From contig MKJX01000179.1 in the NCBI GenBank assembly GCA_001942415.1, positions 1-64,000 of the forward strand: a DNA stretch of 64,000 nucleotides, read 5' to 3'. Source of the stretch: Pseudonocardia sp. CNS-139. GTDB taxonomy: Bacteria; Actinomycetota; Actinomycetes; Mycobacteriales; Pseudonocardiaceae. The translations under genes were made by a program, and so were the position numbers. Positions 1 to 64,000 of the stretch are shown one piece after another (positions within the stretch are counted from its first letter, which is position 1; each line of letters starts with the position of its first letter). The notes under the pieces are model-generated. The model ran no database searches. It saw nothing but the letters and a program-made list of their open reading frames with translations, and was not told where the DNA came from.

Positions 1-745
1 GCTGCGCCGACCACCACCCGGCCCCCGCCCGCCCCGCCGCACCGCCACCGGCGCCCTGCGCCCGGGCCCGGCCGCCGGGCGCGAACCGCGTTCCCGGCGA
101 CGTCATCGACCTCACCGACTGGTACCTCACGCTCCCGACGGGCAGCACCGACGACCCCGACGACGTCTACCAGCCGAGCTGGCCACCTTCAGCGACGAGT
201 GGTTCCGCCTCAACGACACCCGCGACGGCGTCGTGTTCACCGCCAACGCGGGCGGCGTCACCACCGAGGGCAGCAACTACCCGCGCTCCGAGCTGCGCGA
301 GATGGCCGGCCCGGACCGGGCCGACAAGGCGAGCTGGACGAACCTGTCCGGCACGCACGTGATGGACGTGCGCGAGGCCGTCACACAGCTTCCGCCGGTC
401 AAGTCGCACGTCGTGGCGGCCCAGATCCACGACGCCGAGGACGACGTCATCGAGGTCCGGCTGGAGGGGCAGCACCTGTTCGTCGAGTACGACGACGGGA
501 AGGGCGAGGTCACGCTCGACCCGGCGTACGTCCTCGGCACCCCCTACGACCTGCAGATCGCCGCGTCCGGCGGCCGGGTGCGGGTCTCCTACGACGGCGA
601 GCGGAAGGCGGACCTGCCGCTGAGCGGCGAGGGCTGGTACTTCAAGGCCGGCAGCTACGTCCAGTCGAACCCGAGCCGCGGCGAGCAGCCCACCGCGGTC
701 GGCTCCGTCGTGATCTACGCGCTCCACGTCGAGCACACCCCTTGA
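1..745 (+). CDS. Polysaccharide lyase family 7 (alginate lyase), 5' partial
   Basis: The reading frame is open to the left window edge, so the N-terminus is missing. The product carries the PL7 signature blocks in order: RSELRE (284-301), QIH (422-430) and YFKAGSYVQ (638-664). These form the active-site cleft of alginate/polyuronate lyases, which cleave uronic-acid polymers by beta-elimination. The segment before the first block, VIDLTDWYLTLPTG, is the usual start of the catalytic domain, preceded by a Pro/Ala-rich linker that suggests a secreted protein. A single missing G near 177 (CCGAG for CCGGAG) shifts the frame between TDDPDDVYQP and ELATFSDEW; with it restored the domain is intact. 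It lies just upstream of, and codirectional with, a polysaccharide synthesis operon, which suggests a polymer-trimming or release role. Confidence 0.85.
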   Translation, partial: LRRPPPGPRPPRRTATGALRPGPAAGREPRSRRRHRPHRLVPHAPDGQHRRPRRRLPAELATFSDEWFRLNDTRDGVVFTANAGGVTTEGSNYPRSELREMAGPDRADKASWTNLSGTHVMDVREAVTQLPPVKSHVVAAQIHDAEDDVIEVRLEGQHLFVEYDDGKGEVTLDPAYVLGTPYDLQIAASGGRVRVSYDGERKADLPLSGEGWYFKAGSYVQSNPSRGEQPTAVGSVVIYALHVEHTP

Positions 746-940
746 GCCGCGGCGCAAACGCGTGCGCGGCCCGCCGGGTACGGGCCGGCGGGCGCTCTTC
801 CGGTGAACTGCGGGGATCTGCCCGTGATCTGCGCCGAGTCCGGCGAATGGGACGACGAACGGTCGCCCGCCGGGCCCCGCGACACCCGTTCCGGAGGATG
901 CGGGGAAATGTCGATGTTCACTTGTCCGTGTGTAAATGCA

Positions 941-956
941 CGTGATGGACATCACA
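941..956 (+). promoter_or_regulatory. Crp-like operator
   Basis: The sequence CGTGATGGACATCACA is an inverted repeat differing at one base from the classical Crp/cAMP-receptor site TGTGA-N6-TCACA. It sits in a locally AT-richer stretch (about 905-990) in the gap after the PL7 gene and about 240 bases before the first gene of the polysaccharide operon. Control by a Crp/FNR-family regulator is an inference from the motif alone; no such regulator lies in the window. Confidence 0.5.
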
Positions 957-984
957 TCGATTGTTACGGTAAGTTGAACCGATC

Positions 985-1193
985 TTGAAGGGAGTGCGAG
1001 GTCACCCACCTGACGGGTGACAGCCCGCAAGCCTTCTAGCTGGCTCTTTCGCTCCGGGCGGGCGACCGCCCTTCAGACCGATGACTACGGAGAGCTACCA
1101 GCATCCTCGGCGCGCGTGTGCCCGCGCGGTGCGAAACCATCGCCTTCCACGCGATCGGATTCGTCATCCATACCTGAAGGGCGCACACATTCC
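985..1193 (+). promoter_or_regulatory. Long structured 5' leader of the polysaccharide operon
   Basis: About 200 bases separate the AT-richer promoter zone from the first ATG at 1194. I see no convincing coding region there. It can form several compact hairpins: GTCACCC/GGGTGAC (1001-1021), a weaker AGCC/GGCT stem (about 1030-1045) and GGGCGG-GCGA-CCGCCC (1056-1071), the last with a GNRA tetraloop. Tetraloop hairpins followed by conserved unpaired stretches are typical of riboswitch-like leaders. I compared it by eye with the c-di-GMP-I and c-di-AMP (ydaO) consensus sequences and could not make either fit, so no ligand is assigned. The rest of the 745-985 gap holds only the Crp-like site and an AT-richer promoter-like stretch. 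Confidence 0.35.
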
Positions 1194-2118
1194 ATGCAGC
1201 TGTCGAGAATCTTCATCGTGGGTTCAGGCGTGGTGCGGGGCGGCGACGGGCGAGGGATTCCTGGCGGCCGGGCACGACGTGACGTTCATCGACATCTCCC
1301 TGCAGCGGGTGCGCGAGCTGCAGGACCGCGGCCTGGACGCACGCACCGAGCTGGACCTGTCCGGCGAGCCGGACTCGTTCCTCTTCCTGACGCTCCCGAC
1401 GCCGCACGAGGGGTGGAACTACGACCTCTCGGCGTTCACCGCCGGCACCGCCGCCGTCGGCCGCGCGCTCGCCGCCTCCCCCGCCACCCACACCGTCGTG
1501 GTGCGCTCGACGGTGCCGCCGGGCACCACGGAGGGCCTGGTGCGCAGCGTGCTGGAGCAGCACTCGCGCCAGACCGCGGGCGTCGGCTTCCGGCTCGCCG
1601 GCAACCCGGAGTTCCTGCGCGCCGTCTCGGCGGCCGAGGACTTCCGCAACCCCTGGATGACGGTCGTCGCGAGCCGCGACCCGCGCACCGTCGCCGACCT
1701 CGCCGCGCTGCTCTCGCCGTTCGGCGGCGAGATGCGGACGTTCTCGGACCCGGCCGAGGCCGAGTTCGTGAAGTGCGCGCACAACATCTTCAACGCCACG
1801 AAGATCAGCTTCTGGAACGAGATGTGGCTGGTCGCGCGGGAGGCGGGGCTGGACCTCGACCCGATCGCGTCCACGGTGGCCAAGTCGGCCGAGGGCTCGA
1901 TCAACCCGCAGTACGGCATCCGCGGCGGCGCTCCGTACGGCGGCGCCTGCCTGCCGAAGGACACCTGCGGGTTCCTCGGCTACGCCGCCACGATGGGCGT
2001 CGACATGCCGCTCCTGCGCTCCGTGGTCGAGACCAACAACCGGCTGGAGGCCGTGGTCAAGCGCGAGGTCGAGGCGGTCGTCGAGCGAGCGGTCCCCGGC
2101 GGCGTCGAGCTCGCATGA
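1194..2118 (+). CDS. UDP-glucose/GDP-mannose 6-dehydrogenase family protein, short form
   Basis: This NAD-dependent nucleotide-sugar dehydrogenase should oxidise a UDP- or GDP-hexose to the uronic acid that feeds the glycan synthase downstream. The N-terminal Rossmann segment MQLSRIFIVGSG, the block VVVRSTVPPGT, the NPEFLR block and the catalytic cysteine in GGACLPKDT are all present. One extra C near 1231 separates the first 12 codons from the rest. The protein is only about 308 residues, against 420-450 in the family: it ends after the central domain and lacks the C-terminal nucleotide-sugar-binding domain. The stop overlaps the next start (ATGA), so the short end looks genuine. Whether the substrate is UDP-glucose or GDP-mannose cannot be told from the sequence. 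Confidence 0.8.
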
Positions 2119-3356
2119 CGCTGCCGCTCTACTACTACGTGCTGGGCACCCCGCTCGGGGTGCTCGGCCTGATCCGCTGGGGGATGCTGGCTCGTGCGCC
2201 GCATCCCCGCGGTCATGTATCGGCCCGTTCGCAACGACTTCCGGCTCCCGATCAGCGTGGTCGTCCCGGTGTACCAGGAGGACCCCGAGGTCTTCACGGC
2301 GGCGATCGAGTCGTGGCTGGCCAACGACGTCGAGGACGTCATCCTGGTCATCGACGTCTCGGACGCCGCCTGCCGGGCGATCGCCTCCCGCTACCCGGTG
2401 CGCGTCGTGATCACGGACGTGCCCGGGAAGCGGGACGCGCTGCGGCGGGGGTGGCGGGCCGCCAAGACCGACATCGTCGCGCTGGTGGACTCCGACACGA
2501 TCTGGGCGCCCGACGTGGCCGCCGAGGTCTGCAAGCCGTTCGCCGACCCGCGGATCGGCGGCGTCGGCACACGGCAGAGCGTCTACGGCTCGAAGGGCTT
2601 CTCGCCCGGATCACCGACATGTTCCTGGACCACCGCTACTTCGACGAGAACGCCAGCCAGAGCCTGCTCGGCAAGGCCGTCTCGTGCCTGTCCGGGCGCA
2701 CCGCGGTCTACCGGCGGCAGCTGCTGCTGGAGATCGAGGACGAGTTCATGGACGAGACGTTCTGGGGCGTCCCGTGCCTCTCCGGTGACGACAAGCGGCT
2801 GACCACGCTGATCCTGGAGCGCGGCCACCTCACGTACATGCAGCGCACGGCCGAGGTGTGGTCGACGTTCCCGGACACCTGGAAGATCTTCTTCAAGCAG
2901 CGGCTGCGGTGGGCGCGCAACACGTGGCGCTCGGACCTGCGGGCGCTCTCGCGCAAGTGGGTGTGGCGCCACCCGTTCCTCGCGTACACGATGATCGACA
3001 AGGCGGTCAGCAGCTTCACGCTGCTGCTCGGCCCGGCGTTCATGACCTACGCGCTGATCATGCAGAACTGGGTGTTCTGCATCGTGCTGGCGCTGTGGTG
3101 GCAGATCAGCCGCTCGGCCAAGCTGCTGCCGCACCTGCGGCGGCGCCCGTCGTCGTTCTTCTTCGTGCCCGGGTACGTGTTCGTGTCCTGGGTGATGGCG
3201 CTGATCAAGCTGTACGCGCTGCTCACGATCCGCAAGCAGCGTTGGCTCACCCGCCAGGTCGCCGTGGAGAACGGCGAGGTCGTGCGCACGCAGACGGCGG
3301 CGGCACCGGCTCCCGTCCCGGTCGCCGAACCCACCCCGCAGGGGGTGCCGGCATGA
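2115..3356 (+). CDS. Processive family 2 glycosyltransferase (hyaluronan/Alg8-type beta-glycan synthase)
   Basis: This is a membrane-embedded synthase expected to polymerise nucleotide-sugars and extrude the chain. A hydrophobic N-terminal segment (YYYVLGTPLGVLGLIRWGM) precedes the catalytic domain, which shows ISVVVPVYQED, the DxD-type block VDSDT (near 2484), SGDD (near 2783) and the QxxRW motif QRLRW (2898-2912). Several membrane segments follow from about 3000. The order of motifs is that of NodC/HAS/Alg8-like enzymes. An extra C near 2185 and a missing C near 2602 split the gene into three frames. It overlaps the dehydrogenase upstream and the beta-helix gene downstream by 4 bases, so the three are almost certainly cotranscribed. 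Confidence 0.85.
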   Translation: MTLPLYYYVLGTPLGVLGLIRWGMLARAPHPRGHVSARSQRLPAPDQRGRPGVPGGPRGLHGGDRVVAGQRRRGRHPGHRRLGRRLPGDRLPLPGARRDHGRAREAGRAAAGVAGRQDRHRRAGGLRHDLGARRGRRGLQAVRRPADRRRRHTAERLRLEGLLARITDMFLDHRYFDENASQSLLGKAVSCLSGRTAVYRRQLLLEIEDEFMDETFWGVPCLSGDDKRLTTLILERGHLTYMQRTAEVWSTFPDTWKIFFKQRLRWARNTWRSDLRALSRKWVWRHPFLAYTMIDKAVSSFTLLLGPAFMTYALIMQNWVFCIVLALWWQISRSAKLLPHLRRRPSSFFFVPGYVFVSWVMALIKLYALLTIRKQRWLTRQVAVENGEVVRTQTAAAPAPVPVAEPTPQGVPA

Positions 3357-5604
3357 CCGGCCTCGGGAGCACCGGGGTCCGGGTGATCGGCGCGCTGCTC
3401 GCGGGCTGCGCGATCTGCGCGACGGCGGCCGTCACCACGGCGGAGCCGGCGGCCGCCGCGCCCGCCGTCGACGTGGCGGCCCCCGGCCGTCACCACGGCG
3501 GAGCCGGCGCGCCGCGCCCGCCGTCGACGTGGCGGCCCCGGCCGGTGGCCCCGGCCCAGGAGCCCGAACCCGACCCCGAGGCCGAGCCGCCACCCGACGA
3601 CGGGAGCGGCGAGGAGTGGGTCGAGCCGGATCCGGGCGTCGACGACGGCACCGACGACGGCACCGGGGACGGCACGGGCGACGAAGCCGGCGGCGGAGCA
3701 GGAGACGGGACGGGGGACGGCACCGGCGGCGAGGCCGGTGCCGGGAGCGACGGCAGCGGCGCCGCCGCCCCGGCGCCCGACCCGGCCGCCGCGGCCCGGC
3801 AACGGGCCCTCGAACAGGCCCGCCAGCAGGCGCGGGCGGCCCGGCAGGCCCGCCAGCAGGCACAGGCCGCCGAGCGCGCCGCCCGCGCGGCCGCCACCGT
3901 CGAGCAGGTGCGCCGCGCGTGGGAGACCCGCGGCCGGCCCCGGCAAATGGTCATCGTCCGGTCCAACCGCTTCGACATCGTCACCGACGGCCGGCTGTCC
4001 CGGCAGGCCCCGCGCCGCCCCGGCGTCCCCGTCACGCTCGGCACGCTCGACCGGTTCCTCCCGGGCCCGTGGCTCACGATCGCCGACGGGAAGGCGGTGC
4101 TCGCCGCGACCGTCGTGCTGACGCCCATGACCGTGCTGGACGTCGGCGGCGACATCCGCGCGCTGGAGCTGGTGGGCGGCCCCAACCCGGCCGACGCCGC
4201 CTCGATCTACACCGGCAGCGGCCGGATCTCGCTGCACGGCGTGTCCGTCACCTCGCTCGACCCGGTCTCGCAGCAGGCCGTGGCCCCGGGCGCGGCCGGC
4301 CGGCCGTTCATCGTGGTCTCCGCGAACGGGCGGCTGGACGCCGTGGACAGCACCATCAGCGACCTCGGCACCGGCCCGCTCGGCATGTCCGACGGCCGCG
4401 CCGGCGTGGTGTTCAACGCCGGCAGCGGCGGCTCGCTCGTGCGCACCGCGCTGATGCGCAACACCATCGGCGTGCAGCTCTCGCGCTCGGTCGACGTGCG
4501 GCTGGAGGACGTCACGGTCGGCCGTTCGGTCACCGACGGGCTCGTCCTGCGCGGCGACCGGGGCACGCAGATGAGCGGCATCCGGGCGGTCGGCAACGGC
4601 GGCAACGGCGTGGTCGTCGCGGGCGAGAGCTCCGACCGGCCCGTCACCGGCATCTCGACCGCCGAGAACGGCGCGTACGGCATGGCCGTGATCGGCCAGA
4701 CCGGCGCCCGCATCACCGGCATCAGCACGGCGTCGGACGCGGCGGGCGGGCTGCGGCTCAACCGGGCGACCGACACCGTCGTCTCCGACTTCACCGCCTC
4801 CGAGCAGCCGACCGGCATCTTCACGCACGTCAACACCAACGGCGTGCGGCTGGAGCGGGTGCACACCACGGGCGGGCGGCGCGGCCTCGTCGCCGAGAAG
4901 AGCACCCGCGCGATGGACGTCGTGGCCTCGGTCTTCGACAGCGCCCGGGTCGCCGGGCTGTCGGTCGGCGGCCAGGACATCGACCTGGTCGACGTGCAGG
5001 TCAGCGACGCCCGCACCGGCGTGCGGATCGAGCGCGGCGCGAGCGACGTGCGCGTCTCGGGGCTCGTCGTCAACGGCGGCCAGGACGGGATCGTCGCGAC
5101 CCCGGGCACGCGCAACGTCGTCGTCTCGAACCTCGTGGCCAACCACGTCGAGGCGGACGCCGTGCGCACGTTCAGCCCGCAGGCGCAGATCCTGGGCGGC
5201 CGGATCACCGGCGGCAGCACCGGCATCGACATCGGCGCGGCCACGACGATCTCCGGCACCGAGATCGCCGGCGCCGACGAGGGCATCCACTCGCGCTCGA
5301 CCGAGGTCGTGCACGCGAGCGGATCACGGTGGACGCGATCTCCCTCGGCGTCAACACCGCGGAGGGCAGCCCGTTCGTCCTGCGCGACTCCCGGGTGCAC
5401 GCCCTGGAGGCCGTGCGCGGCGAGGTGGGCCACGAGGGCCTCAACGACGTGAGCCTGCCGCCGCTCAACCTGCTCGGCGCGATCGGCGTCCCGCTGATCC
5501 TGCTGGCGCTGGTGCTGGAACTGGCGCACGTCATCCGGCTCCGCCGGTCCGGGACGTCGGCCCGGCGGCGGATGCCGCCCGCCGTGGCGGTGAGCGCCTC
5601 GTGA
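3353..5604 (+). CDS. Secreted, membrane-anchored parallel beta-helix protein (AlgG-like)
   Basis: The product begins with a signal peptide (VIGALLAGCAICATAAV), continues with a long acidic Asp/Gly/Glu-rich and Ala/Gln/Arg-rich linker, and then has many imperfect right-handed beta-helix repeats (blocks such as NGGNGVVVAG and ENGAYGMAVIGQTG). It ends in one membrane segment (about 5455-5530) with a basic tail. Beta-helix proteins in exopolysaccharide operons are typically C5-epimerases (AlgG) or lyases; no catalytic residues could be assigned with certainty. A missing C near 5320 shifts the last 90 codons, and the linker contains a doubtful 58/55-base duplication at 3431-3543. The start overlaps the preceding stop (ATGA) and the end overlaps the next start (GTGA). 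Confidence 0.75.
3431..3543 (+). repeat. Imperfect tandem duplication (58 + 55 bases) within the beta-helix gene
   Basis: The segment starting GTCACCACGGCGGAGCC at 3431 recurs at 3489, the second copy lacking three bases relative to the first. The first copy reads VTTAEPAAAAPAVDVAAP, a plausible post-signal linker, whereas the second is read in another frame. A single copy joined to VAPAQEPEPDP with one base removed would give a smooth linker, so an assembly or read-stitching artefact is likely. Confidence 0.7.
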
Positions 5605-6523
5605 GCCGCCGGACGACCATGCAGGCGACCACCCGGGCGACCCGGCGGGCCGCGACGGCCGTGCTGGCCGCGCTGCTCGTCGGCGTCCCCCTCACGACGG
5701 CGTGCACGTCGACGCCCGCGGTGCGGGCCCCGGCCGAGGTGGCGGACCCGGACGTCACCGCGATCGACCTCGAACGGTTCCTCGGCAACGGCCTGCGCTA
5801 CACCGAGCGCGGCGACTTCGGGCTCGACCGCGGCCAGCTGGTGGCCGACCCCGAGGCGCCGGGCGGCACGCTGCTGCGCGTCCGCTACCCGGCCGGCTCG
5901 GCCAGCCAGAGCGGCAGCGACATCGGCGGTGGGCTGCAGGCCTACCTGGAGCTGCCCGACGGGCCCGCCACCGCGGTCGACCTGGAGTACCGGGTGCGCT
6001 TCCCGGCCGGCTTCGACTTCGTCAAGGGCGGCAAGCTCCCGGGTCTCTACGGCGGCACCGTGACCAGCGGCTGGAACATCCCCGACGGCACCGACGGCTT
6101 CTCCACGCGCTACATGTGGCGGGCCGGCGGGGACGGCGAGGTGTACGCCTACCTGCCCACGTCCGTGGAGCACGGCACGTCGCTGGGGCGCGGGTGCTGG
6201 ATCTTCACCCCCGGTCGCTGGACGACCATCCGGCAGCGGGTGGTGCTCAACGCGCCGGACCGCGACGACGGGCGGGTGGCCGTCTGGCAGGACGGGCGGC
6301 AGGTGCTCGACAGCACCGGCCTGACCTTCCGGACCAGCGACGACCTCCGCATCGACGGCCTGTTCTTCTCGACCTTCTTCGGCGGCGGCGACATGTCGTG
6401 GGCGACCCCCGTCGACCAGTACGCGACTTCGCCGGGTTCACCGTCTCCGACGCCTCCACCGCGGACACCCCCGCCGCGGACGAGGCGACCGCCGCCGACT
6501 GCCGGCCGGAGGGTGACCAGTGA
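5601..6523 (+). CDS. PL14-type polysaccharide lyase lipoprotein
   Basis: The N-terminus has a basic region, a hydrophobic stretch and a lipobox-like LTTAC, so the protein is probably a lipoprotein or secreted. The body contains GGKLPGLYGG (near 6028), the hallmark of the PL14/PL20-like lyase fold acting on glucuronan- or alginate-type polymers, then TRYMWR and the strand block GRWTTIRQRVVLN. A missing G near 6424 shifts the C-terminus; the restored end reads DFAGFTVSD. It overlaps the beta-helix gene by 4 bases. Together with the PL7 gene it gives this locus two candidate uronan lyases, consistent with chain-length control or periodic release of the polymer. Confidence 0.75.
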
Positions 6524-6557
6524 TCCACCGCAACCGCTACGACCGAGCGGATTCCCC

Positions 6558-7986
6558 ATGAAGCCGATCCCCGTCCGCGCCGTCCTCCTGGTGGCCACGC
6601 TCGCGGTGTTCGCGGGCTCCTCGTCGTTCCTGGTCAGCGCGTGCTCCCGGCCCCCGCTGGAGCCGCTCGTCCGGCGGGACGTCGCCGCCAACGTGCCCGT
6701 CGACCCGGCCCACCCGTGCGGGCGCGGGCCGGTGACCCTCCAGGCGGCGCCCGCCCCCGCACCCGCACCTGCAGACGCGCCCGCTCCCCCCGGCGGCGCC
6801 GCCCCGGCGGGCCCCGCGCCCGCCGCTCCCCCGGCGCCGCCTCCCCCGCTGCGCGTCACGTTCGACCCGGCGATGAACACGATCACGGTCGCGTCCGGCC
6901 AGGACGTGCCGCTCCCCGACATCGCCGCCGCCGTCGCCAACCCGGACGCGCTGCGCGAGACCGCGCCCGGCGAGTGGCTGCTCGGCTCCCACCTCGACGT
7001 GCTCGACGGCGCATCCGTGCAGGTCAGCGCGCCGACCGTGCGCTGGCTGAAGCTGAACAGCGGCGTCGCCGGCTTCGTGACGCTCAAGGCGTTCGGCGGC
7101 GGCATCCGCGTCGACGGCGCCTGCGTCACGTCGTGGGACACCGCGCAGAACAAGGCCGACACCGAGTACACCGACGGCCGCGCGTACGTGCTCGCCCGCG
7201 ACGGCGCCGAGATGACGATCGACCGCGCCGAGCTGCGCTACCTCGGCTACGGCGAGGTCGAGTCGTACGGCTGTCGTGGCGCACGGAGGGCACCACGGGC
7301 GCCATCACGAACAGCGTGGTCTCACACCTGTACTTCGGGCTCTACAGCTACGAGGTGGGCGGGCTGACCGTGCAGGACAACGAGTTCCACGACAACGTCC
7401 TGTACGGGATCGACCCGCACACCCGCTCGCACAACCTGCTGATCGAGCGCAACGTCGTGCACGACAACGGCAAGCACGGGATCATCCTCGCCGAGGACTG
7501 CGTGGAGAGCGTGATCCGGCAGAACGTCGTCTACGACAACCAGCACCACGGGATCGTGCTGTACCTGCGCTCGGACCGGAACCTCGTGGAGGGCAACGAG
7601 GTGTTCGGCAACGCGGCGCAGGGCGTGAACATCAACGAGTCGTCCGGCAACACGATCCGCGGCAACAGCGTGTACGACAACCTGGAGTCCGGGATCGGCG
7701 TCGGCCAGACGGCGCAGGACAACGTGGTGGAGCAGAACCAGGTGCGCGGCAACCAGCAGGACGGCGTCCGGCTGGTGAGCGAGGCCACCCAGACCACGGT
7801 GCGGGAGAACGTCATCGGCGAGACGCCCGCTACGGCGTCTACGTCGACAGCGACGGCCCGTTCGACGTCGCCGACAACACGATCTTCGGCAGCCGCACCG
7901 GCGTGATGCTGCGCAGCGCGACGACCGCCCCGGCGGGCAGCAACTCCTACTTCGACAACGAAGAAGGGGACGTCTTCAGCGGGTGA
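6558..7986 (+). CDS. AlgG-like parallel beta-helix lipoprotein
   Basis: The signal region MKPIPVRAVLLVATLAVFAG ends in a lipobox LVSAC, followed by an Ala/Pro-rich linker and a carbohydrate-binding/sugar-hydrolysis (CASH) type beta-helix. The helix repeats are regular: NLLIERNVVHDNGKHGI, NVVYDNQHHGIVLY and NTIRGNSVYDNLESGIGV. This pattern is that of mannuronan C5-epimerases (AlgG/AlgE) and related right-handed beta-helix enzymes, so uronate epimerisation is the leading guess. Missing bases near 7270 and 7830 split the gene into three frames. It follows the PL14 gene after 34 bases and ends the operon; a strong inverted repeat follows at 7992. Confidence 0.75.
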
Positions 7987-7991
7987 CAGCG

Positions 7992-8058
7992 ACTGCATTC
8001 TGGAGCCACAACGCGGTGACGGACCCCACCACACTGCGTTACGGCTCCAGAATGCGGT
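7992..8058. terminator. Long inverted repeat at the end of the polysaccharide operon
   Basis: Two 27-base arms (7992-8018 and 8032-8058) are imperfectly complementary, with a perfect 13-base core GCATTCTGGAGCC/GGCTCCAGAATGC. The element lies six bases after the operon stop codon and before a convergent gene, so a bidirectional terminator is likely. No U-tract follows, as is common in high-GC actinobacteria. It could also be a copy of a dispersed palindrome. Confidence 0.5.
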
Positions 8059-8173
8059 TGCGGGCCCTGTGGCTACCCGCCGATCAGCGCCGAGGGGGTG
8101 GGGCGGGGTTAGCCGCGGACGGCGACGCGCACCGCGAAGGGACCCTCCATGCGGGCAGCATCGCGTACGTACC

Positions 8174-8491
8174 TCAGCGCAGCGGCCGGACCCGGTGCAC
8201 CTCGGGCCGCGCGAGCTGGGCCGGGTACCGCGGGTGGTACGACGCCGAGCGCTGCCGCGGGACCGCCGCGGCGATGTCGTCGTGGTTCTCCAGCGCCCAC
8301 ATGACGGCGGCCAGGTCGGCGTACTCCCCGGTCGGGAGCGCCCACAGCTCGACGCGCGTGAAGGCGTCGGCGCCGTAGTTCTCCGCGTGCATGAGGATCT
8401 GCCACTTGGCCGCCGGATAGGACAGACCGTCGAGCACCTTCGCGACGCGCTCCAGGTTCCTGCGGTACACGACCGTTCCTCCTCGGTACAT
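8174..8491 (-). CDS. DUF2795-like small protein
   Basis: This 105-residue protein contains LERVAKVLDGLSYPAAKWQI followed by LMHAENYGADAFTR, resembling the DUF2795 fold (a helical module of the form VLxGxxYPAxKxxLxxxA) found widely in actinobacteria. Family members have no established biochemical role. The second half, with VELWALPTGEYADLAAVMWAL, may form a further helical hairpin. The gene stands alone, convergent with the polysaccharide operon and divergent from the STAS gene at 8652; a GGAGGAA Shine-Dalgarno precedes the start. Confidence 0.6.
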   Translation of the reverse strand: MYRGGTVVYRRNLERVAKVLDGLSYPAAKWQILMHAENYGADAFTRVELWALPTGEYADLAAVMWALENHDDIAAAVPRQRSASYHPRYPAQLARPEVHRVRPLR

Positions 8492-8651
8492 CCACTGTGA
8501 TGCCCGTCGCAGGCCGGGTCCCCGGATCGGTCCTGGTCAAACGGCTGGTGGGGGGTGTTGTTGTGCCCGTCCGAGGGCGACCGTAGGGTTGTCCGGCGGT
8601 TGAGACAGAGTCCGCCAGGTCCACGCACATCTCGCGAGATCCGAGGAGCCG

Positions 8652-9056
8652 GTGCGCATGAGCGGCGATCTCCCAGCCGAGCACGGGGGAACGAACGACC
8701 CCGACGAACTGGGCGAGGTCATCCGGTTCGACGTCGTCGGCCACGGTGCCAACGCCCGCGTGATGCACGTGGTGGGCGAGATCGACACCCTCACCGCCCC
8801 CATCCTGCGCACGCGGCTGGAGGAGCAGGTCGCCGAGGTGCCGCTGCTGGTGCTCGACCTCAGCGAGGTCTCGTTCCTCGGCTCGGCCGGGCTCGCCGTG
8901 CTCGTCGCCGCGAAGGACGAGGCCGACCGCCGCCGGCACACGCTGCGCCTGGTGCCCGGCACCCGCATCGTCACGCGCGCGCTGGAGGCCACCGGCCTGC
9001 TCGCGCTCTTCGACGTCGCGGACGGGGTGCCGCAGGCGCTCGAGGTCGCCCGCTAG
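8652..9056 (+). CDS. STAS-domain anti-sigma factor antagonist
   Basis: This is a 134-residue RsbV/SpoIIAA-like protein. A short variable N-terminus is followed by a complete STAS domain with VVGEIDTLTAPILR and the phosphoacceptor loop LDLSEVSFLGSAGLAVL, in which a serine is available for phosphorylation by an RsbW-type kinase. In the partner-switching mechanism the unphosphorylated protein binds the kinase and frees the sigma factor. Start at the GTG (8652) or the ATG two codons later; an AGGAG lies upstream. It is unlinked to rsbW, and is one of three STAS genes in the window. Confidence 0.85.
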   Translation: MRMSGDLPAEHGGTNDPDELGEVIRFDVVGHGANARVMHVVGEIDTLTAPILRTRLEEQVAEVPLLVLDLSEVSFLGSAGLAVLVAAKDEADRRRHTLRLVPGTRIVTRALEATGLLALFDVADGVPQALEVAR

Positions 9057-9077
9057 CCGCCCGCTAGCCTCCCCGGC

Positions 9078-9169
9078 GGAGGTGTGTGGGCGCCTGGTGG
9101 CCCCCGCGGTCTTCAACACCGACGTGGCCGAGCACCTCGTCAGGCGGGTTCGATTCCCGTCCGCCTCCG
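9078..9169 (+). tRNA. selC: tRNA-Sec (anticodon TCA)
   Basis: The 92-base segment has a long acceptor stem (GGAGGTG paired with CGCCTCC), a D-arm GGGC/GCCC, a seven-base anticodon loop CTTCAAC with anticodon TCA, an extra arm (CGAG-CAC-CTCG) and a T-arm with TTCGATT. These are the hallmarks of selenocysteine tRNA. No 3' CCA is encoded. The extra arm and the lower anticodon stem pair less well than usual, which may reflect base errors. It lies 4.6-9 kb from selD, selA and selB, whose products synthesise and deliver Sec-tRNA. Confidence 0.85.
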
Positions 9170-9275
9170 CTCCGTGTCCCCCGCTGACCCGTTCGGCGGC
9201 TCGCTCCCGTCCGATCAGGCGAGCCCCGGCCTGTCGGCACCCCCGGGTTGCCGGGCGGGGTGCCATGGTGGGCCG

Positions 9276-10636
9276 ATGGACCCCTCCGACACGCTCACCG
9301 CACTCACCGCGGCGGAGATCGGGGCACGCGTCCGGGAGGGCGGAGCACCGCCGTCGACGTCGCCCGCGCGTTCCTGGCCCGCATCGCCGAACGCGAGCCG
9401 GCCGTCGGGGCGTTCCAGGAGCACGACCCGGAGCGGGTGCTGGCCGAGGCCGGCGCCGTGGACTCCCGGCCCGACCGGTTCGCGCTCCCGCTCGCGGGCG
9501 TGCCGGTTGCGATCAAGGACAACGTCGACGTGGGCGGCTACCCGACGCGCCACGGCTCGGCCGCCACCTCCACCGCCCCGGCCCGCCGCGACGACGACCT
9601 CGTCCGGCGGCTGCGCACGGCGGGCGCCGTGGTCGTCGGGAAGACCCGGATGCCGGAACTGGCGATCTGGCCGTTCACGCACTCCGCGCTCGGCACCACG
9701 CGCAACCCGCTCGACGAGGCGCTGGACCCGGGCGGGTCGAGCGGGGGCAGCGCGGCCGCCGTGGCCGCCGGGATGGCCGCGCTCGCGCTCGGCACGGACG
9801 GCGGCGGCTCGATCCGCATCCCGGCCGCCTACTGCGGGCTGGTGGGGCTCAAGCCGGGGCCGGGCGTCGTCCCGCTGCCCGGCGGGGCCGACGAGCACTG
9901 GTTCGGGCTGAGCGCGGCGGGGCCGATCGCGCGCACGGCCGAGGACGCGGCGCTGATGCTGGGCGTGCTCGCCGGCACGGCCGTGGACGTCGACGGGCCG
10001 GGGCCGGTGCGCGTCGCGCTGTCGCTGCGCACGCCGTCACCGATCACGAGGATGCGCGCCGAGCAGCAGGCGGCCGCCGTCGGCGCGGCGGCCCGGCTGC
10101 GGGCCGGGCCGGGCGGCGCGGAGGTCGCGCTGGCCGACCCGCCGTACCCGCGCGGACTGGCGCGGCGGTGGACCCGTCGCTGGCTCGCCGGCGTCGCGCA
10201 GGACGCCGAGACGCTCGGCCTGCACCCCGCGGACGTCGAGCCGCGCACGGCGGCGGTGATCAGGAAGGGCCGTCGGGTGCTGCGGCTCGGCCCGCCCGGC
10301 GCGACGGCGCCGGCCGCGTGGCGCGACCGCATGCTCGCCTGGATGGACGCGGGCGGCTTCGACGTGGTGCTCGGGCCCGCGGTGGCCGGCCCGGCGGCCC
10401 CGGCCGGCGGCACTCCCGGCCGCGGCTACCTGTCCGCGTACCTCACCGCGGCCGCGCGGGTGCCGTGCACGCAGGCGTGGAACCTCGCCGGCCTGCCGGC
10501 CGCGGTGGCTCCGGTGCTGGTCGGCGGCCGGCCCGTCGGCGTGCAGCTCGTCGGGCGGCCGGGGGCCGAGGCGGCCCTGCTGGCCGCCGCGGCGCGCCTG
10601 GAACAGCGGGTGGTGCCCACCGCGGTGCGCGTGTAG
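9276..10636 (+). CDS. Amidase signature family protein
   Basis: The product contains the catalytic Ser-cisSer-Lys elements of amidase signature enzymes: the lysine in VAIKDNVDVGG and the serine-rich block GGSSGGSAAAVAAGM followed by GTDGGGSIRIPA. It should hydrolyse a carboxylic amide, but the substrate is unclear; GatA is unlikely because no gatB/gatC flank it. The real start is the ATG at 9276 (MDPSDTLTALTAAEIG). A missing G near 9343 shifts to the frame holding the rest, reading GRSTAVDVARAFLARI after correction. Length about 453 residues is usual for the family. It stands alone after tRNA-Sec. Confidence 0.85.
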
Positions 10637-10800
10637 GAGGGTCCTGAACAACTCCGGCCGTAGCGAGCGGCGTCCAGGTGGTGTCATCGCGAGGCGGACG
10701 TCGGGCGATACAACAGACAGGCTAGTCGGTCCCGGACCCGTCCCGACCGCAGCCGAAGTGGCGGCGGCGCAGTAGGCCCGAGTTGTTCAGGGCGCTCCTA
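10634..10800. repeat. MITE-like element with 26-base terminal inverted repeats
   Basis: The arms at 10634-10659 and 10775-10800 match at 23 of 26 positions as inverted repeats, sharing the perfect core CCTGAACAACTC. About 115 bases lie between, without an evident coding region. The element spans nearly the whole gap between two convergent genes and its left arm includes the amidase stop codon. It may be a non-autonomous mobile element, a long bidirectional terminator or a non-coding RNA. I see no clear target-site duplication. Confidence 0.5.
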
Positions 10801-10820
10801 CGCACCACCCGCCGGGCGGC

Positions 10821-12213
10821 TCAGCGCTGGTGGCGCCAGGGGCCGGTGATCGCGTACATGATGCCCGGCGTCTGGACGTTGCCGAACAGGATCTTCTTGT
10901 CGTGCGAGTACACCGGGCCGGTGAACTCGCTGCCCTCGGCCTCGTCGTTGCGCGCGATCGGGAACGGCTCACCGCTGCCGCTCACGCCGATGAGGTGCTG
11001 CACGCCCTCGCCGTCCTCGGCGAGGATGAGGCCGCCCCACGGCGAGACCGAGATGTTGTCCGGCCCGTCGAACGGCCCGTCGACGTCCGGGGTGGCGTTC
11101 ACGCCGAACCGCACCTTGAGGGTGAAGGTCGACTTCTTCGGGTCGTAGAACCACACCTGGCCGTCGTGCGCGGCGCCCGGGCTCTCCTCACGCGCGTAGC
11201 TCGTGACGATGTACGCACCGCCCTTGCCCCACCAGGCACCCTCGAGCTTCGTCCGCGGGTGACCTCGTCCGCGCCGAACTGCTCGCGGGTCGGGGTGGTG
11301 CGGGCGTCGCGGTCGGGCACCGTGGTCCACGTGACGTCGTAGGTGGTGCCGATCTCGACGGCGCGGGAGAGGTCGTCGACGAAAGTGCCGGAGGCGTCGG
11401 TGCAGCGCATCGCGCCCAGCACGCCGTCGGTGTCACCCAGCGCGCGCAGAGCGCGGTCGCCGCCCTTGAAGCCGTCCGGGGCCTCCCAGCGGTACAGCAG
11501 GCCGTTGGGCTCGGACGCGTCCTCGGTGAGGAGGATGTCGAACGACTTGGGGTCGACGACGGCGGCCTCGTGCGCGAACCGGCCCAGCGCCTTGATCGGC
11601 TTCGGGTCGAGGTTCAGCTCGCGGTGGTACGGGTTGACCTCGAACACGTAGCGTGGTCCTTGGTCGTGCCGTTCTCACCGGCGAGGTCCTCGGTCTCCTC
11701 GCAGGTCAGCCAGGTGTCCCACGGCGTGATGCCGCCGGCGCAGTTCGTCGAGGTGCCGGCGACGCCCACCCACTCGCGGATGCGGTCGCCGTCCTTGTCT
11801 GCCTCGACCACCGTGCAGCCGCCCGCGCTGCCCGGGTCGTAGGTGAGCCGGTCGAGGTGCGGCACCGGCAGCTCGGTCTCGGCGAACGGGTCACCGAGCT
11901 CGTGGTTGTTGACGAGGATCGTGCCGCCGTGCCTGCCGGGGAACGCCCCGGTGCCGTCGTGGCTCGCCGGGGTCGGCTCGCCGGACTCGAGGAGGGTCTT
12001 GCCGGCCTCGGTCACGACCTTGTAGCTGAAGCCCTGGGGGAGCGCGAGACGCCCGGCGGGGTCCGCCACCAGCGGCCCGTACCCGGCGCCCGGCGTCGTC
12101 GCGGCCGCGTTGGGGGCGGTGAGGAGGACCTCGCCGGAGCCCAGCAGCACGACACCGGCACCGACCGCAGCGCCCGCCTGGAGGAAGCCCCGGCGGGACA
12201 GTCCCTCTGTCAT
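10821..12213 (-). CDS. PhoX-family alkaline phosphatase (Tat-secreted)
   Basis: The N-terminus SRRGFLQAGAAVGAGVVLLG is a twin-arginine signal. The body shows PhoX (DUF839) blocks: TILVNNHELGDPFAETELP, NCAGGITPWDTWLTCEE and DGPDNISVSPWGGLILAED. PhoX enzymes are secreted calcium/iron-dependent phosphatases that release phosphate from organic esters. Frame breaks near 11645 and 11258 split the gene into three parts, all otherwise conserved; total length is about 464 residues. An AGGAGAAC ribosome-binding site precedes the ATG. A hairpin (CGGTCGG/CCGACCG, near 12240-12260) lies upstream. Phosphate-starvation control is expected from the family, but I could not identify a convincing PHO box. Confidence 0.85.
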
Positions 12214-12399
12214 CTGTTCTCCTGTCGCTTACTGTGGCCGGTCGGTTTCACCCGACCGGGTGGTGGCCGGGCGTCACGCTTTCCCATGCACACGACCGGG
12301 AGATGAACGGCGAACAACCCGCTCCTATCCGGCGACGGAGCCGTTGACATTCCGTCGGACGCAGAAGGAACGAACCGGACAGACGGCGGCGGACGATGG

Positions 12400-13500
12400 T
12401 CAGGACGGCGGAGTCCACTCCCCCGAGGCGAGGAACCGCTCGATCGCGGCCGTGTACGGGGCGAGGTCCAGCCCCTGCCGGGCCACCCACCCGTCGTCGT
12501 AGTAGCTGTGCCCGTAGCGGTCGCCGCCGTCGCAGATCAGCGTGACGACGCTGCCGCGCGTGCCGGTGGCGAGCATGCGGGCCACCAGGTGCCAGACGCC
12601 CCACAGGTTCGTGCCGGTCGAGCCGCCCGCCCACCGCCCGGTGACGGCGTGCAGGTGCCGGGCCGCCGCGACGCTCGCCGCGTCGGGGACGGGGACCATC
12701 AGGTCGATCACGCTCGGCACGAAGCTCGGCTCCATGCGCGGCCGGCCGATGCCCTCGATGCGCGACGGCATGCCGGTGGCGTAGTCGGGTGCGTCCAGCG
12801 TCCAGCCGGGGAAGAACGCGGAGTTCTCCGGGTCGACCACGGCCAGCCGGGTCGGGTGACGGCGGTAGCGCAGGTAGCGCCCGATCGTCGCGGACGTGCC
12901 GCCGGTGCCGGCGCCCACCACGATCCACTCCGGCACCGGGAACCGTTCCATCGCGAGCTGCTCGAAGATCGACTCGGCGATGTTGTTGTTGCCCCGCCAG
13001 TCCGTCGCGCGCTCGGCGTAGGTGAACTGGTCGATGTAGTGGCCGCCGGTCTCCGCGGCGAGCCGCTGCGCCTCGTCGTACATCGCGGCGGGGCGGTCGA
13101 CGAAGTGGCAGCGCCCGCCGTACCGCTCGATGAGCGCGATCTTCTCCGGGCTGGTCGAGCGCGGCATCACCGCCACGAACGGGACGCCCACGAGTCGCGC
13201 GAAGTACGCCTCAGACACCGCCGTCGACCCGGAGCTGGCCTCGACGACCGTGGTGCCCTCGACGATCCAGCCGCTGGCCAGCGCGTACAGGAAGAGCGAG
13301 CGGGCCAGCCGGTGCTTGAGGCTGCCCGTGGGGTGCACGGACTCGTCCTTGAGGTAGACGTCCACGCCCCACTCCGCCGGCAGCGGGAACGTGTGCAGGT
13401 GGGTGTCGGCCGAGCGGTTGGCGTCGGCCTCGACGCGCCGGATCGCCTCCGTCACCCACACGCGGGTGCGGTCGCAGGAACGGTCCACGGGCTCGGTCAC
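12400..13500 (-). CDS. PLP-dependent cysteine synthase/desulfhydrase family protein
   Basis: This is a fold-type II PLP enzyme of about 366 residues. The PLP lysine lies in [11 protein letters not shown], followed by [17 protein letters not shown] (cofactor/substrate loop) and the phosphate-binding loop [14 protein letters not shown]. It resembles the mycobacterial L-cysteine desulfhydrase (Cds1/Rv3684) group more than biosynthetic CysK or CysM. The likely role is sulfide release from cysteine or a related beta-elimination. The frame is open further upstream, but the GTG at 13500 gives the conserved start [11 protein letters not shown]. It is transcribed towards phoX and away from selD's repeat-containing 3' flank. 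Confidence 0.75.
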
Positions 13501-13650
13501 GGGCGCGACGCTAGCCAGTTCGCGGGGCGTGGGAGCCCGGAGGCGCCGACCACAACACCTCCGGGCGGCCCCCACCCAACCGGAGCCGGCCCCCGTTTCC
13601 GCGCCCCCGCGCCGCACGGTCCCCCGATCGGGACCCGCACTCGGAACACA

Positions 13651-13755
13651 ACTCGCGTGCAGTAATCCGGCGACTCGCGTGCAGTAATCCAGCGACTCGC
13701 GGGTCGGTGGGCTCCGCCCACCCGCGAGTCGCCGGAAAAGTGTGCGCGAGTCGCG
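13651..13755. repeat. Nested palindromic element, copy A
   Basis: A direct repeat of ACTCGCGTGCAGTAATCC (13651 and 13673) leads into a palindrome, CGACTCGCGGG near 13693 against CCCGCGAGTCG near 13721, and then GTGTGCGCGAGTCG. The element follows the selD stop within a few bases and shares its motifs with copies at 17068 and 26181. It probably acts as a transcription terminator and belongs to a dispersed intergenic family. Confidence 0.7.
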
Positions 13756-13758
13756 GTG

Positions 13759-14784
13759 TCAGTGCAGGTGGATGCGGCCTGTGCCGGGGCGGGCGGTGCC
13801 GATCACGGCGGACGGCGGGCCCAGCTCGGCGACGGCGCCCGCAGGTCGGGGCGGCGCGAAGAGCAGGCCGCCGGACGCTGGCGTCGCGAGCAGCAGCACG
13901 TCCAGCTCGGACCGGCCGCCGGCGTCGACGTACGGGGCGACCCAGTCGCGGTTGCGGCGGGTGCCGCCGGGCACCGTGCCGGCCTCGGCGAGCGCCCGCG
14001 CGCCCGGCAGGAACGGGACGGCGTCGGCGTCGAGGTCGACGTCCACCCCGGACGCCGCGGCCATCTTCGCCAGGTGCCCGAGCAGCCCGAACCCGGTGAC
14101 GTCGGTGCAGCCCGTGGCCCCGGCGGCCAGCGCGGCGGCGGACGCGGGCGCGTTGCTCGCCGTCATCGACGCGACGGCCGCGGCGGCCAGGTCGGGCGGC
14201 GCGGTGCCCGCCTTGATCCCGGTGGTCGCCACGCCGACGCCGAGCGCCTTCGTCAGCACGAGATCGTCGCCGGGGCGCAGGCCGGTGTTGGTCAGGACGC
14301 GGTCCGGGTGCACCTCGCCCACGACGGCCAGCCCGTACTTGGGCTCGGGGTCGTCGACGCTGTGCCCACCGACCACCACGAACCCGCTCTCCGCGCCGAT
14401 CTCGGCGCCGCCGGCCAGCACCTCGGCGAGCATCGACACGGGCAGCTCCTCGGCCGGCCACGCGACGAGGTTCAGCGCGAAGACCGGCCGCCCGCCCATC
14501 GCGTAGACGTCCGAGACGGCGTTCTGCGCGGCGATGCGGCCCCAGGTGCGGGGGTCGTCCACGAGGGGGGTGAAGAAGTCGGTGGTCGCGACGAGCGCCC
14601 GGTCGGGTGACAGCCGCCAGACGGCGGCGTCGTCACCGGTCTCGGTGCCGACGAGGAGGTCCGGGTGCCGGGACGGGGCCAGCCGGCCGAGGACGTCCGC
14701 GAGGAGGTTGGGGGCGAGCTTGCACGCGCATCCGGCGCCGTGGCTGAACTGTGTGAGCCGCCGGGCGGCGACGGAGCCGGTCAC
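13759..14784 (-). CDS. selD: Selenide, water dikinase
   Basis: SelD makes monoselenophosphate, the selenium donor for Sec-tRNA synthesis, from selenide and ATP. The N-terminal glycine/cysteine-rich loop HGAGCACKLAP holds a cysteine where many SelD proteins have selenocysteine, so this enzyme does not itself need UGA recoding. DDAAVWRLSPDRALVATTDF (ATP/metal-binding aspartates) and GGHSVDDPEPKYGLAV follow. Length 341 residues is normal and the frame is unbroken. The start is GTG. It is divergent from the DivIVA-like gene and close to selA, selB and tRNA-Sec. Confidence 0.93.
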   Translation of the reverse strand: MTGSVAARRLTQFSHGAGCACKLAPNLLADVLGRLAPSRHPDLLVGTETGDDAAVWRLSPDRALVATTDFFTPLVDDPRTWGRIAAQNAVSDVYAMGGRPVFALNLVAWPAEELPVSMLAEVLAGGAEIGAESGFVVVGGHSVDDPEPKYGLAVVGEVHPDRVLTNTGLRPGDDLVLTKALGVGVATTGIKAGTAPPDLAAAAVASMTASNAPASAAALAAGATGCTDVTGFGLLGHLAKMAAASGVDVDLDADAVPFLPGARALAEAGTVPGGTRRNRDWVAPYVDAGGRSELDVLLLATPASGGLLFAPPRPAGAVAELGPPSAVIGTARPGTGRIHLH

Positions 14785-14922
14785 GGTCCGAGAGTACGGT
14801 CAGCTACCGGTGCGAGATCCACCGACACGCGCCGTTTACAGCGATTACCGCCGACCGCATGAACCGGCCCGCCCGCCGATCCCCGGTAGTGTCACACGTG
14901 ACCAGATAACAAGCTACCGAAC

Positions 14923-15722
14923 GTGACGATCAGCTCCCCTCAAAATCCTGTTCAGACCACCGGGGGCCTCCCGTCCTCCACCGGTCCCTTCGACATCGTC
15001 CGCCGCGGTTACGACCGCGACCAGGTGGACGCCCAGCTGCGCGAGCTGCGCGACCGTCTCGCCGCGGCCGAGAGCGGCCGCCAGGCCGCCGAGCAGCACG
15101 CCCGCGCGCTGGAGAAGGAGGTCCGGAACGCCCGCCAGCAGCAGGGCGACGCGCCGCTCTCGGCCGAGAGCTTCGGCTTCCGCGCCGAGAAGATCCTCCG
15201 CCTCGCCGAGCACGAGGCCGCCGACGTCCGCAACCGCGCCGCCAACGAGGCCACCGCCCTGGTCGAGCAGGCCCGCGCCGACGCCGAGCGCCACCGCCAC
15301 GAGGTCGAGCAGAAGCTCATCGCCCGGTCCGCCGAGATGGACCAGGAGGCCGCTCAGCGCAACGTGGCCATCCAGGAGCGCGAGCAGCAGCCGCCGCCAC
15401 CCTCGCCGCCGCCCGCGAGGACGCCGCCCGCATCGCCGAGGACGCCCGGCACGCCGCCGACGCGCTCGTCAGCGAGGCGCAGAACCGCGCCGACGAGGTC
15501 CGCCAGCGCAGCGAGCAGGAGCTGAAGCGCCGCCGCGAGGCCGCCGAGCAGGAGCTGCGCCGCATCGGCTCGCTGCACGAGGGCGTCCGCAACGAGATGG
15601 CCCGCCTCCACAAGCTGCTGGGGGGCGAGCTGGGCGAGTCCGTCACCGGCGACGTGAGCGAGCGCAGCGCCCTGCCGATGCGCACCGCCCGCCCGCAGCT
15701 GGAGAGTTCCTCCGTCAGCTGA
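14923..15722 (+). CDS. DivIVA-domain coiled-coil protein
   Basis: The N-terminus contains FDIVRRGYDRDQVDAQLREL, the DivIVA/Wag31-type membrane-curvature-sensing module (phi-RGY-x-x-x-x-V pattern). A long Ala/Glu/Arg-rich coiled coil follows, including DAARIAEDARHAADALVSE and RRREAAEQELRRIGSLHEG. Such proteins organise polar growth or the divisome in actinobacteria. A frame break near 15390 in a CCGCCGCC run splits the coiled coil; after correction it runs to the TGA at 15720-15722 (about 266 residues). It sits between selD and selA but has no obvious link to selenium. A GTCAC-AC-GTGAC inverted repeat (14891-14902) lies just upstream. Confidence 0.75.
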
Positions 15723-15766
15723 CACCAGCGACATCTGCCACGGCCGGTCACCGTAGGGTGACCGGC

Positions 15767-17142
15767 GTGAGCGTTGTCGACCCGCGGCGCCGGGTGCCCC
15801 GCACGGACGCCGTGCTCGCCGAGCCGCGGGTCGCGGCCGCCGCACGCCGGCTCGGCCGCGGGATCGTCAAGTCCGCGGTCGCGACCGCGCAGCAGCGGGC
15901 CCGCAGCGGTGACGTGCCGCCGGACCACGGTTCGGTCGTCGACGCCGCGCTCGCCGCGCTGCCGGCCACCGCCACCGGCCTGCGGCCCGTGCTGAACGCC
16001 ACCGGCGTCCTGCTGCACACCAACCTCGGCCGCGCCGCCCTCTCCGACGCCGCCCGCGCCGCGCTCGACGTCGCCGCCGGCACCTGCGACGTCGAGCTGG
16101 ACCTCGGCACCGGCGGGCGCGGTCCGCGCGGCGCCGGGGCGCTCGACGCGCTGCTGTCCGCGGTGCCCGGGGCGGCCGCCGCGCACGTCGTCAACAACGG
16201 GCCGCCGCGCTCGCCATGGTCGCCGCCGCGCTGGCGCCGGGCCGGGAGATCGTCGTGTCCCGCGGGGAGCTCGTCGAGATCGGCGACGGCTTCCGCATCC
16301 CCGAGCTGCTCACGGCCGCGGGTGCGCGGCTGCGCGAGGTCGGCACGACCAACCGCACGAGCCCGGCCGACTACGCCGCCGCGATCGGCGAGCACACCGC
16401 GCTCCTGCTCAAGGTGCACCCGTCGAACTTCGTGGTCAGCGGGTTCACCCGGGCCGCCGGGATCCGCGAGCTGGCCGGGCTGGGCGTGCCGGTGGTCGCC
16501 GACATCGGCTCCGGGCTGCTCGCCCCGCACCCGCTGCTGCCCGGCGAGCCGGACGCCGCCACCGCGCTCGCCGAGGGCGCCGCGCTCGTCACGGCGTCGG
16601 GCGACAAGCTGCTCGGCGGCCCGCAGGCCGGGCTGCTGCTGGGCGGCCCGGGCGCGGGCGCCGATCTGGTGCGGCGCATCCGGCGGCACCCGCTCGCGCG
16701 CGCCGTGCGCGCCGACAAGCTGACGCTCGCCGCGCTGGAGGCGACGCTCCGCGGCCCGCTGCCACCGGTGCGCGCGGCGCTGGCGGCCGACCGCGACGAG
16801 CTGACGGCCCGCGCCGAACGGCTCGCCGGCGCGCTCGCCGCGGCCGGGGTGGACGCCGCGGCCGTGCCGTCCACGGCGGCCGTCGGAGGCGGCGGCGCGC
16901 CCGGCGTCACCCTGCCCAGCGCCGCCGTCGCGCTCCCCGAGCGGTACGCGGCCGCGCTGCGCGCCGGGGACCCGGCCGTGCTCGGGCACGTCGAGCGCGG
17001 CCGCTGCCTGCTCGACCTGCGCGCCTTGCCCCCGTCCGCCGACGAGCACTGCGCACGGCCGTGCTCTCAGCCCGCGACTCGCGTACATCCAGGGCGCGAC
17101 TCGCGGACGGGGAAGCCGGATCCCCCGCGAGTCGCGGGCTGA
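15767..17142 (+). CDS. selA: L-seryl-tRNA(Sec) selenium transferase
   Basis: SelA is the PLP enzyme that converts Ser-tRNA(Sec) to Sec-tRNA(Sec) with selenophosphate. Visible blocks are RPVLNATGVLLHTNLGRA, TNRTSPADYAAAI, HPSNFVVSGF and the PLP lysine in TASGDKLLGGPQAG. A missing G near 16202 shifts the frame at VVNNG/AAALAMVAA, and a second break is likely near 17048. As a result the last codons run into palindrome copy B, so the true C-terminus is uncertain (stop at 17142 or 17162). selB follows within 25 bases, and tRNA-Sec and selD are nearby. Confidence 0.9.
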
Positions 17143-17163
17143 GTGCACGCGAGTCGGGCTGAG
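17068..17163. repeat. Nested palindromic element, copy B
   Basis: A perfect 16-base inverted repeat, CAGCCCGCGACTCGCG (17068-17083) and CGCGAGTCGCGGGCTG (17126-17141), is followed by GTGCACGCGAGTCGGGCT. The motifs match copies A and C. This copy overlaps the 3' end of selA and stops three bases before the selB start, so it may weaken transcription from selA into selB or have inserted into the selA end. Confidence 0.65.
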
Positions 17164-17165
17164 CG

Positions 17166-18957
17166 GTGCACGTCCTCGCCACCGCCGGGCACGTCGACCA
17201 CGGGAAGTCGACGCTGGTCCGGGCGCTGACGGGCATGGAGCCCGACCGGTGGGCGGAGGAGCGCCGCCGCGGCATGACGATCGACCTCGGCTTCGCCTGG
17301 ACGACACTGGCGTCCGGCCGGACGGTCGCGTTCGTCGACGTGCCGGGCCACGAGCGGTTCGTCGCGACGATGCTGGCGGGCGCCGGGCCGGTGCCGGCCA
17401 CCGTGCTGGCCGTCGCGGCCGACGCCGGCTGGATGCCCCAGACCGCGGAGCACGCCGACGCGCTCACGGCCCTCGGCGTGCGCGACGGGCTGCTGGTGAT
17501 CACCCGCACCGATCTCATGGAACCGGACCTCGCGCTGGCCGACGCCCGCGCCCACCTCGCCGGCACGCCGCTCGCGGACGTCCCGGCCGTCGCCGTCTCG
17601 GCCGTCACCGGGGCCGGGCTGCCCGACCTGCGCACCGCCCTGGACGCGCTGGTGGCGCGGCTGCCCGTCCCGGACGCGGCCGCGGACGTGCGGCTGTGGG
17701 TGGACCGCACGTTCACGGTCCGCGGCGCCGGGACCGTCGTCACCGGCACGCTCGGCGCCGGCCGCATCCGCCCGGGCGACGAGCTGGAGCTGAGCACCGC
17801 CGACGGCGTCCGGCGGGTGGTGGTGCGCGGGCTGCAGTGCCTCGGCGAGCCGGTGCCGGTCGCGGGCGGCCCGGCCCGGGTGGCGCTGAACCTGCGCGGG
17901 CTCCCGCACACGGCCGTCTCCCGCGGCGACGCCCTGCTCACGCCGGGCCGCTGGCGCGCGACGGACGTGCTCGACGTGCGGCACCCGAAAGACGCGACGC
18001 TGCCGGCCGAGCTGACGTTCCACACCGGCGCCGCGGCGGTGCCCGCCCGGGTGCGCCGCTGGGCCCGGGCACCGCGCGGCTGCGGCTGCGCCGCCCGCTC
18101 CCCCTGCGCGGCTGCGGCTGCGCCGCCCGCTCCCCCTGCGCATCGGCGACCGGGCGCTGCTGCGCGACCCGGGCGCGCACCGGATCGCCGCCGGGCTCAC
18201 CGTGCTCGACGTCGCCCCGCCCGAGCTGCGCCGACGCGGGGCGGGCGCCCGCCGGGCGGCCGAGCTGGCCGGGCTGGACGGCGTCCCGTCGGCGGCCGGC
18301 GAGCTGACCCGCCGGGGCGTCGCCCAGGCGAAGGACCTGGTCGCGATGGGGGTCCCGGCCGCGCAGCTGGCGGGCCTGCCCGCCGCAGGCGGGTGGCTCG
18401 TCGACCCCGGCCGGGCCCGCACGCTCGCCGCCGCGATCGCCGCCGCCGTCGCCGCGCACGCCGACCCGCTCGCCCCCGGGCTGCCGGTCGAGGCGGCCCG
18501 CCGCGCCGCGGACCTCCCGGACGCGCGGCTCGTCGAGACCGTGCTGCGGCACGCGCCCTCCGGGCTCGTGCTGCGCGACGGACGGGTGACGCGGGCGGCC
18601 GGCCCGGCGCTGCCCGCCCCGGTCCGCACGGCGATGGCGGCGCTGCGCACCGAACTGGCCCGCGACCCGTTCGCCGCCCCCGACGCGGCCCGGCTCGGCA
18701 CGCTGGGGCTCGGCCGCCGGGAGCTCGCGGCGCTGGTGCGGGCCGGCGAGCTGATGCGCGTCGCCGACGGTGTCGTGCTGCTGCCGGGCGCGGACCGGCG
18801 CGCGGTCGCCGTGCTCGCCGGGGTCGCCGCGCCGTTCACGGTGAGCGCGGCCCGGGAGGCGCTGCGCACCAGCCGGCGGGTGGCCGTGCCGCTGCTGGAG
18901 CTGCTGGCCCGCACCGGCGCGCAGCACGCACCGAGGACGGCCGCCACCGCCTCCTGA
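17166..18957 (+). CDS. selB: Selenocysteine-specific elongation factor
   Basis: SelB is a GTPase that brings Sec-tRNA to UGA codons marked by a SECIS element. The G1 motif GHVDHGKSTL, the switch segment RRRGMTIDLGF and DVPGHERF are at the N-terminus, followed by EF-Tu-like beta-barrels and C-terminal winged-helix domains that bind SECIS RNA. The frame breaks near 18058 by one missing base and again through a 32-base tandem duplication (18078-18141). Corrected, the segment reads ARLRLRRPLPLRIGDRALLRD. The start is GTG, only a few bases after palindrome copy B and selA. Confidence 0.9.
18078..18141 (+). repeat. Exact 32-base tandem duplication within selB
   Basis: The unit at 18078-18109 (starting GGCTGCGGCTGCGCCG) is repeated exactly at 18110-18141. 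Thirty-two is not a multiple of three, so the copy breaks the frame. A single copy, together with one G restored just upstream, gives a continuous SelB sequence. Assembly error or recent slippage could explain it. Confidence 0.85.
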
Positions 18958-19034
18958 CGTGCGGACGAACCCACCCCGACGCGAGCAGCGCCTGAAGTGG
19001 CAGACTCCCGCGGCTGGCCCTACCGTGACCCTCG

Positions 19035-19448
19035 ATGTCCGAGACCCGTGAGAACCTGCCGCCCGGCCCGGCGTCGACCCGACGGGGCTCGGACGCCGAC
19101 GACCAGATCACCCTGACGATCACGCCCCGGTCGCCCGGCCAGGTCGTGATCGAGGTCGGTGGCGAGGTCGACATGCTGACCTCCCCACAGCTGCGCTCCG
19201 CCGTCCTCGACCAGCTCGAACCGGACGCCGGCGTCGAGCTGGTCGTGCTCGACCTGGACGGCGTCACGTTCCTCGGCACCAGCGGCCTCGCGGTGCTCAT
19301 CGAGGTGCGCGAGGCGGCGCACACGGCGGGCGTCGAGCTGCGCCTGGCGTGCACCGCGCGCCGGGTGCTGCGGCCGCTCACGATCGCCGGCCTCATCCCG
19401 CTCTTCGACATCCACGACACGATCGACCGGGCCCTCGCCAGCACCTGA
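19035..19448 (+). CDS. STAS-domain anti-sigma factor antagonist
   Basis: This 137-residue protein has a disordered N-terminus and a complete STAS domain: VIEVGGEVDMLTSPQLR and VVLDLDGVTFLGTSGLAVL, with Thr-Ser as the likely phosphorylation site. It should act in a partner switch with an RsbW-type kinase. Its sequence closely parallels the proteins at 8652 and 36705, suggesting paralogues responding to different inputs. It follows selB by 77 bases but is probably transcribed from its own promoter. Confidence 0.85.
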   Translation: MSETRENLPPGPASTRRGSDADDQITLTITPRSPGQVVIEVGGEVDMLTSPQLRSAVLDQLEPDAGVELVVLDLDGVTFLGTSGLAVLIEVREAAHTAGVELRLACTARRVLRPLTIAGLIPLFDIHDTIDRALAST

Positions 19449-19591
19449 CATTCGCTCGGTTCGCCCGCCGAAACCTCACCACCGATGTGAGCTGGGTCAC
19501 ACATCGCGGGTGACGTTTGGCGTCCGAACGCCACGGGAACGTGCCTCTCGATCGCCCAGTACGTCGGGCTTCGAGTGACGAGAAGGTGACG

Positions 19592-19884
19592 ATGAGCGAC
19601 GTTTCCCGGCTACCCGGCCCGATGGACCACGCGTGGCAGTGGCAGCGCCTGGGAGCATGCCGCGGAATGGACAGCGGGGTGTTCTTCCACCCCGACGGGG
19701 AGCGCAACCCGTCACGCGCGCGGCGCACCGCGCAGGCCAAGGAGATCTGCCGGCGCTGCCCCGTGATGGACCAGTGCCGTGAGTTCGCCCTGCAGACGCG
19801 GGAGCGTTCGGGGTGTGGGGCGGGCTGGCCGAGGCCGAGCGCCGGATCATCCTGGAGCAGCGCGGCATCCCGATGGCCAGCTGA
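19592..19884 (+). CDS. WhiB-family iron-sulfur transcriptional regulator
   Basis: The protein carries the four WhiB cysteines in the spacing C-x29-C-x2-C-x5-C (from LGACRGMD to EICRRCPVMDQC), which bind a [4Fe-4S] cluster. After the frame is restored at a missing C near 19803, the GVWGG turn and a basic helix (AEAERRIILEQRG) complete the DNA-binding end. About 97 residues is typical of WhiB-like factors, which bind the primary sigma factor and respond to redox or nitric oxide. The gene is monocistronic, with an upstream gap of about 140 bases that includes AT-richer stretches. Confidence 0.88.
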
Positions 19885-19946
19885 CCAGCGAGACTGCCGC
19901 GGGGCGGGTCCGTTCGGACCCGCCCCGCCGTCGTGCGTGAGTGCGC

Positions 19947-20477
19947 TCAGCCGACGACCGACAGCTCCAGGCACCGGTAGCGCAGCAGCGGGATCCCGTA
20001 GACCTGCGCGATGCGCTGGGCCGCCCGGATCACCACCGTGCGCCCTGGGTCGCCGGGTGCGGCCGCCGGCGCCAGGCAGTAGACGCCGGGCTCGGGGTCG
20101 AACCCGACGAGCTCGCTCAGCGCCGCCACCAGGTCGTCCTCGGCCGCGACCGGGAACGGCTGGCGCAGCCCGAGCCGGTGCAGCGCGAGCCCGGCGATGC
20201 CGAGCCGCCCGATCCCCTCACGGACCTCCGCCGCGGCGGCGTCCGCCCATTCCTCGTCCTCGTCGTCGATCGCCTGCACCGGACTGTCGTCCGCCGCGAC
20301 GAGCAGGTCGACCTGAGGAAACCCCTCCGCGAGCCGGGCCAGGTCCGACTCGGGACGCAACAGCTCCATCGGGCTCACGGCAACCGCGACGACACGGCGG
20401 TGCGTGGGCACGGCGAAGCGACCGGTGACGGCCTCCGCCACCGGCACGGAGACTTCGATCTCCGGAACCGCAACCAT
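19947..20477 (-). CDS. Hypothetical protein
   Basis: I do not recognise a family. From the ATG at 20477 the product is about 176 residues, without signal peptide or membrane segments. It starts MVAVPEIEVSVPVAEAV, has an acidic middle stretch (IDDEDEEWADAAAAE) and ends ARLQVYGIP-like in AQRIAQVYGIPLLRYRCLE. It has the look of a soluble alpha/beta protein. The frame could extend to 20561, but the inner ATG gives a better spaced start. It lies between whiB and the LOV phosphatase gene; a functional link is not evident. Confidence 0.5.
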   Translation of the reverse strand: MVAVPEIEVSVPVAEAVTGRFAVPTHRRVVAVAVSPMELLRPESDLARLAEGFPQVDLLVAADDSPVQAIDDEDEEWADAAAAEVREGIGRLGIAGLALHRLGLRQPFPVAAEDDLVAALSELVGFDPEPGVYCLAPAAAPGDPGRTVVIRAAQRIAQVYGIPLLRYRCLELSVVG

Positions 20478-20681
20478 CTGCCAACGTCCCCCTCGACGCC
20501 CCGGCGTCCGCCCCCGGAACAGCCGGTATGCCGCAGAGTGAACCCTCAATCGAGTCGTCACGCCTGGTGAGAGCGGGTCCTAACGCCGAGCGGCGGCCGT
20601 CGATCCGTGAGTGGTGGCTTACCCACCGGTAGCGGCAGGACGGCTCCCACAAAGCGCCATTCGGCGCTGCGGAACGCCTGC

Positions 20682-22853
20682 CTAGCCGTCGAGCCGGACG
20701 GCGAGCAGGGCGACGTCGTCACGCTGCCAGGGCACCCGGCACACCGCGAGCACCCGTTCCACGGCGGTCTCCGCGTCGGTGCCCGGCGCGAGCCCGGCCA
20801 CCGTCCGCTCCAGCAGCTCGGTGCGCGCGTCCGCGTCCTCACCGACCACGTCGGTCAGCCCGTCGGTGTAGAGGATCAGCAGCGACCCGGCCGGGCAGCG
20901 CACCTCGGCCTCCGCACGTCCGGGCCCGGCGCGGCGCCCGAGGCTGCGCACGGCGCCGATCATGGGCGAGCGGTTCTCGTCGAGGCGCACCAGCTCGCCG
21001 TCCGGACGCAGCAGCAGCGGGGCCGGATGCCCGGCGTTGGCGTAGCGCAGCAGGCGTTCCCCGGACACGTCCGGCGGCTCGACGCGCGCGTACACGGCCG
21101 TCGCCATCGCCGCCATCTCCAGCCCCTGGACGAGCTGGTCGCAGCGGTCGAGCACCGAGCCGGGCGCGCCGCCGTCCCACGCGTACGAGCGCAGCACGCC
21201 GCGCAGCTGGCCCATCGCCGCGGCCGCGCCGAGGTCGTGCCCCACGACGTCCCCGACGGCGAGCCCGAGCGCACCGTCGGGCAGGTCGAGCGCGTCGTAC
21301 CAGTCGCCGCCGACCTGGTTGCCGTCCACGCCGACGAGGTAGCGCGCCGCCACCTGCACGCCCGCGACGTCCGACACGGCGGGCAGCAGGCTGCGCTGCA
21401 GCGTGACGGCCGCGGCATGCTCCACCTCGTACAGCCGCGCGTTGTCGACGGTGATCCCGGCCCGGCCCGCGATGTCGGTCACCAGGTGCAGGTCACGCTG
21501 CGAGTAGCGGCGGCCGAACGGGTGCTGGGTGAGCAGCGTCAGCGTCCCGAGCACGCGGCCGCGGGCCCGGACCGGCACGACCATGGCCGACCGCAGCCGC
21601 AGCTCGTCGTAGACGGCGGCGGCCGGGGCGTCGTCCGGGTAGCGGTCGCGGCCCTGCTCCGGCACCTCGGGTTCGAGCAGCGCGTGCTCGCCGGCCAGCA
21701 CGTCGCCGGTGCGGCTGCCGTCGCCGGTGCGGTAACCGCGCAGCGCGGCCAGGTACCGCAGCCGCTCCCCGTCGGCCCGGTCCCGCGCGGCCACGGCGAC
21801 CCGCTGCGGCGCGCCCGCGCCGGGCCGGTCCAGCAGGTCGACGGCGCACAGGTCGGCCAGCGCCGGCACCAGGCTGCCGGCCAGCCGCTCGCACGCGTCG
21901 CCGACGCCGAGCGCGCCCGTCATCTGGGACGTCGCGTCGGCCAGCAGGCGCAGCTGGCCGCGGGCCTCCTCGGCCTCGGCGAGCGCGGCGCGCCGCTCCT
22001 GCTCGACGACCACACGCTCGGTGACGTCGCTCTGCACGCCGACGAAGTTGACCAGCCGCCCGGCCCCGTCGAAGACCGGGGAGATCGACACCTGGTTCCA
22101 GAACGCCGTGCCGTCGCGGCGGTAGTTGAGCAGCACCTCGGTGACGGGCTGGCGGTGGTCCAGCGCGTCGTGGACGCGCCGCACGGTGGCCGGGTCGGAG
22201 TTGGGGCCCTGCAGGAACCGGCAGTTGCGCCCGACGACCTCCTCCCGCGAGTAGCCGGTGAGCGTCGAGAACGACGGGTTGACCCAGACCAGCGGGTTGT
22301 CGGGCAGCTGCGGATCGGTGATCGAGAACGAGACGTCGGTGGCGACGAGCGCCCGGTCGCGCAGCATCTCCAGCCGCCGGCGCTCGCCCTGCTCGGTGCC
22401 GGTGAGCCGGAGCAGCACCACCAGCGCGCGGCGCTCCAGGCGGGCGGCGAGCCCCGGCGGCACCGCAGGCCCCTCGCCCGCGGCGGCCAGCCCGAAGCCC
22501 GTGACCCACAGGAGCGTGCCGTCGGCGGCGGCCTCCTGCGCGTCGGCGCTGCCCCCCGAGACCGTCACCGGCTCGCCCACCACCGGCACGCCGGCGGCCA
22601 CCAGCCACAGCGGCGAGCCCGGGTCGGCCATCCGGCGCCCGGCCATGTCCGTGAGGCCCGCGGCGTCCCCCCACACCCCGACGTCGGCCGGCAGCGGCAG
22701 CGGCCCGCCGGTCAGCTCCGCGGCGGCGGTGTTGGCGTGCACGACCCGGCGCGTGTCGAGGTCGAGCACGATCACGGCCGGCGCCTGCGCGACGTGCGGC
22801 AGGACCGCGGCTGCGGCCGCGGGGCCGGCACGTGCGGCGTCGTCCCTGGTCAC
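20682..22853 (-). CDS. PAS-LOV-GAF-PP2C (RsbU/SpoIIE-type) blue-light-responsive phosphatase
   Basis: The protein of about 723 residues has an N-terminal PAS-like segment (VIVLDLDTRRVVHANTAAAE), then a LOV domain with the flavin-adduct motif GRNCRFLQG and NYRRDGTAFWN. A helical linker (ALAEAEEARGQLRLLADATS), a GAF domain and a C-terminal PP2C/SpoIIE phosphatase follow. The phosphatase has its metal-binding motifs GGDWYD, GDVVGHDLG, LYTDGLTD and RDDVALL. The expected activity is light-tuned dephosphorylation of STAS proteins, which would activate a SigB/SigF-type factor. STAS genes at 8652, 19035 and 36705 are candidate substrates. The start is GTG at 22853 or ATG at 22883. The frame is intact. 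Confidence 0.88.
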   Translation of the reverse strand: MTRDDAARAGPAAAAAVLPHVAQAPAVIVLDLDTRRVVHANTAAAELTGGPLPLPADVGVWGDAAGLTDMAGRRMADPGSPLWLVAAGVPVVGEPVTVSGGSADAQEAAADGTLLWVTGFGLAAAGEGPAVPPGLAARLERRALVVLLRLTGTEQGERRRLEMLRDRALVATDVSFSITDPQLPDNPLVWVNPSFSTLTGYSREEVVGRNCRFLQGPNSDPATVRRVHDALDHRQPVTEVLLNYRRDGTAFWNQVSISPVFDGAGRLVNFVGVQSDVTERVVVEQERRAALAEAEEARGQLRLLADATSQMTGALGVGDACERLAGSLVPALADLCAVDLLDRPGAGAPQRVAVAARDRADGERLRYLAALRGYRTGDGSRTGDVLAGEHALLEPEVPEQGRDRYPDDAPAAAVYDELRLRSAMVVPVRARGRVLGTLTLLTQHPFGRRYSQRDLHLVTDIAGRAGITVDNARLYEVEHAAAVTLQRSLLPAVSDVAGVQVAARYLVGVDGNQVGGDWYDALDLPDGALGLAVGDVVGHDLGAAAAMGQLRGVLRSYAWDGGAPGSVLDRCDQLVQGLEMAAMATAVYARVEPPDVSGERLLRYANAGHPAPLLLRPDGELVRLDENRSPMIGAVRSLGRRAGPGRAEAEVRCPAGSLLILYTDGLTDVVGEDADARTELLERTVAGLAPGTDAETAVERVLAVCRVPWQRDDVALLAVRLDG

Positions 22854-22964
22854 CGGGCCAGGGTAAGCGTGCACCCACCGCATTGGGCCCGACCGATCCG
22901 GGTGATAACGGGCGAACGGGTCGGCGCCCCCGACCGTCCGGGTAGTGCCCGGTACGCTGGGGTG

Positions 22965-23676
22965 ATGCGCCCCGGGCGAGCCGACGTGGTGGCCGAACAG
23001 CTCCTGGAACTCGTCCTGGACGGCACGTTCCCGGTCGGAGGCGCGCTGCCCAGCGAGTCGGAGCTGGCACAGCGCTTCGGCGTCAGCCGGCTCACGGTGC
23101 GGGAGGCGATCCGGTCGCTCGTCCCCACCAAGGTGATCGACGTCCAGCAGGGCCGGTCCAGCCTCGTCAACCCGACGAAGTGCTGGTCGCCGCTGGACGG
23201 GCGGCTGCTGCTGGCCCGCAGCCGGGTGGACGGCGACCCGCTGCTCCTGCCGCGGCGGCTCGTCGAGGCCCGGCGCGCGGTCGAGGTCGCGATCGTCGAG
23301 CTGGCCGCGTCCCGCCGCACCGAGGCGCACGCGAACGGCTGAGCACGCTCCACCAGGAGATGGTGGAGGCCCACGAGCGCGGCGACGCGGCCACCGCCGC
23401 CGAGGTCGACTTCGCGTTCCACGCGGCGCTCTTCGAGGCCGCCGACAACGTCTTCCTCAGGCCCTGTTCGAGCCGCTGACGTCCGTGCTGCGGGCGATGC
23501 GGGAGGAGACCTCCAGCGTCGCGGAGTTCCGCAGCCACGCGCTCGGCTGGCACGCCGCGATCCTGCGCGCCGTCGAGGCGGGCGACGCGCAGGCGGCCCG
23601 CCGCGCGATGGAGGACCACCTGGAGCAGACCGAGCAGGACGTCGCCCAGTACCTCCAGCCGGCCACTCGTGGCTGA
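22965..23676 (+). CDS. GntR-family (FadR/FCD) transcriptional regulator
   Basis: The N-terminal winged helix contains LPSESELAQRFGVSRLTVRE, and the C-terminal FCD domain has DFAFHAALFEAADN and SHALGWHAAILRAVEAGD, the fold that binds organic acids through a metal. Missing G residues near 23333 and 23460 split it into three frames. It neighbours a sugar-acid catabolic gene set, and the family typically represses such genes until the acid binds. Candidate operators are a palindrome at 33821-33837 and a related motif at 25148-25158. Its 3' end is convergent with the transporter gene. Confidence 0.85.
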
Positions 23677-23690
23677 GTTCGCCGAGTCTC

Positions 23691-25108
23691 CTAGCCGCCG
23701 ATCCGCAGGCCGAAGACCTGCAGGAGCGTGTAGACGCCCAGCAGCACGATCGCCACGCTGCTCACCACGAGGAGGGTCGCGAACCCGCGGCCGCCGTGCA
23801 GGCGCGGGTCGGTCTCGGTGCGCCGCAGGTACCAGACGGCCACCACCGCGGCCACCAGGAAGATCCCGGTGGCGATCCCGCCGATCTGCACCATGATCAC
23901 CGGCGACTGGATCGTCAGGAAGCAGACGGCCCACAGGACCGGCAGCACCACCGTGAAGACGCGGATCCAGCGCAGCCGGGCCACCGGGTCCTGCCAGTCG
24001 AGCACGCCGAACGTCGCGAGCAGGTTCGTGTACATGCGCGACCAGCTCGGGATCGCCGCCCACATCGTGGAACCGAGCACCGCGATCGCCCCGAGCAGGA
24101 ACAGCACGCTCGCCCACGGGCCGAGCGTGTCGGTGTAGATCCGGGACAGCGTGGTGATCATCCCGTTGCCCTCGGGCGCGAGCCCCTGCGGGTTCAGCAC
24201 GGCCGCGCCCATCAGGTAGAACGCCAGCGTGCCGAACGTGTAGACCACCCACGAGACGAACGCGTCCTTGTACATCACGCGGATCCAGCCGTTGGCCCGG
24301 CGGGCCCACGCCTCGCTGCCGTCGTCGGGGCCGGTCCAGCGCGCGTAGCCCTTCTCCAGGCACCAGTACGTGTAGAACGTGATCTCGTCGGCGCCCACAC
24401 CGGTGATCCCGAACATCGCCACCGCCGCGCGATCGCCCCACCGGGAGTGAGGAACGTGAGCCCGCTGAGCACGTCGCCGGGCCCGTACGCGAACGGCGTC
24501 AGCGGCAGGCCGAGCGCGATGAGCACCGTCACGGCCGTGAAGACGACCACGAGCGCCGCGGCGCCGCGTTCGATCAGCGAGTAGCGGTTGGAGTAGAGCA
24601 GCGCGATGCTCGCGACGGCCAGCACGCACGTCCAGACGGTCAGCGAGACGGGTCCGAGCGGGTCGCCGCCGATCGGCAGCAGAATGCTGAACGCCGCGGC
24701 GGCGCCGCCGATGATGCCGCCGAGCTGCAGGAGCTTGGAGAGGGCGAGCAGCACCCACAGCAGGTTCACCCAGCCGACCCGGCCGATGCGCGGCGGCACC
24801 TTGGCGTAGCCGGTGAGCGCGGGCTGGCCGGTCGCGATCGTCCAGCGGGCCAGCTCGACCTGCACGGCGACCTTCACCAGCGTGCTGACGATCACCAGCC
24901 ACAGCAGCACGAACCCGGCCTCGGCACCGAGCGCCGTGGTGGCGATCAGCTCCCCGGACCCCACGATCGACGCGCTGAGGATCAGGCCGGGGCCCAGGTA
25001 GCGGAAGCTCGCCCGCCAGCCGACGGGCGGCTCCTTGATGCCCTCCGGTGTGAGCGCGTACGGGTCGGTGGTCTCGGCTCCGGTCGCGGTCCCGGTGGGT
25101 TCGGGCAT
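23691..25108 (-). CDS. Nramp-related membrane transporter
   Basis: About 11 hydrophobic segments and an Nramp-like fold are visible: GPGLILSASIVGSGELIATT at the first helix and VGADEITFYTYW in the middle. The family's DPGN metal-binding motif is replaced by VGSGE, so classical Mn/Fe transport is doubtful. This divergent branch could move another cation or solute, perhaps the acid catabolised by the neighbouring locus. A frame break lies near 24437. The ATG at 25108 has GGAG eight bases upstream. It is divergent from the 2-hydroxyacid dehydrogenase gene, with which it shares a 130-base control region. Confidence 0.75.
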
Positions 25109-25241
25109 CGGCACTACTCCAGTCGGCGGTGACGGCGAGTGTCCGAATGATGTCCAGATGAACCCGTTCGGGTCAATAGCTCATCAGATATGAACCGACC
25201 CCGACGCCGCTCACCTGCGGCGGGTCGGCGACAGTAGCCGC

Positions 25242-26179
25242 ATGACACGTCCGACCGTCCTGATGACGGTGCCGATGCACCCCTCCGTGGTCGAGGGGTG
25301 CGAGGAACGCTTCGACCTGCTGCGGCTCTGGGAGGCCGCCGACGCGACGCGCTGCTCGCCGAACGCGGACCGGACGTGCTCGGCGTCGCGACGGTCGGCG
25401 CGCCGATCGGGCCGGCCCTGCTCGACCGGCTGCCCGGCGTGCAGATCGTCGCGAGCTTCGGCGTCGGCTACGACACGATCGACGTGGCCGCGGCGGCCGC
25501 GCGCGGGGTGGTCGTCACGAACACGCCCGGCGTGCTCGACGACGAGGTCGCCGACACCGCGATGGCACTGCTCCTCATGGCCGTGCGCGAGCTGGGCCGC
25601 GCCGAGCGGTTCCTGCGGGCCGGGAGGTGGGTGCAGGAGTCGTTCCCGCTGTCGCCCTCGACGCTGGCCGGGCGCCGGCTCGGGGTGCTCGGGCTCGGCC
25701 GCATCGGCGAGGCCGTGGCGCGGCGGGCCGAGGCGTTCGGGATGACGGTCGGCTACCACAACCGCAACCGGAAGGACGTGCCCTACCGGTACCACCCGAC
25801 GCTGCTCGGCATGGCCGCCGACGTCGACACGCTCGTGGTCCTGGTGCCCGGCGGCGCCGCCACCCACCACCTCGTCGACGCCGCGGTGCTCGCCGCCCTC
25901 GGCCCCGACGGCGTGCTCGTCAACGTCGGGCGGGGTTCGGTGGTGGATGAGTCCGCGCTGGTCACGGCCCTGCGGGAGGGCACGATCCTGGCGGCGGGCC
26001 TCGACGTCTACGAGGACGAGCCGCACGTCGCGGCGGAGCTGCTGGAGCTGGACAACGCCGTGCTGCTGCCGCACGTCGGCTCCGGGTCCGAGCCCACCCG
26101 CCGCGCGATGGGCCGGCTCGTCGTGGACAACCTGGAGAGCTGGTTCGAGAAGGGCAGGGCCCTCACGCCCGTCCCCTGA
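25242..26179 (+). CDS. D-2-hydroxyacid dehydrogenase (glyoxylate/2-ketogluconate reductase type)
   Basis: The enzyme should interconvert a 2-hydroxy and a 2-keto acid with NAD(P)H. The nucleotide-binding GLGRIGEAVARRAEAFGM is followed by the catalytic arginine in NVGRGSVVDE, the glutamate in DVYEDEP and the histidine in LLPHVGSGS. A missing C near 25346 breaks the N-terminal domain; corrected it reads EAADRDALLAERGPDVLGV. Total about 312 residues is typical. It lies beside the transporter and convergent with the dehydratase gene, separated by palindrome copy C, and probably belongs to the sugar-acid pathway. Confidence 0.87.
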
Positions 26180-26180
26180 C

Positions 26181-26275
26181 CCACAACTCGCGCACACGAA
26201 TCCAGCGACTCGCGCGCACTAAAACAGCGACTCGCGGGACTTCCGCGAGTCGCTGGAAAAGTGTGCGCGAGTCGG
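26181..26275. repeat. Nested palindromic element, copy C
   Basis: Two nested perfect inverted repeats are visible: outer arms ACTCGCGCACAC (26186-26197) and GTGTGCGCGAGT (26261-26272), inner arms CCAGCGACTCGCG (26202-26214) and CGCGAGTCGCTGG (26244-26256). It fills the gap between two convergent genes, so a bidirectional terminator is likely. It is the most regular of the three copies. Confidence 0.75.
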
Positions 26276-26277
26276 GG

Positions 26278-28066
26278 TCAGTGGTTGTCGCGGGGCAGGC
26301 CCTTGGTCTGCGTGATCCGCTGGTAGGCCACCGCCGGGCGCAGGACCATGCCCTCGCTGAGCTGGTCGACCATCGACCGCTGGATCTCCTGCCACGGCGT
26401 CTGGGACGGCGGGACGGGGTAGCCGCCCGCCTCGTCCAGTGCGCGGCGGCGGGCGGTCAGCTCCTCGTCCGGGACGAGCATGTCGGCGGTGCCCGCGTTC
26501 AGGTCGATGCGGACGCGGTCGCCGGTGCGCAGCAGGGCGAGCCCGCCGCCGGCCGCGGCCTCGGGCGAGGCGTTGAGGATCGACGGCGACCCGGACGTGC
26601 CGGACTGGCGCCCGTCCCCGACGCACGGCAGCGCGTGCACGCCCTGCTTGATCAGCTCGGCGGGCGGCTGCATGTTCACGACCTCGGCCGCGCCCGGGTA
26701 GCCCAGCGGCCCGGTGCCGCGCATGAACAGCAGGGTGTGCTCGTCGATCTTCAGGTCGGGGTCGTCGATGCGGTGGTGGTAGTCCTCCGGCCCGTCGAAG
26801 ACGACCGCACGCCCCTCCAGGACGTTCGGGTGGTCGGGGTCGGAGAGGTACCGCGCGCGGAAGTCCGGCGAGATCACGCTGGTCTTCATGATCGCGCAGT
26901 CGAAGAGGTTCCCGCTGAGCACGAGGAACCCGGCGTCGTCGACGAGCGCGCGGTCGAACGTGCGGATGACGTCGCGGTCGGTGGCGGCGGCGGCGCGGCA
27001 GTTGTCGCCGATCGTCCGCCCGTTGACGGTCAGCGCGTCCTCGCGGACGAGCCCGTGCGCCATGAGCTCGTGGACGACGGCCGGCACACCCCCGGCCCGG
27101 TGGAACTCCTCGCCGAGGTACTTGCCGGCCGGCTGCAGGTCGACGATCAGCGGCACGCCGAGCCCGAGCCGCTGCCACTCGGTCATCGGCAGGTCGACGC
27201 CCATGTGCCGGGCTATCGCGGTGACGTGGATGGGCGCGTTGGTGGAGCCGCCGATCGCGGAGTTGACGACGATCGCGTTCTCGAACGCGCGCGGGTCATG
27301 ACGTCGGAGGGCTTGAGGTCCTCGTGCACCATCTCGACGATCCGCCGGCCCGTCAGGTAGGCCATGCGGGCCCGGTCGCGGTGCACGGCGGGGATCGCGG
27401 AGCAGCCGGGCAGGCTCATGCCCAGCGACTCGGCCAGCGCGTTCATGGTGGACGCGGTGCCCATCGTGTTGCAGTGCCCGGGCGACGGCGCGGACGCCGC
27501 GACCATCTCGACGAACTCCGCGTCGTCGATCTCGCCGGCGGCGAGCATCTCGCGGGCCTTCCAGATGATCGTGCCGGAGCCGGTGCGCTCGCCGCGGTAC
27601 CAGCCGTTGAGCATCGGCCCGCCGGACAGCACGATCGCCGGGATGTTCACGGTCGCGGCGGCCATGAGGCAGGCGGGTGTGGTCTTGTCGCAGCCGGTGG
27701 TCAGCACGACGCCGTCGAACGGGTAGCCGTAGAGCGACTCGACCAGGCCCAGGTACGCGAGGTTCCGGTCGAGCGCGGCGGTCGGCCGCTTGCCGGTCTC
27801 CTGGATCGGGTGCACCGGGAACTCGACGGCGATGGCCCCCATCTCCCGGATGCCCTCGCGCACGCGGTCGGCGAGCACCAGGTGGTGGCGGTTGCAGGGG
27901 GCCAGGTCGGAGCCGGTCTGCGCGATGCCGATCACCGGCTTGCCGGACTGCAGCTCCTCCCTGGTCAGGCCCCAGTTCATGTACCGCTCGATGTAGAGGC
28001 GGTCATCCCCGGGTTGTCGGGGTTGTCGAACCAGGCCTGGCTGCGCAGGGGTCGGGGGGACGTCAT
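26278..28066 (-). CDS. IlvD/Edd-family sugar-acid dehydratase
   Basis: This iron-sulfur dehydratase has cysteines in [19 protein letters not shown] and [19 protein letters not shown] and the C-terminal blocks [16 protein letters not shown] and [16 protein letters not shown]. The size (about 596 residues) and sequence fit aldonate dehydratases, such as arabinonate or xylonate dehydratase, better than dihydroxy-acid dehydratase of branched-chain synthesis. It would yield a 2-keto-3-deoxy acid. Missing bases near 28003 and 27289 split it into three frames. The ATG (28066) overlaps the stop of the SDR gene upstream in the operon. Confidence 0.85.
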
Positions 28067-28832
28067 AGGGGTGAGCTGGACCGCCGTTGATCTCGATGAC
28101 CTGACCGGTGACGTAGCCGCTCATGGCGGGCGACGCCAGGTAGAGCACGGTGCCGACGCACTCGTCCGGGGTGCCGACGCGGCCCATCGGCACACCGGAC
28201 AGCATCGCCGCCATCTGCGCGTCGGTGGTGTGCCGCTCGTGGAACGGGGTGGTGATGATGCCGGGCGCGATCGCGTTGACCCGGATCCCGTCGCGGGCCA
28301 GCTCCTTCGCCAGGCCCCGGGTGAAGGTACTCACGGCGGCCTTGGCCGTCGCGTAGGCGACCGAGCCGCCCGCGCCGCCGGTGCGCGCCGCCACCGACGT
28401 GACGTTGACGATCGCGCCCGCCGCCTGCCGGCGCATCACCGGGACCGCCTGGCGGCAGGTGGCGAACACCGAGGTCATGTTGAGGTCCATCACGCGCGCG
28501 AAGTGCTCGTCGCTCATGTCGGCGATCTGCACGCGTCCCTGCAGGTCACCGGCGTTGTTGACCAGCACGTCCAGCTTGCCGTGCGCCGCCACCACACCGT
28601 CGACGAGCGCGGCGGGCGCGCCCGGGGCGGTGAGGTCCGCGCCCACCGTGGACGCCGCGCCGCCGGCCTCCTGGATCGCCCCGGCGACCTTCTCGGCGCC
28701 CTCGCGGTTGTGCCCGTAGGAGACGACGACGTGCGCGCCGAGCTTGCCGAAGCCCTCGGCGACGGCCGCACCGATGCCGCTCCCCGCGCCCGTGACCAGG
28801 ACGACCTGGCCGGTGAAGTCGAGCATGCCCAT
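28063..28832 (-). CDS. Short-chain dehydrogenase/reductase (SDR)
   Basis: A classical SDR of about 255 residues: cofactor motif [23 protein letters not shown], the catalytic serine in [12 protein letters not shown] and the YATAK lysine/tyrosine pair. It should oxidise or reduce a hydroxyl on a sugar acid or keto acid in this operon. One G appears to be missing near 28088; with it restored the end reads NGGSSPL followed by a stop that overlaps the dehydratase ATG. As given, the frame runs on into the dehydratase, a false fusion. It starts one base from the stop of the UxaA-like gene. Confidence 0.85.
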
Positions 28833-30354
28833 CACATCACGGCTCCCAGCTGCCACGGAACGAACTCCTCCTGCCCGAAACCGAGCTCCTCGCTGAGCGT
28901 CCTCCGCCCGGACGCGGTCTCCAGGACCAGCCGGAAGAGCCGCTCCCCCACGGAGTCCACGGACTCCCCGCGGGAGAGCACCACCCCGCAGTCGATGTCC
29001 ATGTCGCCGGCCATGTGCTCGTACATCGGGGTGTTGGTGGCGAGCTTGAGGCTGGGCGTCGGCTTGCAGCCGAGCACCGAGCCGCGGCCCGTCGTGAAGC
29101 ACATGACGGTCGCCCCGCCCGCGACGATCCCCGTGACGGACACCGGGTCGTAGCCCGGCGTGTCCATGAACGTGAACCCCTTCGCGGTGACGCGCTCGGC
29201 GTACTCGTAGACGCCGGTGAGGTTCGTGGTGCCGCCCTTCGCGACGGCGCCGAGCGACTTCTCCAGGATCGTGGTGAGCCCGCCTGCCTTGTTGCCCGGC
29301 GACGGGTTGTTGTCCATCGACCCGTTGTTGATCTCAGTGTAGTGCTCCCACCAGCGGATCCGCTCGACCAGCTTGTCCGCGACGGCCGGGTCGACGCGCG
29401 GCGGGTGAGCAGGTGCTCGGCCCCGTAGATCTCCGGGGTCTCGCCGAGCACCGCGGTGCCGCCGTGGCGCACGAGGAGGTCGACGGCCGCGCCGAGCGCC
29501 GGGTTGGCCGTGATGCCGGAGTAGGCGTCCGAGCCGCCGCAGTTGAGCCCGAGCACCAGCTCGCTCGCCGGCACGGTCTCCCGCTTCACGTCGTTCGCCT
29601 GCGGCAGCATGGCCTGCAGCGCCGCGACGCCCGCACGCACGGTGGCGACCGTGCCGCCCTGCTCCTGGATCGTCATCGTGGCGACCGGGCGGGACGGGTC
29701 GAGCCGCCAGCCCTCGGACACGCCCTTGATCTGGTTGACCTCGCAGCCCAGCCCGAGCAGCAGGAACCCGGCGAAGTTGGGGTGCTCGGCGTACCCGGCC
29801 AGCGTGCGGCGCAGCACCGCGATGCCCTCGCCGTCGTCGGCCATCCCGCAGCCGGTGCCGTGGGTCAGCGCCACCACGCCGTCGACGTTCGGGAACGCGT
29901 CGAGCAGGCCGGGCCTGCGGAACTGGTCGGCGATCATCTTCGCGGCCGTGGCCGAGCAGTTCACCGACGTGAGGATGCCCAGGTAGTTGCGGGTGGCGAC
30001 GCGCCCGTCCGCGCGCACGATGCCCTGGAACGTCGCCCGCTCCGCCTCCGGCACGTACCGCGTCTCGGTGACGTCGGCGCCCACCGCGTAGTCCCGTTCG
30101 AACGCCTGGAACGCCGTGTTGTGCGTGTGCACGTGGTCGCCGGGGGCGATCGGGCCGGTCGCGAACCCGATGATCTGGTTGTACTTGCGCACCGGCTCGC
30201 CCGCGGCGATGTCCGCGACGGCGATCTTGTGCCCGCTCGGCACGTCCGCGCGCAGCGTCACCCCCGCCACCTCGCTGCCGGCGGCCAGCGCCTGGGCCGC
30301 CACCACGACGTTGTCGGCCGCGTGCAGCCGGACGGTGACATCGCTGCTGGTCAC
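28832..30354 (-). CDS. UxaA-family altronate/galactarate-type dehydratase
   Basis: The N-terminal SAF domain ([20 protein letters not shown], then GDHVHTHN) is fused to the large UxaA catalytic domain with [35 protein letters not shown] and [15 protein letters not shown]. Family members dehydrate aldonic or aldaric acids to 2-keto-3-deoxy products with a metal cofactor. A missing G near 29405 breaks the frame before [19 protein letters not shown]. About 507 residues is normal. The GTG start overlaps the LarA-like gene's stop. A second dehydratase of another family occurs in the same operon, so two different acids or steps are likely. Confidence 0.85.
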
Positions 30355-31656
30355 GGCCACGGCAGCAGCCGCCCGTCGGCGTCGAACGCCATCGACGCGG
30401 CCTCGCCGGTGACCTCCAGCGTGGGGTCCGCGTCGACGGCGGCCCGCAGCGACTCGGAGACGAGCAGGTGCTCCAGGTTCAGCGTGTTGGGCATCCGCAC
30501 CAGCGTGACGGCGGCCGGGTCGGCCTGCCCGCAGGTCAGCACGGCCGCGGCGATCGCGTCCCGGTCGGTGGGCATCGCCATCGGGATCTGCGCACGCTGC
30601 GGCCCGCCCAGCCCGGACGTCATCGCGTTGATGTAGAGGCTGCGCAGGTCGATCCGCTCCAGCACGCGGAACGGGACGTAGTCGGCCAGCCCCACGCCGA
30701 CCGCGTTGCCGTGCGAGGCGTCGCTGATGTCGAGCACCGCGATGTTGCGGATGCGCGGGCGGTCGAACTCGGCGCTGCCGCGGATCATCATCCGGCCGAT
30801 GACGTTGGTGTCCATGCCGGCGCCGGAGTAGTTCTTGCCCAGCTCGTCCACCACGGCCACGTCGACGTCGTCGAACGGGAGCCGGGCCATGCGCCGCTTG
30901 GGTCGGCGAGCAGCGCGGTCTCCACGGGCCCGCCGACGTCCTCGCCGCGACGAGCTCGATGCGGGCCGCGCGGTCGTAGGCGTTCTCGACGATCGCGAGG
31001 CCGCCGAGGATCTTGCCGGTCTCCACGATCCGCTTCGCGACGGCCGGCACCCAGACGGCCAGGTTGGCCGGGCCGTACCGGTGGATGCCCTCGGCGCCGC
31101 GGCGCTTGCCCAGCCCGATCGCGATGATCTTGGCGAGGCCGCTCTCGATGTCGCCGCGGAAGTCGGTGTGCGCCTTGACCCGGTTGATCGCGAGCACGCC
31201 GTCGGCCTTGGCCGCGTTGGCGTCCAGGTGCACCGCCGGGCCGTCGGGCAGCCGGTCGATCTCGACCGTCTCCATCGTCGCCCTGATGGGCATCCCGACG
31301 CTCTGCCCGGTGATGCCCAGGTCGGCGAGCAGCTGCACCTGGCCCTCGGCCGTCGCGCCGCCGTGCGAGCCCATGGCCGGCACGACGAACGGCTCGGCGC
31401 CGGCCGCGCGCAGCCACTCCCCCGCCGCGCGCACGACGGCCGGCTTGTCGTGGATGCCGCGGCTGCCCGCCGTGATCGCCACGGTCATGCCCGGGCGGAT
31501 GCGGGCGCGCAGCGGCTCCAGCGCGGCGGCCGTGGTCGCGGCGACGTCCTCGACCTTCGCGGGGTCGAAGCGCTGCCGGACGGGCACCAGCCGCGGGAAC
31601 GGCACGTCGAACGTCAGCTCGCGGACGGCCTCGAACGGGCCGAGGTGCGCGCTCAC
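30351..31656 (-). CDS. LarA-like nickel-dependent racemase/epimerase (DUF2088)
   Basis: LarA enzymes use the nickel-pincer nucleotide to racemise or epimerise 2-hydroxy acids by hydride transfer. This protein of about 434 residues has the N-terminal DUF2088 domain with [19 protein letters not shown] and the block [21 protein letters not shown]. The latter parallels the LarA segment carrying the cofactor-binding lysine and a histidine. A break near 30900 shifts the C-terminal domain ([17 protein letters not shown]). The GTG start overlaps the pdxA2 stop. It sits among sugar-acid genes and a few kilobases from larC, larB and larE, so a sugar acid is a better substrate guess than lactate. Confidence 0.75.
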
Positions 31657-32664
31657 GACGCGGCTCCCGACGCGGCCCGGGCGGCGAGCCGGGCGGCGGC
31701 CATCGACGCGCCGACCGTGACCGCCTCGACCAGCGAGTCGGCGCTCGCCTTGCCGGTGCCGGCGATGTCGAACGCCGTGCCGTGGTCGACGCTCGTGCGC
31801 ACGATCGGCAGCCCGATCGTCGCGTTCACGCCGGTCTCGAACCCGAGCACCTTCACCGCGATGTGGCCCTGGTCGTGGAACATCGCGATCGTCACGTCGA
31901 AGTCGCCGCGACCGCGCGGCCGAAGAGCGTGTCGGCCGGCCACGGGCCGCTGGCGTCGATGCCCTCGGCCTTGGCCCGCTCGATCGCCGGGATGATCGTC
32001 TGCTGCTCCTCGTCGCCGAAGAGACCGCCCTCGCCGGCATGCGGGTTCAGCCCCGCGACCGCGACGGACGGGCGCTCCATGCCCATGTCGCGCAGCGCCT
32101 TGTGGGCGAGCCGGATCGTGGTGAGCACCCGCTCGGTGGTGACCTTCTCCAGCATCTTGCGGATGCCGACGTGCGTGGTCACGTGCACCACCCGCAGCTT
32201 GTGGGCGGTGAGCATCATCGCGAAGTCCGGGGTGCCGGTGAGCTCGGCGAGGATCTCCGTGTGGCCCGGGTAGGGGTGCCCGGCCAGCGCGATGGCCTCC
32301 TTGTTGAGCGGCGCGGTGACGATGCCGTCGATCTCGCCGGCCAGCGCCAGCTCGACCGCCTTCGCCACCCCCTCGAACGCGATCTGGCCGGCCTCGGCCG
32401 AGAGCGTCCCGACCGGGACCCGCACGTCGGAGGCCACGTTGACCACGTCGAGCGTGCCGGGCGCGAACCGGGCCTCGCCGGGCGCCGCCACGACGTTCAG
32501 CTCGGGCGCGTCGGGCACGACCTCGGCCGCCGCGCGCAGCGCCGTCACGCTGCCGATCGCGACGAGCCGGGCCACTCCGACGCGCGGGTCGCTGCCGCCT
32601 TGAGGACGACCTCGGGCCCGATCCCGGCCGGGTCGCCGACCGTCAGGCCGAGTACGGGGTTCAT
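31653..32664 (-). CDS. PdxA2-type 4-phospho-hydroxyacid dehydrogenase
   Basis: The protein belongs to the 4-hydroxythreonine-4-phosphate dehydrogenase family: GDPAGIGPE, the metal-ligand histidines in [19 protein letters not shown] and [11 protein letters not shown]. Paired with a DUF1537 kinase, such enzymes are PdxA2, which oxidise 4-phospho-threonate or 4-phospho-erythronate, with decarboxylation giving dihydroxyacetone phosphate. Missing G residues near 32583 and 31918 split the gene; total length is about 337 residues. ATGA overlap with the kinase gene upstream and GTGA overlap with the LarA-like gene downstream place all three in one transcript. Confidence 0.85.
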
Positions 32665-33779
32665 GCGTTCGCCTCCAGTGCCGCTTCTGCCGCATCGATC
32701 GCTTCCGCGGCGCGCAGCAGTGCGTCGCGCGCCCCGAAGCCGCCGGACTTCGTCACGACGGGAACCCGCAGGTCACCCGCCACCAGCTCGCCGATCGGCA
32801 GCCCCTCGGCCACCTCGCCGAGCACGCGCATCTCGGTCGCGCCCAGCGCGGTCGCCACCGCGAGCGCGGTGGTGCCGCCGGTGAGCACCAGACCGGCCCC
32901 GGGCGCCGCGGCGAGCACGGCGACCGCCGTGCGCGCGAGCCCGGCGGCGAGCGCGGCCGCGGCCGGGCCCTCCGGCTCGACCTCACCGTCCGGCTCGCAG
33001 GCCAGCACCACCCGCCGGCCGGCCGCCAGCGCGGCGGCCGCCACCGCGACGGCCGCCGGCCCGGCCAGCACGACCTGGGCGCCCGCCGACTCCAGCTCGG
33101 CCACCTGGGCCCGGGTGACCGGGTGCGGGGTGCCGGCGACGACCAGCACGGCCGTCGCGGGGGCCGGGACCGCGGCGCCGCAGGGCTGCGGCACCAGCAC
33201 GTCGGCCAGCGCGCGGGACAGGCCGCCGGAGCCGACCGCGACCCGGCCGGCGCCGACCAGCGCGTGCGCGACCGCGACGAGGTCCTCGTGCGTCTCGGCG
33301 TCGACGACCTCGACACCGGCCGGAAAGTGGGCCGCGACCTGCGGTTCCGTCTGCCGCCCGTGCACGGACAGGACACCGTCGCGGACCGTGCGGCCCTGGC
33401 CCGGGAACGCGGGGGTGGCCACCGCGCCGGGCGCGGGCCACGCGGCGAGCGCGCCTTCCACGTCGGCGCGGACCTGCCCGCGGAGCACCGAGTCGATCTT
33501 GACGAAGAGCCGCTGCGCGCCGCGGTCGCGCATCCGCCCGACGGCCGCCCGCGTGCGTGCGGCGGCCTCGGCGGCCGGGCGCGAGCGGTTGTCGGTGAGC
33601 ACGGCGAGCACCTCGGCATCCGGGGCCGCCTCCGTCAGTGCGACCGCGACCGTCAGGCCGCGGACGGCGAAGGGAGCGGCGGCGTCGGCCGCGCCCGTCA
33701 GGTCGTCGGCGACCACGCCCAGGCGAACGGCACCCGCGGTGGCCACGGCGGCGACGACCTCCTCAGACGAGCTGCGCAC
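32661..33779 (-). CDS. Four-carbon acid-sugar kinase family protein (DUF1537)
   Basis: These kinases phosphorylate C4 sugar acids such as threonate or erythronate at O-4. The N-terminal substrate-binding domain starts RLGVVADDLTGAADAAAPF and has FVKIDSVLRGQVRADVEGAL. The C-terminal nucleotide-binding domain has LVLTGGTTALAVATALG and VTKSGGFGARDALLRA. The frame is unbroken and 372 residues is somewhat short for the family. It is the first gene of the catabolic transcript and lies just downstream of a candidate GntR operator. The partner pdxA2 overlaps its stop codon. Confidence 0.87.
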   Translation of the reverse strand: MRSSSEEVVAAVATAGAVRLGVVADDLTGAADAAAPFAVRGLTVAVALTEAAPDAEVLAVLTDNRSRPAAEAAARTRAAVGRMRDRGAQRLFVKIDSVLRGQVRADVEGALAAWPAPGAVATPAFPGQGRTVRDGVLSVHGRQTEPQVAAHFPAGVEVVDAETHEDLVAVAHALVGAGRVAVGSGGLSRALADVLVPQPCGAAVPAPATAVLVVAGTPHPVTRAQVAELESAGAQVVLAGPAAVAVAAAALAAGRRVVLACEPDGEVEPEGPAAAALAAGLARTAVAVLAAAPGAGLVLTGGTTALAVATALGATEMRVLGEVAEGLPIGELVAGDLRVPVVTKSGGFGARDALLRAAEAIDAAEAALEANA

Positions 33780-33820
33780 CCGACCCTAGGTGCGGGCACA
33801 CCCGCCGTCAACGACTCTCC

Positions 33821-33837
33821 TCTGATGTCAGACCAGA
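33821..33837. promoter_or_regulatory. Palindromic candidate operator of the sugar-acid operon
   Basis: TCTGATGTCAGACCAGA is a near-palindrome (TCTGRT.T on both strands) located about 45 bases upstream of the kinase start. Its size and TG-T...A-CA layout fit FadR-type GntR operators. A related TGATGTC-AGA core recurs at 25148-25158, between the divergent transporter and dehydrogenase genes. Binding by the GntR protein encoded at 22965 is inferred. Confidence 0.45.
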
Positions 33838-33839
33838 GA

Positions 33840-33905
33840 CCCCGTTGCAGCAAAGCCACCCTCATGCCGGGTCGCTGCGTGAGGGTGGCTTTGCTGCAAG
33901 CGGGG
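33840..33905 (-). terminator. Strong hairpin at the 3' end of larC
   Basis: Arms of about 27 bases (33840-33866 and 33878-33905) pair over a perfect 20-base core (TTGCAGCAAAGCC... with ...GGCTTTGCTGCAA), leaving a loop of about 11 bases. The element includes the larC stop codon. It should terminate the larEBC transcript before the kinase operon and so separate cofactor-synthesis and catabolic transcripts. Confidence 0.7.
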
Positions 33906-35016
33906 CGGCCGCCAGCGCCTGCCGGGCGACCTCACGGAGCGGGAGGTCCAGGGCCGCGGCGGCGACCTCGACGTCGTCGTGCTCGGGCTTCGCACCCCAC
34001 GGACCGTGCTTGACCCGCACCGCGTGCCCGCCGACGTCCACGGTGCTGGTGTGCCGCGGCAGCGCCGTGCGGTCCACGGTGGTGCGGCGCAGCCCGAGGC
34101 TGCCGGTCTCGGCCAGCACGATCCGCTCGCAGTCCGCCGCCCGCTCGGACGCCGCGAGCACGTGCACGGTGTGCGCCGGCCGGCCCTTCTTCATGACGAT
34201 CGGCGTGAGCCACGCGTCGGCGGCGCCGGCCGCGAGCAGCCGGGCGACCAGGTGGCCGAGCACCTCGCCGGTGACGTCGTCGACGTTCGTCTCCAGCAGC
34301 GTCATCGGGGCGCTGCGCCCGGCGGGCTCGCCGAGCAGCGCCTGCAGCACGTTGGCCCGGCCGGCCGGGTCGCGCCCGCCCGCCCCGTAGCCGACGCCGC
34401 GCAGCGCCATGGCCGGCACCGGCCCGAACCGCGCGTCCATCGCGACGAGCAGCGCCGCGCCCGTCGGCGTCACGGTCTCGCCGACGCCGGCCCCCGTGAC
34501 CGGCGCGTGGGCCGCGGCCAGCAGCGCGGCCGTGGCCGGCGCGGGCACCGGCAGCACGCCGTGGCGGGTCTCGACCGTGCCCGAACCGAGCGCGATCGGC
34601 CCGCAGTGCACCTCGGTCACGCCGAGCAGGTCCAGCGCCGCGGCCACCCCGACGGTGTCCACCACGGTGTCCAGCCCGCCGATCTCGTGCAGGTGCACCT
34701 CGTCGACGGGGACGCCGTGGATGCCGGCCTCGACCTCGGCGATGGCCCGCACGGCGCGCGCCGCGACGCCGACGTCCCCGACCCGCGCGAGCAGCTCGGC
34801 GGCGTGGCGCTCGGTCGCCGTGTCGGTCACGGTGACAACCGCCCGGGTGGCGCCGATCCCTGCGCGCGTCACCCGCTCGGCGGACAGCTGCCAGCCGTCG
34901 AGGCCCGTGCGCGCGACCGCAGCGCGCACGCCGTCGAGCGGGGCGCCGAGGTCGAGCAGCGCGCCCAGCAGCATGTCGCCCGAAGCCCCGCTGACGGGGT
35001 TGAACCAGACGATCAC
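33862..35016 (-). CDS. larC: Nickel insertion protein for nickel-pincer nucleotide
   Basis: LarC inserts nickel into the bis-thiocarboxylated pyridinium nucleotide, using CTP, to complete the LarA cofactor. The N-terminus WFNPVSGASGDMLLGALLD, the block VHLHEIGGLDTVVDTVGVAA and the C-terminal ETNVDDVTGEVLGHL are family hallmarks (DUF111). The gene is one uninterrupted frame of 384 residues; in some lactobacilli larC is split and needs programmed frameshifting. The GTG start overlaps the larB stop (GTGA). The stop codon lies inside a strong hairpin. Confidence 0.92.
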   Translation of the reverse strand: MIVWFNPVSGASGDMLLGALLDLGAPLDGVRAAVARTGLDGWQLSAERVTRAGIGATRAVVTVTDTATERHAAELLARVGDVGVAARAVRAIAEVEAGIHGVPVDEVHLHEIGGLDTVVDTVGVAAALDLLGVTEVHCGPIALGSGTVETRHGVLPVPAPATAALLAAAHAPVTGAGVGETVTPTGAALLVAMDARFGPVPAMALRGVGYGAGGRDPAGRANVLQALLGEPAGRSAPMTLLETNVDDVTGEVLGHLVARLLAAGAADAWLTPIVMKKGRPAHTVHVLAASERAADCERIVLAETGSLGLRRTTVDRTALPRHTSTVDVGGHAVRVKHGPWGAKPEHDDVEVAAAALDLPLREVARQALAAAPLAAKPPSRSDPA

Positions 35017-35696
35017 CTCGGCGCCGGCCGGGTGGCCATGCGGTGCGCGGCCATCGCGGCGCCGAACCCCGAGTCGATGTTGACGACCACCACGCCCGCC
35101 GCGCACGAGGTCAGCATCGCGAGCAGCGGCGTCACCCCCTCCAGCGCCGCCCCGTACCCGACGGACGTCGGCACCGCGATCACCGGGCACCCCACCAGCC
35201 CGCCGACCACACTCGGCAGCGCGCCCTCCATGCCGGCCACGCAGATCACGGCGTCGGCGGCGCGCAGCTCGTCGGTCTCGGCGAGCAGCCGGTGCAGCCC
35301 GGCCACGCCCACGTCGCGCAGCTCGTGCACGTCGAGCCCGAGCGCCCGCGCGACGGCGGCGGCCTCGGCCGCGACCGGCCAGTCCGACGTGCCGGCCGAC
35401 GCGACCACCACCCGGAACGCCCGCCCCGACGCCGGGCGCCAGACCAGCAGCCGGGCCGTCCCGTCGTACGCGGAGCCGGGGACCTCGGCCGCCACGGCCG
35501 CCGCCACCGCCGGCTCCACCCGCGTGACCAGCACCGGGCCCTCGTTCGCCGCGAGCAGCGACCGCACCACACCGACCACGTGCCCGACCGTCTTGCCCGG
35601 CCCGTAGACCACCTCGGGCAGCCCCATCCGGGCCTCCCGGTCGGTGTCCGGCCGGGCGTACCCGAGATCCTCGAACCCCGTCATGTCCGCCGTCAT
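35013..35696 (-). CDS. larB: Pyridinium-3,5-biscarboxylic acid mononucleotide synthase
   Basis: LarB carboxylates and hydrolyses nicotinic acid adenine dinucleotide, the first step of nickel-pincer cofactor synthesis. The C-terminal PurE-like domain is clear: VVASAGTSDWPVAAEAAAVA, CVAGMEGALPSVVGGLVGCP and VGYGAALEGVTPLLAML. The short N-terminal segment GLPEVVYGPGKTVGHVVGVV is also typical. Length 227 residues, no frame break. The ATG overlaps the larE stop and the end overlaps the larC start, so the three cofactor genes form one tight transcript. Confidence 0.92.
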   Translation of the reverse strand: MTADMTGFEDLGYARPDTDREARMGLPEVVYGPGKTVGHVVGVVRSLLAANEGPVLVTRVEPAVAAAVAAEVPGSAYDGTARLLVWRPASGRAFRVVVASAGTSDWPVAAEAAAVARALGLDVHELRDVGVAGLHRLLAETDELRAADAVICVAGMEGALPSVVGGLVGCPVIAVPTSVGYGAALEGVTPLLAMLTSCAAGVVVVNIDSGFGAAMAAHRMATRPAPR

Positions 35697-36547
35697 GCCC
35701 GGCCGGGCATCCCCAGCAGCACGTTCATCCGGCCGCTGGCGAAGCCCTGCATGTCGAGCGCGCAGAAGTCGAACCCGGCGGCGCGCACGCCCGCGTCCAG
35801 CTCGGCGCGCAGCCCGGCTGCGCGCGCCACGTCCGCGGCGGGCACCTCGACCCGCGCGACGGACCCGCCGCCGTGCGTCCGCACCCGGCAGACCGCGAAG
35901 CCCAGCGCCCGCACGGCCTCCTCGGCGCGTTCCACCTTGCGCAGCACCTCGGCCGTCACCGGGTCGCCGTACGCCACCCGGGACGCGAGGCAGGCCGCGG
36001 CCGGCTTCTCCGCCGTGACCAGGCCCAGCTCCGCGCTCACCGCCCGCACCTCGGCCTTGCCGAACCCGGCGTCCAGCAGCGGGGCGATCGCGCCACGCTC
36101 GGCCGCGGCGCGCTGGCCCGGCCGGTGGTCGCCCAGGTCGTCGAGGTTGGTGCCCAGCGCGATCCGCGCCCCGGAGATCGCCGCGAGCGGCGCCAGCGCG
36201 TCGAAGAGCGCCGACTTGCAGTGGTAGCAGCGGTCCCCGCCGTTCGCGACGTACTCCGGCCGGTCCAGCTCGTCGGTCGCCACCTCGACGTGCGCGATCC
36301 CGCGGGCCGCCGTGAACGCCCGCGCGGCCGCCCGCTCGCTGCGCGGCAGGCTCGCCGACACCGCCGTCACCGCGACGGCCCGCTCACCCAGCACCTCGGC
36401 GGCCACGGCCGCGACGAGCGCCGAGTCCACCCCTCCGGAGTACGCGACGAGCAGCCGCGACTCCGTGCGCAGCCGCGCGCGCAGGGCGTCGAGCAGGTCG
36501 GAGACCGGTGGGCCCGGCCGTTCGGTGTCCACCACACCAGTGCTCAC
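35693..36547 (-). CDS. larE: ATP-dependent sacrificial sulfur transferase
   Basis: LarE adenylates the biscarboxylated nucleotide and transfers sulfur to it. The PP-loop SGGVDS (residues 37-42), a CYHCK motif (C107 and C110) and the block PAAACLASR (C186) are visible. C186 aligns with the sacrificial cysteine of known LarE proteins, which is converted to dehydroalanine. The extra CxxC could instead hold an iron-sulfur cluster, as in catalytic homologues; the sequence alone cannot decide. It is the first gene of larE-larB-larC and is read from a GTG at 36547 (284 residues). The rsbV-like gene is divergent. Confidence 0.92.
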   Translation of the reverse strand: MSTGVVDTERPGPPVSDLLDALRARLRTESRLLVAYSGGVDSALVAAVAAEVLGERAVAVTAVSASLPRSERAAARAFTAARGIAHVEVATDELDRPEYVANGGDRCYHCKSALFDALAPLAAISGARIALGTNLDDLGDHRPGQRAAAERGAIAPLLDAGFGKAEVRAVSAELGLVTAEKPAAACLASRVAYGDPVTAEVLRKVERAEEAVRALGFAVCRVRTHGGGSVARVEVPAADVARAAGLRAELDAGVRAAGFDFCALDMQGFASGRMNVLLGMPGRA

Positions 36548-36704
36548 GCGTCGCACTGTAGGTGTGGCGGACGGCGAGCCACCAGCGGTGTTGCGCCACA
36601 CCGGGGTACGGTCCGGCCCCGGGAGCGGCCAATCCCGACACGAATGACCGGCCGTCCGCCGCGTGATCCGGCGGGCACGAACGTGCTCCGCGGAGGTGAT
36701 CACG

Positions 36705-37091
36705 ATGCCCGAGCCCCGGACCGACCTCGACGCCGCCCGGCGCCGGCTGCTCGACACCGACTTCGCCCGGCCGCTCCCGGACACGGTGGTGCTGACCGTG
36801 CGTGGTGAGATCGACACGCTCACCGCGCCCGCCTTCACCGCCGCCGTCACGGAGCTGGCCGACACGCCCGAGCCGACGCTCGTCGTCGATCTCACGGGCG
36901 TGCGCTTCCTCGCGTCCAGCGGCCTCGCCGTGCTGATCAACGCGGCGCACCGGGTGGAGACGCGCGGGAGCCGGCTGCGCCTGGTGGCCGTCACCCGGGC
37001 GGTCCTGCGGCCGTTGGAGATAACGGGCACGGAACAGCTCTTCGATCTGCACGCCGACCTCGCGTCGGCGCTGGCCGGTGGCAGCGATTGA
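36705..37091 (+). CDS. Anti-sigma factor antagonist (RsbV-like, STAS)
   Basis: This 128-residue STAS protein has VLTVRGEIDTLTAPAFTAAV and VVDLTGVRFLASSGLAVLIN, with a Ser-Ser phosphorylation site. It directly precedes an RsbW-like kinase and a sigma factor gene, the classical partner-switching arrangement. An unusually strong Shine-Dalgarno, GGAGGTGATCACG before the ATG at 36705, fixes the start. An upstream GGGTAC (36604-36609) preceded by GGTGTT resembles a SigB/SigF -10/-35 pair, though the spacing looks short. That would mean autoregulation. Confidence 0.87.
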   Translation: MPEPRTDLDAARRRLLDTDFARPLPDTVVLTVRGEIDTLTAPAFTAAVTELADTPEPTLVVDLTGVRFLASSGLAVLINAAHRVETRGSRLRLVAVTRAVLRPLEITGTEQLFDLHADLASALAGGSD

Positions 37092-37157
37092 TCCGCGCCC
37101 GCGGCGGGTAGCAAGATGGGCAATCCGCGCACCGAACTCGGAAGGAGACCCGGCAGC

Positions 37158-37598
37158 GTGACCGACCTGGACTCCCCCTCCCCCGCCGAGACCTTCGACG
37201 GGGCGTCCACCGTGGAGATCCGGACGTCGGCGAGTGCCGCGTTGATCCCGACGATCAGGGCCGTCGCGTCCGACCTGGCCGCCCGGGCGGACTTCGACCT
37301 CGACGCCATCTCCGACCTGAGGATGGCCGTCGACGAGGCGTGCGCCACGCTCGTCGACGTGGCCGCCCCGACGTCGTCGCTGCGCTGCACGTTCCTCGTG
37401 CGGCCGGAGCGGATCGAGGTGCACGCGCAGGTCGAGACGAAACACGCCGACGCGGTCGTCTCCACCGACACCTTCGGCTGGCGGGTGCTGCAGACGCTCG
37501 CCGACGAGGTCAGCGTGCTGCACCGGCCCGGCGGCGACGGCGCGGCACCCACGGTGGGCATCCGTCTCGACAAGCGGTCCGGCGACGCACCGCGGTGA
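37158..37598 (+). CDS. RsbW-like anti-sigma factor kinase
   Basis: This 146-residue GHKL-fold protein has EIRTSASAALIPTIRAVASD, the N-box DLRMAVDEACATLVDV and the C-terminal DTFGWRVLQTLADEV. It should hold the downstream sigma factor inactive and phosphorylate STAS antagonists. The canonical ATP-lid glycines are weakly developed, as in mycobacterial UsfX. A GAAGGAG site precedes the GTG start at 37158. Its stop overlaps the sigma factor GTG (GTGA), which suggests translational coupling and matched stoichiometry. Confidence 0.87.
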   Translation: MTDLDSPSPAETFDGASTVEIRTSASAALIPTIRAVASDLAARADFDLDAISDLRMAVDEACATLVDVAAPTSSLRCTFLVRPERIEVHAQVETKHADAVVSTDTFGWRVLQTLADEVSVLHRPGGDGAAPTVGIRLDKRSGDAPR

Positions 37599-38420
37599 CC
37601 CGAGCCGACTCGGAGTACGGCCACCTCACCCCCCTGCTCGAACGGCACGCCGACCTCCACCCGGACGACCCCGAACGCGAGAAGCTGCGCGACGAGCTCG
37701 TGCGCGGCTACCTCCCGGTGGCCCAGCACATCGCGCGGCGCTTCGCGAACCGCGGCGAGCCGCTCGACGACCTCGTCCAGGTGGCGACGGTCGGGCTGAT
37801 CAACGCCATCGACCGGTACTCCCCCGACCGCGGCAGCGACTTCTTCTCGTTCGCCGTGCCGACGATCAGCGGCGAGGTGCGCCGGCACTTCCGCGACCTC
37901 GGCTGGTCGATGCGGGTGCCCCGGCGGCTCAAGGACCTGCACGTCGCCATCAACGGCGTCGTGTCGGAGCTGTCGCAGAGCCTCGGCCGGGCGCCCCGGC
38001 CCACCGAGATCGCCGAGCGGCTCGGCGTGCCCGTCGCGGACGTGCTGGAGGGCCTGGAGGCCTCCGAGGCGTACCGCAGCTCGTCGCTGGACGAGATGCT
38101 GTCCTCGGAGCAGGGCAGCGCCACCGTCGGCGAGCTGGTCGGCGAGGCCGACGCCGAGCTGGACCGCGTCGACTTCCGGCAGGCCCTGCGGCCGGCGCTC
38201 GCCGAGCTGGCCGAACGCGAGCGCACCATCGTCCTGCTGCGGTTCTTCGGGAACATGACCCAGACCCAGATCGCCGATCGCGTCGGCATCTCGCAGATGC
38301 ACGTCTCACGGCTGCTCGCGCAGACCCTCGACCGGCTGCGCTCCCGCCTCGACCCGGACACGCACGTCATAGCCCGCAACTACGCCGAGCACGGGGGGCC
38401 GCGGCCGAGCCGCCGGGTGA
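37595..38420 (+). CDS. SigB/SigF-type alternative sigma factor
   Basis: All regions of a group 3 sigma-70 factor are present: region 2 (DLVQVATVGLINAIDRYSPD, then FAVPTISGEVRRHFRD), region 3 (MRVPRRLKDLHVAINGVVS) and region 4 (RIVGISQMHVSRLL-like, seen as DRVGISQMHVSRLLAQTLD). The natural end is unclear because the frame runs on past 38420 to 38800. A G6 run at 38393-38398 is a likely indel site that would bring the stop at 38418-38420 or 38437-38439 into frame, giving about 275 residues. It overlaps rsbW and belongs to the same operon. Confidence 0.88.
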
Positions 38421-38456
38421 CCCTCCGCCAGGATTGTGAGCAGGGAGGGGGACCTG

Positions 38457-39703
38457 ATGGCCGGTCGAGCCGGAGCACGTGGTGGTCGTCGGAGCCGGGC
38501 TCGGCGGGCTGCGCACCGCGCAGCAGCTGCGTTCGGCCGGGTTCCAGGGTCGGCTCAGCCTCGTCGGGGCCGAACAGCACACCCCGTACGACCGCCCGCC
38601 CCTGTCCAAGCAGATCCTCACCGGGGACTGGGCGCCCGAACGCGTCGTGCTCGCCGAGCCGGCCGCGCTCGACGACCTCGGCGTCCGGGCGCACCTCGGG
38701 CTGCCCGCCGTCGCGCTGCGCACCGGCAACGGGCTCGGCCGTCCCGGCCACGAGCTGGAGCTGGCCGACGGCGCCACGCTGCACGCCGACGCCGTCGTGA
38801 TCGCCACCGGCCTCGCCGCGCGGCGGCTACCCGGCCAGCCCGACCGCGTCCACACCCTGCGCACGCTGGAGGACTCCCTCGCGCTGCGCGAGACGCTCGC
38901 CGCCGCCGGCTCGCTGCTCGTCGTCGGCGCCGGGTTCATCGGCGCAGAGGTGGCCAGCTCCGCCCGCACCCGCGGCCTCGACGTCACCGTGCTGGAGGCC
39001 GCGCCCGTCCCCGCTGTCCGCGCGCTCGGGCCCGAGCTGGGCGCGCTCGCCGGGCGGATGCTCACCGACGGCGGTGTGGACCTGCGCACCGGCGTCGCCA
39101 TCACCCGCTTCACCGACGCCGCGGGCACGGGGCGAGCTGGCCGACGGCTCCGTCGTGCAGGCCGACGCGGGGGTCGTCGGCATCGGCGGGGTGCCGCAGC
39201 TCGACTGGCTCAAGGAGCTGCCGGCCACGGCGCTGGACCCGGCCGGCGGCCTGCACTGCAGCCCCACCGGGCGCGTCCACGGGCTGCGCGGGATCTGGGC
39301 CGTCGGCGACGTCGCGAGCTGGGACGACCCCGACGACGGCCGGCCGCACCGCCACGAGCACTGGACCAGCGCGGGCGACCAGGCGGCCGTGGTGGCGCAC
39401 GACATCCTCGGCGCCCCGCCGCCGTCGTCCACCGTGCCGTACTTCTGGTCCGACCAGTTCGGTCTCAAGATCCAGCTCATCGGCCGCCCCGAGCTGGCCG
39501 ACCCGGGCCCGCTCGTGCCGCTGCACGGCGCCGGCCTCGACGGCGGCCCGGTCCGCGGCACCGTCGCCGCCTACACCGCGGGCAGCCGGGTCGTCGCGGT
39601 CGCCGGCTTCGGCGCCGCGAGGTACGTGGTGCGCTACCGCGCCCTGGTGGCCGCAGGCGCAACGGAAGCCGACGCGAGGGCCCAGGCCGCCGACCTCACC
39701 TAG
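38457..39703 (+). CDS. FAD-dependent ferredoxin reductase-type oxidoreductase
   Basis: The product has two dinucleotide-binding folds: VVVVGAGLGGLRTAQQLRSA for FAD and LLVVGAGFIGAEVASSARTR for NAD(P)H, plus PYDRPPLSKQIL and GIWAVGDVASWDD. These are marks of ferredoxin/rubredoxin reductases that serve P450s or dioxygenases. No ferredoxin gene adjoins it. The ATG at 38457 has an AGGGAGGGGG ribosome-binding site, but the frame changes near 38465 and again near 39125; alternatively translation could begin at the GTG at 38479. It follows the sigma factor gene and may belong to its stress regulon. Confidence 0.82.
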
Positions 39704-39787
39704 CCGACACCCGGTCGTCGCAGCACGCGGCGCGTCGTCGCAGCCTGTCGACGGTCTGCGCGGACGCCTCGCGGGCTGCGAGGACGG

Positions 39788-40009
39788 TCAGCGGAACAGG
39801 TTGCGGATGAACGCGGCGAGCAGCAGCACGCCGAGCGCGATCAGGCCGTAGCGGATGCGCGGGTCGGAGAGCCGGGCCTGCACGCTGTCCCGGCCCGCGT
39901 CGACGAACCGCTTCGGGTTCGCGCGGTCGCCGAGCGCGTCGAGGCTGTCGGCCAGAGCGTCCCTGGCCTGCTCGATCTCACGCTGGATGGTGTCCGGGTC
40001 GCGCGCCAC
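39788..40009 (-). CDS. DUF3618 small membrane protein
   Basis: This 73-residue protein starts from a GTG after an AGGAG site: VARDPDTIQREIEQARDALA, then ADSLDALGDRANPKRFVDAG. It ends in one membrane helix (YGLIALGVLLLAAFIRNLF). The amphipathic N-terminal helix plus single membrane anchor defines DUF3618, common in actinobacteria beside DUF948/phage-holin-like envelope genes, of unknown function. The longer upstream open frame is not needed. It is divergent from the peroxiredoxin gene. The 85-base gap before the reductase stop holds only short GTCGTCGCAGC direct repeats. Confidence 0.75.
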   Translation of the reverse strand: MARDPDTIQREIEQARDALADSLDALGDRANPKRFVDAGRDSVQARLSDPRIRYGLIALGVLLLAAFIRNLFR

Positions 40010-40108
40010 GACGACTCCTAAGCCTTGACGTACTACTGGTCGAGGCCACCGTAGATCAGCGGTGCGACCGGCCCGATGCGGCCCACCCCCGCGTGTCAGT
40101 ATCGACGC

Positions 40109-40576
40109 ATGGCAACCCGACTGGCGCCCGGCGACGCGGCCCCCGACTTCACCCTCCCCGACGCCGACGGCAAGCCGGTGTCGCTCGCCGACTACCGCGG
40201 CCGCCGCGTCATCGTCTACTTCTACCCGGCCGCGAGCACGCCCGGCTGCACCAAGCAGGCGTGCGACTTCCGCGACAACCTCGCCGAGCTCGGCGACGCC
40301 GGGCTCGACGTCCTCGGGATCTCGCCGGACAAGCCGGCCAAGCTCGTGAAGTTCCGCGACGCCCAGAACCTGACGTTCCCGCTGCTCTCCGACGTCGACC
40401 GGGAGGTGCTCACCGCGTGGGGCGCCTTCGGCGAGAAGCAGATGTACGGCAAGACCGTCACCGGCGTGATCCGCTCGACGTTCGTCGTCGACCCCGAGGG
40501 AAAGATCGAGCAGGCGTTCTACAACGTGCGCGCCACCGGGCACGTCGCGAAGCTGCGCAAGGACCTCAAGGTCTGA
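40109..40576 (+). CDS. bcp: Thioredoxin-dependent peroxiredoxin, BCP/PrxQ type
   Basis: This 155-residue peroxiredoxin reduces hydrogen peroxide and organic hydroperoxides. The motif YPAASTPGCTKQACDFRD places the peroxidatic cysteine at residue 47 and the resolving cysteine at 52, the atypical 2-Cys arrangement of PrxQ. The C-terminal GVIRSTFVVDPEGKIEQAF block is also typical. The frame is intact. Its 3' end overlaps by 11 bases the convergent GH4 gene. Confidence 0.92.
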   Translation: MATRLAPGDAAPDFTLPDADGKPVSLADYRGRRVIVYFYPAASTPGCTKQACDFRDNLAELGDAGLDVLGISPDKPAKLVKFRDAQNLTFPLLSDVDREVLTAWGAFGEKQMYGKTVTGVIRSTFVVDPEGKIEQAFYNVRATGHVAKLRKDLKV

Positions 40577-41864
40577 GGTAGGCGGCCAGCAGGTCCTGCG
40601 CGACCGCGACCGAGTCCACCAGCGGGTGCTGCGCGAAGGCCCGCAGCGCGAGCGCCGACGACCCCGTCAGCGCCGCCTCGATCGTGTCCTGCTCCACGGC
40701 CTTGACCTGCTGCACCAGCCCGAGCATCGCGCCCGTCAGCGGGGCGGTGGCCAGCGGCGTGACGCCGTGCGGACCGGCCAGGCACGGCACCTCCACCACC
40801 GCCTCCGGCGGGAGGCCCGGCACGGTCGACCCGTTGCGCACGTCGAGGATCATGGCCCGCGCCGGGCCGCCGGACAGGGCCGCGACGAGGTCCAGCGCCA
40901 CGCCCTCGTAACCGCCGGCGGCGACGTCCTCGACCGCCCGTTCCCCCGCGCCGCTCGCCGCCCGGCCCTCCGCCATGTACGTGGCGTCGCGTTCCTCGCG
41001 CACCGCGGTCCAGCGACGCAGGGCGTCACCGTGACCCGCGTAGAACCGCTCCTGCTGGGCCAGCAGGAACTCGCCCCGCGTGCTCGGCGCCGCGCGGATC
41101 GCGGCCACCGCCTCCCGTGCGCGGTAGAAGTAGTACAGGTACTCGTTGGGCAGCGCGCCGAGCGCACGCACCCAGTCGGCCCCGACCAGCCGGACCTCCT
41201 CCACCGTCGCGAGCGCGGCGTCGTCCGCGAGCAGCCGCGGCAGCAGGTCCACCCCGTCGACGCGCAGCGCGCGCAGCCAGCCCAGATGGTTGAGCCCGAC
41301 GTAGTCGACGGCGAGCCCGTCCGGGGGCACCCCGAGCGCGCGGGCCGCCCGGTGCACGAGCCCCGCGGGCGAGTCGCAGATCCCCACCACCCGGTCGCCC
41401 AGCACGCGCTGCATCGCCTCGGTGATCATCCCGGCCGGGTTCGTGAAGTTGACGACCCACGCGTCCGGGGCGAGCGCGGCCACCCGCTCGGCGACGCGCA
41501 CCGCCACCGGCACCGTCCGCAGCCCGTACGCGATGCCGCCCGGCCCGGTGGTCTCCTGCCCGAGCAGGCCGTGGTCCAGCGCCACCCGCTCGTCCACCGT
41601 GCGGCCGGCGAGCCCACCCACCCGCATCGCCGAGAACACGAACCGCGCCCCGGCCAGCGCCGCGTCGAGGTCGGTGGTGGTGCGCACGGCCGGCGCGTCC
41701 CTCCTGGCGAGCGCAGCCATCTCGGCCAGCACCGCCCCGATCGCGGCCAGCCGCGCGGGGGCGACGTCGTGCAGCACCACCTCGGTGACCGGCGACCCGG
41801 CCGCGAGCGCGCGGTAGACGAGCGGCACGCGGAACCCGCCGCCGCCCAGGATCGTCAGTCTCAT
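40566..41864 (-). CDS. Glycoside hydrolase family 4 protein (NAD/metal-dependent)
   Basis: GH4 enzymes cleave glycosides, often 6-phosphorylated, by an NAD- and Mn-dependent redox mechanism. The N-terminal Rossmann motif LTILGGGGFRVPLVYRAL, the VVNFTNPAGMITEA block, the metal-binding cysteine in GICDSPAGL and the histidine in GLNHLGWLR are present. At 432 residues the protein is complete. It forms a cluster with a DeoR regulator and a PfkB kinase; no sugar transporter lies in the window. Substrate (6-phospho-beta-glucoside or other) cannot be decided. Confidence 0.88.
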   Translation of the reverse strand: MRLTILGGGGFRVPLVYRALAAGSPVTEVVLHDVAPARLAAIGAVLAEMAALARRDAPAVRTTTDLDAALAGARFVFSAMRVGGLAGRTVDERVALDHGLLGQETTGPGGIAYGLRTVPVAVRVAERVAALAPDAWVVNFTNPAGMITEAMQRVLGDRVVGICDSPAGLVHRAARALGVPPDGLAVDYVGLNHLGWLRALRVDGVDLLPRLLADDAALATVEEVRLVGADWVRALGALPNEYLYYFYRAREAVAAIRAAPSTRGEFLLAQQERFYAGHGDALRRWTAVREERDATYMAEGRAASGAGERAVEDVAAGGYEGVALDLVAALSGGPARAMILDVRNGSTVPGLPPEAVVEVPCLAGPHGVTPLATAPLTGAMLGLVQQVKAVEQDTIEAALTGSSALALRAFAQHPLVDSVAVAQDLLAAYLRP

Positions 41865-41874
41865 CTCGCAGGCT

Positions 41875-42657
41875 TCACGCGAACCGGATCTCCGCGCCGG
41901 CGTCGGCGAGCGCCGCGACCGTGGCCGGGTCGGCGCCCTCGTTCGTCACGAGGACGTGCACCGCCTCCGGCCCGCAGACCGGCTGGAGCCCGCTGCCGGG
42001 AACTTGCGCCGGTCGGCCAGCACCACCGTCTGCTCGGCGGCGGCCATCATCGCGCGCTTCACCGGCACCTCCACCAGCGTCGAGGTCCATCACCCGCCCG
42101 TCCCGGCCCGCATCGCCGCTCGTGCCGAGGAACAGCCGGTCCGCGCGCACCTCCCGCAGCGCCTGCTCGGTGAGCATCCCGACCATCGACAGGTGGTTGC
42201 GGCGCAGGATGCCGCCGAGCACCAGCAGCTCGACGGCCGGGTCGTCCCGCAGCTCGTCGACGACCGCGAGGCTGGAGGTGATCACCGTGACCCGCCGCCC
42301 GCGCAGCGCCCGCGCGAGCCGGGCCGTGGTGGAGCCGATGTCGAGCAGCACCACGTCACCGTCCGCGACCAGCTCGGCCGCACCGCGCGCGACCCGTTCC
42401 TTCTCGTCCAGCACCAGGCCCGTGACCTGCGCGAACGGCACCGGTTCCAGCTCGGCGGCGCAGTCCGCCCCACACGCGGAGAGGTACCCGGCACCGCCCC
42501 GCACCCGGCGCAGCGCGCCCTCGGCGTCGAGTGACTGGAGGTCGCGCCGGATCGTGGACGGGCTCACGCACAGCTGCTCGGCGAGCGTCTCCACCGAGAC
42601 CACACCCGAGTCGCGCACCAGGCGGATGATCTCGCCGTGACGCCGCGCCGGAAGCAC
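41875..42657 (-). CDS. DeoR-family sugar regulator
   Basis: The N-terminal HTH contains EIIRLVRDSGVVSVETLAEQ and SPSTIRRDLQSLDAEGALRR, and the C-terminal DeoRC domain has LLDIGSTTARLARAL and ITSSLAVVDEL, the fold that senses sugar phosphates. Two compensating frame breaks (near 42080 and 42000) scramble about 30 codons between VMDLD and the C-terminus; the correct middle reads LVEVPVKRAMMAAAEQTVVL. The GTG at 42657 gives 260 residues, the normal size. It is codirectional with and 11 bases upstream of the GH4 gene and divergent from the PfkB kinase, so it probably controls both. Confidence 0.85.
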   Translation of the reverse strand: MLPARRHGEIIRLVRDSGVVSVETLAEQLCVSPSTIRRDLQSLDAEGALRRVRGGAGYLSACGADCAAELEPVPFAQVTGLVLDEKERVARGAAELVADGDVVLLDIGSTTARLARALRGRRVTVITSSLAVVDELRDDPAVELLVLGGILRRNHLSMVGMLTEQALREVRADRLFLGTSGDAGRDGRVMDLDAGGGAGEARDDGRRRADGGAGRPAQVPGSGLQPVCGPEAVHVLVTNEGADPATVAALADAGAEIRFA

Positions 42658-42801
42658 GGCGTCACCGTAGCCCAGCAGCGCGCACACCGACAGCAGCTCC
42701 GCGCACAATCGCGCAGACCCGAGCAGAACCGCGCGTGAACGGTTGCCATCCCCGCACGCAAAGGGGCACTATCCGGACGGGTGGGAGACGGAGGGCGGCC
42801 G

Positions 42802-43944
42802 GTGACCAGCACGGTGCAGGTGACGATGCACGAGCCGGTCTGGTGGGACCCACTCGCCCAGCTCCGCCGCTCCGAGCTCGCCGAGGGCATCACCGGGCCG
42901 CCAGTGGACGTCTTCATGTCCGGCACCGTCTTCCTCGACATCGTCTTCACCGGCCTCCCGGCCATCCCGGCCGCCGGCACCGAGGTGTGGGCCGCCGGCA
43001 TGGCGTCCTGCCCCGGCGGCATCGCCAACCTCGCCGTCGCCGCCGCCCGGCTCGGCCTGCGCACGAGCCTCGCCGCCGGCTTCGGCGACGACGTCTACGG
43101 CGACTTCTGCTGGCGCACGCTCGCCGACCAGGAGCGCGTCGACCTCGCCCGCTCCCGGCGCTTCGCCCGCTGGCACTCCCCCGTCACCGTCTCGATGGCC
43201 GTGCAGCGCGACCGCAGCATGGTCACCCACGGCCACCGCCTCCCGATCCCCGCCGACGAGCTGATCGGCACGCCCCCGCGGTCCCGCGCCGTGATCACCG
43301 GCATCGGCGAGGGCGCCGCCGACCCGGTGCTCCCGTCCTGGGTGGCGCGCGCCCGGCGCGACGGCGCGCTCGTCTTCGCCGACGCCGGCTGGGACCCCAC
43401 CGGCGTCTGGGACCCCGCCCTGCTCGGCACGCTCGCCGGCTGCGACGCGTTCATGCCCAACGCCGTCGAGGCCATGCGGTATACCCGCACGTCCAGCCCG
43501 CGCGCCGCCCTGCACGCGCTCGCCGAGCACGTCCCGCTCGCCGTCGTGACGTGCGGCGCCGACGGCGCCCTCGCGCTCGACGCCGCCACCGGCGAGGAGG
43601 CGTGCGTCCCGGCGCTGCCCGTCGACGCGCTCGACCCGACCGGCGCCGGCGACGTCTTCGGCGCCGGTCTCGTGCTCGGCACCATCGCCGGCTGGCCGCT
43701 CGAACACCGGCTGCTCTTCGCCGGCGTCTCCGCCGCGCTCGCCGTGCACGAGTTCGGCGGCTCGCTCGCCGCGCCCGGCTGGGGCGACATCGGCGACTGG
43801 TGGCGCCGGAGCCGCGCCACCGACCCCGACCTGCGGGAACGCTACGGGTTCCTGGACGACCTCGTGCCGCGGACGCACGTCTGCGGCGTCCGGCGGGCGG
43901 CCGCGACGATCGCCCGGCACTCGGACGTGACCCGCCCGGCGTGA
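42802..43944 (+). CDS. PfkB-family carbohydrate kinase
   Basis: A ribokinase-like protein of about 380 residues: the substrate-binding CPGGIANLAVAAARLG at the N-terminus and the C-terminal signature ALDPTGAGDVFGAGLVLG with the catalytic aspartate. The substrate is unknown; the neighbouring GH4 and DeoR genes suggest phosphorylation of a monosaccharide freed by the hydrolase. GTG at 42802 is preferred because a GAGGG site lies seven bases before it; an in-frame GTG at 42781 is possible. The frame is intact. The 184 bases that follow hold nothing I recognise until the LexA box at 44101. Confidence 0.85.
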   Translation: MTSTVQVTMHEPVWWDPLAQLRRSELAEGITGPPVDVFMSGTVFLDIVFTGLPAIPAAGTEVWAAGMASCPGGIANLAVAAARLGLRTSLAAGFGDDVYGDFCWRTLADQERVDLARSRRFARWHSPVTVSMAVQRDRSMVTHGHRLPIPADELIGTPPRSRAVITGIGEGAADPVLPSWVARARRDGALVFADAGWDPTGVWDPALLGTLAGCDAFMPNAVEAMRYTRTSSPRAALHALAEHVPLAVVTCGADGALALDAATGEEACVPALPVDALDPTGAGDVFGAGLVLGTIAGWPLEHRLLFAGVSAALAVHEFGGSLAAPGWGDIGDWWRRSRATDPDLRERYGFLDDLVPRTHVCGVRRAAATIARHSDVTRPA

Positions 43945-44100
43945 TCCCCGCCCCGTCCCGCCATCCGGCTCCCGACACTGCCCGCTTCCTGCTCGTCACC
44001 CCAAGGCCGCGGCCACCGTCCACCTGCTCCGGCACGAGTGGCCGGGCGACCTGGGCCGTACCAGGCGCAGGAGATCCTGCGACACACCTGAGGCAATTGT

Positions 44101-44116
44101 CTGAACATACGTTCGA
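44101..44116 (+). promoter_or_regulatory. LexA (SOS) box upstream of the HNH nuclease gene
   Basis: CTGAACATACGTTCGA matches the actinobacterial/Bacillus LexA site CGAAC-N4-GTTCG at all but the first base of the core palindrome. It ends 12 bases before the HNH start codon, where bound repressor would block transcription. DNA damage would then be expected to induce the gene. Regulator identity is inferred from the motif. Confidence 0.65.
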
Positions 44117-44128
44117 TACGATCAGTCC

Positions 44129-44912
44129 ATGCCTCGTGCACGCAGTTGGACCGACGAACAGCTCGCCGAAGCCGTCCCGGTGAGCAAGACCCTGAGCGAG
44201 GTGTGCAAGCGCCTCGGAATCCGGCCGGGCAAGTACGACTTCCTCCGGGCGCACATCGCCCGCCTCGGGCTCGACGCCACGCACATCCCCCGGTCGGGCG
44301 AGGTGCCCGGCAGCACCGACGCTCGTGGGACACCGACCAGCTGGCCGCCGCCGTGGCCGAGAGCGACTCGATCTCGGAGGTGAGCCGCCGGCTCGGCTAC
44401 ACGCCCAACGGCGGCATCCATCGCATGGTCGTCGGCCACATCCGCTCGGCCGGCCTCGACACGTCCCACTTCGTCGCACCCGGTGGGCGCGCGGCAGGTC
44501 CCTCCCGAAGATCCCGCTGGAGCAGATCCTCGTGCGGAACTCGACGTATCGCCCGACGTCGATGCTACGCAAGCGGCTCGTCGCGGCCGGCCTCCTGAAG
44601 GCCGAGTGCGCGGAGTGCGGTCTCACCACATGGCGCGGCCGGCAGCTCCCGTTACACCTGGACCACATCAACGGGGACCATACGGACAACCGTTTGGAGA
44701 ACCTCCGTATCCTGTGTCCGAACTGCCACTCCCTCACCGACACCTGGTGCAGGAGGAAGCCGGCGTATTCCAACGGCAGAGAAACGGCGCCTAGAACGCC
44801 GCCAGTGCGGGTTCGAATCCCGCCGCCGGCACCACCATCGGGGTCTACGACTCCGGCACGTACGTCAGGTCCAGCACGCCGCTCGACAGGGCCGCGCTCG
44901 CGGCGAGCGTGA
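44129..44912 (+). CDS. HNH endonuclease with duplicated N-terminal helix-turn-helix modules
   Basis: The reconstructed protein has two related helical modules, SWTDEQLAEAVPVSKTLSEV and SWDTDQLAAAVAESDSISEV, likely DNA-binding. They are followed by an HNH nuclease with zinc-type cysteines CAECGLTTW and the catalytic LHLDHINGDHTDNRLENLR and CPNCHSLTDTW. It resembles mobile or homing HNH enzymes. Breaks near 44325 and 44500 split the frames. The end is odd: the last part of the frame runs through a complete tRNA gene (44759-44834) and on to 44912, overlapping the next convergent gene, so the true stop is uncertain. A LexA box lies just upstream. Confidence 0.8.
44759..44831 (+). tRNA. Atypical class I tRNA with anticodon TAG, embedded in the HNH gene end
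   Basis: Seventy-three bases fold as a tRNA: a perfect 7-bp acceptor stem (GCCGGCG with CGCCGGC), a weak D-stem (TTC/GAG), a perfect 5-bp anticodon stem (CGGCG/CGCCG) with loop CCTAGAA, a 5-base variable region and a perfect T-stem (GCGGG/CCCGC) with TTCGAAT. Discriminator A is followed by an encoded CCA (44832-44834). The anticodon TAG would read CUA (Leu), yet the short variable arm is not that of tRNA-Leu, and position 33 is C instead of U. It looks like a special HNH-linked tRNA and not part of the standard set. Confidence 0.8.
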
Positions 44913-45381
44913 GCTTGTGCGTCGGCGTCTCCTCGAAGAGCCGCTGCCCGTGCCCGACCACGATCGGGTGCACGAGCAGGCGCAGCTCGTCGAGCAGCCC
45001 GTTCGCCAGCAGCCACCGGACCGTGGTGGCGCTGCCCGACATGCCGATCCGGCCGTCGACGGTCTCCTTGAACCGGCGCACCTCCTCGACGCTGCCGGTC
45101 AGCACCGTGGTGTTGTTCCACTCCGGCTTCTCCAACGAGCTGGAGACGACGTACTTCGGCATCGCGTTGAAGCGGCTCGCGATCGGCTCGTCGGTGCTGT
45201 CGGGCCAGTAGGCGGCCCACTCGTCGTACAGCGTCCGCCCCATGAGCATCACCGTGGTCGCCTCGATGCCCGCCCCGACCACGGCGCCCATCTCGTCGTC
45301 GAAGTACGGGAAGTGCCACTGGTCGGGGGCCTCGACGACGCCGTCGAGCGAGATGAAGAAGTTCGCGACGATCTTTGCCAT
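44845..45381 (-). CDS. Dihydrofolate reductase/RibD C-terminal domain protein
   Basis: This 178-residue protein belongs to the stand-alone RibD_C (DHFR-like) group: KIVANFFISLDGVVEAPDQW at the N-terminus, VMLMGRTLYDEWAAYWP (NADPH-binding region) and GSATTVRWLLANGLLDELRL. Such proteins are probably NADPH-dependent reductases, but their substrates are unknown; they are not riboflavin genes. ATG at 45381 is preferred over an in-frame GTG two codons upstream. It is convergent with the HNH-tRNA locus and follows the AraC-family regulator, which may control it. Confidence 0.82.
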   Translation of the reverse strand: MAKIVANFFISLDGVVEAPDQWHFPYFDDEMGAVVGAGIEATTVMLMGRTLYDEWAAYWPDSTDEPIASRFNAMPKYVVSSSLEKPEWNNTTVLTGSVEEVRRFKETVDGRIGMSGSATTVRWLLANGLLDELRLLVHPIVVGHGQRLFEETPTHKLTLAASAALSSGVLDLTYVPES

Positions 45382-45402
45382 GCGCACACCGTAGGAAGCC
45401 GG

Positions 45403-46109
45403 TCAGCCCTCGGTCTTGTACAGGAGCGACAGGGGCTCGGACGGGCCGGGCCGCCGCAGCTGGGTGCCGTGCGGCCGATGAACCGCGCCAGCGAACGGGA
45501 CAGGTGCGGCTGGTCGTAGTAGCCGAGCCGGTGGACGACGTCGAGCGGCGCCAGGCCGTCGGAGAGCAGCACGGCGGCGGCGCGGGCCCGTTCGATCTGG
45601 CGGATCGCGCCCTGCGTCAGCCCGGTCGCGGCCGCGACCCGGCGCTGCACGGTGCGCGCCCCGACCAGCGGGACCTCGCCCGCGACGACGTCGGCGACGA
45701 GCGGGTCGCGCACCAGCACGCCCTCGCGCACGAGCCGGTCGACGAAGACCTCGGCGTTGCCGAAACCGGGCATCTCCCACTGCTCGCCACGCAGCACGAA
45801 CGCGGCGCCGGTGGCGTGCGGACACTCGACGGCGGTGTCGACGAGCCGCGCGACCGGCAGGTGCGGCATCGCCGTGCCGTGCGCGAAGACGATGCCGAAC
45901 GACGGCGAGTCGTCGGGCACCTCGGCGACGGTCGCGCTCGTCTCCGGACCGCGCACGGCGACCTGCACGCGGCCGCGGTGCTCCCAGACGACCAGCTCCC
46001 AGTGCGACGTCGCGACCGACGTCATCCGGGCGACGCCGGAGCTGTGGCTGCGCCAGACGCGCTCGACGTACGGCGAGTCCGACCCGCGGTCCTCGGTCTC
46101 CAGTCCCAT
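45403..46109 (-). CDS. AraC-family transcriptional regulator
   Basis: The C-terminal HTH shows TGLTQGAIRQIERARAAAVL and LDVVHRLGYYDQPHLSRSLA, the second helix pair being the AraC signature. The N-terminal half (SVATSHWELVVWEHRGRVQV, then SFGIVFAHGTAMPHLP) is a cupin-like sensor domain. A missing G near 45470 shifts the last 15 residues; the restored end is RRPGPSEPLSLLYKTEG. About 235 residues. It lies 21 bases upstream of the RibD-like gene in the same direction, so local control is likely. Confidence 0.83.
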
Positions 46110-46120
46110 GCGGCGCAGGC

Positions 46121-46816
46121 CTACGCGGCCTTGTCCGTCTCGGTCTCCGGCGGGCCGGCGGGCTCGATGGGGGTGGCCTCGACGAGCGGACGGCGACGGG
46201 CCGCGACAACCGCGCCGGTGAGCCCGATCAGGCCGGAGACCAGGGAGATCAGGAGCATGGCCGGGTGCGGGTCGCCGCCCACGGCGGCGTCGCCCAGCAC
46301 CACGATGCCGATCGTGCCGGGCAGCACGCCGAAGACCGTGCCGACGAGGTAGGGCAGGAAGCGCACGCCCGAGAGCGCCGACGCGTAGTTCAGGAGGAAG
46401 AACGGCACGGCCGGGATGAGCCGCAGCGACAGCATCGCCAGGAACCCGCTGCGGTCGAGCCGCGCGCGCACCCAGACGAACGCGGGCCGGTGCGCGTAGC
46501 GCTCGACCAGCCGCCCACCGATGAGCCTGACCAGCCAGAACGCCGCAGTGGCCGCGAGCGCGGTGCCCGCGACGGCGAGCAGCACGCCCGTGATCGAGCC
46601 GAAGAGCACACCCGCGGCGACCGTGAAGACGGTGCGCGGGATGGGCGTCACCGAGACGAAGCCGTGCAGCAGCACGAACAGCAACGGGGCCCAGAGCCCG
46701 GCTGCGGCCACGGTCTGGCGGACGTCCGGGATGCCGTCGCGGAAGTAGAAGACGGCCAGACCGAGCAGCGCGAGCGCGCACACGCCCACGACGACCTGTC
46801 CCCACCGCCACCGCAC
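46121..46816 (-). CDS. TVP38/TMEM64 (DedA-like) membrane protein
   Basis: The 231-residue protein has about six membrane segments and the family core VLLHGFVSVTPIPRTVFTVA, GVLFGSITGVLLAVAGTALA and LSLRLIPAVPFFLLNYASAL. VTT/DedA proteins flip or transport lipids and affect membrane homeostasis. The tail is charged (VEATPIEPAGPPETETDKAA). The frame is intact and the start MRWRWGQVVVGV is well placed. It is codirectional with the AraC gene, 11 bases away, but a functional link is not obvious. Confidence 0.87.
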   Translation of the reverse strand: MRWRWGQVVVGVCALALLGLAVFYFRDGIPDVRQTVAAAGLWAPLLFVLLHGFVSVTPIPRTVFTVAAGVLFGSITGVLLAVAGTALAATAAFWLVRLIGGRLVERYAHRPAFVWVRARLDRSGFLAMLSLRLIPAVPFFLLNYASALSGVRFLPYLVGTVFGVLPGTIGIVVLGDAAVGGDPHPAMLLISLVSGLIGLTGAVVAARRRPLVEATPIEPAGPPETETDKAA

Positions 46817-46908
46817 ACCAGCGAAGGTACCCAGGCGGCGGGGCCGGAGTCGGGAAGGGGTGAGGTCGCCATCCAGCGTTCACCGAGCCGGCAGCTACCG
46901 TGCGTCAC

Positions 46909-47316
46909 GTGACGACCGAACCCACGCAGCCCGCCCCCGTTCTCGACCTCGACCCGGCCGGCCTCGCCGTCCGCCGCGAGGTGCTCGGCCCCGACCACGT
47001 CGACGCCGCGATCAACCGGGCCGACGGCGTCACGGCCGAGTTCCAGGAGATGATCACGAAGTACGCGTGGGGCCACATCTGGACCCGGCCGGGCCTGGAC
47101 CGGCGGATGCGCAGCGCGATCACGCTCACGGCGCTCGTCGCGCACGGTCACCTGGCCGAGCTGGAGCTGCACCTGCGCGCCGCGCTGCGCAACGGGCTGA
47201 CCCGCGCCGAGATCGTCGAGGTGCTGCTGCAGAGCGCGATCTACTGCGGGGTGCCGGCCGCGAACTCGGCGTTCGCGGTGGCCCGTCGCGTGCTCAACGA
47301 GAACGAGGAGGCTTAG
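46909..47316 (+). CDS. Carboxymuconolactone decarboxylase family protein (PcaC-like)
   Basis: This 135-residue all-helical protein has REVLGPDHVDAAINRADGVT, WGHIWTRPGLDRRMRSAITL and EIVEVLLQSAIYCGVPAANS. The arrangement matches 4-carboxymuconolactone decarboxylase (PcaC) of the protocatechuate pathway; it lacks the CxxC of AhpD peroxidases, having a single cysteine. No other protocatechuate genes occur here, so its role is uncertain. Start at GTG 46909, or the GTG three codons upstream. It is convergent with rdgB, overlapping by four bases. Confidence 0.82.
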   Translation: MTTEPTQPAPVLDLDPAGLAVRREVLGPDHVDAAINRADGVTAEFQEMITKYAWGHIWTRPGLDRRMRSAITLTALVAHGHLAELELHLRAALRNGLTRAEIVEVLLQSAIYCGVPAANSAFAVARRVLNENEEA

Positions 47317-47898
47317 GCCAGCTCGCGCAGGTGCGGGAGCAGCGCCTGGAGGGCCCGGCCGCGGTGCGAGACCGCGTCCTTCTCCGCGGACCCGAGCTCG
47401 GCGGACGTCCGCTCCTCGCCGTCCGGCACGAAGATCGGGTCGTAGCCGAACCCGTTGGTGCCGCGCGGCTCCCGGACGATGCGCCCGCGCCACTCGCCGT
47501 GCACGACGACGTCCGGCCGGCCGGGCACCACGAGCGCGGCCGCGCACACGAACGCCGCGCCGAGCCGCTCCTCGGGCACGTCGGTGAGCTGTGCGAGCAG
47601 CAGCCGCAGGTTGGCCGTGTCGTCGCCGTGGCGGCCCGACCAGCGCGCGGACAGCACGCCGGGCATCCCGTTCAGCGCGTCGACGGCGAGCCCGGAGTCG
47701 TCCCCGACGGCCGCGAGCCCGGTGGCGGCGACCGCGTCGCGGGCTTGGCGAGCGCGTTCTCGGCGAACGTCGCGCCGGTCTCGGGCGTGTCCGGGAACTC
47801 GGGGACGTCGGCGAGCCCGAGCACGTCGAGCGGGCCGCCGACGAGGATGCGCCGCAGCTCGGCGAGCTTGCCGGGGTTGCGGGTGGCCAGGAGCAGCT

Positions 47899-47902
<4 letters not shown>
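47313..47902 (-). CDS. rdgB: XTP/dITP diphosphatase
   Basis: RdgB (Ham1) hydrolyses non-canonical purine triphosphates to keep them out of DNA. The N-terminus [18 protein letters not shown], the catalytic block [20 protein letters not shown] and [20 protein letters not shown] are diagnostic. One base is missing near 47745, between ENALAK and [10 protein letters not shown]. About 197 residues. The GTG start overlaps the rph stop (GTGA). The order rph-rdgB is as in mycobacteria (Rv1340-Rv1341). Confidence 0.92.
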
Positions 47903-48642
<740 letters not shown>

Positions 48643-48701
48643 GCGGCCCACCTTATGACCGGGCGTTGAACCGGACGGACCGGGCGCACGTTGTGGGGGG
48701 C

Positions 48702-49198
48702 ATGCTCGTGATCGACGGAATCCCGCTCCACCCGCTGGTCGTGCACGCCGTCGTCGCGTTCCTGCCGCTGGCGGCGCTCGGCGCGATCGTGATCGCCGTG
48801 CGCCGGTCGTGGCGGCGCAGCTCGGCATCCCCGTGCTCCTGGTCGCGCTGGTCGGCGCCGTCGCCACGCCGATCGCGACGACCACGGGCGAGCAGCTGCA
48901 GGCCAACCTCCCCGCGAACCCGCTGCTCCAGGTGCACGCCGACCTGGGCAGCATGCTGACCCCCTACGCCGTCGCCTTCGCGGTGCTGGTCGCGGCCGCG
49001 GTGCTCGTCGAGCTGTCGACCGCCCGCGTCGCGGTCTCCGCCGGCTCGCACGCCGCGACGCCGCCCACGCCCGGCCGCTCCCGTCTCGCCGGGGTGCTCG
49101 CCGCGCTCGCGGCGCTCGCCGGCATATGGGTGACCTACCTGGTGGTCCGCATCGGCCACGCCGGCGCGACGGTGGTCTGGCAGGGCATCGGCCAGTAG
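48702..49198 (+). CDS. DUF2231 membrane protein
   Basis: Four membrane segments are visible, the first in [20 protein letters not shown] (the HP-x-V-H histidines are typical of DUF2231), then [40 protein letters not shown] and [17 protein letters not shown]. The histidines suggest metal or heme binding, but the function of the family is unknown. One base is missing near 48825, after RRSW. A G-rich GGGGGG site precedes the ATG. It lies between rph and the metallo-beta-lactamase gene, convergent with the latter. Confidence 0.8.
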
Positions 49199-49200
49199 GG

Positions 49201-49986
49201 CTACACGTCGTACGCACCGCCGGGGGCGACCAGCGCGACCGGCCCGTCGAAGGCCGCCTTGGCCTCGGCCAGGATCTCCCCCGCGTCGAACCAGGCGGCC
49301 ACGTGCGTGAGCAGCAGCTTCCCGACGCCCGCGGCGGCGGCGTGCTCGCCGGCCTGGCGTCCGGACAGGTGCACGCCGGGCGGCGGCTCGGTCCAGAACG
49401 AGGTGACGTGCGGCCAGGTGGCCTCGCAGAGCAGCACGTCGGCGCCGGCCGCCAGCTCCACGAGCGCCGGGCTGGGCCCGGTGTCGCCGCTGTAGACGAG
49501 GCTGCGCCCGCCCTGCTCGACGCGCACGGCGTACGCCTCGCAGACGTGGTGCACGGCGCGCGCGCTGACGGTCACGCCGGCCACGTCGGTGCTGCTCCCG
49601 TCGGTGACGGGCCGGAACCCGAACACCCCGGTGAGGTCGGTGGCGGCCCGCTCCGCGGCGGAGGGGGCGTACTGCGCGGCGAACCGGTCGGGCGCCTCGG
49701 CGGGCGCGACCACCGGCAGCGGGCGCGTGGTCACGTCGAACGGCGGGAACGGGTGGTACCGGCGGTGCACCGCGAGCGCGGAGAAGTCGGCGCAGTGGTC
49801 GGGGTGCAGGTGGGAGAACACGAGCCCGTCGAGCGTGAACGGGTCGAGGTGCTGCTGGAGCGGGCCGAACGTCCCGTTGCCGAGGTCGAGCGCGAGCCGG
49901 GCGTCGCCGGCCTCCACGAGGTATCCCGACGCCGGGGAGGCCGGGCCGGGACCGCTGCCCGAGCACCCGAGCACGATGAGCCGCAT
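49201..49986 (-). CDS. Metallo-beta-lactamase-fold hydrolase (Rv1339-like)
   Basis: The protein of 261 residues has the metal-binding signature SHLHPDHCADFSAL, further ligands in ARAVHHVCEAYAVRV and YSGDTGPSPALVELA, and a late LLLTHVAAWFDAGEI. Its position between murI and rph matches Rv1339 of M. tuberculosis, reported as an atypical cyclic-nucleotide phosphodiesterase; RNase Z-like activity is the alternative. The frame is intact. If it degrades cAMP it could affect the Crp-like site at 941, which is speculative. Confidence 0.87.
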   Translation of the reverse strand: MRLIVLGCSGSGPGPASPASGYLVEAGDARLALDLGNGTFGPLQQHLDPFTLDGLVFSHLHPDHCADFSALAVHRRYHPFPPFDVTTRPLPVVAPAEAPDRFAAQYAPSAAERAATDLTGVFGFRPVTDGSSTDVAGVTVSARAVHHVCEAYAVRVEQGGRSLVYSGDTGPSPALVELAAGADVLLCEATWPHVTSFWTEPPPGVHLSGRQAGEHAAAAGVGKLLLTHVAAWFDAGEILAEAKAAFDGPVALVAPGGAYDV

Positions 49987-49995
49987 GGCGGCACG

Positions 49996-50421
49996 CTAAC
50001 GCGGGCGGGTGTGGCGCAGCCACCACAGGCCGAGGACCGGGAGCACGAGCGGCACGAAGCCGTAGCCGCGCCCGAAGACGGACCAGACGGTGTCGTCCGG
50101 GAAGTCTGCGGTGTCGAACACGGTGAGCGTGCCGACCGTCAGCACGCCGACCATCTCGAACCCGACGGCCGCCCAGGCCAGCCGGCGCGCGCCGGGGCCG
50201 TGGCCGGCGAGCCCGATCGTCGCGAGGATGTAGACGACACCCGCGAGCGCGGACAGCAGGTAGGCGAGCGGGGCCTCGGAGAAGCGGGTCGCGATCTGGA
50301 CACCGGCGCGCGCGGTGGCCGAGAGCGCGAACACGCCGTAGACGGCGATGAGGACGCGGCCCGGCCCCGACGACGTGGCGCGGACGGGCTCCCGGGCGGG
50401 ACCGGAGGCGGGCTCAGGCAC
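49996..50421 (-). CDS. Conserved actinobacterial membrane protein
   Basis: This 141-residue protein has about four membrane segments ([59 protein letters not shown] and [17 protein letters not shown]). No catalytic residues stand out and I cannot name a family beyond conserved actinobacterial membrane proteins of this neighbourhood. It overlaps the stop of the upstream membrane gene by eight bases and ends ten bases before the metallo-beta-lactamase gene, so the genes are probably cotranscribed with murI. Confidence 0.65.
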
Positions 50422-50776
50422 CGGCGGCCCACAGCCCGTCGAGGCGCCAGACGGCCACGGCCGTGGCGATCGCGCCGACCGCGACCACGGCGCCGCCCCA
50501 GCGGGTCGGTTCGGCCGTCGCGAACTGGGTGGCGATCGGCAGCACGCACACCGACACGACGAGGTAGATGAGGAACGTGCTGGTCTCGGGCAGGGTGACG
50601 CCCCCGAAGACCTGCACGGCCGCGATCACGGCCTGCACCAGCAGCAGCGCGGTGACTGCGCCCGCGACCCGTTTGGTCCAGACGTCCGGCGGGCGGTTCA
50701 GCGCCGAGAGCGCGATCCCGTAGACCGCGAGCGCGCCGAGCGCCACGAGCACCACCACCCACAGCGCGCCGATCAC
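50414..50776 (-). CDS. Conserved membrane protein
   Basis: A 120-residue protein with about four membrane helices ([60 protein letters not shown] and [17 protein letters not shown]). The short loop [13 protein letters not shown] is the only polar stretch of note. I recognise no named family. It lies directly after murI and overlaps the next small membrane gene by eight bases, so the pair looks like a translational unit, perhaps two subunits of one membrane complex. Confidence 0.62.
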
Positions 50777-50785
50777 GGCGCGAGG

Positions 50786-51626
50786 CTACCCCGGTGGAGT
50801 GAGCCACCCGCGGGCACCGGGGGCGCAGCGGGGCCACCGCGGCGATCTCGGGGCCGAGGAACCGGCGGCCCAGCCGGCGGAACGGCTCCGGGTCGCCGGT
50901 CGCCAGGAACAGGTGCGGACCGGGCGGCGGCCCGGCCGGGTCGCGCGCGAGGTCGGCCTCCATGAGCACCCGCACCAGGTCCTTCGCCGTCTCGTCGGCG
51001 CTGGAGACGAGCGAGACGTCCGGCCCGAGCACGATCTGCAGCACCCCGGCGAGCAGCGGGTAGTGCGTGCAGCCGAGCACGACCGTGTCGGCGCGCGCCC
51101 GCTGCAGCGGCTCCAGGTAGCCCTGCGCGAGCCCCAGCACCTGGCGGCCGCTGGTCATCCCGCGTTCGACGAAGTCGACGAACCGCGGGCAGGCCACCGC
51201 CGTCACCTCGACGTCGCGGGCTGCGGCGAACGCGTCCTGGTACGCGCCGGAGGCGATCGTGGCGCGGGTGCCGATCACGCCGATCCGGCCGGTCCGGGTG
51301 GCCGCGACGGCCCGGCGCACGGCCGGGCGCAGCACCTCGACGACCGGCACGGGGTAGCGCTCGCGGATGTCGGCCAGGCACGCCGCTGTCGCCGTGTTAC
51401 AGGCGACGACCAGCGCCTTCACCCCGCGCTCCATCAGCGCGTCGCCGACGGCGAGCGCGTGGCGGCGCACGTCCGCGATGCGCAGCGGCCCGTACGGCCC
51501 GTTTGCGGTGTCGCCGACGTAGACGACCCGCTCGGCCGGGAGCTGGTCGATCACCGCCCGCGCCACCGTGAGCCCGCCGACGCCCGAGTCGAAGATGCCT
51601 ATCGGAGCGTCGAGGTCGGGGGCCAC
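50786..51626 (-). CDS. murI: Glutamate racemase
   Basis: MurI supplies D-glutamate for peptidoglycan. The two catalytic cysteines lie in [20 protein letters not shown] and [19 protein letters not shown], and the N-terminal [20 protein letters not shown] is diagnostic. The GTG start at 51626 gives about 280 residues. The 3' end is uncertain: there is no in-frame stop at the expected place, so one base is probably wrong near 50800; stops at 50786 or 50773 are both possible. As read, it also appears falsely fused to the rhomboid gene upstream. Confidence 0.92.
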
Positions 51627-51636
51627 GCGGGCGAGC

Positions 51637-52260
51637 CTAGGCGGTGAGCGAGGGCCTGCTCCCCCGTCGGTCGGCCGAGGCCACCAGCGCGCGGCGAGCA
51701 GACCGCCGAGCGCGCCGAACAGGTGCGCCTGCCAGGACACGCCGACCTGGCCGGGCAGTACGCCGAAGAGGATGCCGCCCCAGAAGAAGAACAGCACCAC
51801 GCCAGCAGGATCTGCCGGCCGCTGCGGGCGAAGAAGCCGCGGGCGAGCAGGAACACCAGCCAGCCGAAGATGATGCCGGACGCGCCGATCGTCGACGTCA
51901 TGTCCGGGCCGGTCAGCCACACCCCGACCCCGCTGATCACCCAGATCAGCGCGGTGACCAGCAGGAACTGCCGGAACCCGCCCGCCATCGCGAGGAACCC
52001 GAAGATGAGGAACGGCAGCGTGTTGGCGAACAGGTGGCCCCAGCTCGCGTGCAGCAGCGGCGCCCAGACGATGCCGGTGAGCCCGCCGAGCTGGCGCGAG
52101 ATGATGCCGTCGTCGTTGAGGGTGTTGCCCGTCACCTGGTCGCGAGCTCGACGACGTAGAGCACGCCGGTGAACACGAGCATGAAGAGGAAGGCGCGGAC
52201 CGGGGCGGCCGGGAGCACGCGCGCGATCGGCCGCTGGGGTGTGGGCGCAGGGACGACCAT
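51637..52260 (-). CDS. Rhomboid-family intramembrane serine protease
   Basis: The catalytic serine lies in [15 protein letters not shown] (GxSG) and the histidine in [18 protein letters not shown]; the [13 protein letters not shown] segment holds the oxyanion-side asparagine. About six membrane helices. It corresponds to Rv1337, between cysM and murI. Missing bases near 52137 and 51800 and probably near 51645 (G run before the stop) break the frame. Total about 207 residues. Substrate unknown. Confidence 0.87.
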
Positions 52261-52398
52261 GTGGCCGAGGGTACGGAAACGGGCCCCCGCCGCGCGGATC
52301 TTGGGCAGCGGACCCCGGCCGTGATGCGTATCACATAGCTCCAACCCCGCACCAACCGACAGCGTCTCCTGCTGCGTGGCAGATCGGGGGATGTGGCC

Positions 52399-53048
52399 AT
52401 GATGATCACGCTCGCCGGAGCGGTGCTCGCCGTCGCGGCCCTGCTGGGACCGGCCGATGCACCCGGCCCGGACGAGGACGAGGCGTTCGTCGCCGCGGAC
52501 GTCGACGGGGACGGCGTGGCCGACCCCGTCACGCTGCGCCGGATCGGACCGGCCACGCAGTTGCTGCGCGTCGCGCTGGCCGACGAGATCCGCGACGCCG
52601 TCGTGCCGGTCGACGACCTCGGCGGACCGGCGCTCCCGCTCGCCGAGCCACGCCCCGCCGACCTCGACGGCGACGGGCGCGCCGAGCTGCTGCTCGTCAC
52701 TGCCGTGGGCGCGAACACCACCGCCTACCAGGTCTGGCGCTTCACCGACGACCGCGGCCTGCACGCCGTCACCGACGAGCACGGGGAGCCGTGGCGGCTC
52801 CACGAGGGCGGCGCGTCGCGGCGATCTCCGGCTACGGCTGCACCGGCGACGCGCACCGCCGCCCGTACGTCGTCGACGCGAGGTGGGACGAGTCACCGCC
52901 GGAGTCCGAGCAGATCCGCTACGACGGCGAGGTCGTGACCTTCACGCTCACCGGCGGCGTGGCCCGGCCGGTCGCGACCGCGCCGCTGGAGGACGTCACC
53001 TGGGACGACCCGCGGGTGCGGGCCGACCCGGCGACCTGCGCGCCCTGA
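52399..53048 (+). CDS. Secreted protein with FG-GAP/VCBS-like calcium-binding repeats
   Basis: A short signal peptide ([18 protein letters not shown]) precedes two Asp-rich calcium loops, [17 protein letters not shown] and [14 protein letters not shown], typical of FG-GAP/VCBS blades. A missing base near 52820 shifts the second half, which includes [13 protein letters not shown] and ends at 53048 with a C-terminal cysteine, perhaps a disulfide partner. About 217 residues. No enzymatic motif is seen. It is inserted between cysM and the rhomboid gene in the opposite direction to that otherwise conserved operon. Confidence 0.68.
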
Positions 53049-53057
53049 ACCCCGGGA

Positions 53058-54291
<1,234 letters not shown>

Positions 54292-54339
54292 GCGGATGCT
54301 CCAGGTCGGTTCGGGTGTTCGGCGGGGCGGGGACGGACG

Positions 54340-54809
54340 TCAGCCGTTGTCCGGCACGTCGTCGGCCCCGGTGTGCGCGAACATGTAAGTCTCCACGACC
54401 TCGACCTGTTCCTCCGTGACCTCACCGTCCACGATGCGGAACGAGCGGAGGTCGTGGCCGGTCTGGTTCGGCTCGGCGTCGTCGCGGGTGGACACGAGCA
54501 CGTAGTGCGCGTCCGGCTCCTGGGCGAGGCCGATGTCGGTGCGCGACGGGTACGCCTCGGTGGCCGTGTGCGAGTGGTAGATCACCACCGGCACCTCGCC
54601 ACGCGCGTCCATCTCGCGGTAGAGCCGCAGCAGGTCACCGGAGTCGAACTCGTAGAACGTCGGCGAGCGGGCCGCGTTCAGCATCGGGACGAACCGCTCC
54701 GGCCGGTCCGAGCCCTCGGTCCGGCGACAACACCGCACGCCTCGTCGGGATGGTCCCGGCGGGCATGGGCGACGATCTCCGCAACGAGATCGGCTCGGAT
54801 CACCAGCAC
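54340..54809 (-). CDS. mec: JAMM/MPN+ metalloprotease releasing cysteine from CysO
   Basis: Mec cleaves CysO-cysteine to free cysteine and CysO. The JAMM zinc site is visible: the glutamate in RRDHPDEACGVVAG and the HxH-x7-S-x2-D motif in IYHSHTATEAYPSRTD. A base error near 54725 separates the N-terminal 27 residues from the rest; corrected, it reads EGSDRPERFVPMLNAARS. The GTG at 54809 is the likely start, for about 156 residues. It is upstream of cysO and downstream of the PPE-like gene. Confidence 0.9.
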
Positions 54810-54861
54810 CCGTCCAGCGTACGGCGCGACCGCGTGCCGACGCACTCCACGCGGCCCGACC

Positions 54862-56174
54862 TCACATACGTTCCTCCGGAGCGATGATGGGATCCACGTG
54901 CGGCGGCAGCTCGCCGAACCACACCGTCTCCGGGTCGTCCTCCACCAGCCACGACGGCCGGCGGTGTTCTTCCTCCCGCGCCCCGCGCCCGGCGCCCCGA
55001 TGAACGGCATGTGCCCGTACCCCGGAGGCACCGGCGAGCGCGGCCCCTGCGGCGGCGGCCCGCCGACCGACCGTCCGGGTTCCCCGGGCGCGCCCGGGCG
55101 GGCCGGCACCCCACCGTCCGCCCCACCCCGCACCGTGCCCGGCTCACCGGGGCCTTGCGGGAACCGCACGGACGGCGGCACCCCGGCCTGCCCGCCCTCC
55201 CTCGACGGGGCCGAGATCACCCCGTCGCCGTTGGGGAAGGGGGGCAGCCGGCCCGGGATCCCGCCACCCGGCACCTGCGGCGACCTCGGCGGAACACCTC
55301 CGGGCCCCGGCCGTCCCGCCGGCGGGACGGCACCGGGAGGCAGGACGGGTGGGAGAACCGGCGCCCCGCCGCCCGAGACCGGCGGCACGTTCCCGGCCGG
55401 TGGGACCCCGCCGCCCGGGAACGCCGGCGGCAAACCCGGCACGACCGCCGGCGGCGTCGGTGCAGGCGCGACAGCCCCGCCGGGGGCCGGGGCTACCGCC
55501 CCGGGCGGAACTGCGATGGGCGGGGCGGGCGGCGGGGGTGGCACCGCCGCCGGACCGATCGGGGCCGGGGCGGAGTTCGGTGGCAGGACGGGCGGAGCGG
55601 CGAGACCGCCGACGCCCGGACCGGCAGCGGGAGGCGGACTCGGAGCAAGGTCGACCGCGGTGGGTGGGGGTGGCTGGAACGCCTGGAACGCGGTGGTGAG
55701 GTTGTGGTTGGTGTTGGTTTGGTACGTCGTCGCGACCGCGACGGCCTGCTCGCGCAGCCGCTCGATCTCGGGATTCGGCGGCACGGGCACCCGGATGCCG
55801 ATGGCGTAGGGCGCGAGATTCTCGGTGCGCAGCGGGTCCAGATCGGTGCGGGCACGGGCGTGGTACACGGCCTGGTTCTCCAGCGCCATCGCGGCCAGCC
55901 GGGCCTGCGCGGCGCCGACGTCGCCGGGCTGGATCAGCGACGCGATGTGCCGGGAGCCGGCCTCCGCGGCCTCACCCTCGTGCGCGGACCGAGCGACGGC
56001 CAGCGCCGCCCTCACGGCCTCGGCCGCCGCATCCAAGCCCTTGGCGAGCTCGCGGTAGGTACGGACCGCCGCCTCGATAGCCCCCTGCCCCGGGCCGGCG
56101 AACACCGGATCCCGGATGTCGTCCAGCCGCATCGTCTCGAACGGCACCCCGGTCGTGCGGTAGTCCCCCGGCAT
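54862..56174 (-). CDS. PPE-like proline-rich protein
   Basis: The N-terminal 180 residues form a helical PPE/WXG-like bundle (GQGAIEAAVRTYRELAKGLD, then IASLIQPGDVGAAQARLAAM). A Pro/Gly/Ala-rich low-complexity region of about 200 residues follows, then a conserved tail that after correction of a break near 54965 reads RRPSWLVEDDPETVWFGELP. Such proteins occur in Pseudonocardiaceae beside DUF3558 lipoproteins and may be type VII secretion substrates; no secretion genes are in the window. The gene forms a group with the two genes upstream and separates mec from clpS. Confidence 0.72.
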
Positions 56175-56223
56175 GCGTCCATCGTGACGGACCGGAGACC
56201 GTCCCGTGGGCGTTTCGGGAAAG

Positions 56224-56798
56224 TCAGCGCAGCGGTGGGAGGTTGGAGATCACGTAACTCGCCATCTGACGGGCGGTGTCGCACGCCGAACGCGGACTGG
56301 CGACGAAGCCGGCCGACGTCCACACCAACTGATCATCGGCGACGCCGATGTAGATGGTGCAGAGAGTATCGCTCGCGACGCGGTCTGCACGCACGATCGG
56401 CAGTCCATCCAGGTTGCTGGCTCGAACACATTATAAGTGCTCCGTACCAGGTAGAGGCCCTCAAGTCCGCCCACAGGAAAGTCAGGTGCCGAGAAGACTG
56501 CGAGGGCGCCGGCTCCATCGACCGTCCGCCAGCTGCATCGACCTGCCTCACCCTGAGTACCGGGACTCTCAGTTTTTCCATCAACCCCGAGTGACGTCCG
56601 CTGCGCTTCGGTCAGAAGCTGGCATGCTGGCACACCGCGCGCGTCCCGGGGCTCCGAAACAAGCGGTGCCAGTGTAGGTGCGCCGCCTCTCGGCGGACTA
56701 CCGATGACCGGGGAGGTCTGCTCCGGCGCCATACCGCTAGCCGCACACGCCGCGATACTCAAAACGACCGCAATGACGAGCAGACCGAGCCGAATCAC
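56224..56798 (-). CDS. DUF3558-like lipoprotein
   Basis: The N-terminus VIRLGLLVIAVVLSIAACAA carries a lipobox (IAAC). The body has VPACQLLTEAQRTSLGVDGK and GRCSWRTVDGAGALAVF, and after correction of a frame break near 56430 ends with VADDQLVWTSAGFVA and ACDTARQMASYVISNLPPL. The paired cysteines and this ending fit the DUF3558 lipoproteins of Pseudonocardiaceae. Function unknown. The GTG start overlaps the stop of the upstream small gene. Base composition is clearly lower in GC here than around, especially at 56340-56460. Confidence 0.72.
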
Positions 56799-57187
56799 GC
56801 CAGCCTTGCCCTCTGAGCTTCTTCCGCCGCAAGGTAGGTCATAAGCTGAGCATCGAGCGCTGCCGCTGTTTGCTCGAGCTGAATGCGCCACGTCGAAACA
56901 TAATGTGCTGCATGGTTGGCCATTATCCCAGCCTCCCGAGCAGCATTACGGCTTACTAGGTCAGTCCCAGGCGGTGGAAAGTAGGCCTGCCCGGTGAGTT
57001 GCTCTACCTCGATTAGGTTTACCGCCACCGCCCGCAACTGCCGGATGCACTCCTCCGCCCGCTCCGGGTCGACGTAGAACGTCCCACCCCCACCCAACGG
57101 CCCCGCGGCAACGACGGCCTCCAGCACCCGCGACACGTCCCCCGGCTCCGGCGGAGCCAGCCAGATCCCCCCACCCGGCGTCGTCAT
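56795..57187 (-). CDS. Small helical protein of the PPE/DUF3558 module (possible ESX-type substrate)
   Basis: A 130-residue protein that begins MTTPGGGIWLAPPEPGDV and then has GTFYVDPERAEECIRQLRAV, followed by two predicted helices (AGIMANHAAHYVSTWRIQLE, then TAAALDAQLMTYLAAEEAQR). The length and helical-hairpin layout resemble WXG100/ESX-associated proteins, but no clean WXG motif is present, so this is a tentative reading. It overlaps the lipoprotein gene (GTGA) and lies in a lower-GC patch (about 56880-57000), a possible sign of transfer. Confidence 0.6.
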   Translation of the reverse strand: MTTPGGGIWLAPPEPGDVSRVLEAVVAAGPLGGGGTFYVDPERAEECIRQLRAVAVNLIEVEQLTGQAYFPPPGTDLVSRNAAREAGIMANHAAHYVSTWRIQLEQTAAALDAQLMTYLAAEEAQRARLA

Positions 57188-57242
57188 GCCGTGATCGTCC
57201 CAGGTTTCCCCGCGGCGTGGGGCGGATCGGGCGGAACAGGCC

Positions 57243-57794
57243 CTAACGGATCTGCATGCGGGTCTGCACCAGCGCGTCCTGCACGAACGTGAGCCACTGG
57301 TAGACGCCGATGTGCTGGGCGCGGGGGTCGTCGTCGGGGAGGTCGTCGGGCATGTCCTCGCTGACGTCGAGCGCGGTCCCGAGCGCGAGCCGGACGTCGT
57401 TGAGCGCCGCGAGCCAGCCGTCGGCCTGGCCGGGGGTGAGCTCGATGCGGCCGCCGCCTTCGGGGAGCGTCTCCAGCAGGAGGGTCGCGGCCGCGTTCTT
57501 GGTCTCGATCAGCTCGGGCTCGTGCAGGGAGCGGAGCCCGGCGGCGAGGTCGGCGTCCTCGCTGGTGAAGTCGGGGAGCAGGCGGGCGAGGACGCGGTCG
57601 GTCGGCCGGGTGGACGGGCCGGTGCGGATCCCGGTGAGGACGGCGAGCTCGTCGGCGGGGTTGTCCGCGGAGCGGCCGGCGAGCATCTGCTGGACCTCGT
57701 TGACGAGGCCGCGCAGCACGGCGGCCTCCTGCGGGTCGAGCGACGCGACGAGCCGGGCCTTGGCCCCGCGCCCCGACCGCTTCCAACCGTTCAC
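57243..57794 (-). CDS. DUF2017 protein (Rv1332-like)
   Basis: This 183-residue protein follows clpS with a 4-base overlap, as Rv1332 does in mycobacteria. Visible blocks are [40 protein letters not shown] and [20 protein letters not shown], ending [16 protein letters not shown]. It is a soluble helical protein of unknown function, possibly linked to ClpS-dependent proteolysis by position only. The GTG at 57794 gives the conserved start [16 protein letters not shown]. The frame is intact. Only about 55 bases separate it from the next island. Confidence 0.83.
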
Positions 57795-58102
57795 GAGCGC
57801 TGCATCGTGGCCCAGAGGCCGGCTGCGTGCAGCTTGGCCACGTCGGCCTCGATCTTGTCCTTGTCCCCGGACGACACGGCGGCCTTGCCCTTGTGGTGCA
57901 CGTCCAGCATCAGCGCCGTGGCCTTGGGCTCCGGGTAGCCGAACAGCTTCTGGAGGACGTAGGTGACGTACGACATGAGGTTGACGGGGTCGTTCCACAC
58001 GATCGCCTGCCAGGGGGTGTCGGCAACCGAGGCCTCGGCGAGGTCCGGCTCCACCTGCGCGTGGGGACGGGAAGCGGCGCAGCCATGTATCCATGGTGAC
58101 AC
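57791..58102 (-). CDS. clpS: ATP-dependent Clp protease adaptor
   Basis: ClpS delivers N-degron substrates to ClpAP/ClpC. The conserved core is complete: [40 protein letters not shown] and [15 protein letters not shown]. The N-terminus is poorly defined: GTG at 58102 keeps the frame, whereas an ATG in another frame with a good GGAGG site suggests a base error in the first 20 codons. The order pncB (divergent), clpS, DUF2017 is the mycobacterial one. The stop overlaps the DUF2017 start. Confidence 0.9.
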
Positions 58103-58140
58103 CTCCCCCATCCGGTGTGCACGGCACATAGGCTCCCTGC

Positions 58141-59442
58141 ATGACTGGCAGTCCGTCGTCGGCCGGGGTCAGCACGGCCCTGTTCACCGACCGGTACGAG
58201 CTGACGATGGCGGCCGCGGCGCTCGCCGACGGCACCGCTGCGCGACAGTGCGTCTTCGAGGTGTTCGCCCGCCGCCTGCCCGACGGCCGGCGCTACGGCG
58301 TGGTCGCCGGAACGGACCGGCTGCTGGAGTCGATCGAGCGGTTCCGGTTCGGTCCGGAGGAGCTCGAGCGGCTGCAGGGCGTCGTCGACGACGGCACGCT
58401 CGACTGGCTGGCCGCCTACCGGTTCTCCGGGGACATCGACGGCTACCCGGAGGGCGAGCTGTACTTCCCGGGCTCGCCGATCCTGACGGTCTCGGGCACG
58501 TTCGTGGACGCGGTGCTGCTGGAGACGCTGTCGCTGTCGATCCTCAACCACGACAGCGCCGTCGCGTCGGCGGCCGCGCGCATGGTGACGGCGGCGGCGG
58601 GGCGCCCGATCATCGAGATGGGCTCGCGCCGGACGCACGAGGCGGCCGCGGTCGCCGCGGCCCGGGCCGCCTACCTCGCCGGGTTCGCCGCCACGTCGAA
58701 CCTGGAGGCCGAGCGCCGCCACGGCATCCCGACGACGGGCACGGCCGCGCACGCCTGGGTCCTCCTGCACGACGACGAGCTGGGCGCGTTCACCAGCCAG
58801 GTCAAGGCGCTGGGCCCGGACACGACGCTGCTGGTCGACACGTTCGACATCCGCCGCGGCGTCGAGCTCGCGGTCGAGGCGGCCGGCACCGGGCTGGGCG
58901 CGATCCGCATCGACTCCGGCGACCTCGGGGAGCTCGCCCGCCAGGCCCGCGACCAGCTCGACGCGCTGGGCGCCACCGAGACGAGGATCGTGCTGTCCGG
59001 CGATCTCGACGAGTACGCGATCGCCGCGCTGCGGGCGGAGCCGGTCGACTCGTACGGGGTCGGTACGTCGGTCGTCACCGGCTCCGGCGCCCCGACCGCC
59101 GGCATGGTCTACAAGCTCGTCGAGGTCGACGGGCGCCCGGTCGCCAAGCGCAGCACGGCGAAGGAGTCGAAGGGCGGCCGGAAGTCCGCGGTGCGCCGCT
59201 ACAAGCCGACCGGCACCGCGATCGAGGAGATCGTGCACCCGGTGGTCACCGAGGTCGCGGTCGGCCCGCACGACCGGGTGATCCCGGTCCCGCTGGTCCG
59301 CCGCGGTGAACGGGTCCCCGGCCTGCCGACGCTGGAGCAGTCCCGCGCGCACCTGCGCGCCGCGCTCGTGTCCGTGCCGTGGGAGGGCCTCAAGCTCTCC
59401 CGCGGCGAGCCCGCTCTCCCCACCGTCTTCGAAGGGACCTGA
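58141..59442 (+). CDS. pncB: Nicotinate phosphoribosyltransferase
   Basis: PncB converts nicotinate and PRPP to nicotinate mononucleotide in NAD salvage. The 433-residue product has [20 protein letters not shown] at the N-terminus, the histidine block [39 protein letters not shown] and the phosphate-binding [18 protein letters not shown]. The frame is intact. It is divergent from clpS, as in mycobacteria, and followed six bases later by pncA, so nicotinamide can be turned into nicotinate and then mononucleotide by one transcript. Confidence 0.94.
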
Positions 59443-59448
59443 CGCACC

Positions 59449-59997
59449 GTGCGCGCGCTGATCGTCGTCGACGTGCAGAACGACTTCTGCGAGGGCGGCT
59501 CGCTGCCCGTGACCGGCGGGGCCGCGGTGGCCGCCGGGGTGTCCGCGCTCCTGCGGGACGCCGGGTACGACCACGTGGTCGCGACCCGTGACCACCACGT
59601 CGACCCGGGCGCGCACTTCTCCGACACCCCGGACTTCGTCGACAGCTGGCCGGTGCACTGCCGCCGCGGCACGCCCGGTGCCTCCTTCCACCCCGACCTC
59701 GACGTCGCCCGCATCGAGGCCGTGTTCGACAAGGGCGCGTACGCCGCCGCGTACTCAGGCTTCGAGGGCGCGGAGCCGGGCGGCGCCGGCCTCGCGGACT
59801 GGCTGCGGGGGCGCGGCGTCGACACCGTCGACGTCGTGGGCATCGCGACGGACCACTGCGTCCGCGCGACCGCCCTCGACGCCGCGGCGGCCGGCTTCAC
59901 CACCACGGTGCTGCTGGACCTGTGCGCCGGGGTGGCTGCGGAGAGCAACGAGCGCGCGCTCGCGCAGCTGCGCGACGCGGGCGTGCGCCTCGGCTAG
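59449..59997 (+). CDS. pncA: Nicotinamidase/pyrazinamidase
   Basis: PncA deamidates nicotinamide to nicotinate. The catalytic triad is visible: Asp8 in LIVVDVQNDFCEGG, the lysine in AVFDKGAYAAAYSGFEG and the cysteine in VGIATDHCVRATALDA; metal ligands lie in ATRDHHVDPGAHF. It is 182 residues long and complete, starting at a GTG. It sits directly after pncB, an operon that makes a closed salvage branch. The next gene is convergent. Confidence 0.94.
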   Translation: MRALIVVDVQNDFCEGGSLPVTGGAAVAAGVSALLRDAGYDHVVATRDHHVDPGAHFSDTPDFVDSWPVHCRRGTPGASFHPDLDVARIEAVFDKGAYAAAYSGFEGAEPGGAGLADWLRGRGVDTVDVVGIATDHCVRATALDAAAAGFTTTVLLDLCAGVAAESNERALAQLRDAGVRLG

Positions 59998-60011
59998 AAG
60001 GGCGGGAGCGG

Positions 60012-60896
60012 TCAGACGCCGCGCAGCCGGAAGGGCTCCAGCAGCGCGGCGAGGTCGCCGACCACGCCGTTGTCGTCAAGCACCTGGTGGGTGCCGACGG
60101 CGTCGGCGAGGCCGAGGCACCGGCGCCCGTCGAAGAGCCCGCACGCGTAGCGGACGGTGGTCTCGTCGAGGTCGACCACGCCGATGCGCAGCTGGTGGAT
60201 GCCGGGGTAGTGCACCTCGGCGAGGTACTGGACCTCCAGCGAGCTGGGCGAGAGGCCGTCGAGCGGGCCGCCGGTCGGGTAGCCGAGCACGTCGGTGTGC
60301 AGCTCGGCGAGCCCGTCGAGGTACCAGCCGGCGAGCGCGACGTTGTTGACGTGCCGGTTGGTGTCGAGGTCGCCGAAGCGGGTGCGCACGTCGAGGCGGA
60401 ACGGGTAGGTCTCGCGAACCAGGCGGGCGGGGTCGCGCTCGGGTCGCAGCGCCGCGGGCCCGTCGACGCGCAGACCGCCGAGCGCCGCGCGGACGGCCGC
60501 GGGCAGCGGGGCCGGTCCGGTCGCGTCGGCGTGCACGCTGACGGACTCGCCGGTCGCGACGCACTCCTCCCCGGCGAAGACGCCGTAGGAGTAGGAGAAC
60601 GACGAGGACCCGACGCGGGTGACCCCGAGGCCGATCCGGTATCCGGCGGTGCTGATGCGCAGGGGCGCGATCACGTCCACGCGGATGGAGGCGAGCAGCA
60701 GGCGCATGCGGGCGGTGAGCCCGGCGCCGAACACGTCCCGCTCGACGGCAACGCGGGCGTCCTCGAACCACCGGACCAGCGCGTCCCGGCCGATCCGGCG
60801 GCTCGGGTCGAGATCGCTGTAGCGGGCGGTGTGCTCGATGAGCACGGGGTACGCGGACGGCTCGAGTCGGAGTTGGGTGGACGTCACCCCGTACAT
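60012..60896 (-). CDS. Double hot-dog acyl-CoA/acyl-ACP thioesterase family protein
   Basis: The 294-residue product contains two hot-dog folds: HTARYSDLDPSRRIGRDALV with WFEDARVAVERD in the first and RTRFGDLDTNRHVNNVALAG in the second, the latter with the DxxxHVNN motif of acyl-ACP thioesterases. It probably hydrolyses an acyl thioester; the chain preference is unknown. The frame is intact. It is divergent from dinG, with a 150-base gap that includes a LexA-like box. Confidence 0.8.
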   Translation of the reverse strand: MYGVTSTQLRLEPSAYPVLIEHTARYSDLDPSRRIGRDALVRWFEDARVAVERDVFGAGLTARMRLLLASIRVDVIAPLRISTAGYRIGLGVTRVGSSSFSYSYGVFAGEECVATGESVSVHADATGPAPLPAAVRAALGGLRVDGPAALRPERDPARLVRETYPFRLDVRTRFGDLDTNRHVNNVALAGWYLDGLAELHTDVLGYPTGGPLDGLSPSSLEVQYLAEVHYPGIHQLRIGVVDLDETTVRYACGLFDGRRCLGLADAVGTHQVLDDNGVVGDLAALLEPFRLRGV

Positions 60897-60998
60897 GATG
60901 GCGACGCCGGCCGGGCGTCAGGTGAACGGCGGATGTGGATCACGTGTGAGTCGTGCTACGACTGCTCCGACCGGCCGCACGGCGATCCGCCGCGACAC

Positions 60999-61012
60999 CG
61001 AATGGGTGTTCG
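60999..61012 (+). promoter_or_regulatory. LexA-like box upstream of dinG
   Basis: CGAATGGGTGTTCG differs at one base from the LexA consensus CGAAC-N4-GTTCG and ends 35 bases before the helicase start. DinG-type helicases are SOS-induced in other bacteria, which makes the site credible, although a single 14-base match in high-GC DNA may arise by chance. Confidence 0.45.
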
Positions 61013-61047
61013 CCTCCGTCCTCCGGGGACGGCGGTAGCCTCCTCGC

Positions 61048-63073
61048 GTGCCCACCGCGACCGACCTGCCCGGAGTTGCGGAGCTGCTGGAGGCGGCCGT
61101 CACGGCCGTCGGCGGGCAGCGCCGGGAGGGCCAGGACGCGATGGTGCAGGCGGTCCGCAAGGCGATCGCCACCGGCGAGCACGTGGCCGTGCAGGCCGGC
61201 ACCGGCACCGGCAAGTCGCTCGCGTACCTCGTGCCCGCGATCCACCACGCCGTCGCCAAGGGGTCCACGGTCGTGGTCTCGACGGCGACGATCGCGCTGC
61301 AGCGCCAGCTCGTCGACCGCGACCTCCCGCGCCTGGCCAAGGCGCTCAAGCCGCTGATCGGGCGGGCGCCGACGTTCGCGATCCTCAAGGGCCGGCGCAA
61401 CTACCTCTGCCTCAACAAGCTGCACGGCGGTGACGAGTCCGACCCCGGCGAGGAGCTGTTCGACCCGTTCGCGATCTCCGCGATGGGCCGCCAGATCAAG
61501 CGGCTGCACGAGTGGGCCGACACCACGGAGACCGGCGACCGCGACGAGCTGGTGCCGGGTGTGCCGGACTCGACGTGGCGCCAGGTGTCCGTCACGGCCC
61601 GCGAGTGCCTCGGCGTGGCGAAGTGCCCGGTCGGGGAGGACTGCTTCGCCGAGCGGGCCCGCGGGCTGGCCGGCCAGGCCGACATCGTCGTCACCAACCA
61701 CGCGCTGCTCGCGATCGACGCGCTGGAGGGCCGCCCGGTGCTGCCCGAGCACGACGTCGTGGTCGTCGACGAGGCGCACGAGCTGGTCGACCGCGTCACC
61801 GGCGTCGCGACCGCCGAGCTGACCGCGGGCCTGGTCACCACGACGTCGCGGCGCCTGGGCAAGCTGATCGACCAGGCCATGGCCGACCGGCTGGCGGAGG
61901 CCGGCGAGGGCCTCGCGATGGTGCTGGAGGACCTGCCACCGGGTCGTTGGGAGTCGCTGCCGCAGGCCGCCGTCGGCGCCCTGTCCGCCGTCCGGGACGC
62001 GGCGGCGTCGTGCAAGCAGGCGCTCGGCTCGGACCGCCGCGAGGACCCGGACGCCGCGACCGGCCGCAAGATCGCCCAGGCCTCGCTGGACGAGGTCGCC
62101 GACACGGCGGTGCGGCTGCTCGGCGCGTTCGACGAGCCCGACCAGGCCAAGCGGTTCGACGTGGTGTGGCTGGGCGAGCAGGCCCGGACGCGCGCGCCAC
62201 AAGGTGCTGCACGTCGCCCCGCTGTGGGTGGGCGGGCTGCTGCGCGAGCGGCTCTTCGGCCGTTCGACGGTGGTGCTCACGTCCGCGACGCTGGCGCTCG
62301 GCGGCAACTTCGACGCGCTGGCCCGGCAGTGGGGCCTGCCGCCGGAGAAGGCCGCGGAGAAGGCCGGGGACGCCGGCGGCGAGACGGACCCGGTGCCCGA
62401 CCCGGACGCCCCGCGGTGGTCCGGCATGGACGTCGGCTCGCCGTTCGCGCACGCCCGCAGCGGCATCCTCTACGTCGCGAAGCGGCTCCCGCCGCCCGGC
62501 CGCGACGGGCTGCCGCCGTCGTACCTCGACGAGATCGCGGGCCTGGTGGAGGCCGCGGGCGGGCGCACGCTCGGGCTGTTCTCGTCGATGCGCGCGGCCA
62601 AGCAGGCCACCGAGGCGCTGCGCGGACGGCTGGCCACCCCGCTGCTGTGCCAGGGCGAGGACTCGACGATGCAGCTGGTCAAGCAGTTCGCCGAGGACGA
62701 GGCCACGTCGCTCTTCGGGACGCTGTCGCTGTGGCAGGGCGTCGACGTGCCCGGGCCGTCGCTGTCGTGCGTGATCATCGACCGCATCCCGTTCCCGCGC
62801 CCGGACGACCCGCTGGTGGCGGCCCGGCAGCGGGCCACCGACGCGCGGGGCGGCAACGGCTTCCTGACGGTCTCCGCGACCCACGCGGCGCTGTTGCTCG
62901 CCCAGGGCGCGGGCCGGCTGCTGCGCGGCATGGACGACCGCGGCGTCGTCGCGATCCTCGACCCGCGGCTGGCCACGGCCCGCTACGGCGGGTTCCTGCG
63001 GGCGAGCCTCCCGCCGTTCTGGACGACGGACGACCGGGAGAAGGTGCACGCCGCCTTGCGGCGGCTGCGCGGG

Positions 63074-63082
<9 letters not shown>
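61048..63082 (+). CDS. dinG: ATP-dependent helicase, DinG/XPD-like with iron-sulfur cluster
   Basis: This superfamily 2 helicase has Walker A in VQAGTGTGKSLAYLVPAI, the iron-sulfur cysteines in NYLCLNK and RECLGVAKCPVGEDCF, the DEAH box in VVVVDEAHELVDRVTG and C-terminal motifs FSSMRAAKQATEAL and GAGRLLRGMDDRGVV. DinG unwinds 5'-tailed duplexes, R-loops and D-loops. One base error near 62195 breaks the frame before VLHVAPLWVGGLL. Reconstructed length is about 678 residues. A LexA-like box precedes it, and the gene corresponds to Rv1329c beside pncB. The 3' end overlaps the convergent hydrolase by nine bases. Confidence 0.92.

Positions 63083-64000
<918 letters not shown>

Follow-up and report, generated by a model that had tools for sequence, protein, structure and literature searches.

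What does a LarA-like enzyme do among genes for the breakdown of sugar acids? Many nickel-pincer branches still lack an assigned substrate, and the question is raised here by a 64,000-nucleotide stretch of DNA from Pseudonocardia sp. CNS-139 (the window). An earlier, sequence-only reading had placed nine genes on one strand, in which nickel-pincer nucleotide (NPN) synthesis adjoins sugar-acid catabolism. All nine are indeed found on the minus strand, between positions 26278 and 36547, and are given below with two hairpins.

35693..36547, minus strand: larE, ATP-dependent sulfur transferase of NPN cofactor synthesis (TIGR00268, 298.7 bits, cut-off 150); open frame
35013..35696, minus strand: larB, NPN synthesis (NF033503, 262.6 bits, above the curated cut-off)
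33862..35016, minus strand: larC, nickel insertion protein (PF01969, 383.5 bits; NCBIfam LarC1 161.6 and LarC2 131.2, above curated cut-offs)
33845..33899, minus strand: inverted repeat with 20-bp perfect arms, overlapping the larC stop
32661..33779, minus strand: DUF1537 four-carbon acid sugar kinase (PF07005 and PF17042)
31653..32664, minus strand: pdxA2, D-threonate-4-phosphate dehydrogenase-like (NF002891, 233.5 bits on the middle piece); two frame changes
30351..31656, minus strand: LarA-like NPN isomerase, group 22 (NF052515 on two pieces); two frame changes
28832..30354, minus strand: UxaA/GarD-type dehydratase (SAF and GD_AH domains); one frame change
28065..28832, minus strand: SDR oxidoreductase; the frame continues beyond the expected stop near 28065
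26278..28066, minus strand: IlvD/Edd-type dehydratase, galactonate/xylonate dehydratase-like; two frame changes
26225..26255, minus strand: intrinsic-terminator-like hairpin and T run, downstream of ilvD

Integrity of the locus and its cofactor genes

The 4-base overlaps described for larE-larB-larC are present (larE/larB 35693-35696, larB/larC 35013-35016), and the kinase scores 99.4 bits for SBD_N and 63.4 bits for NBD_C in Pfam. The stretch around the hairpin after ilvD has a folding energy of -54.6 kcal/mol (z -10.0), and this hairpin is likely the end of the operon. The hairpin noted earlier after larC also exists (20-bp arms 33845-33864 and 33880-33899; -59 kcal/mol, z -7.8). It is a dispersed genome-wide palindrome, the 15-base core of which occurs in 82 copies in the genome versus 0 for the reversed control, and it was rejected as an operon signal; its 11-base core was found in 0 of the 11 relatives' loci (L015-L025).

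When compared by tblastn with intact orthologues, pdxA2, the LarA-like gene and ilvD show two frame changes each and uxaA one, so that none of the four is a single open frame in the assembly, a point that the earlier reading had missed. One possibility is that the cluster is broken in this strain, that is, that these are real pseudogenes and no functional enzyme is made, as the spread of seven frame changes over four genes might suggest. Nevertheless, each break leaves at most one or two residues unaligned, so hardly any sequence is missing, and the pieces are 76-94% alike to the orthologues (81-94% for the three pieces of pdxA2). The same type of break occurs in a neighbouring Nramp gene, and in all 11 relatives the LarA-like gene is free of inner stops. 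The small losses, the Nramp break and the intact relatives are what would be expected from assembly error in this draft of 250 contigs (78.5% complete), and the orthologue comparison makes real pseudogenes very unlikely. Among the relatives, ilvD and larC of L020 also appear split or short, and the Nramp label that a profile gave to a gene of L021 was not borne out by blastp.

LarB, LarE and LarC would make the NPN, and this pathway had been taken to be dedicated to the LarA-like enzyme. The larB of the operon is the only one above cut-off found in the 78.5% complete genome, where a second match to the LarB model (32.9 bits) is probably PurE, and a canonical Lar_N protein is encoded on another contig (C218). 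With one larEBC set found in this incomplete genome, which also encodes that second protein, a set dedicated to the LarA-like enzyme was rejected. The larB, larC and larE that the LarA superfamily requires in a genome are provided by the window, and LarB co-occurs with group 22 in 11/11 and 29/29 genomes. Co-occurrence counts leave out the own genome. Thus, of the earlier interpretation, a Lar-type enzyme within a conserved sugar-acid gene order stands, but the dedicated cofactor pathway does not.

Family and active site of the LarA-like protein

The two pieces of the LarA-like gene match NF052515 ('NPN_iso_grp_22', nickel pincer cofactor-dependent isomerase, group 22) with 291.9 bits (6.8e-87) and 180.6 bits (4.5e-53); the protein being split, it was scored piecewise against a model whose cut-off of 400 bits applies to whole proteins. 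Intact orthologues, present in 11 of 59 relatives, reach 480-496 bits, above this cut-off, and belong to the same family. The model itself names no substrate. To judge from its name, its number probably corresponds to group 22 of PMC7583248.

The sequence-only reading had held that the absence of the cofactor-binding lysine and histidines would speak against it. These residues are conserved: the NPN-binding Arg, the Lys, the Ni-ligand His and two catalytic His are invariant in 99/99 rows, window pieces included, and this R/H/H/K/H set aligns with that of LarA in a profile alignment. The predicted model has the two-domain fold of LarA, common to lactate racemase and malate racemase, which also carry the same set. 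The assignment to the LarA superfamily, with catalytic and cofactor residues conserved, is therefore supported. A LarA-type protein could still use its NPN for another outcome, such as a hydride-transfer isomerisation or the oxidation of a sugar acid, with no inversion at C2. Such a view could draw on the mere 11-16% identity at which the model superposes on LarA structures, on the PDB sequence search with the group-22 profile, which gave three chance matches and no solved relative, and on LarA homologues with one catalytic histidine, which are thought to do other chemistry (PMC12611868). Yet in those homologues the second catalytic His is replaced by Asn, whereas group 22 keeps both, like known epimerases; membership of the single-histidine group was rejected and another outcome is improbable.

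The grouping typical of lactate racemases, which had also been named as contrary evidence, was not found. According to PMC11770544, lactate racemase carries an aromatic F-F loop following its second catalytic His, and GntE, the D-gluconate 2-epimerase of Thermotoga maritima and Corynebacterium glutamicum, has E-V; the window clade has T-D in 15/15 rows. The predicted model is 11% identical to GntE in structural alignment. A lactate racemase is disfavored by the family model, by these loop residues and by neighbours that are sugar-acid enzymes. Pfam Lar_N (cut-off 23.3 bits) is not decisive in this respect, as it gives 19.5 on a window piece and 24.5 and 21.9 for two orthologues, one of them above the cut-off.

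Sugar-acid enzymes and gene neighbourhoods

UxaA-type and IlvD-type dehydratases take 2,3-threo substrates, and a DUF1537 kinase with PdxA2 converts D-threonate to dihydroxyacetone phosphate and CO2. This D-threonate catabolism was reportedly described by Zhang and colleagues in 2016, and the same two enzyme families stand in tandem in the window, although the curated equivalog cut-offs of the known enzymes are not reached by the window-type proteins. The best NCBIfam model for the kinase, D-threonate kinase NF047819 (cut-off 450), gives 145.9 for the window and 138.3 for the intact orthologue. The 21 tetronate-context kinases scanned, out of 24 (L024, L056 and L113 lay outside the scan), all fit both DUF1537 kinase models, 3-oxo-tetronate kinase and D-threonate kinase. 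The intact PdxA2 orthologue scores 365.7 against NF002891 (D-threonate 4-phosphate dehydrogenase), below 583, and passes the general pdxA model (376 over 290.35); among solved chains it lies nearest to 2hi1 and 6e85, and 6e85 carries the name D-threonate 4-phosphate dehydrogenase. The intact UxaA-type orthologue remains below the GarD cut-off (TIGR03248, 390.7 versus 730.85). For PRK13017 (cut-off 684), the intact IlvD/Edd orthologue passes with 1011.8, and the window N-terminal piece alone gives 462.5.

Gene order is kept in congeners, so the cluster is not due to chance, but three congeners (L016, L017, L020) keep larEBC and the LarA-like, UxaA, SDR and IlvD genes without the DUF1537/pdxA2 pair. 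The closest PdxA found elsewhere in these genomes is 51-52% identical, and no kinase was seen beside it. The wider comparisons cover 98 loci, one of them a duplicate, as L025 and L056 come from a single organism. Of at least 591 loci, the 80 that are named have the highest scores, and near relatives are over-represented among them. The DUF1537 profile also catches shadow frames of other genes at ~90-98 bits. None of the scored partners is present in 41/98 loci, and other functions may therefore exist in group 22.

A putative aldonate 2-epimerase

We favor, with a probability of about two in three, the view that the group-22 enzyme epimerises aldonic acids at C2 and supplies both the kinase/PdxA2 and the dehydratase branches. 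The group-22 homologue would carry the NPN and invert C2 by passing a hydride to the cofactor and taking it back. The analysis shows the predicted fold, the residues, the gene order and the co-occurrence with LarB, whereas NPN loading, the reaction and every substrate are inferred. In the window clade, the interconversion of D-erythronate and D-threonate would be the most likely reaction, and the D-threonate formed would pass through the DUF1537 kinase and PdxA2 to dihydroxyacetone phosphate and CO2. Placed ahead of the known D-threonate route, an epimerase would bring in D-erythronate with no need for a dehydrogenase or an isomerase. Longer aldonates flipped at C2 might likewise let the UxaA-type and IlvD-type dehydratases accept isomers that they would otherwise reject. 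Several observations stand against this reading: the intact kinase and PdxA2 orthologues fall below the curated D-threonate cut-offs, the scanned kinases fit both kinase models, three congeners lack the pair in the operon, 41 loci show no scored partner, the sample leans to near relatives, and the LarA-like gene is itself broken in this assembly.

Alternatively, the enzyme could be a hexonate or pentonate 2-epimerase serving the two dehydratases only, with the kinase and PdxA2 as an unrelated module for tetronates within the same operon. UxaA and IlvD remain without the pair not only in the three congeners but also beside group 22 in three Kribbella loci; the solved structures nearest to the IlvD orthologue are galactonate dehydratase (980 bits) and then 5oyn (802 bits); and the Bacilli set of group-22 loci points to hexonate chemistry. 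In one such comparison locus, L139, no annotated mannonate dehydratase or gluconokinase is found over 21 kb. Conversely, in 15/98 loci (one, L024, is cut by a contig end) DUF1537 and PdxA adjoin group 22, in several orders, while neither UxaA nor IlvD lies within 8 kb, and the window clade resembles the tetronate set, unlike the gluconate-type set, at residues 165, 284, 287, 324 and 355, states also common among unassigned loci. Restriction to the dehydratases seems rather unlikely. D165, common to the tetronate set, was considered as a tetronate signature, but its presence in 26/41 unassigned rows weakens this and it is not diagnostic.

The aldonate 2-epimerase reading, if true, would explain the presence of larEBC in sugar-acid operons and give sugar-acid catabolism a step that depends on nickel in Actinomycetota, Bacillota, Rhodobacterales and haloarchaea. 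Among the open-licence PMC texts searched, we found no report of a Lar-family threonate/erythronate 2-epimerase and no activity report for group 22; the neighbours listed per group in the PMC7583248 supplement may include the context of group 22. More tentatively, and possible rather than probable, group 22 would be a separate nickel-pincer branch specialised for polyhydroxy (aldonic) acids, with a hub in Pseudonocardia, where one C2 epimerase supplies C4-C6 2,3-threo aldonates to a D-threonate kinase and two dehydratases and opens a dehydrogenase-free route for D-erythronate. The comparison ties the branch to three sugar-acid contexts, with reactions on erythronate/threonate, mannonate/gluconate and pentonates as candidates, and goes beyond NF052515 in giving group 22 gene contexts and a predicted reaction.

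Layout and integrity of the operon

The nine genes of the operon are all read from the minus strand, from position 36547 to 26278, in the order larE, larB, larC, DUF1537 kinase, pdxA2, the LarA-like gene, a UxaA/GarD-type dehydratase (uxaA), an SDR and an IlvD-type dehydratase (ilvD). Gene calls and codon overlaps bear out both this one-strand block and the 4-base overlaps of larE-larB-larC described in the sequence-only reading: the genes run into each other at their start and stop codons, with overlaps of four bases at larE/larB, larB/larC, pdxA2/LarA-like and LarA-like/uxaA, and of one base at uxaA/SDR. The last gene is followed by this element:

26255-26225, minus strand: terminator-like hairpin with a T run, 3' of ilvD

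Because of the gene overlaps and this hairpin, the operon boundaries are likely those first proposed. The 20-bp hairpin that had been noticed after larC (33845-33899, at the larC end) is indeed present, but it is one of many copies in the genome: the draft genome has 40 forward and 42 reverse copies of its 15-base core, compared to none for the reversed control, and these cores are often paired, 30 bp apart. This element is a REP-like dispersed palindrome, and it was not found in the operon loci of the relatives.

The source assembly is a 7.1-Mb draft of 250 contigs, 78.5% complete. Relative to intact orthologues, frame changes affect pdxA2 (two), the LarA-like gene (two), uxaA (one), ilvD (two) and a neighbouring Nramp gene (one), and each break leaves at most 1-2 residues unaligned. 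larE, larB, larC and the DUF1537 gene have uninterrupted frames, and the SDR frame runs beyond its expected end. Since none of 11 relatives has an inner stop in its LarA-like gene and the remaining operon genes are open in most relatives compared (the exceptions being genes cut by contig ends in loci L018 and L024, and locus L020, with a split ilvD and a short larC), we read the frame breaks in the window as probable assembly errors.

The Nramp-family metal transporter gene (23697-25066, minus strand, one frame break) lies downstream of the operon, and relatives of this gene are found 4.8-8.4 kb from the group-22 gene (NCBIfam NF052515, the family matched by the LarA-like protein) in loci L019, L022, L025/L056 (one organism) and L057; a different annotated Nramp gene is near the group-22 gene of a Rubrobacter plasmid (L136). 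At a guess, the transporter could supply nickel. A D-2-hydroxyacid dehydrogenase gene (25298-26179, plus strand) is convergent with ilvD, and the window also contains selenocysteine machinery, namely a tRNA-Sec (9078-9170) and a piece of a SelA gene (16216-17142).

Cofactor supply

Among 59 relatives (own genome excluded), LarB exceeds its cut-off in all 11 genomes with group 22 over cut-off and in 23 of the 48 others (Fisher p = 0.0014, ignoring the kinship of the genomes). Across 245 genomes of the phylum, it is present in 29 of 29 genomes with group 22 versus 124 of 216 without it (p = 5e-7, kinship likewise ignored). The 29 comprise 27 genomes over cut-off, one at 399.7 bits and one with a split gene; 14 genomes with weak matches (18-31 bits) were scored as devoid of group 22.

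The cofactor pathway had been proposed to be dedicated to the LarA-like enzyme. The window larB is the sole LarB over cut-off found in its own genome (78.5% complete), yet this genome also encodes a canonical Lar_N protein (185 bits; contig C218, loci L001/L172), and no larEBC is found less than about 8 kb from its gene, which speaks against that proposal. The relatives encode counterparts of this protein that carry the H-F-F loop of lactate racemases; cofactor genes are mostly not nearby. Given a single LarB over cut-off and a Lar_N protein encoded away from larEBC, the operon would, on the evidence of this incomplete genome, supply the nickel-pincer nucleotide for the whole cell.

Genomic contexts of group 22

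The neighbourhoods of 98 group-22 loci were compared: 11 from relatives, the best 80 of at least 591 named-genome matches and seven of 113 plasmid records, a sample skewed to close relatives in which one organism is counted twice. Within 8 kb, this sample (including the best 80 of at least 591) has DUF1537 and PdxA, the tetronate context, in 24 loci and UxaA in 21, with genes of the gluconate type (FGGY kinase, Gnd or UxaC) present in 20; 41 loci have none of these and one more has IlvD alone. In the same 98 loci and distance, neither the tetronate nor the UxaA context ever occurs together with the gluconate one (0/98 each), and tetronate and UxaA co-occur in nine loci, every one in the window's clade; the Rubrobacter plasmid, a member of the tetronate set, carries a gene of the UxaA family slightly beyond the 8-kb limit. 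The tetronate label alone requires eight changes on the tree, at least four of them being forced by well-supported branches, and gene orders in tetronate contexts vary. DUF1537, PdxA, UxaA and IlvD are absent within 8 kb of canonical LarA in all 20 loci considered (the same genomes contain 22 such places; five loci are cut short). In Poribacteria (including L073, L076 and L078), the group-22 gene adjoins genes for a prenyltransferase of the UbiA type and a barrel protein resembling xylose isomerase, a context outside all three sugar-acid sets, and in Bathyarchaeota (L075, L083, L094, L130) its neighbours are an iron-type alcohol dehydrogenase gene and one for a 2-hydroxyacid dehydrogenase.

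The sugar-acid neighbourhoods point to the C2 epimerisation of aldonates, because of the mannonate/gluconate neighbours in Bacilli and the enzymes of the tetronate context. The Bacilli neighbours are a glucuronate isomerase (from the annotation of L139), an SDR with a representative above the D-mannonate oxidoreductase cut-off (289.0 bits vs 281), an FGGY kinase with gluconokinase as its best model (500.1 bits, under the cut-off of 648.55) and a 6-phosphogluconate dehydrogenase. Judging from these assignments, they can together make D-mannonate at one end and consume D-gluconate at the other, and the missing step would likely be a C2 inversion, which GntE is known to catalyse (PMC7583248, PMC11770544). 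Each of the 21 scanned DUF1537 kinases matches both the D-threonate kinase model and the 3-oxo-tetronate kinase model; the orthologue of the window's kinase reaches 138.3 and 61.2 respectively, under both cut-offs. In the tetronate context, the downstream enzymes would act on D-threonate, of which D-erythronate is the C2 epimer. 4-Deoxy-threonate and 4-deoxy-erythronate are substrates for C2 inversion by some Lar enzymes.

The clade of the window

The window's clade has 18 rows, including L015 and Kribbella, with UxaA in 17 and IlvD in 15. Among the exceptions, L024 and L015 are cut by contig ends near the gene and L055 is devoid of IlvD within its 10.6 kb; in L057, IlvD is on the opposite strand. 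DUF1537 and pdxA2 are absent from the operon in three congeners that cluster, with moderate support, among tetronate-bearing rows, which may be read as one loss. The best other PdxA copy of these congeners is 51-52% identical and has no kinase beside it, save a shadow frame.

The clade shares its residues 165, 284, 287, 324 and 355 with the tetronate set but not with the gluconate set. Since many unassigned loci also have these states at 165, 284 and 287 (26 and 27 of 41, in the sample including the best 80 of at least 591), these three residues weigh more as evidence against a gluconate type than as proof of a tetronate type. The UxaA orthologue is closest to the galactarate dehydratase 6u7l (333 bits), and its score against the galactarate dehydratase model, 390.7 bits, is far under the cut-off of 730.85. 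The closest solved structure to the IlvD orthologue is a galactonate dehydratase, with 980 bits across 575 residues, followed by 5oyn (802 bits), which acts on xylonate.
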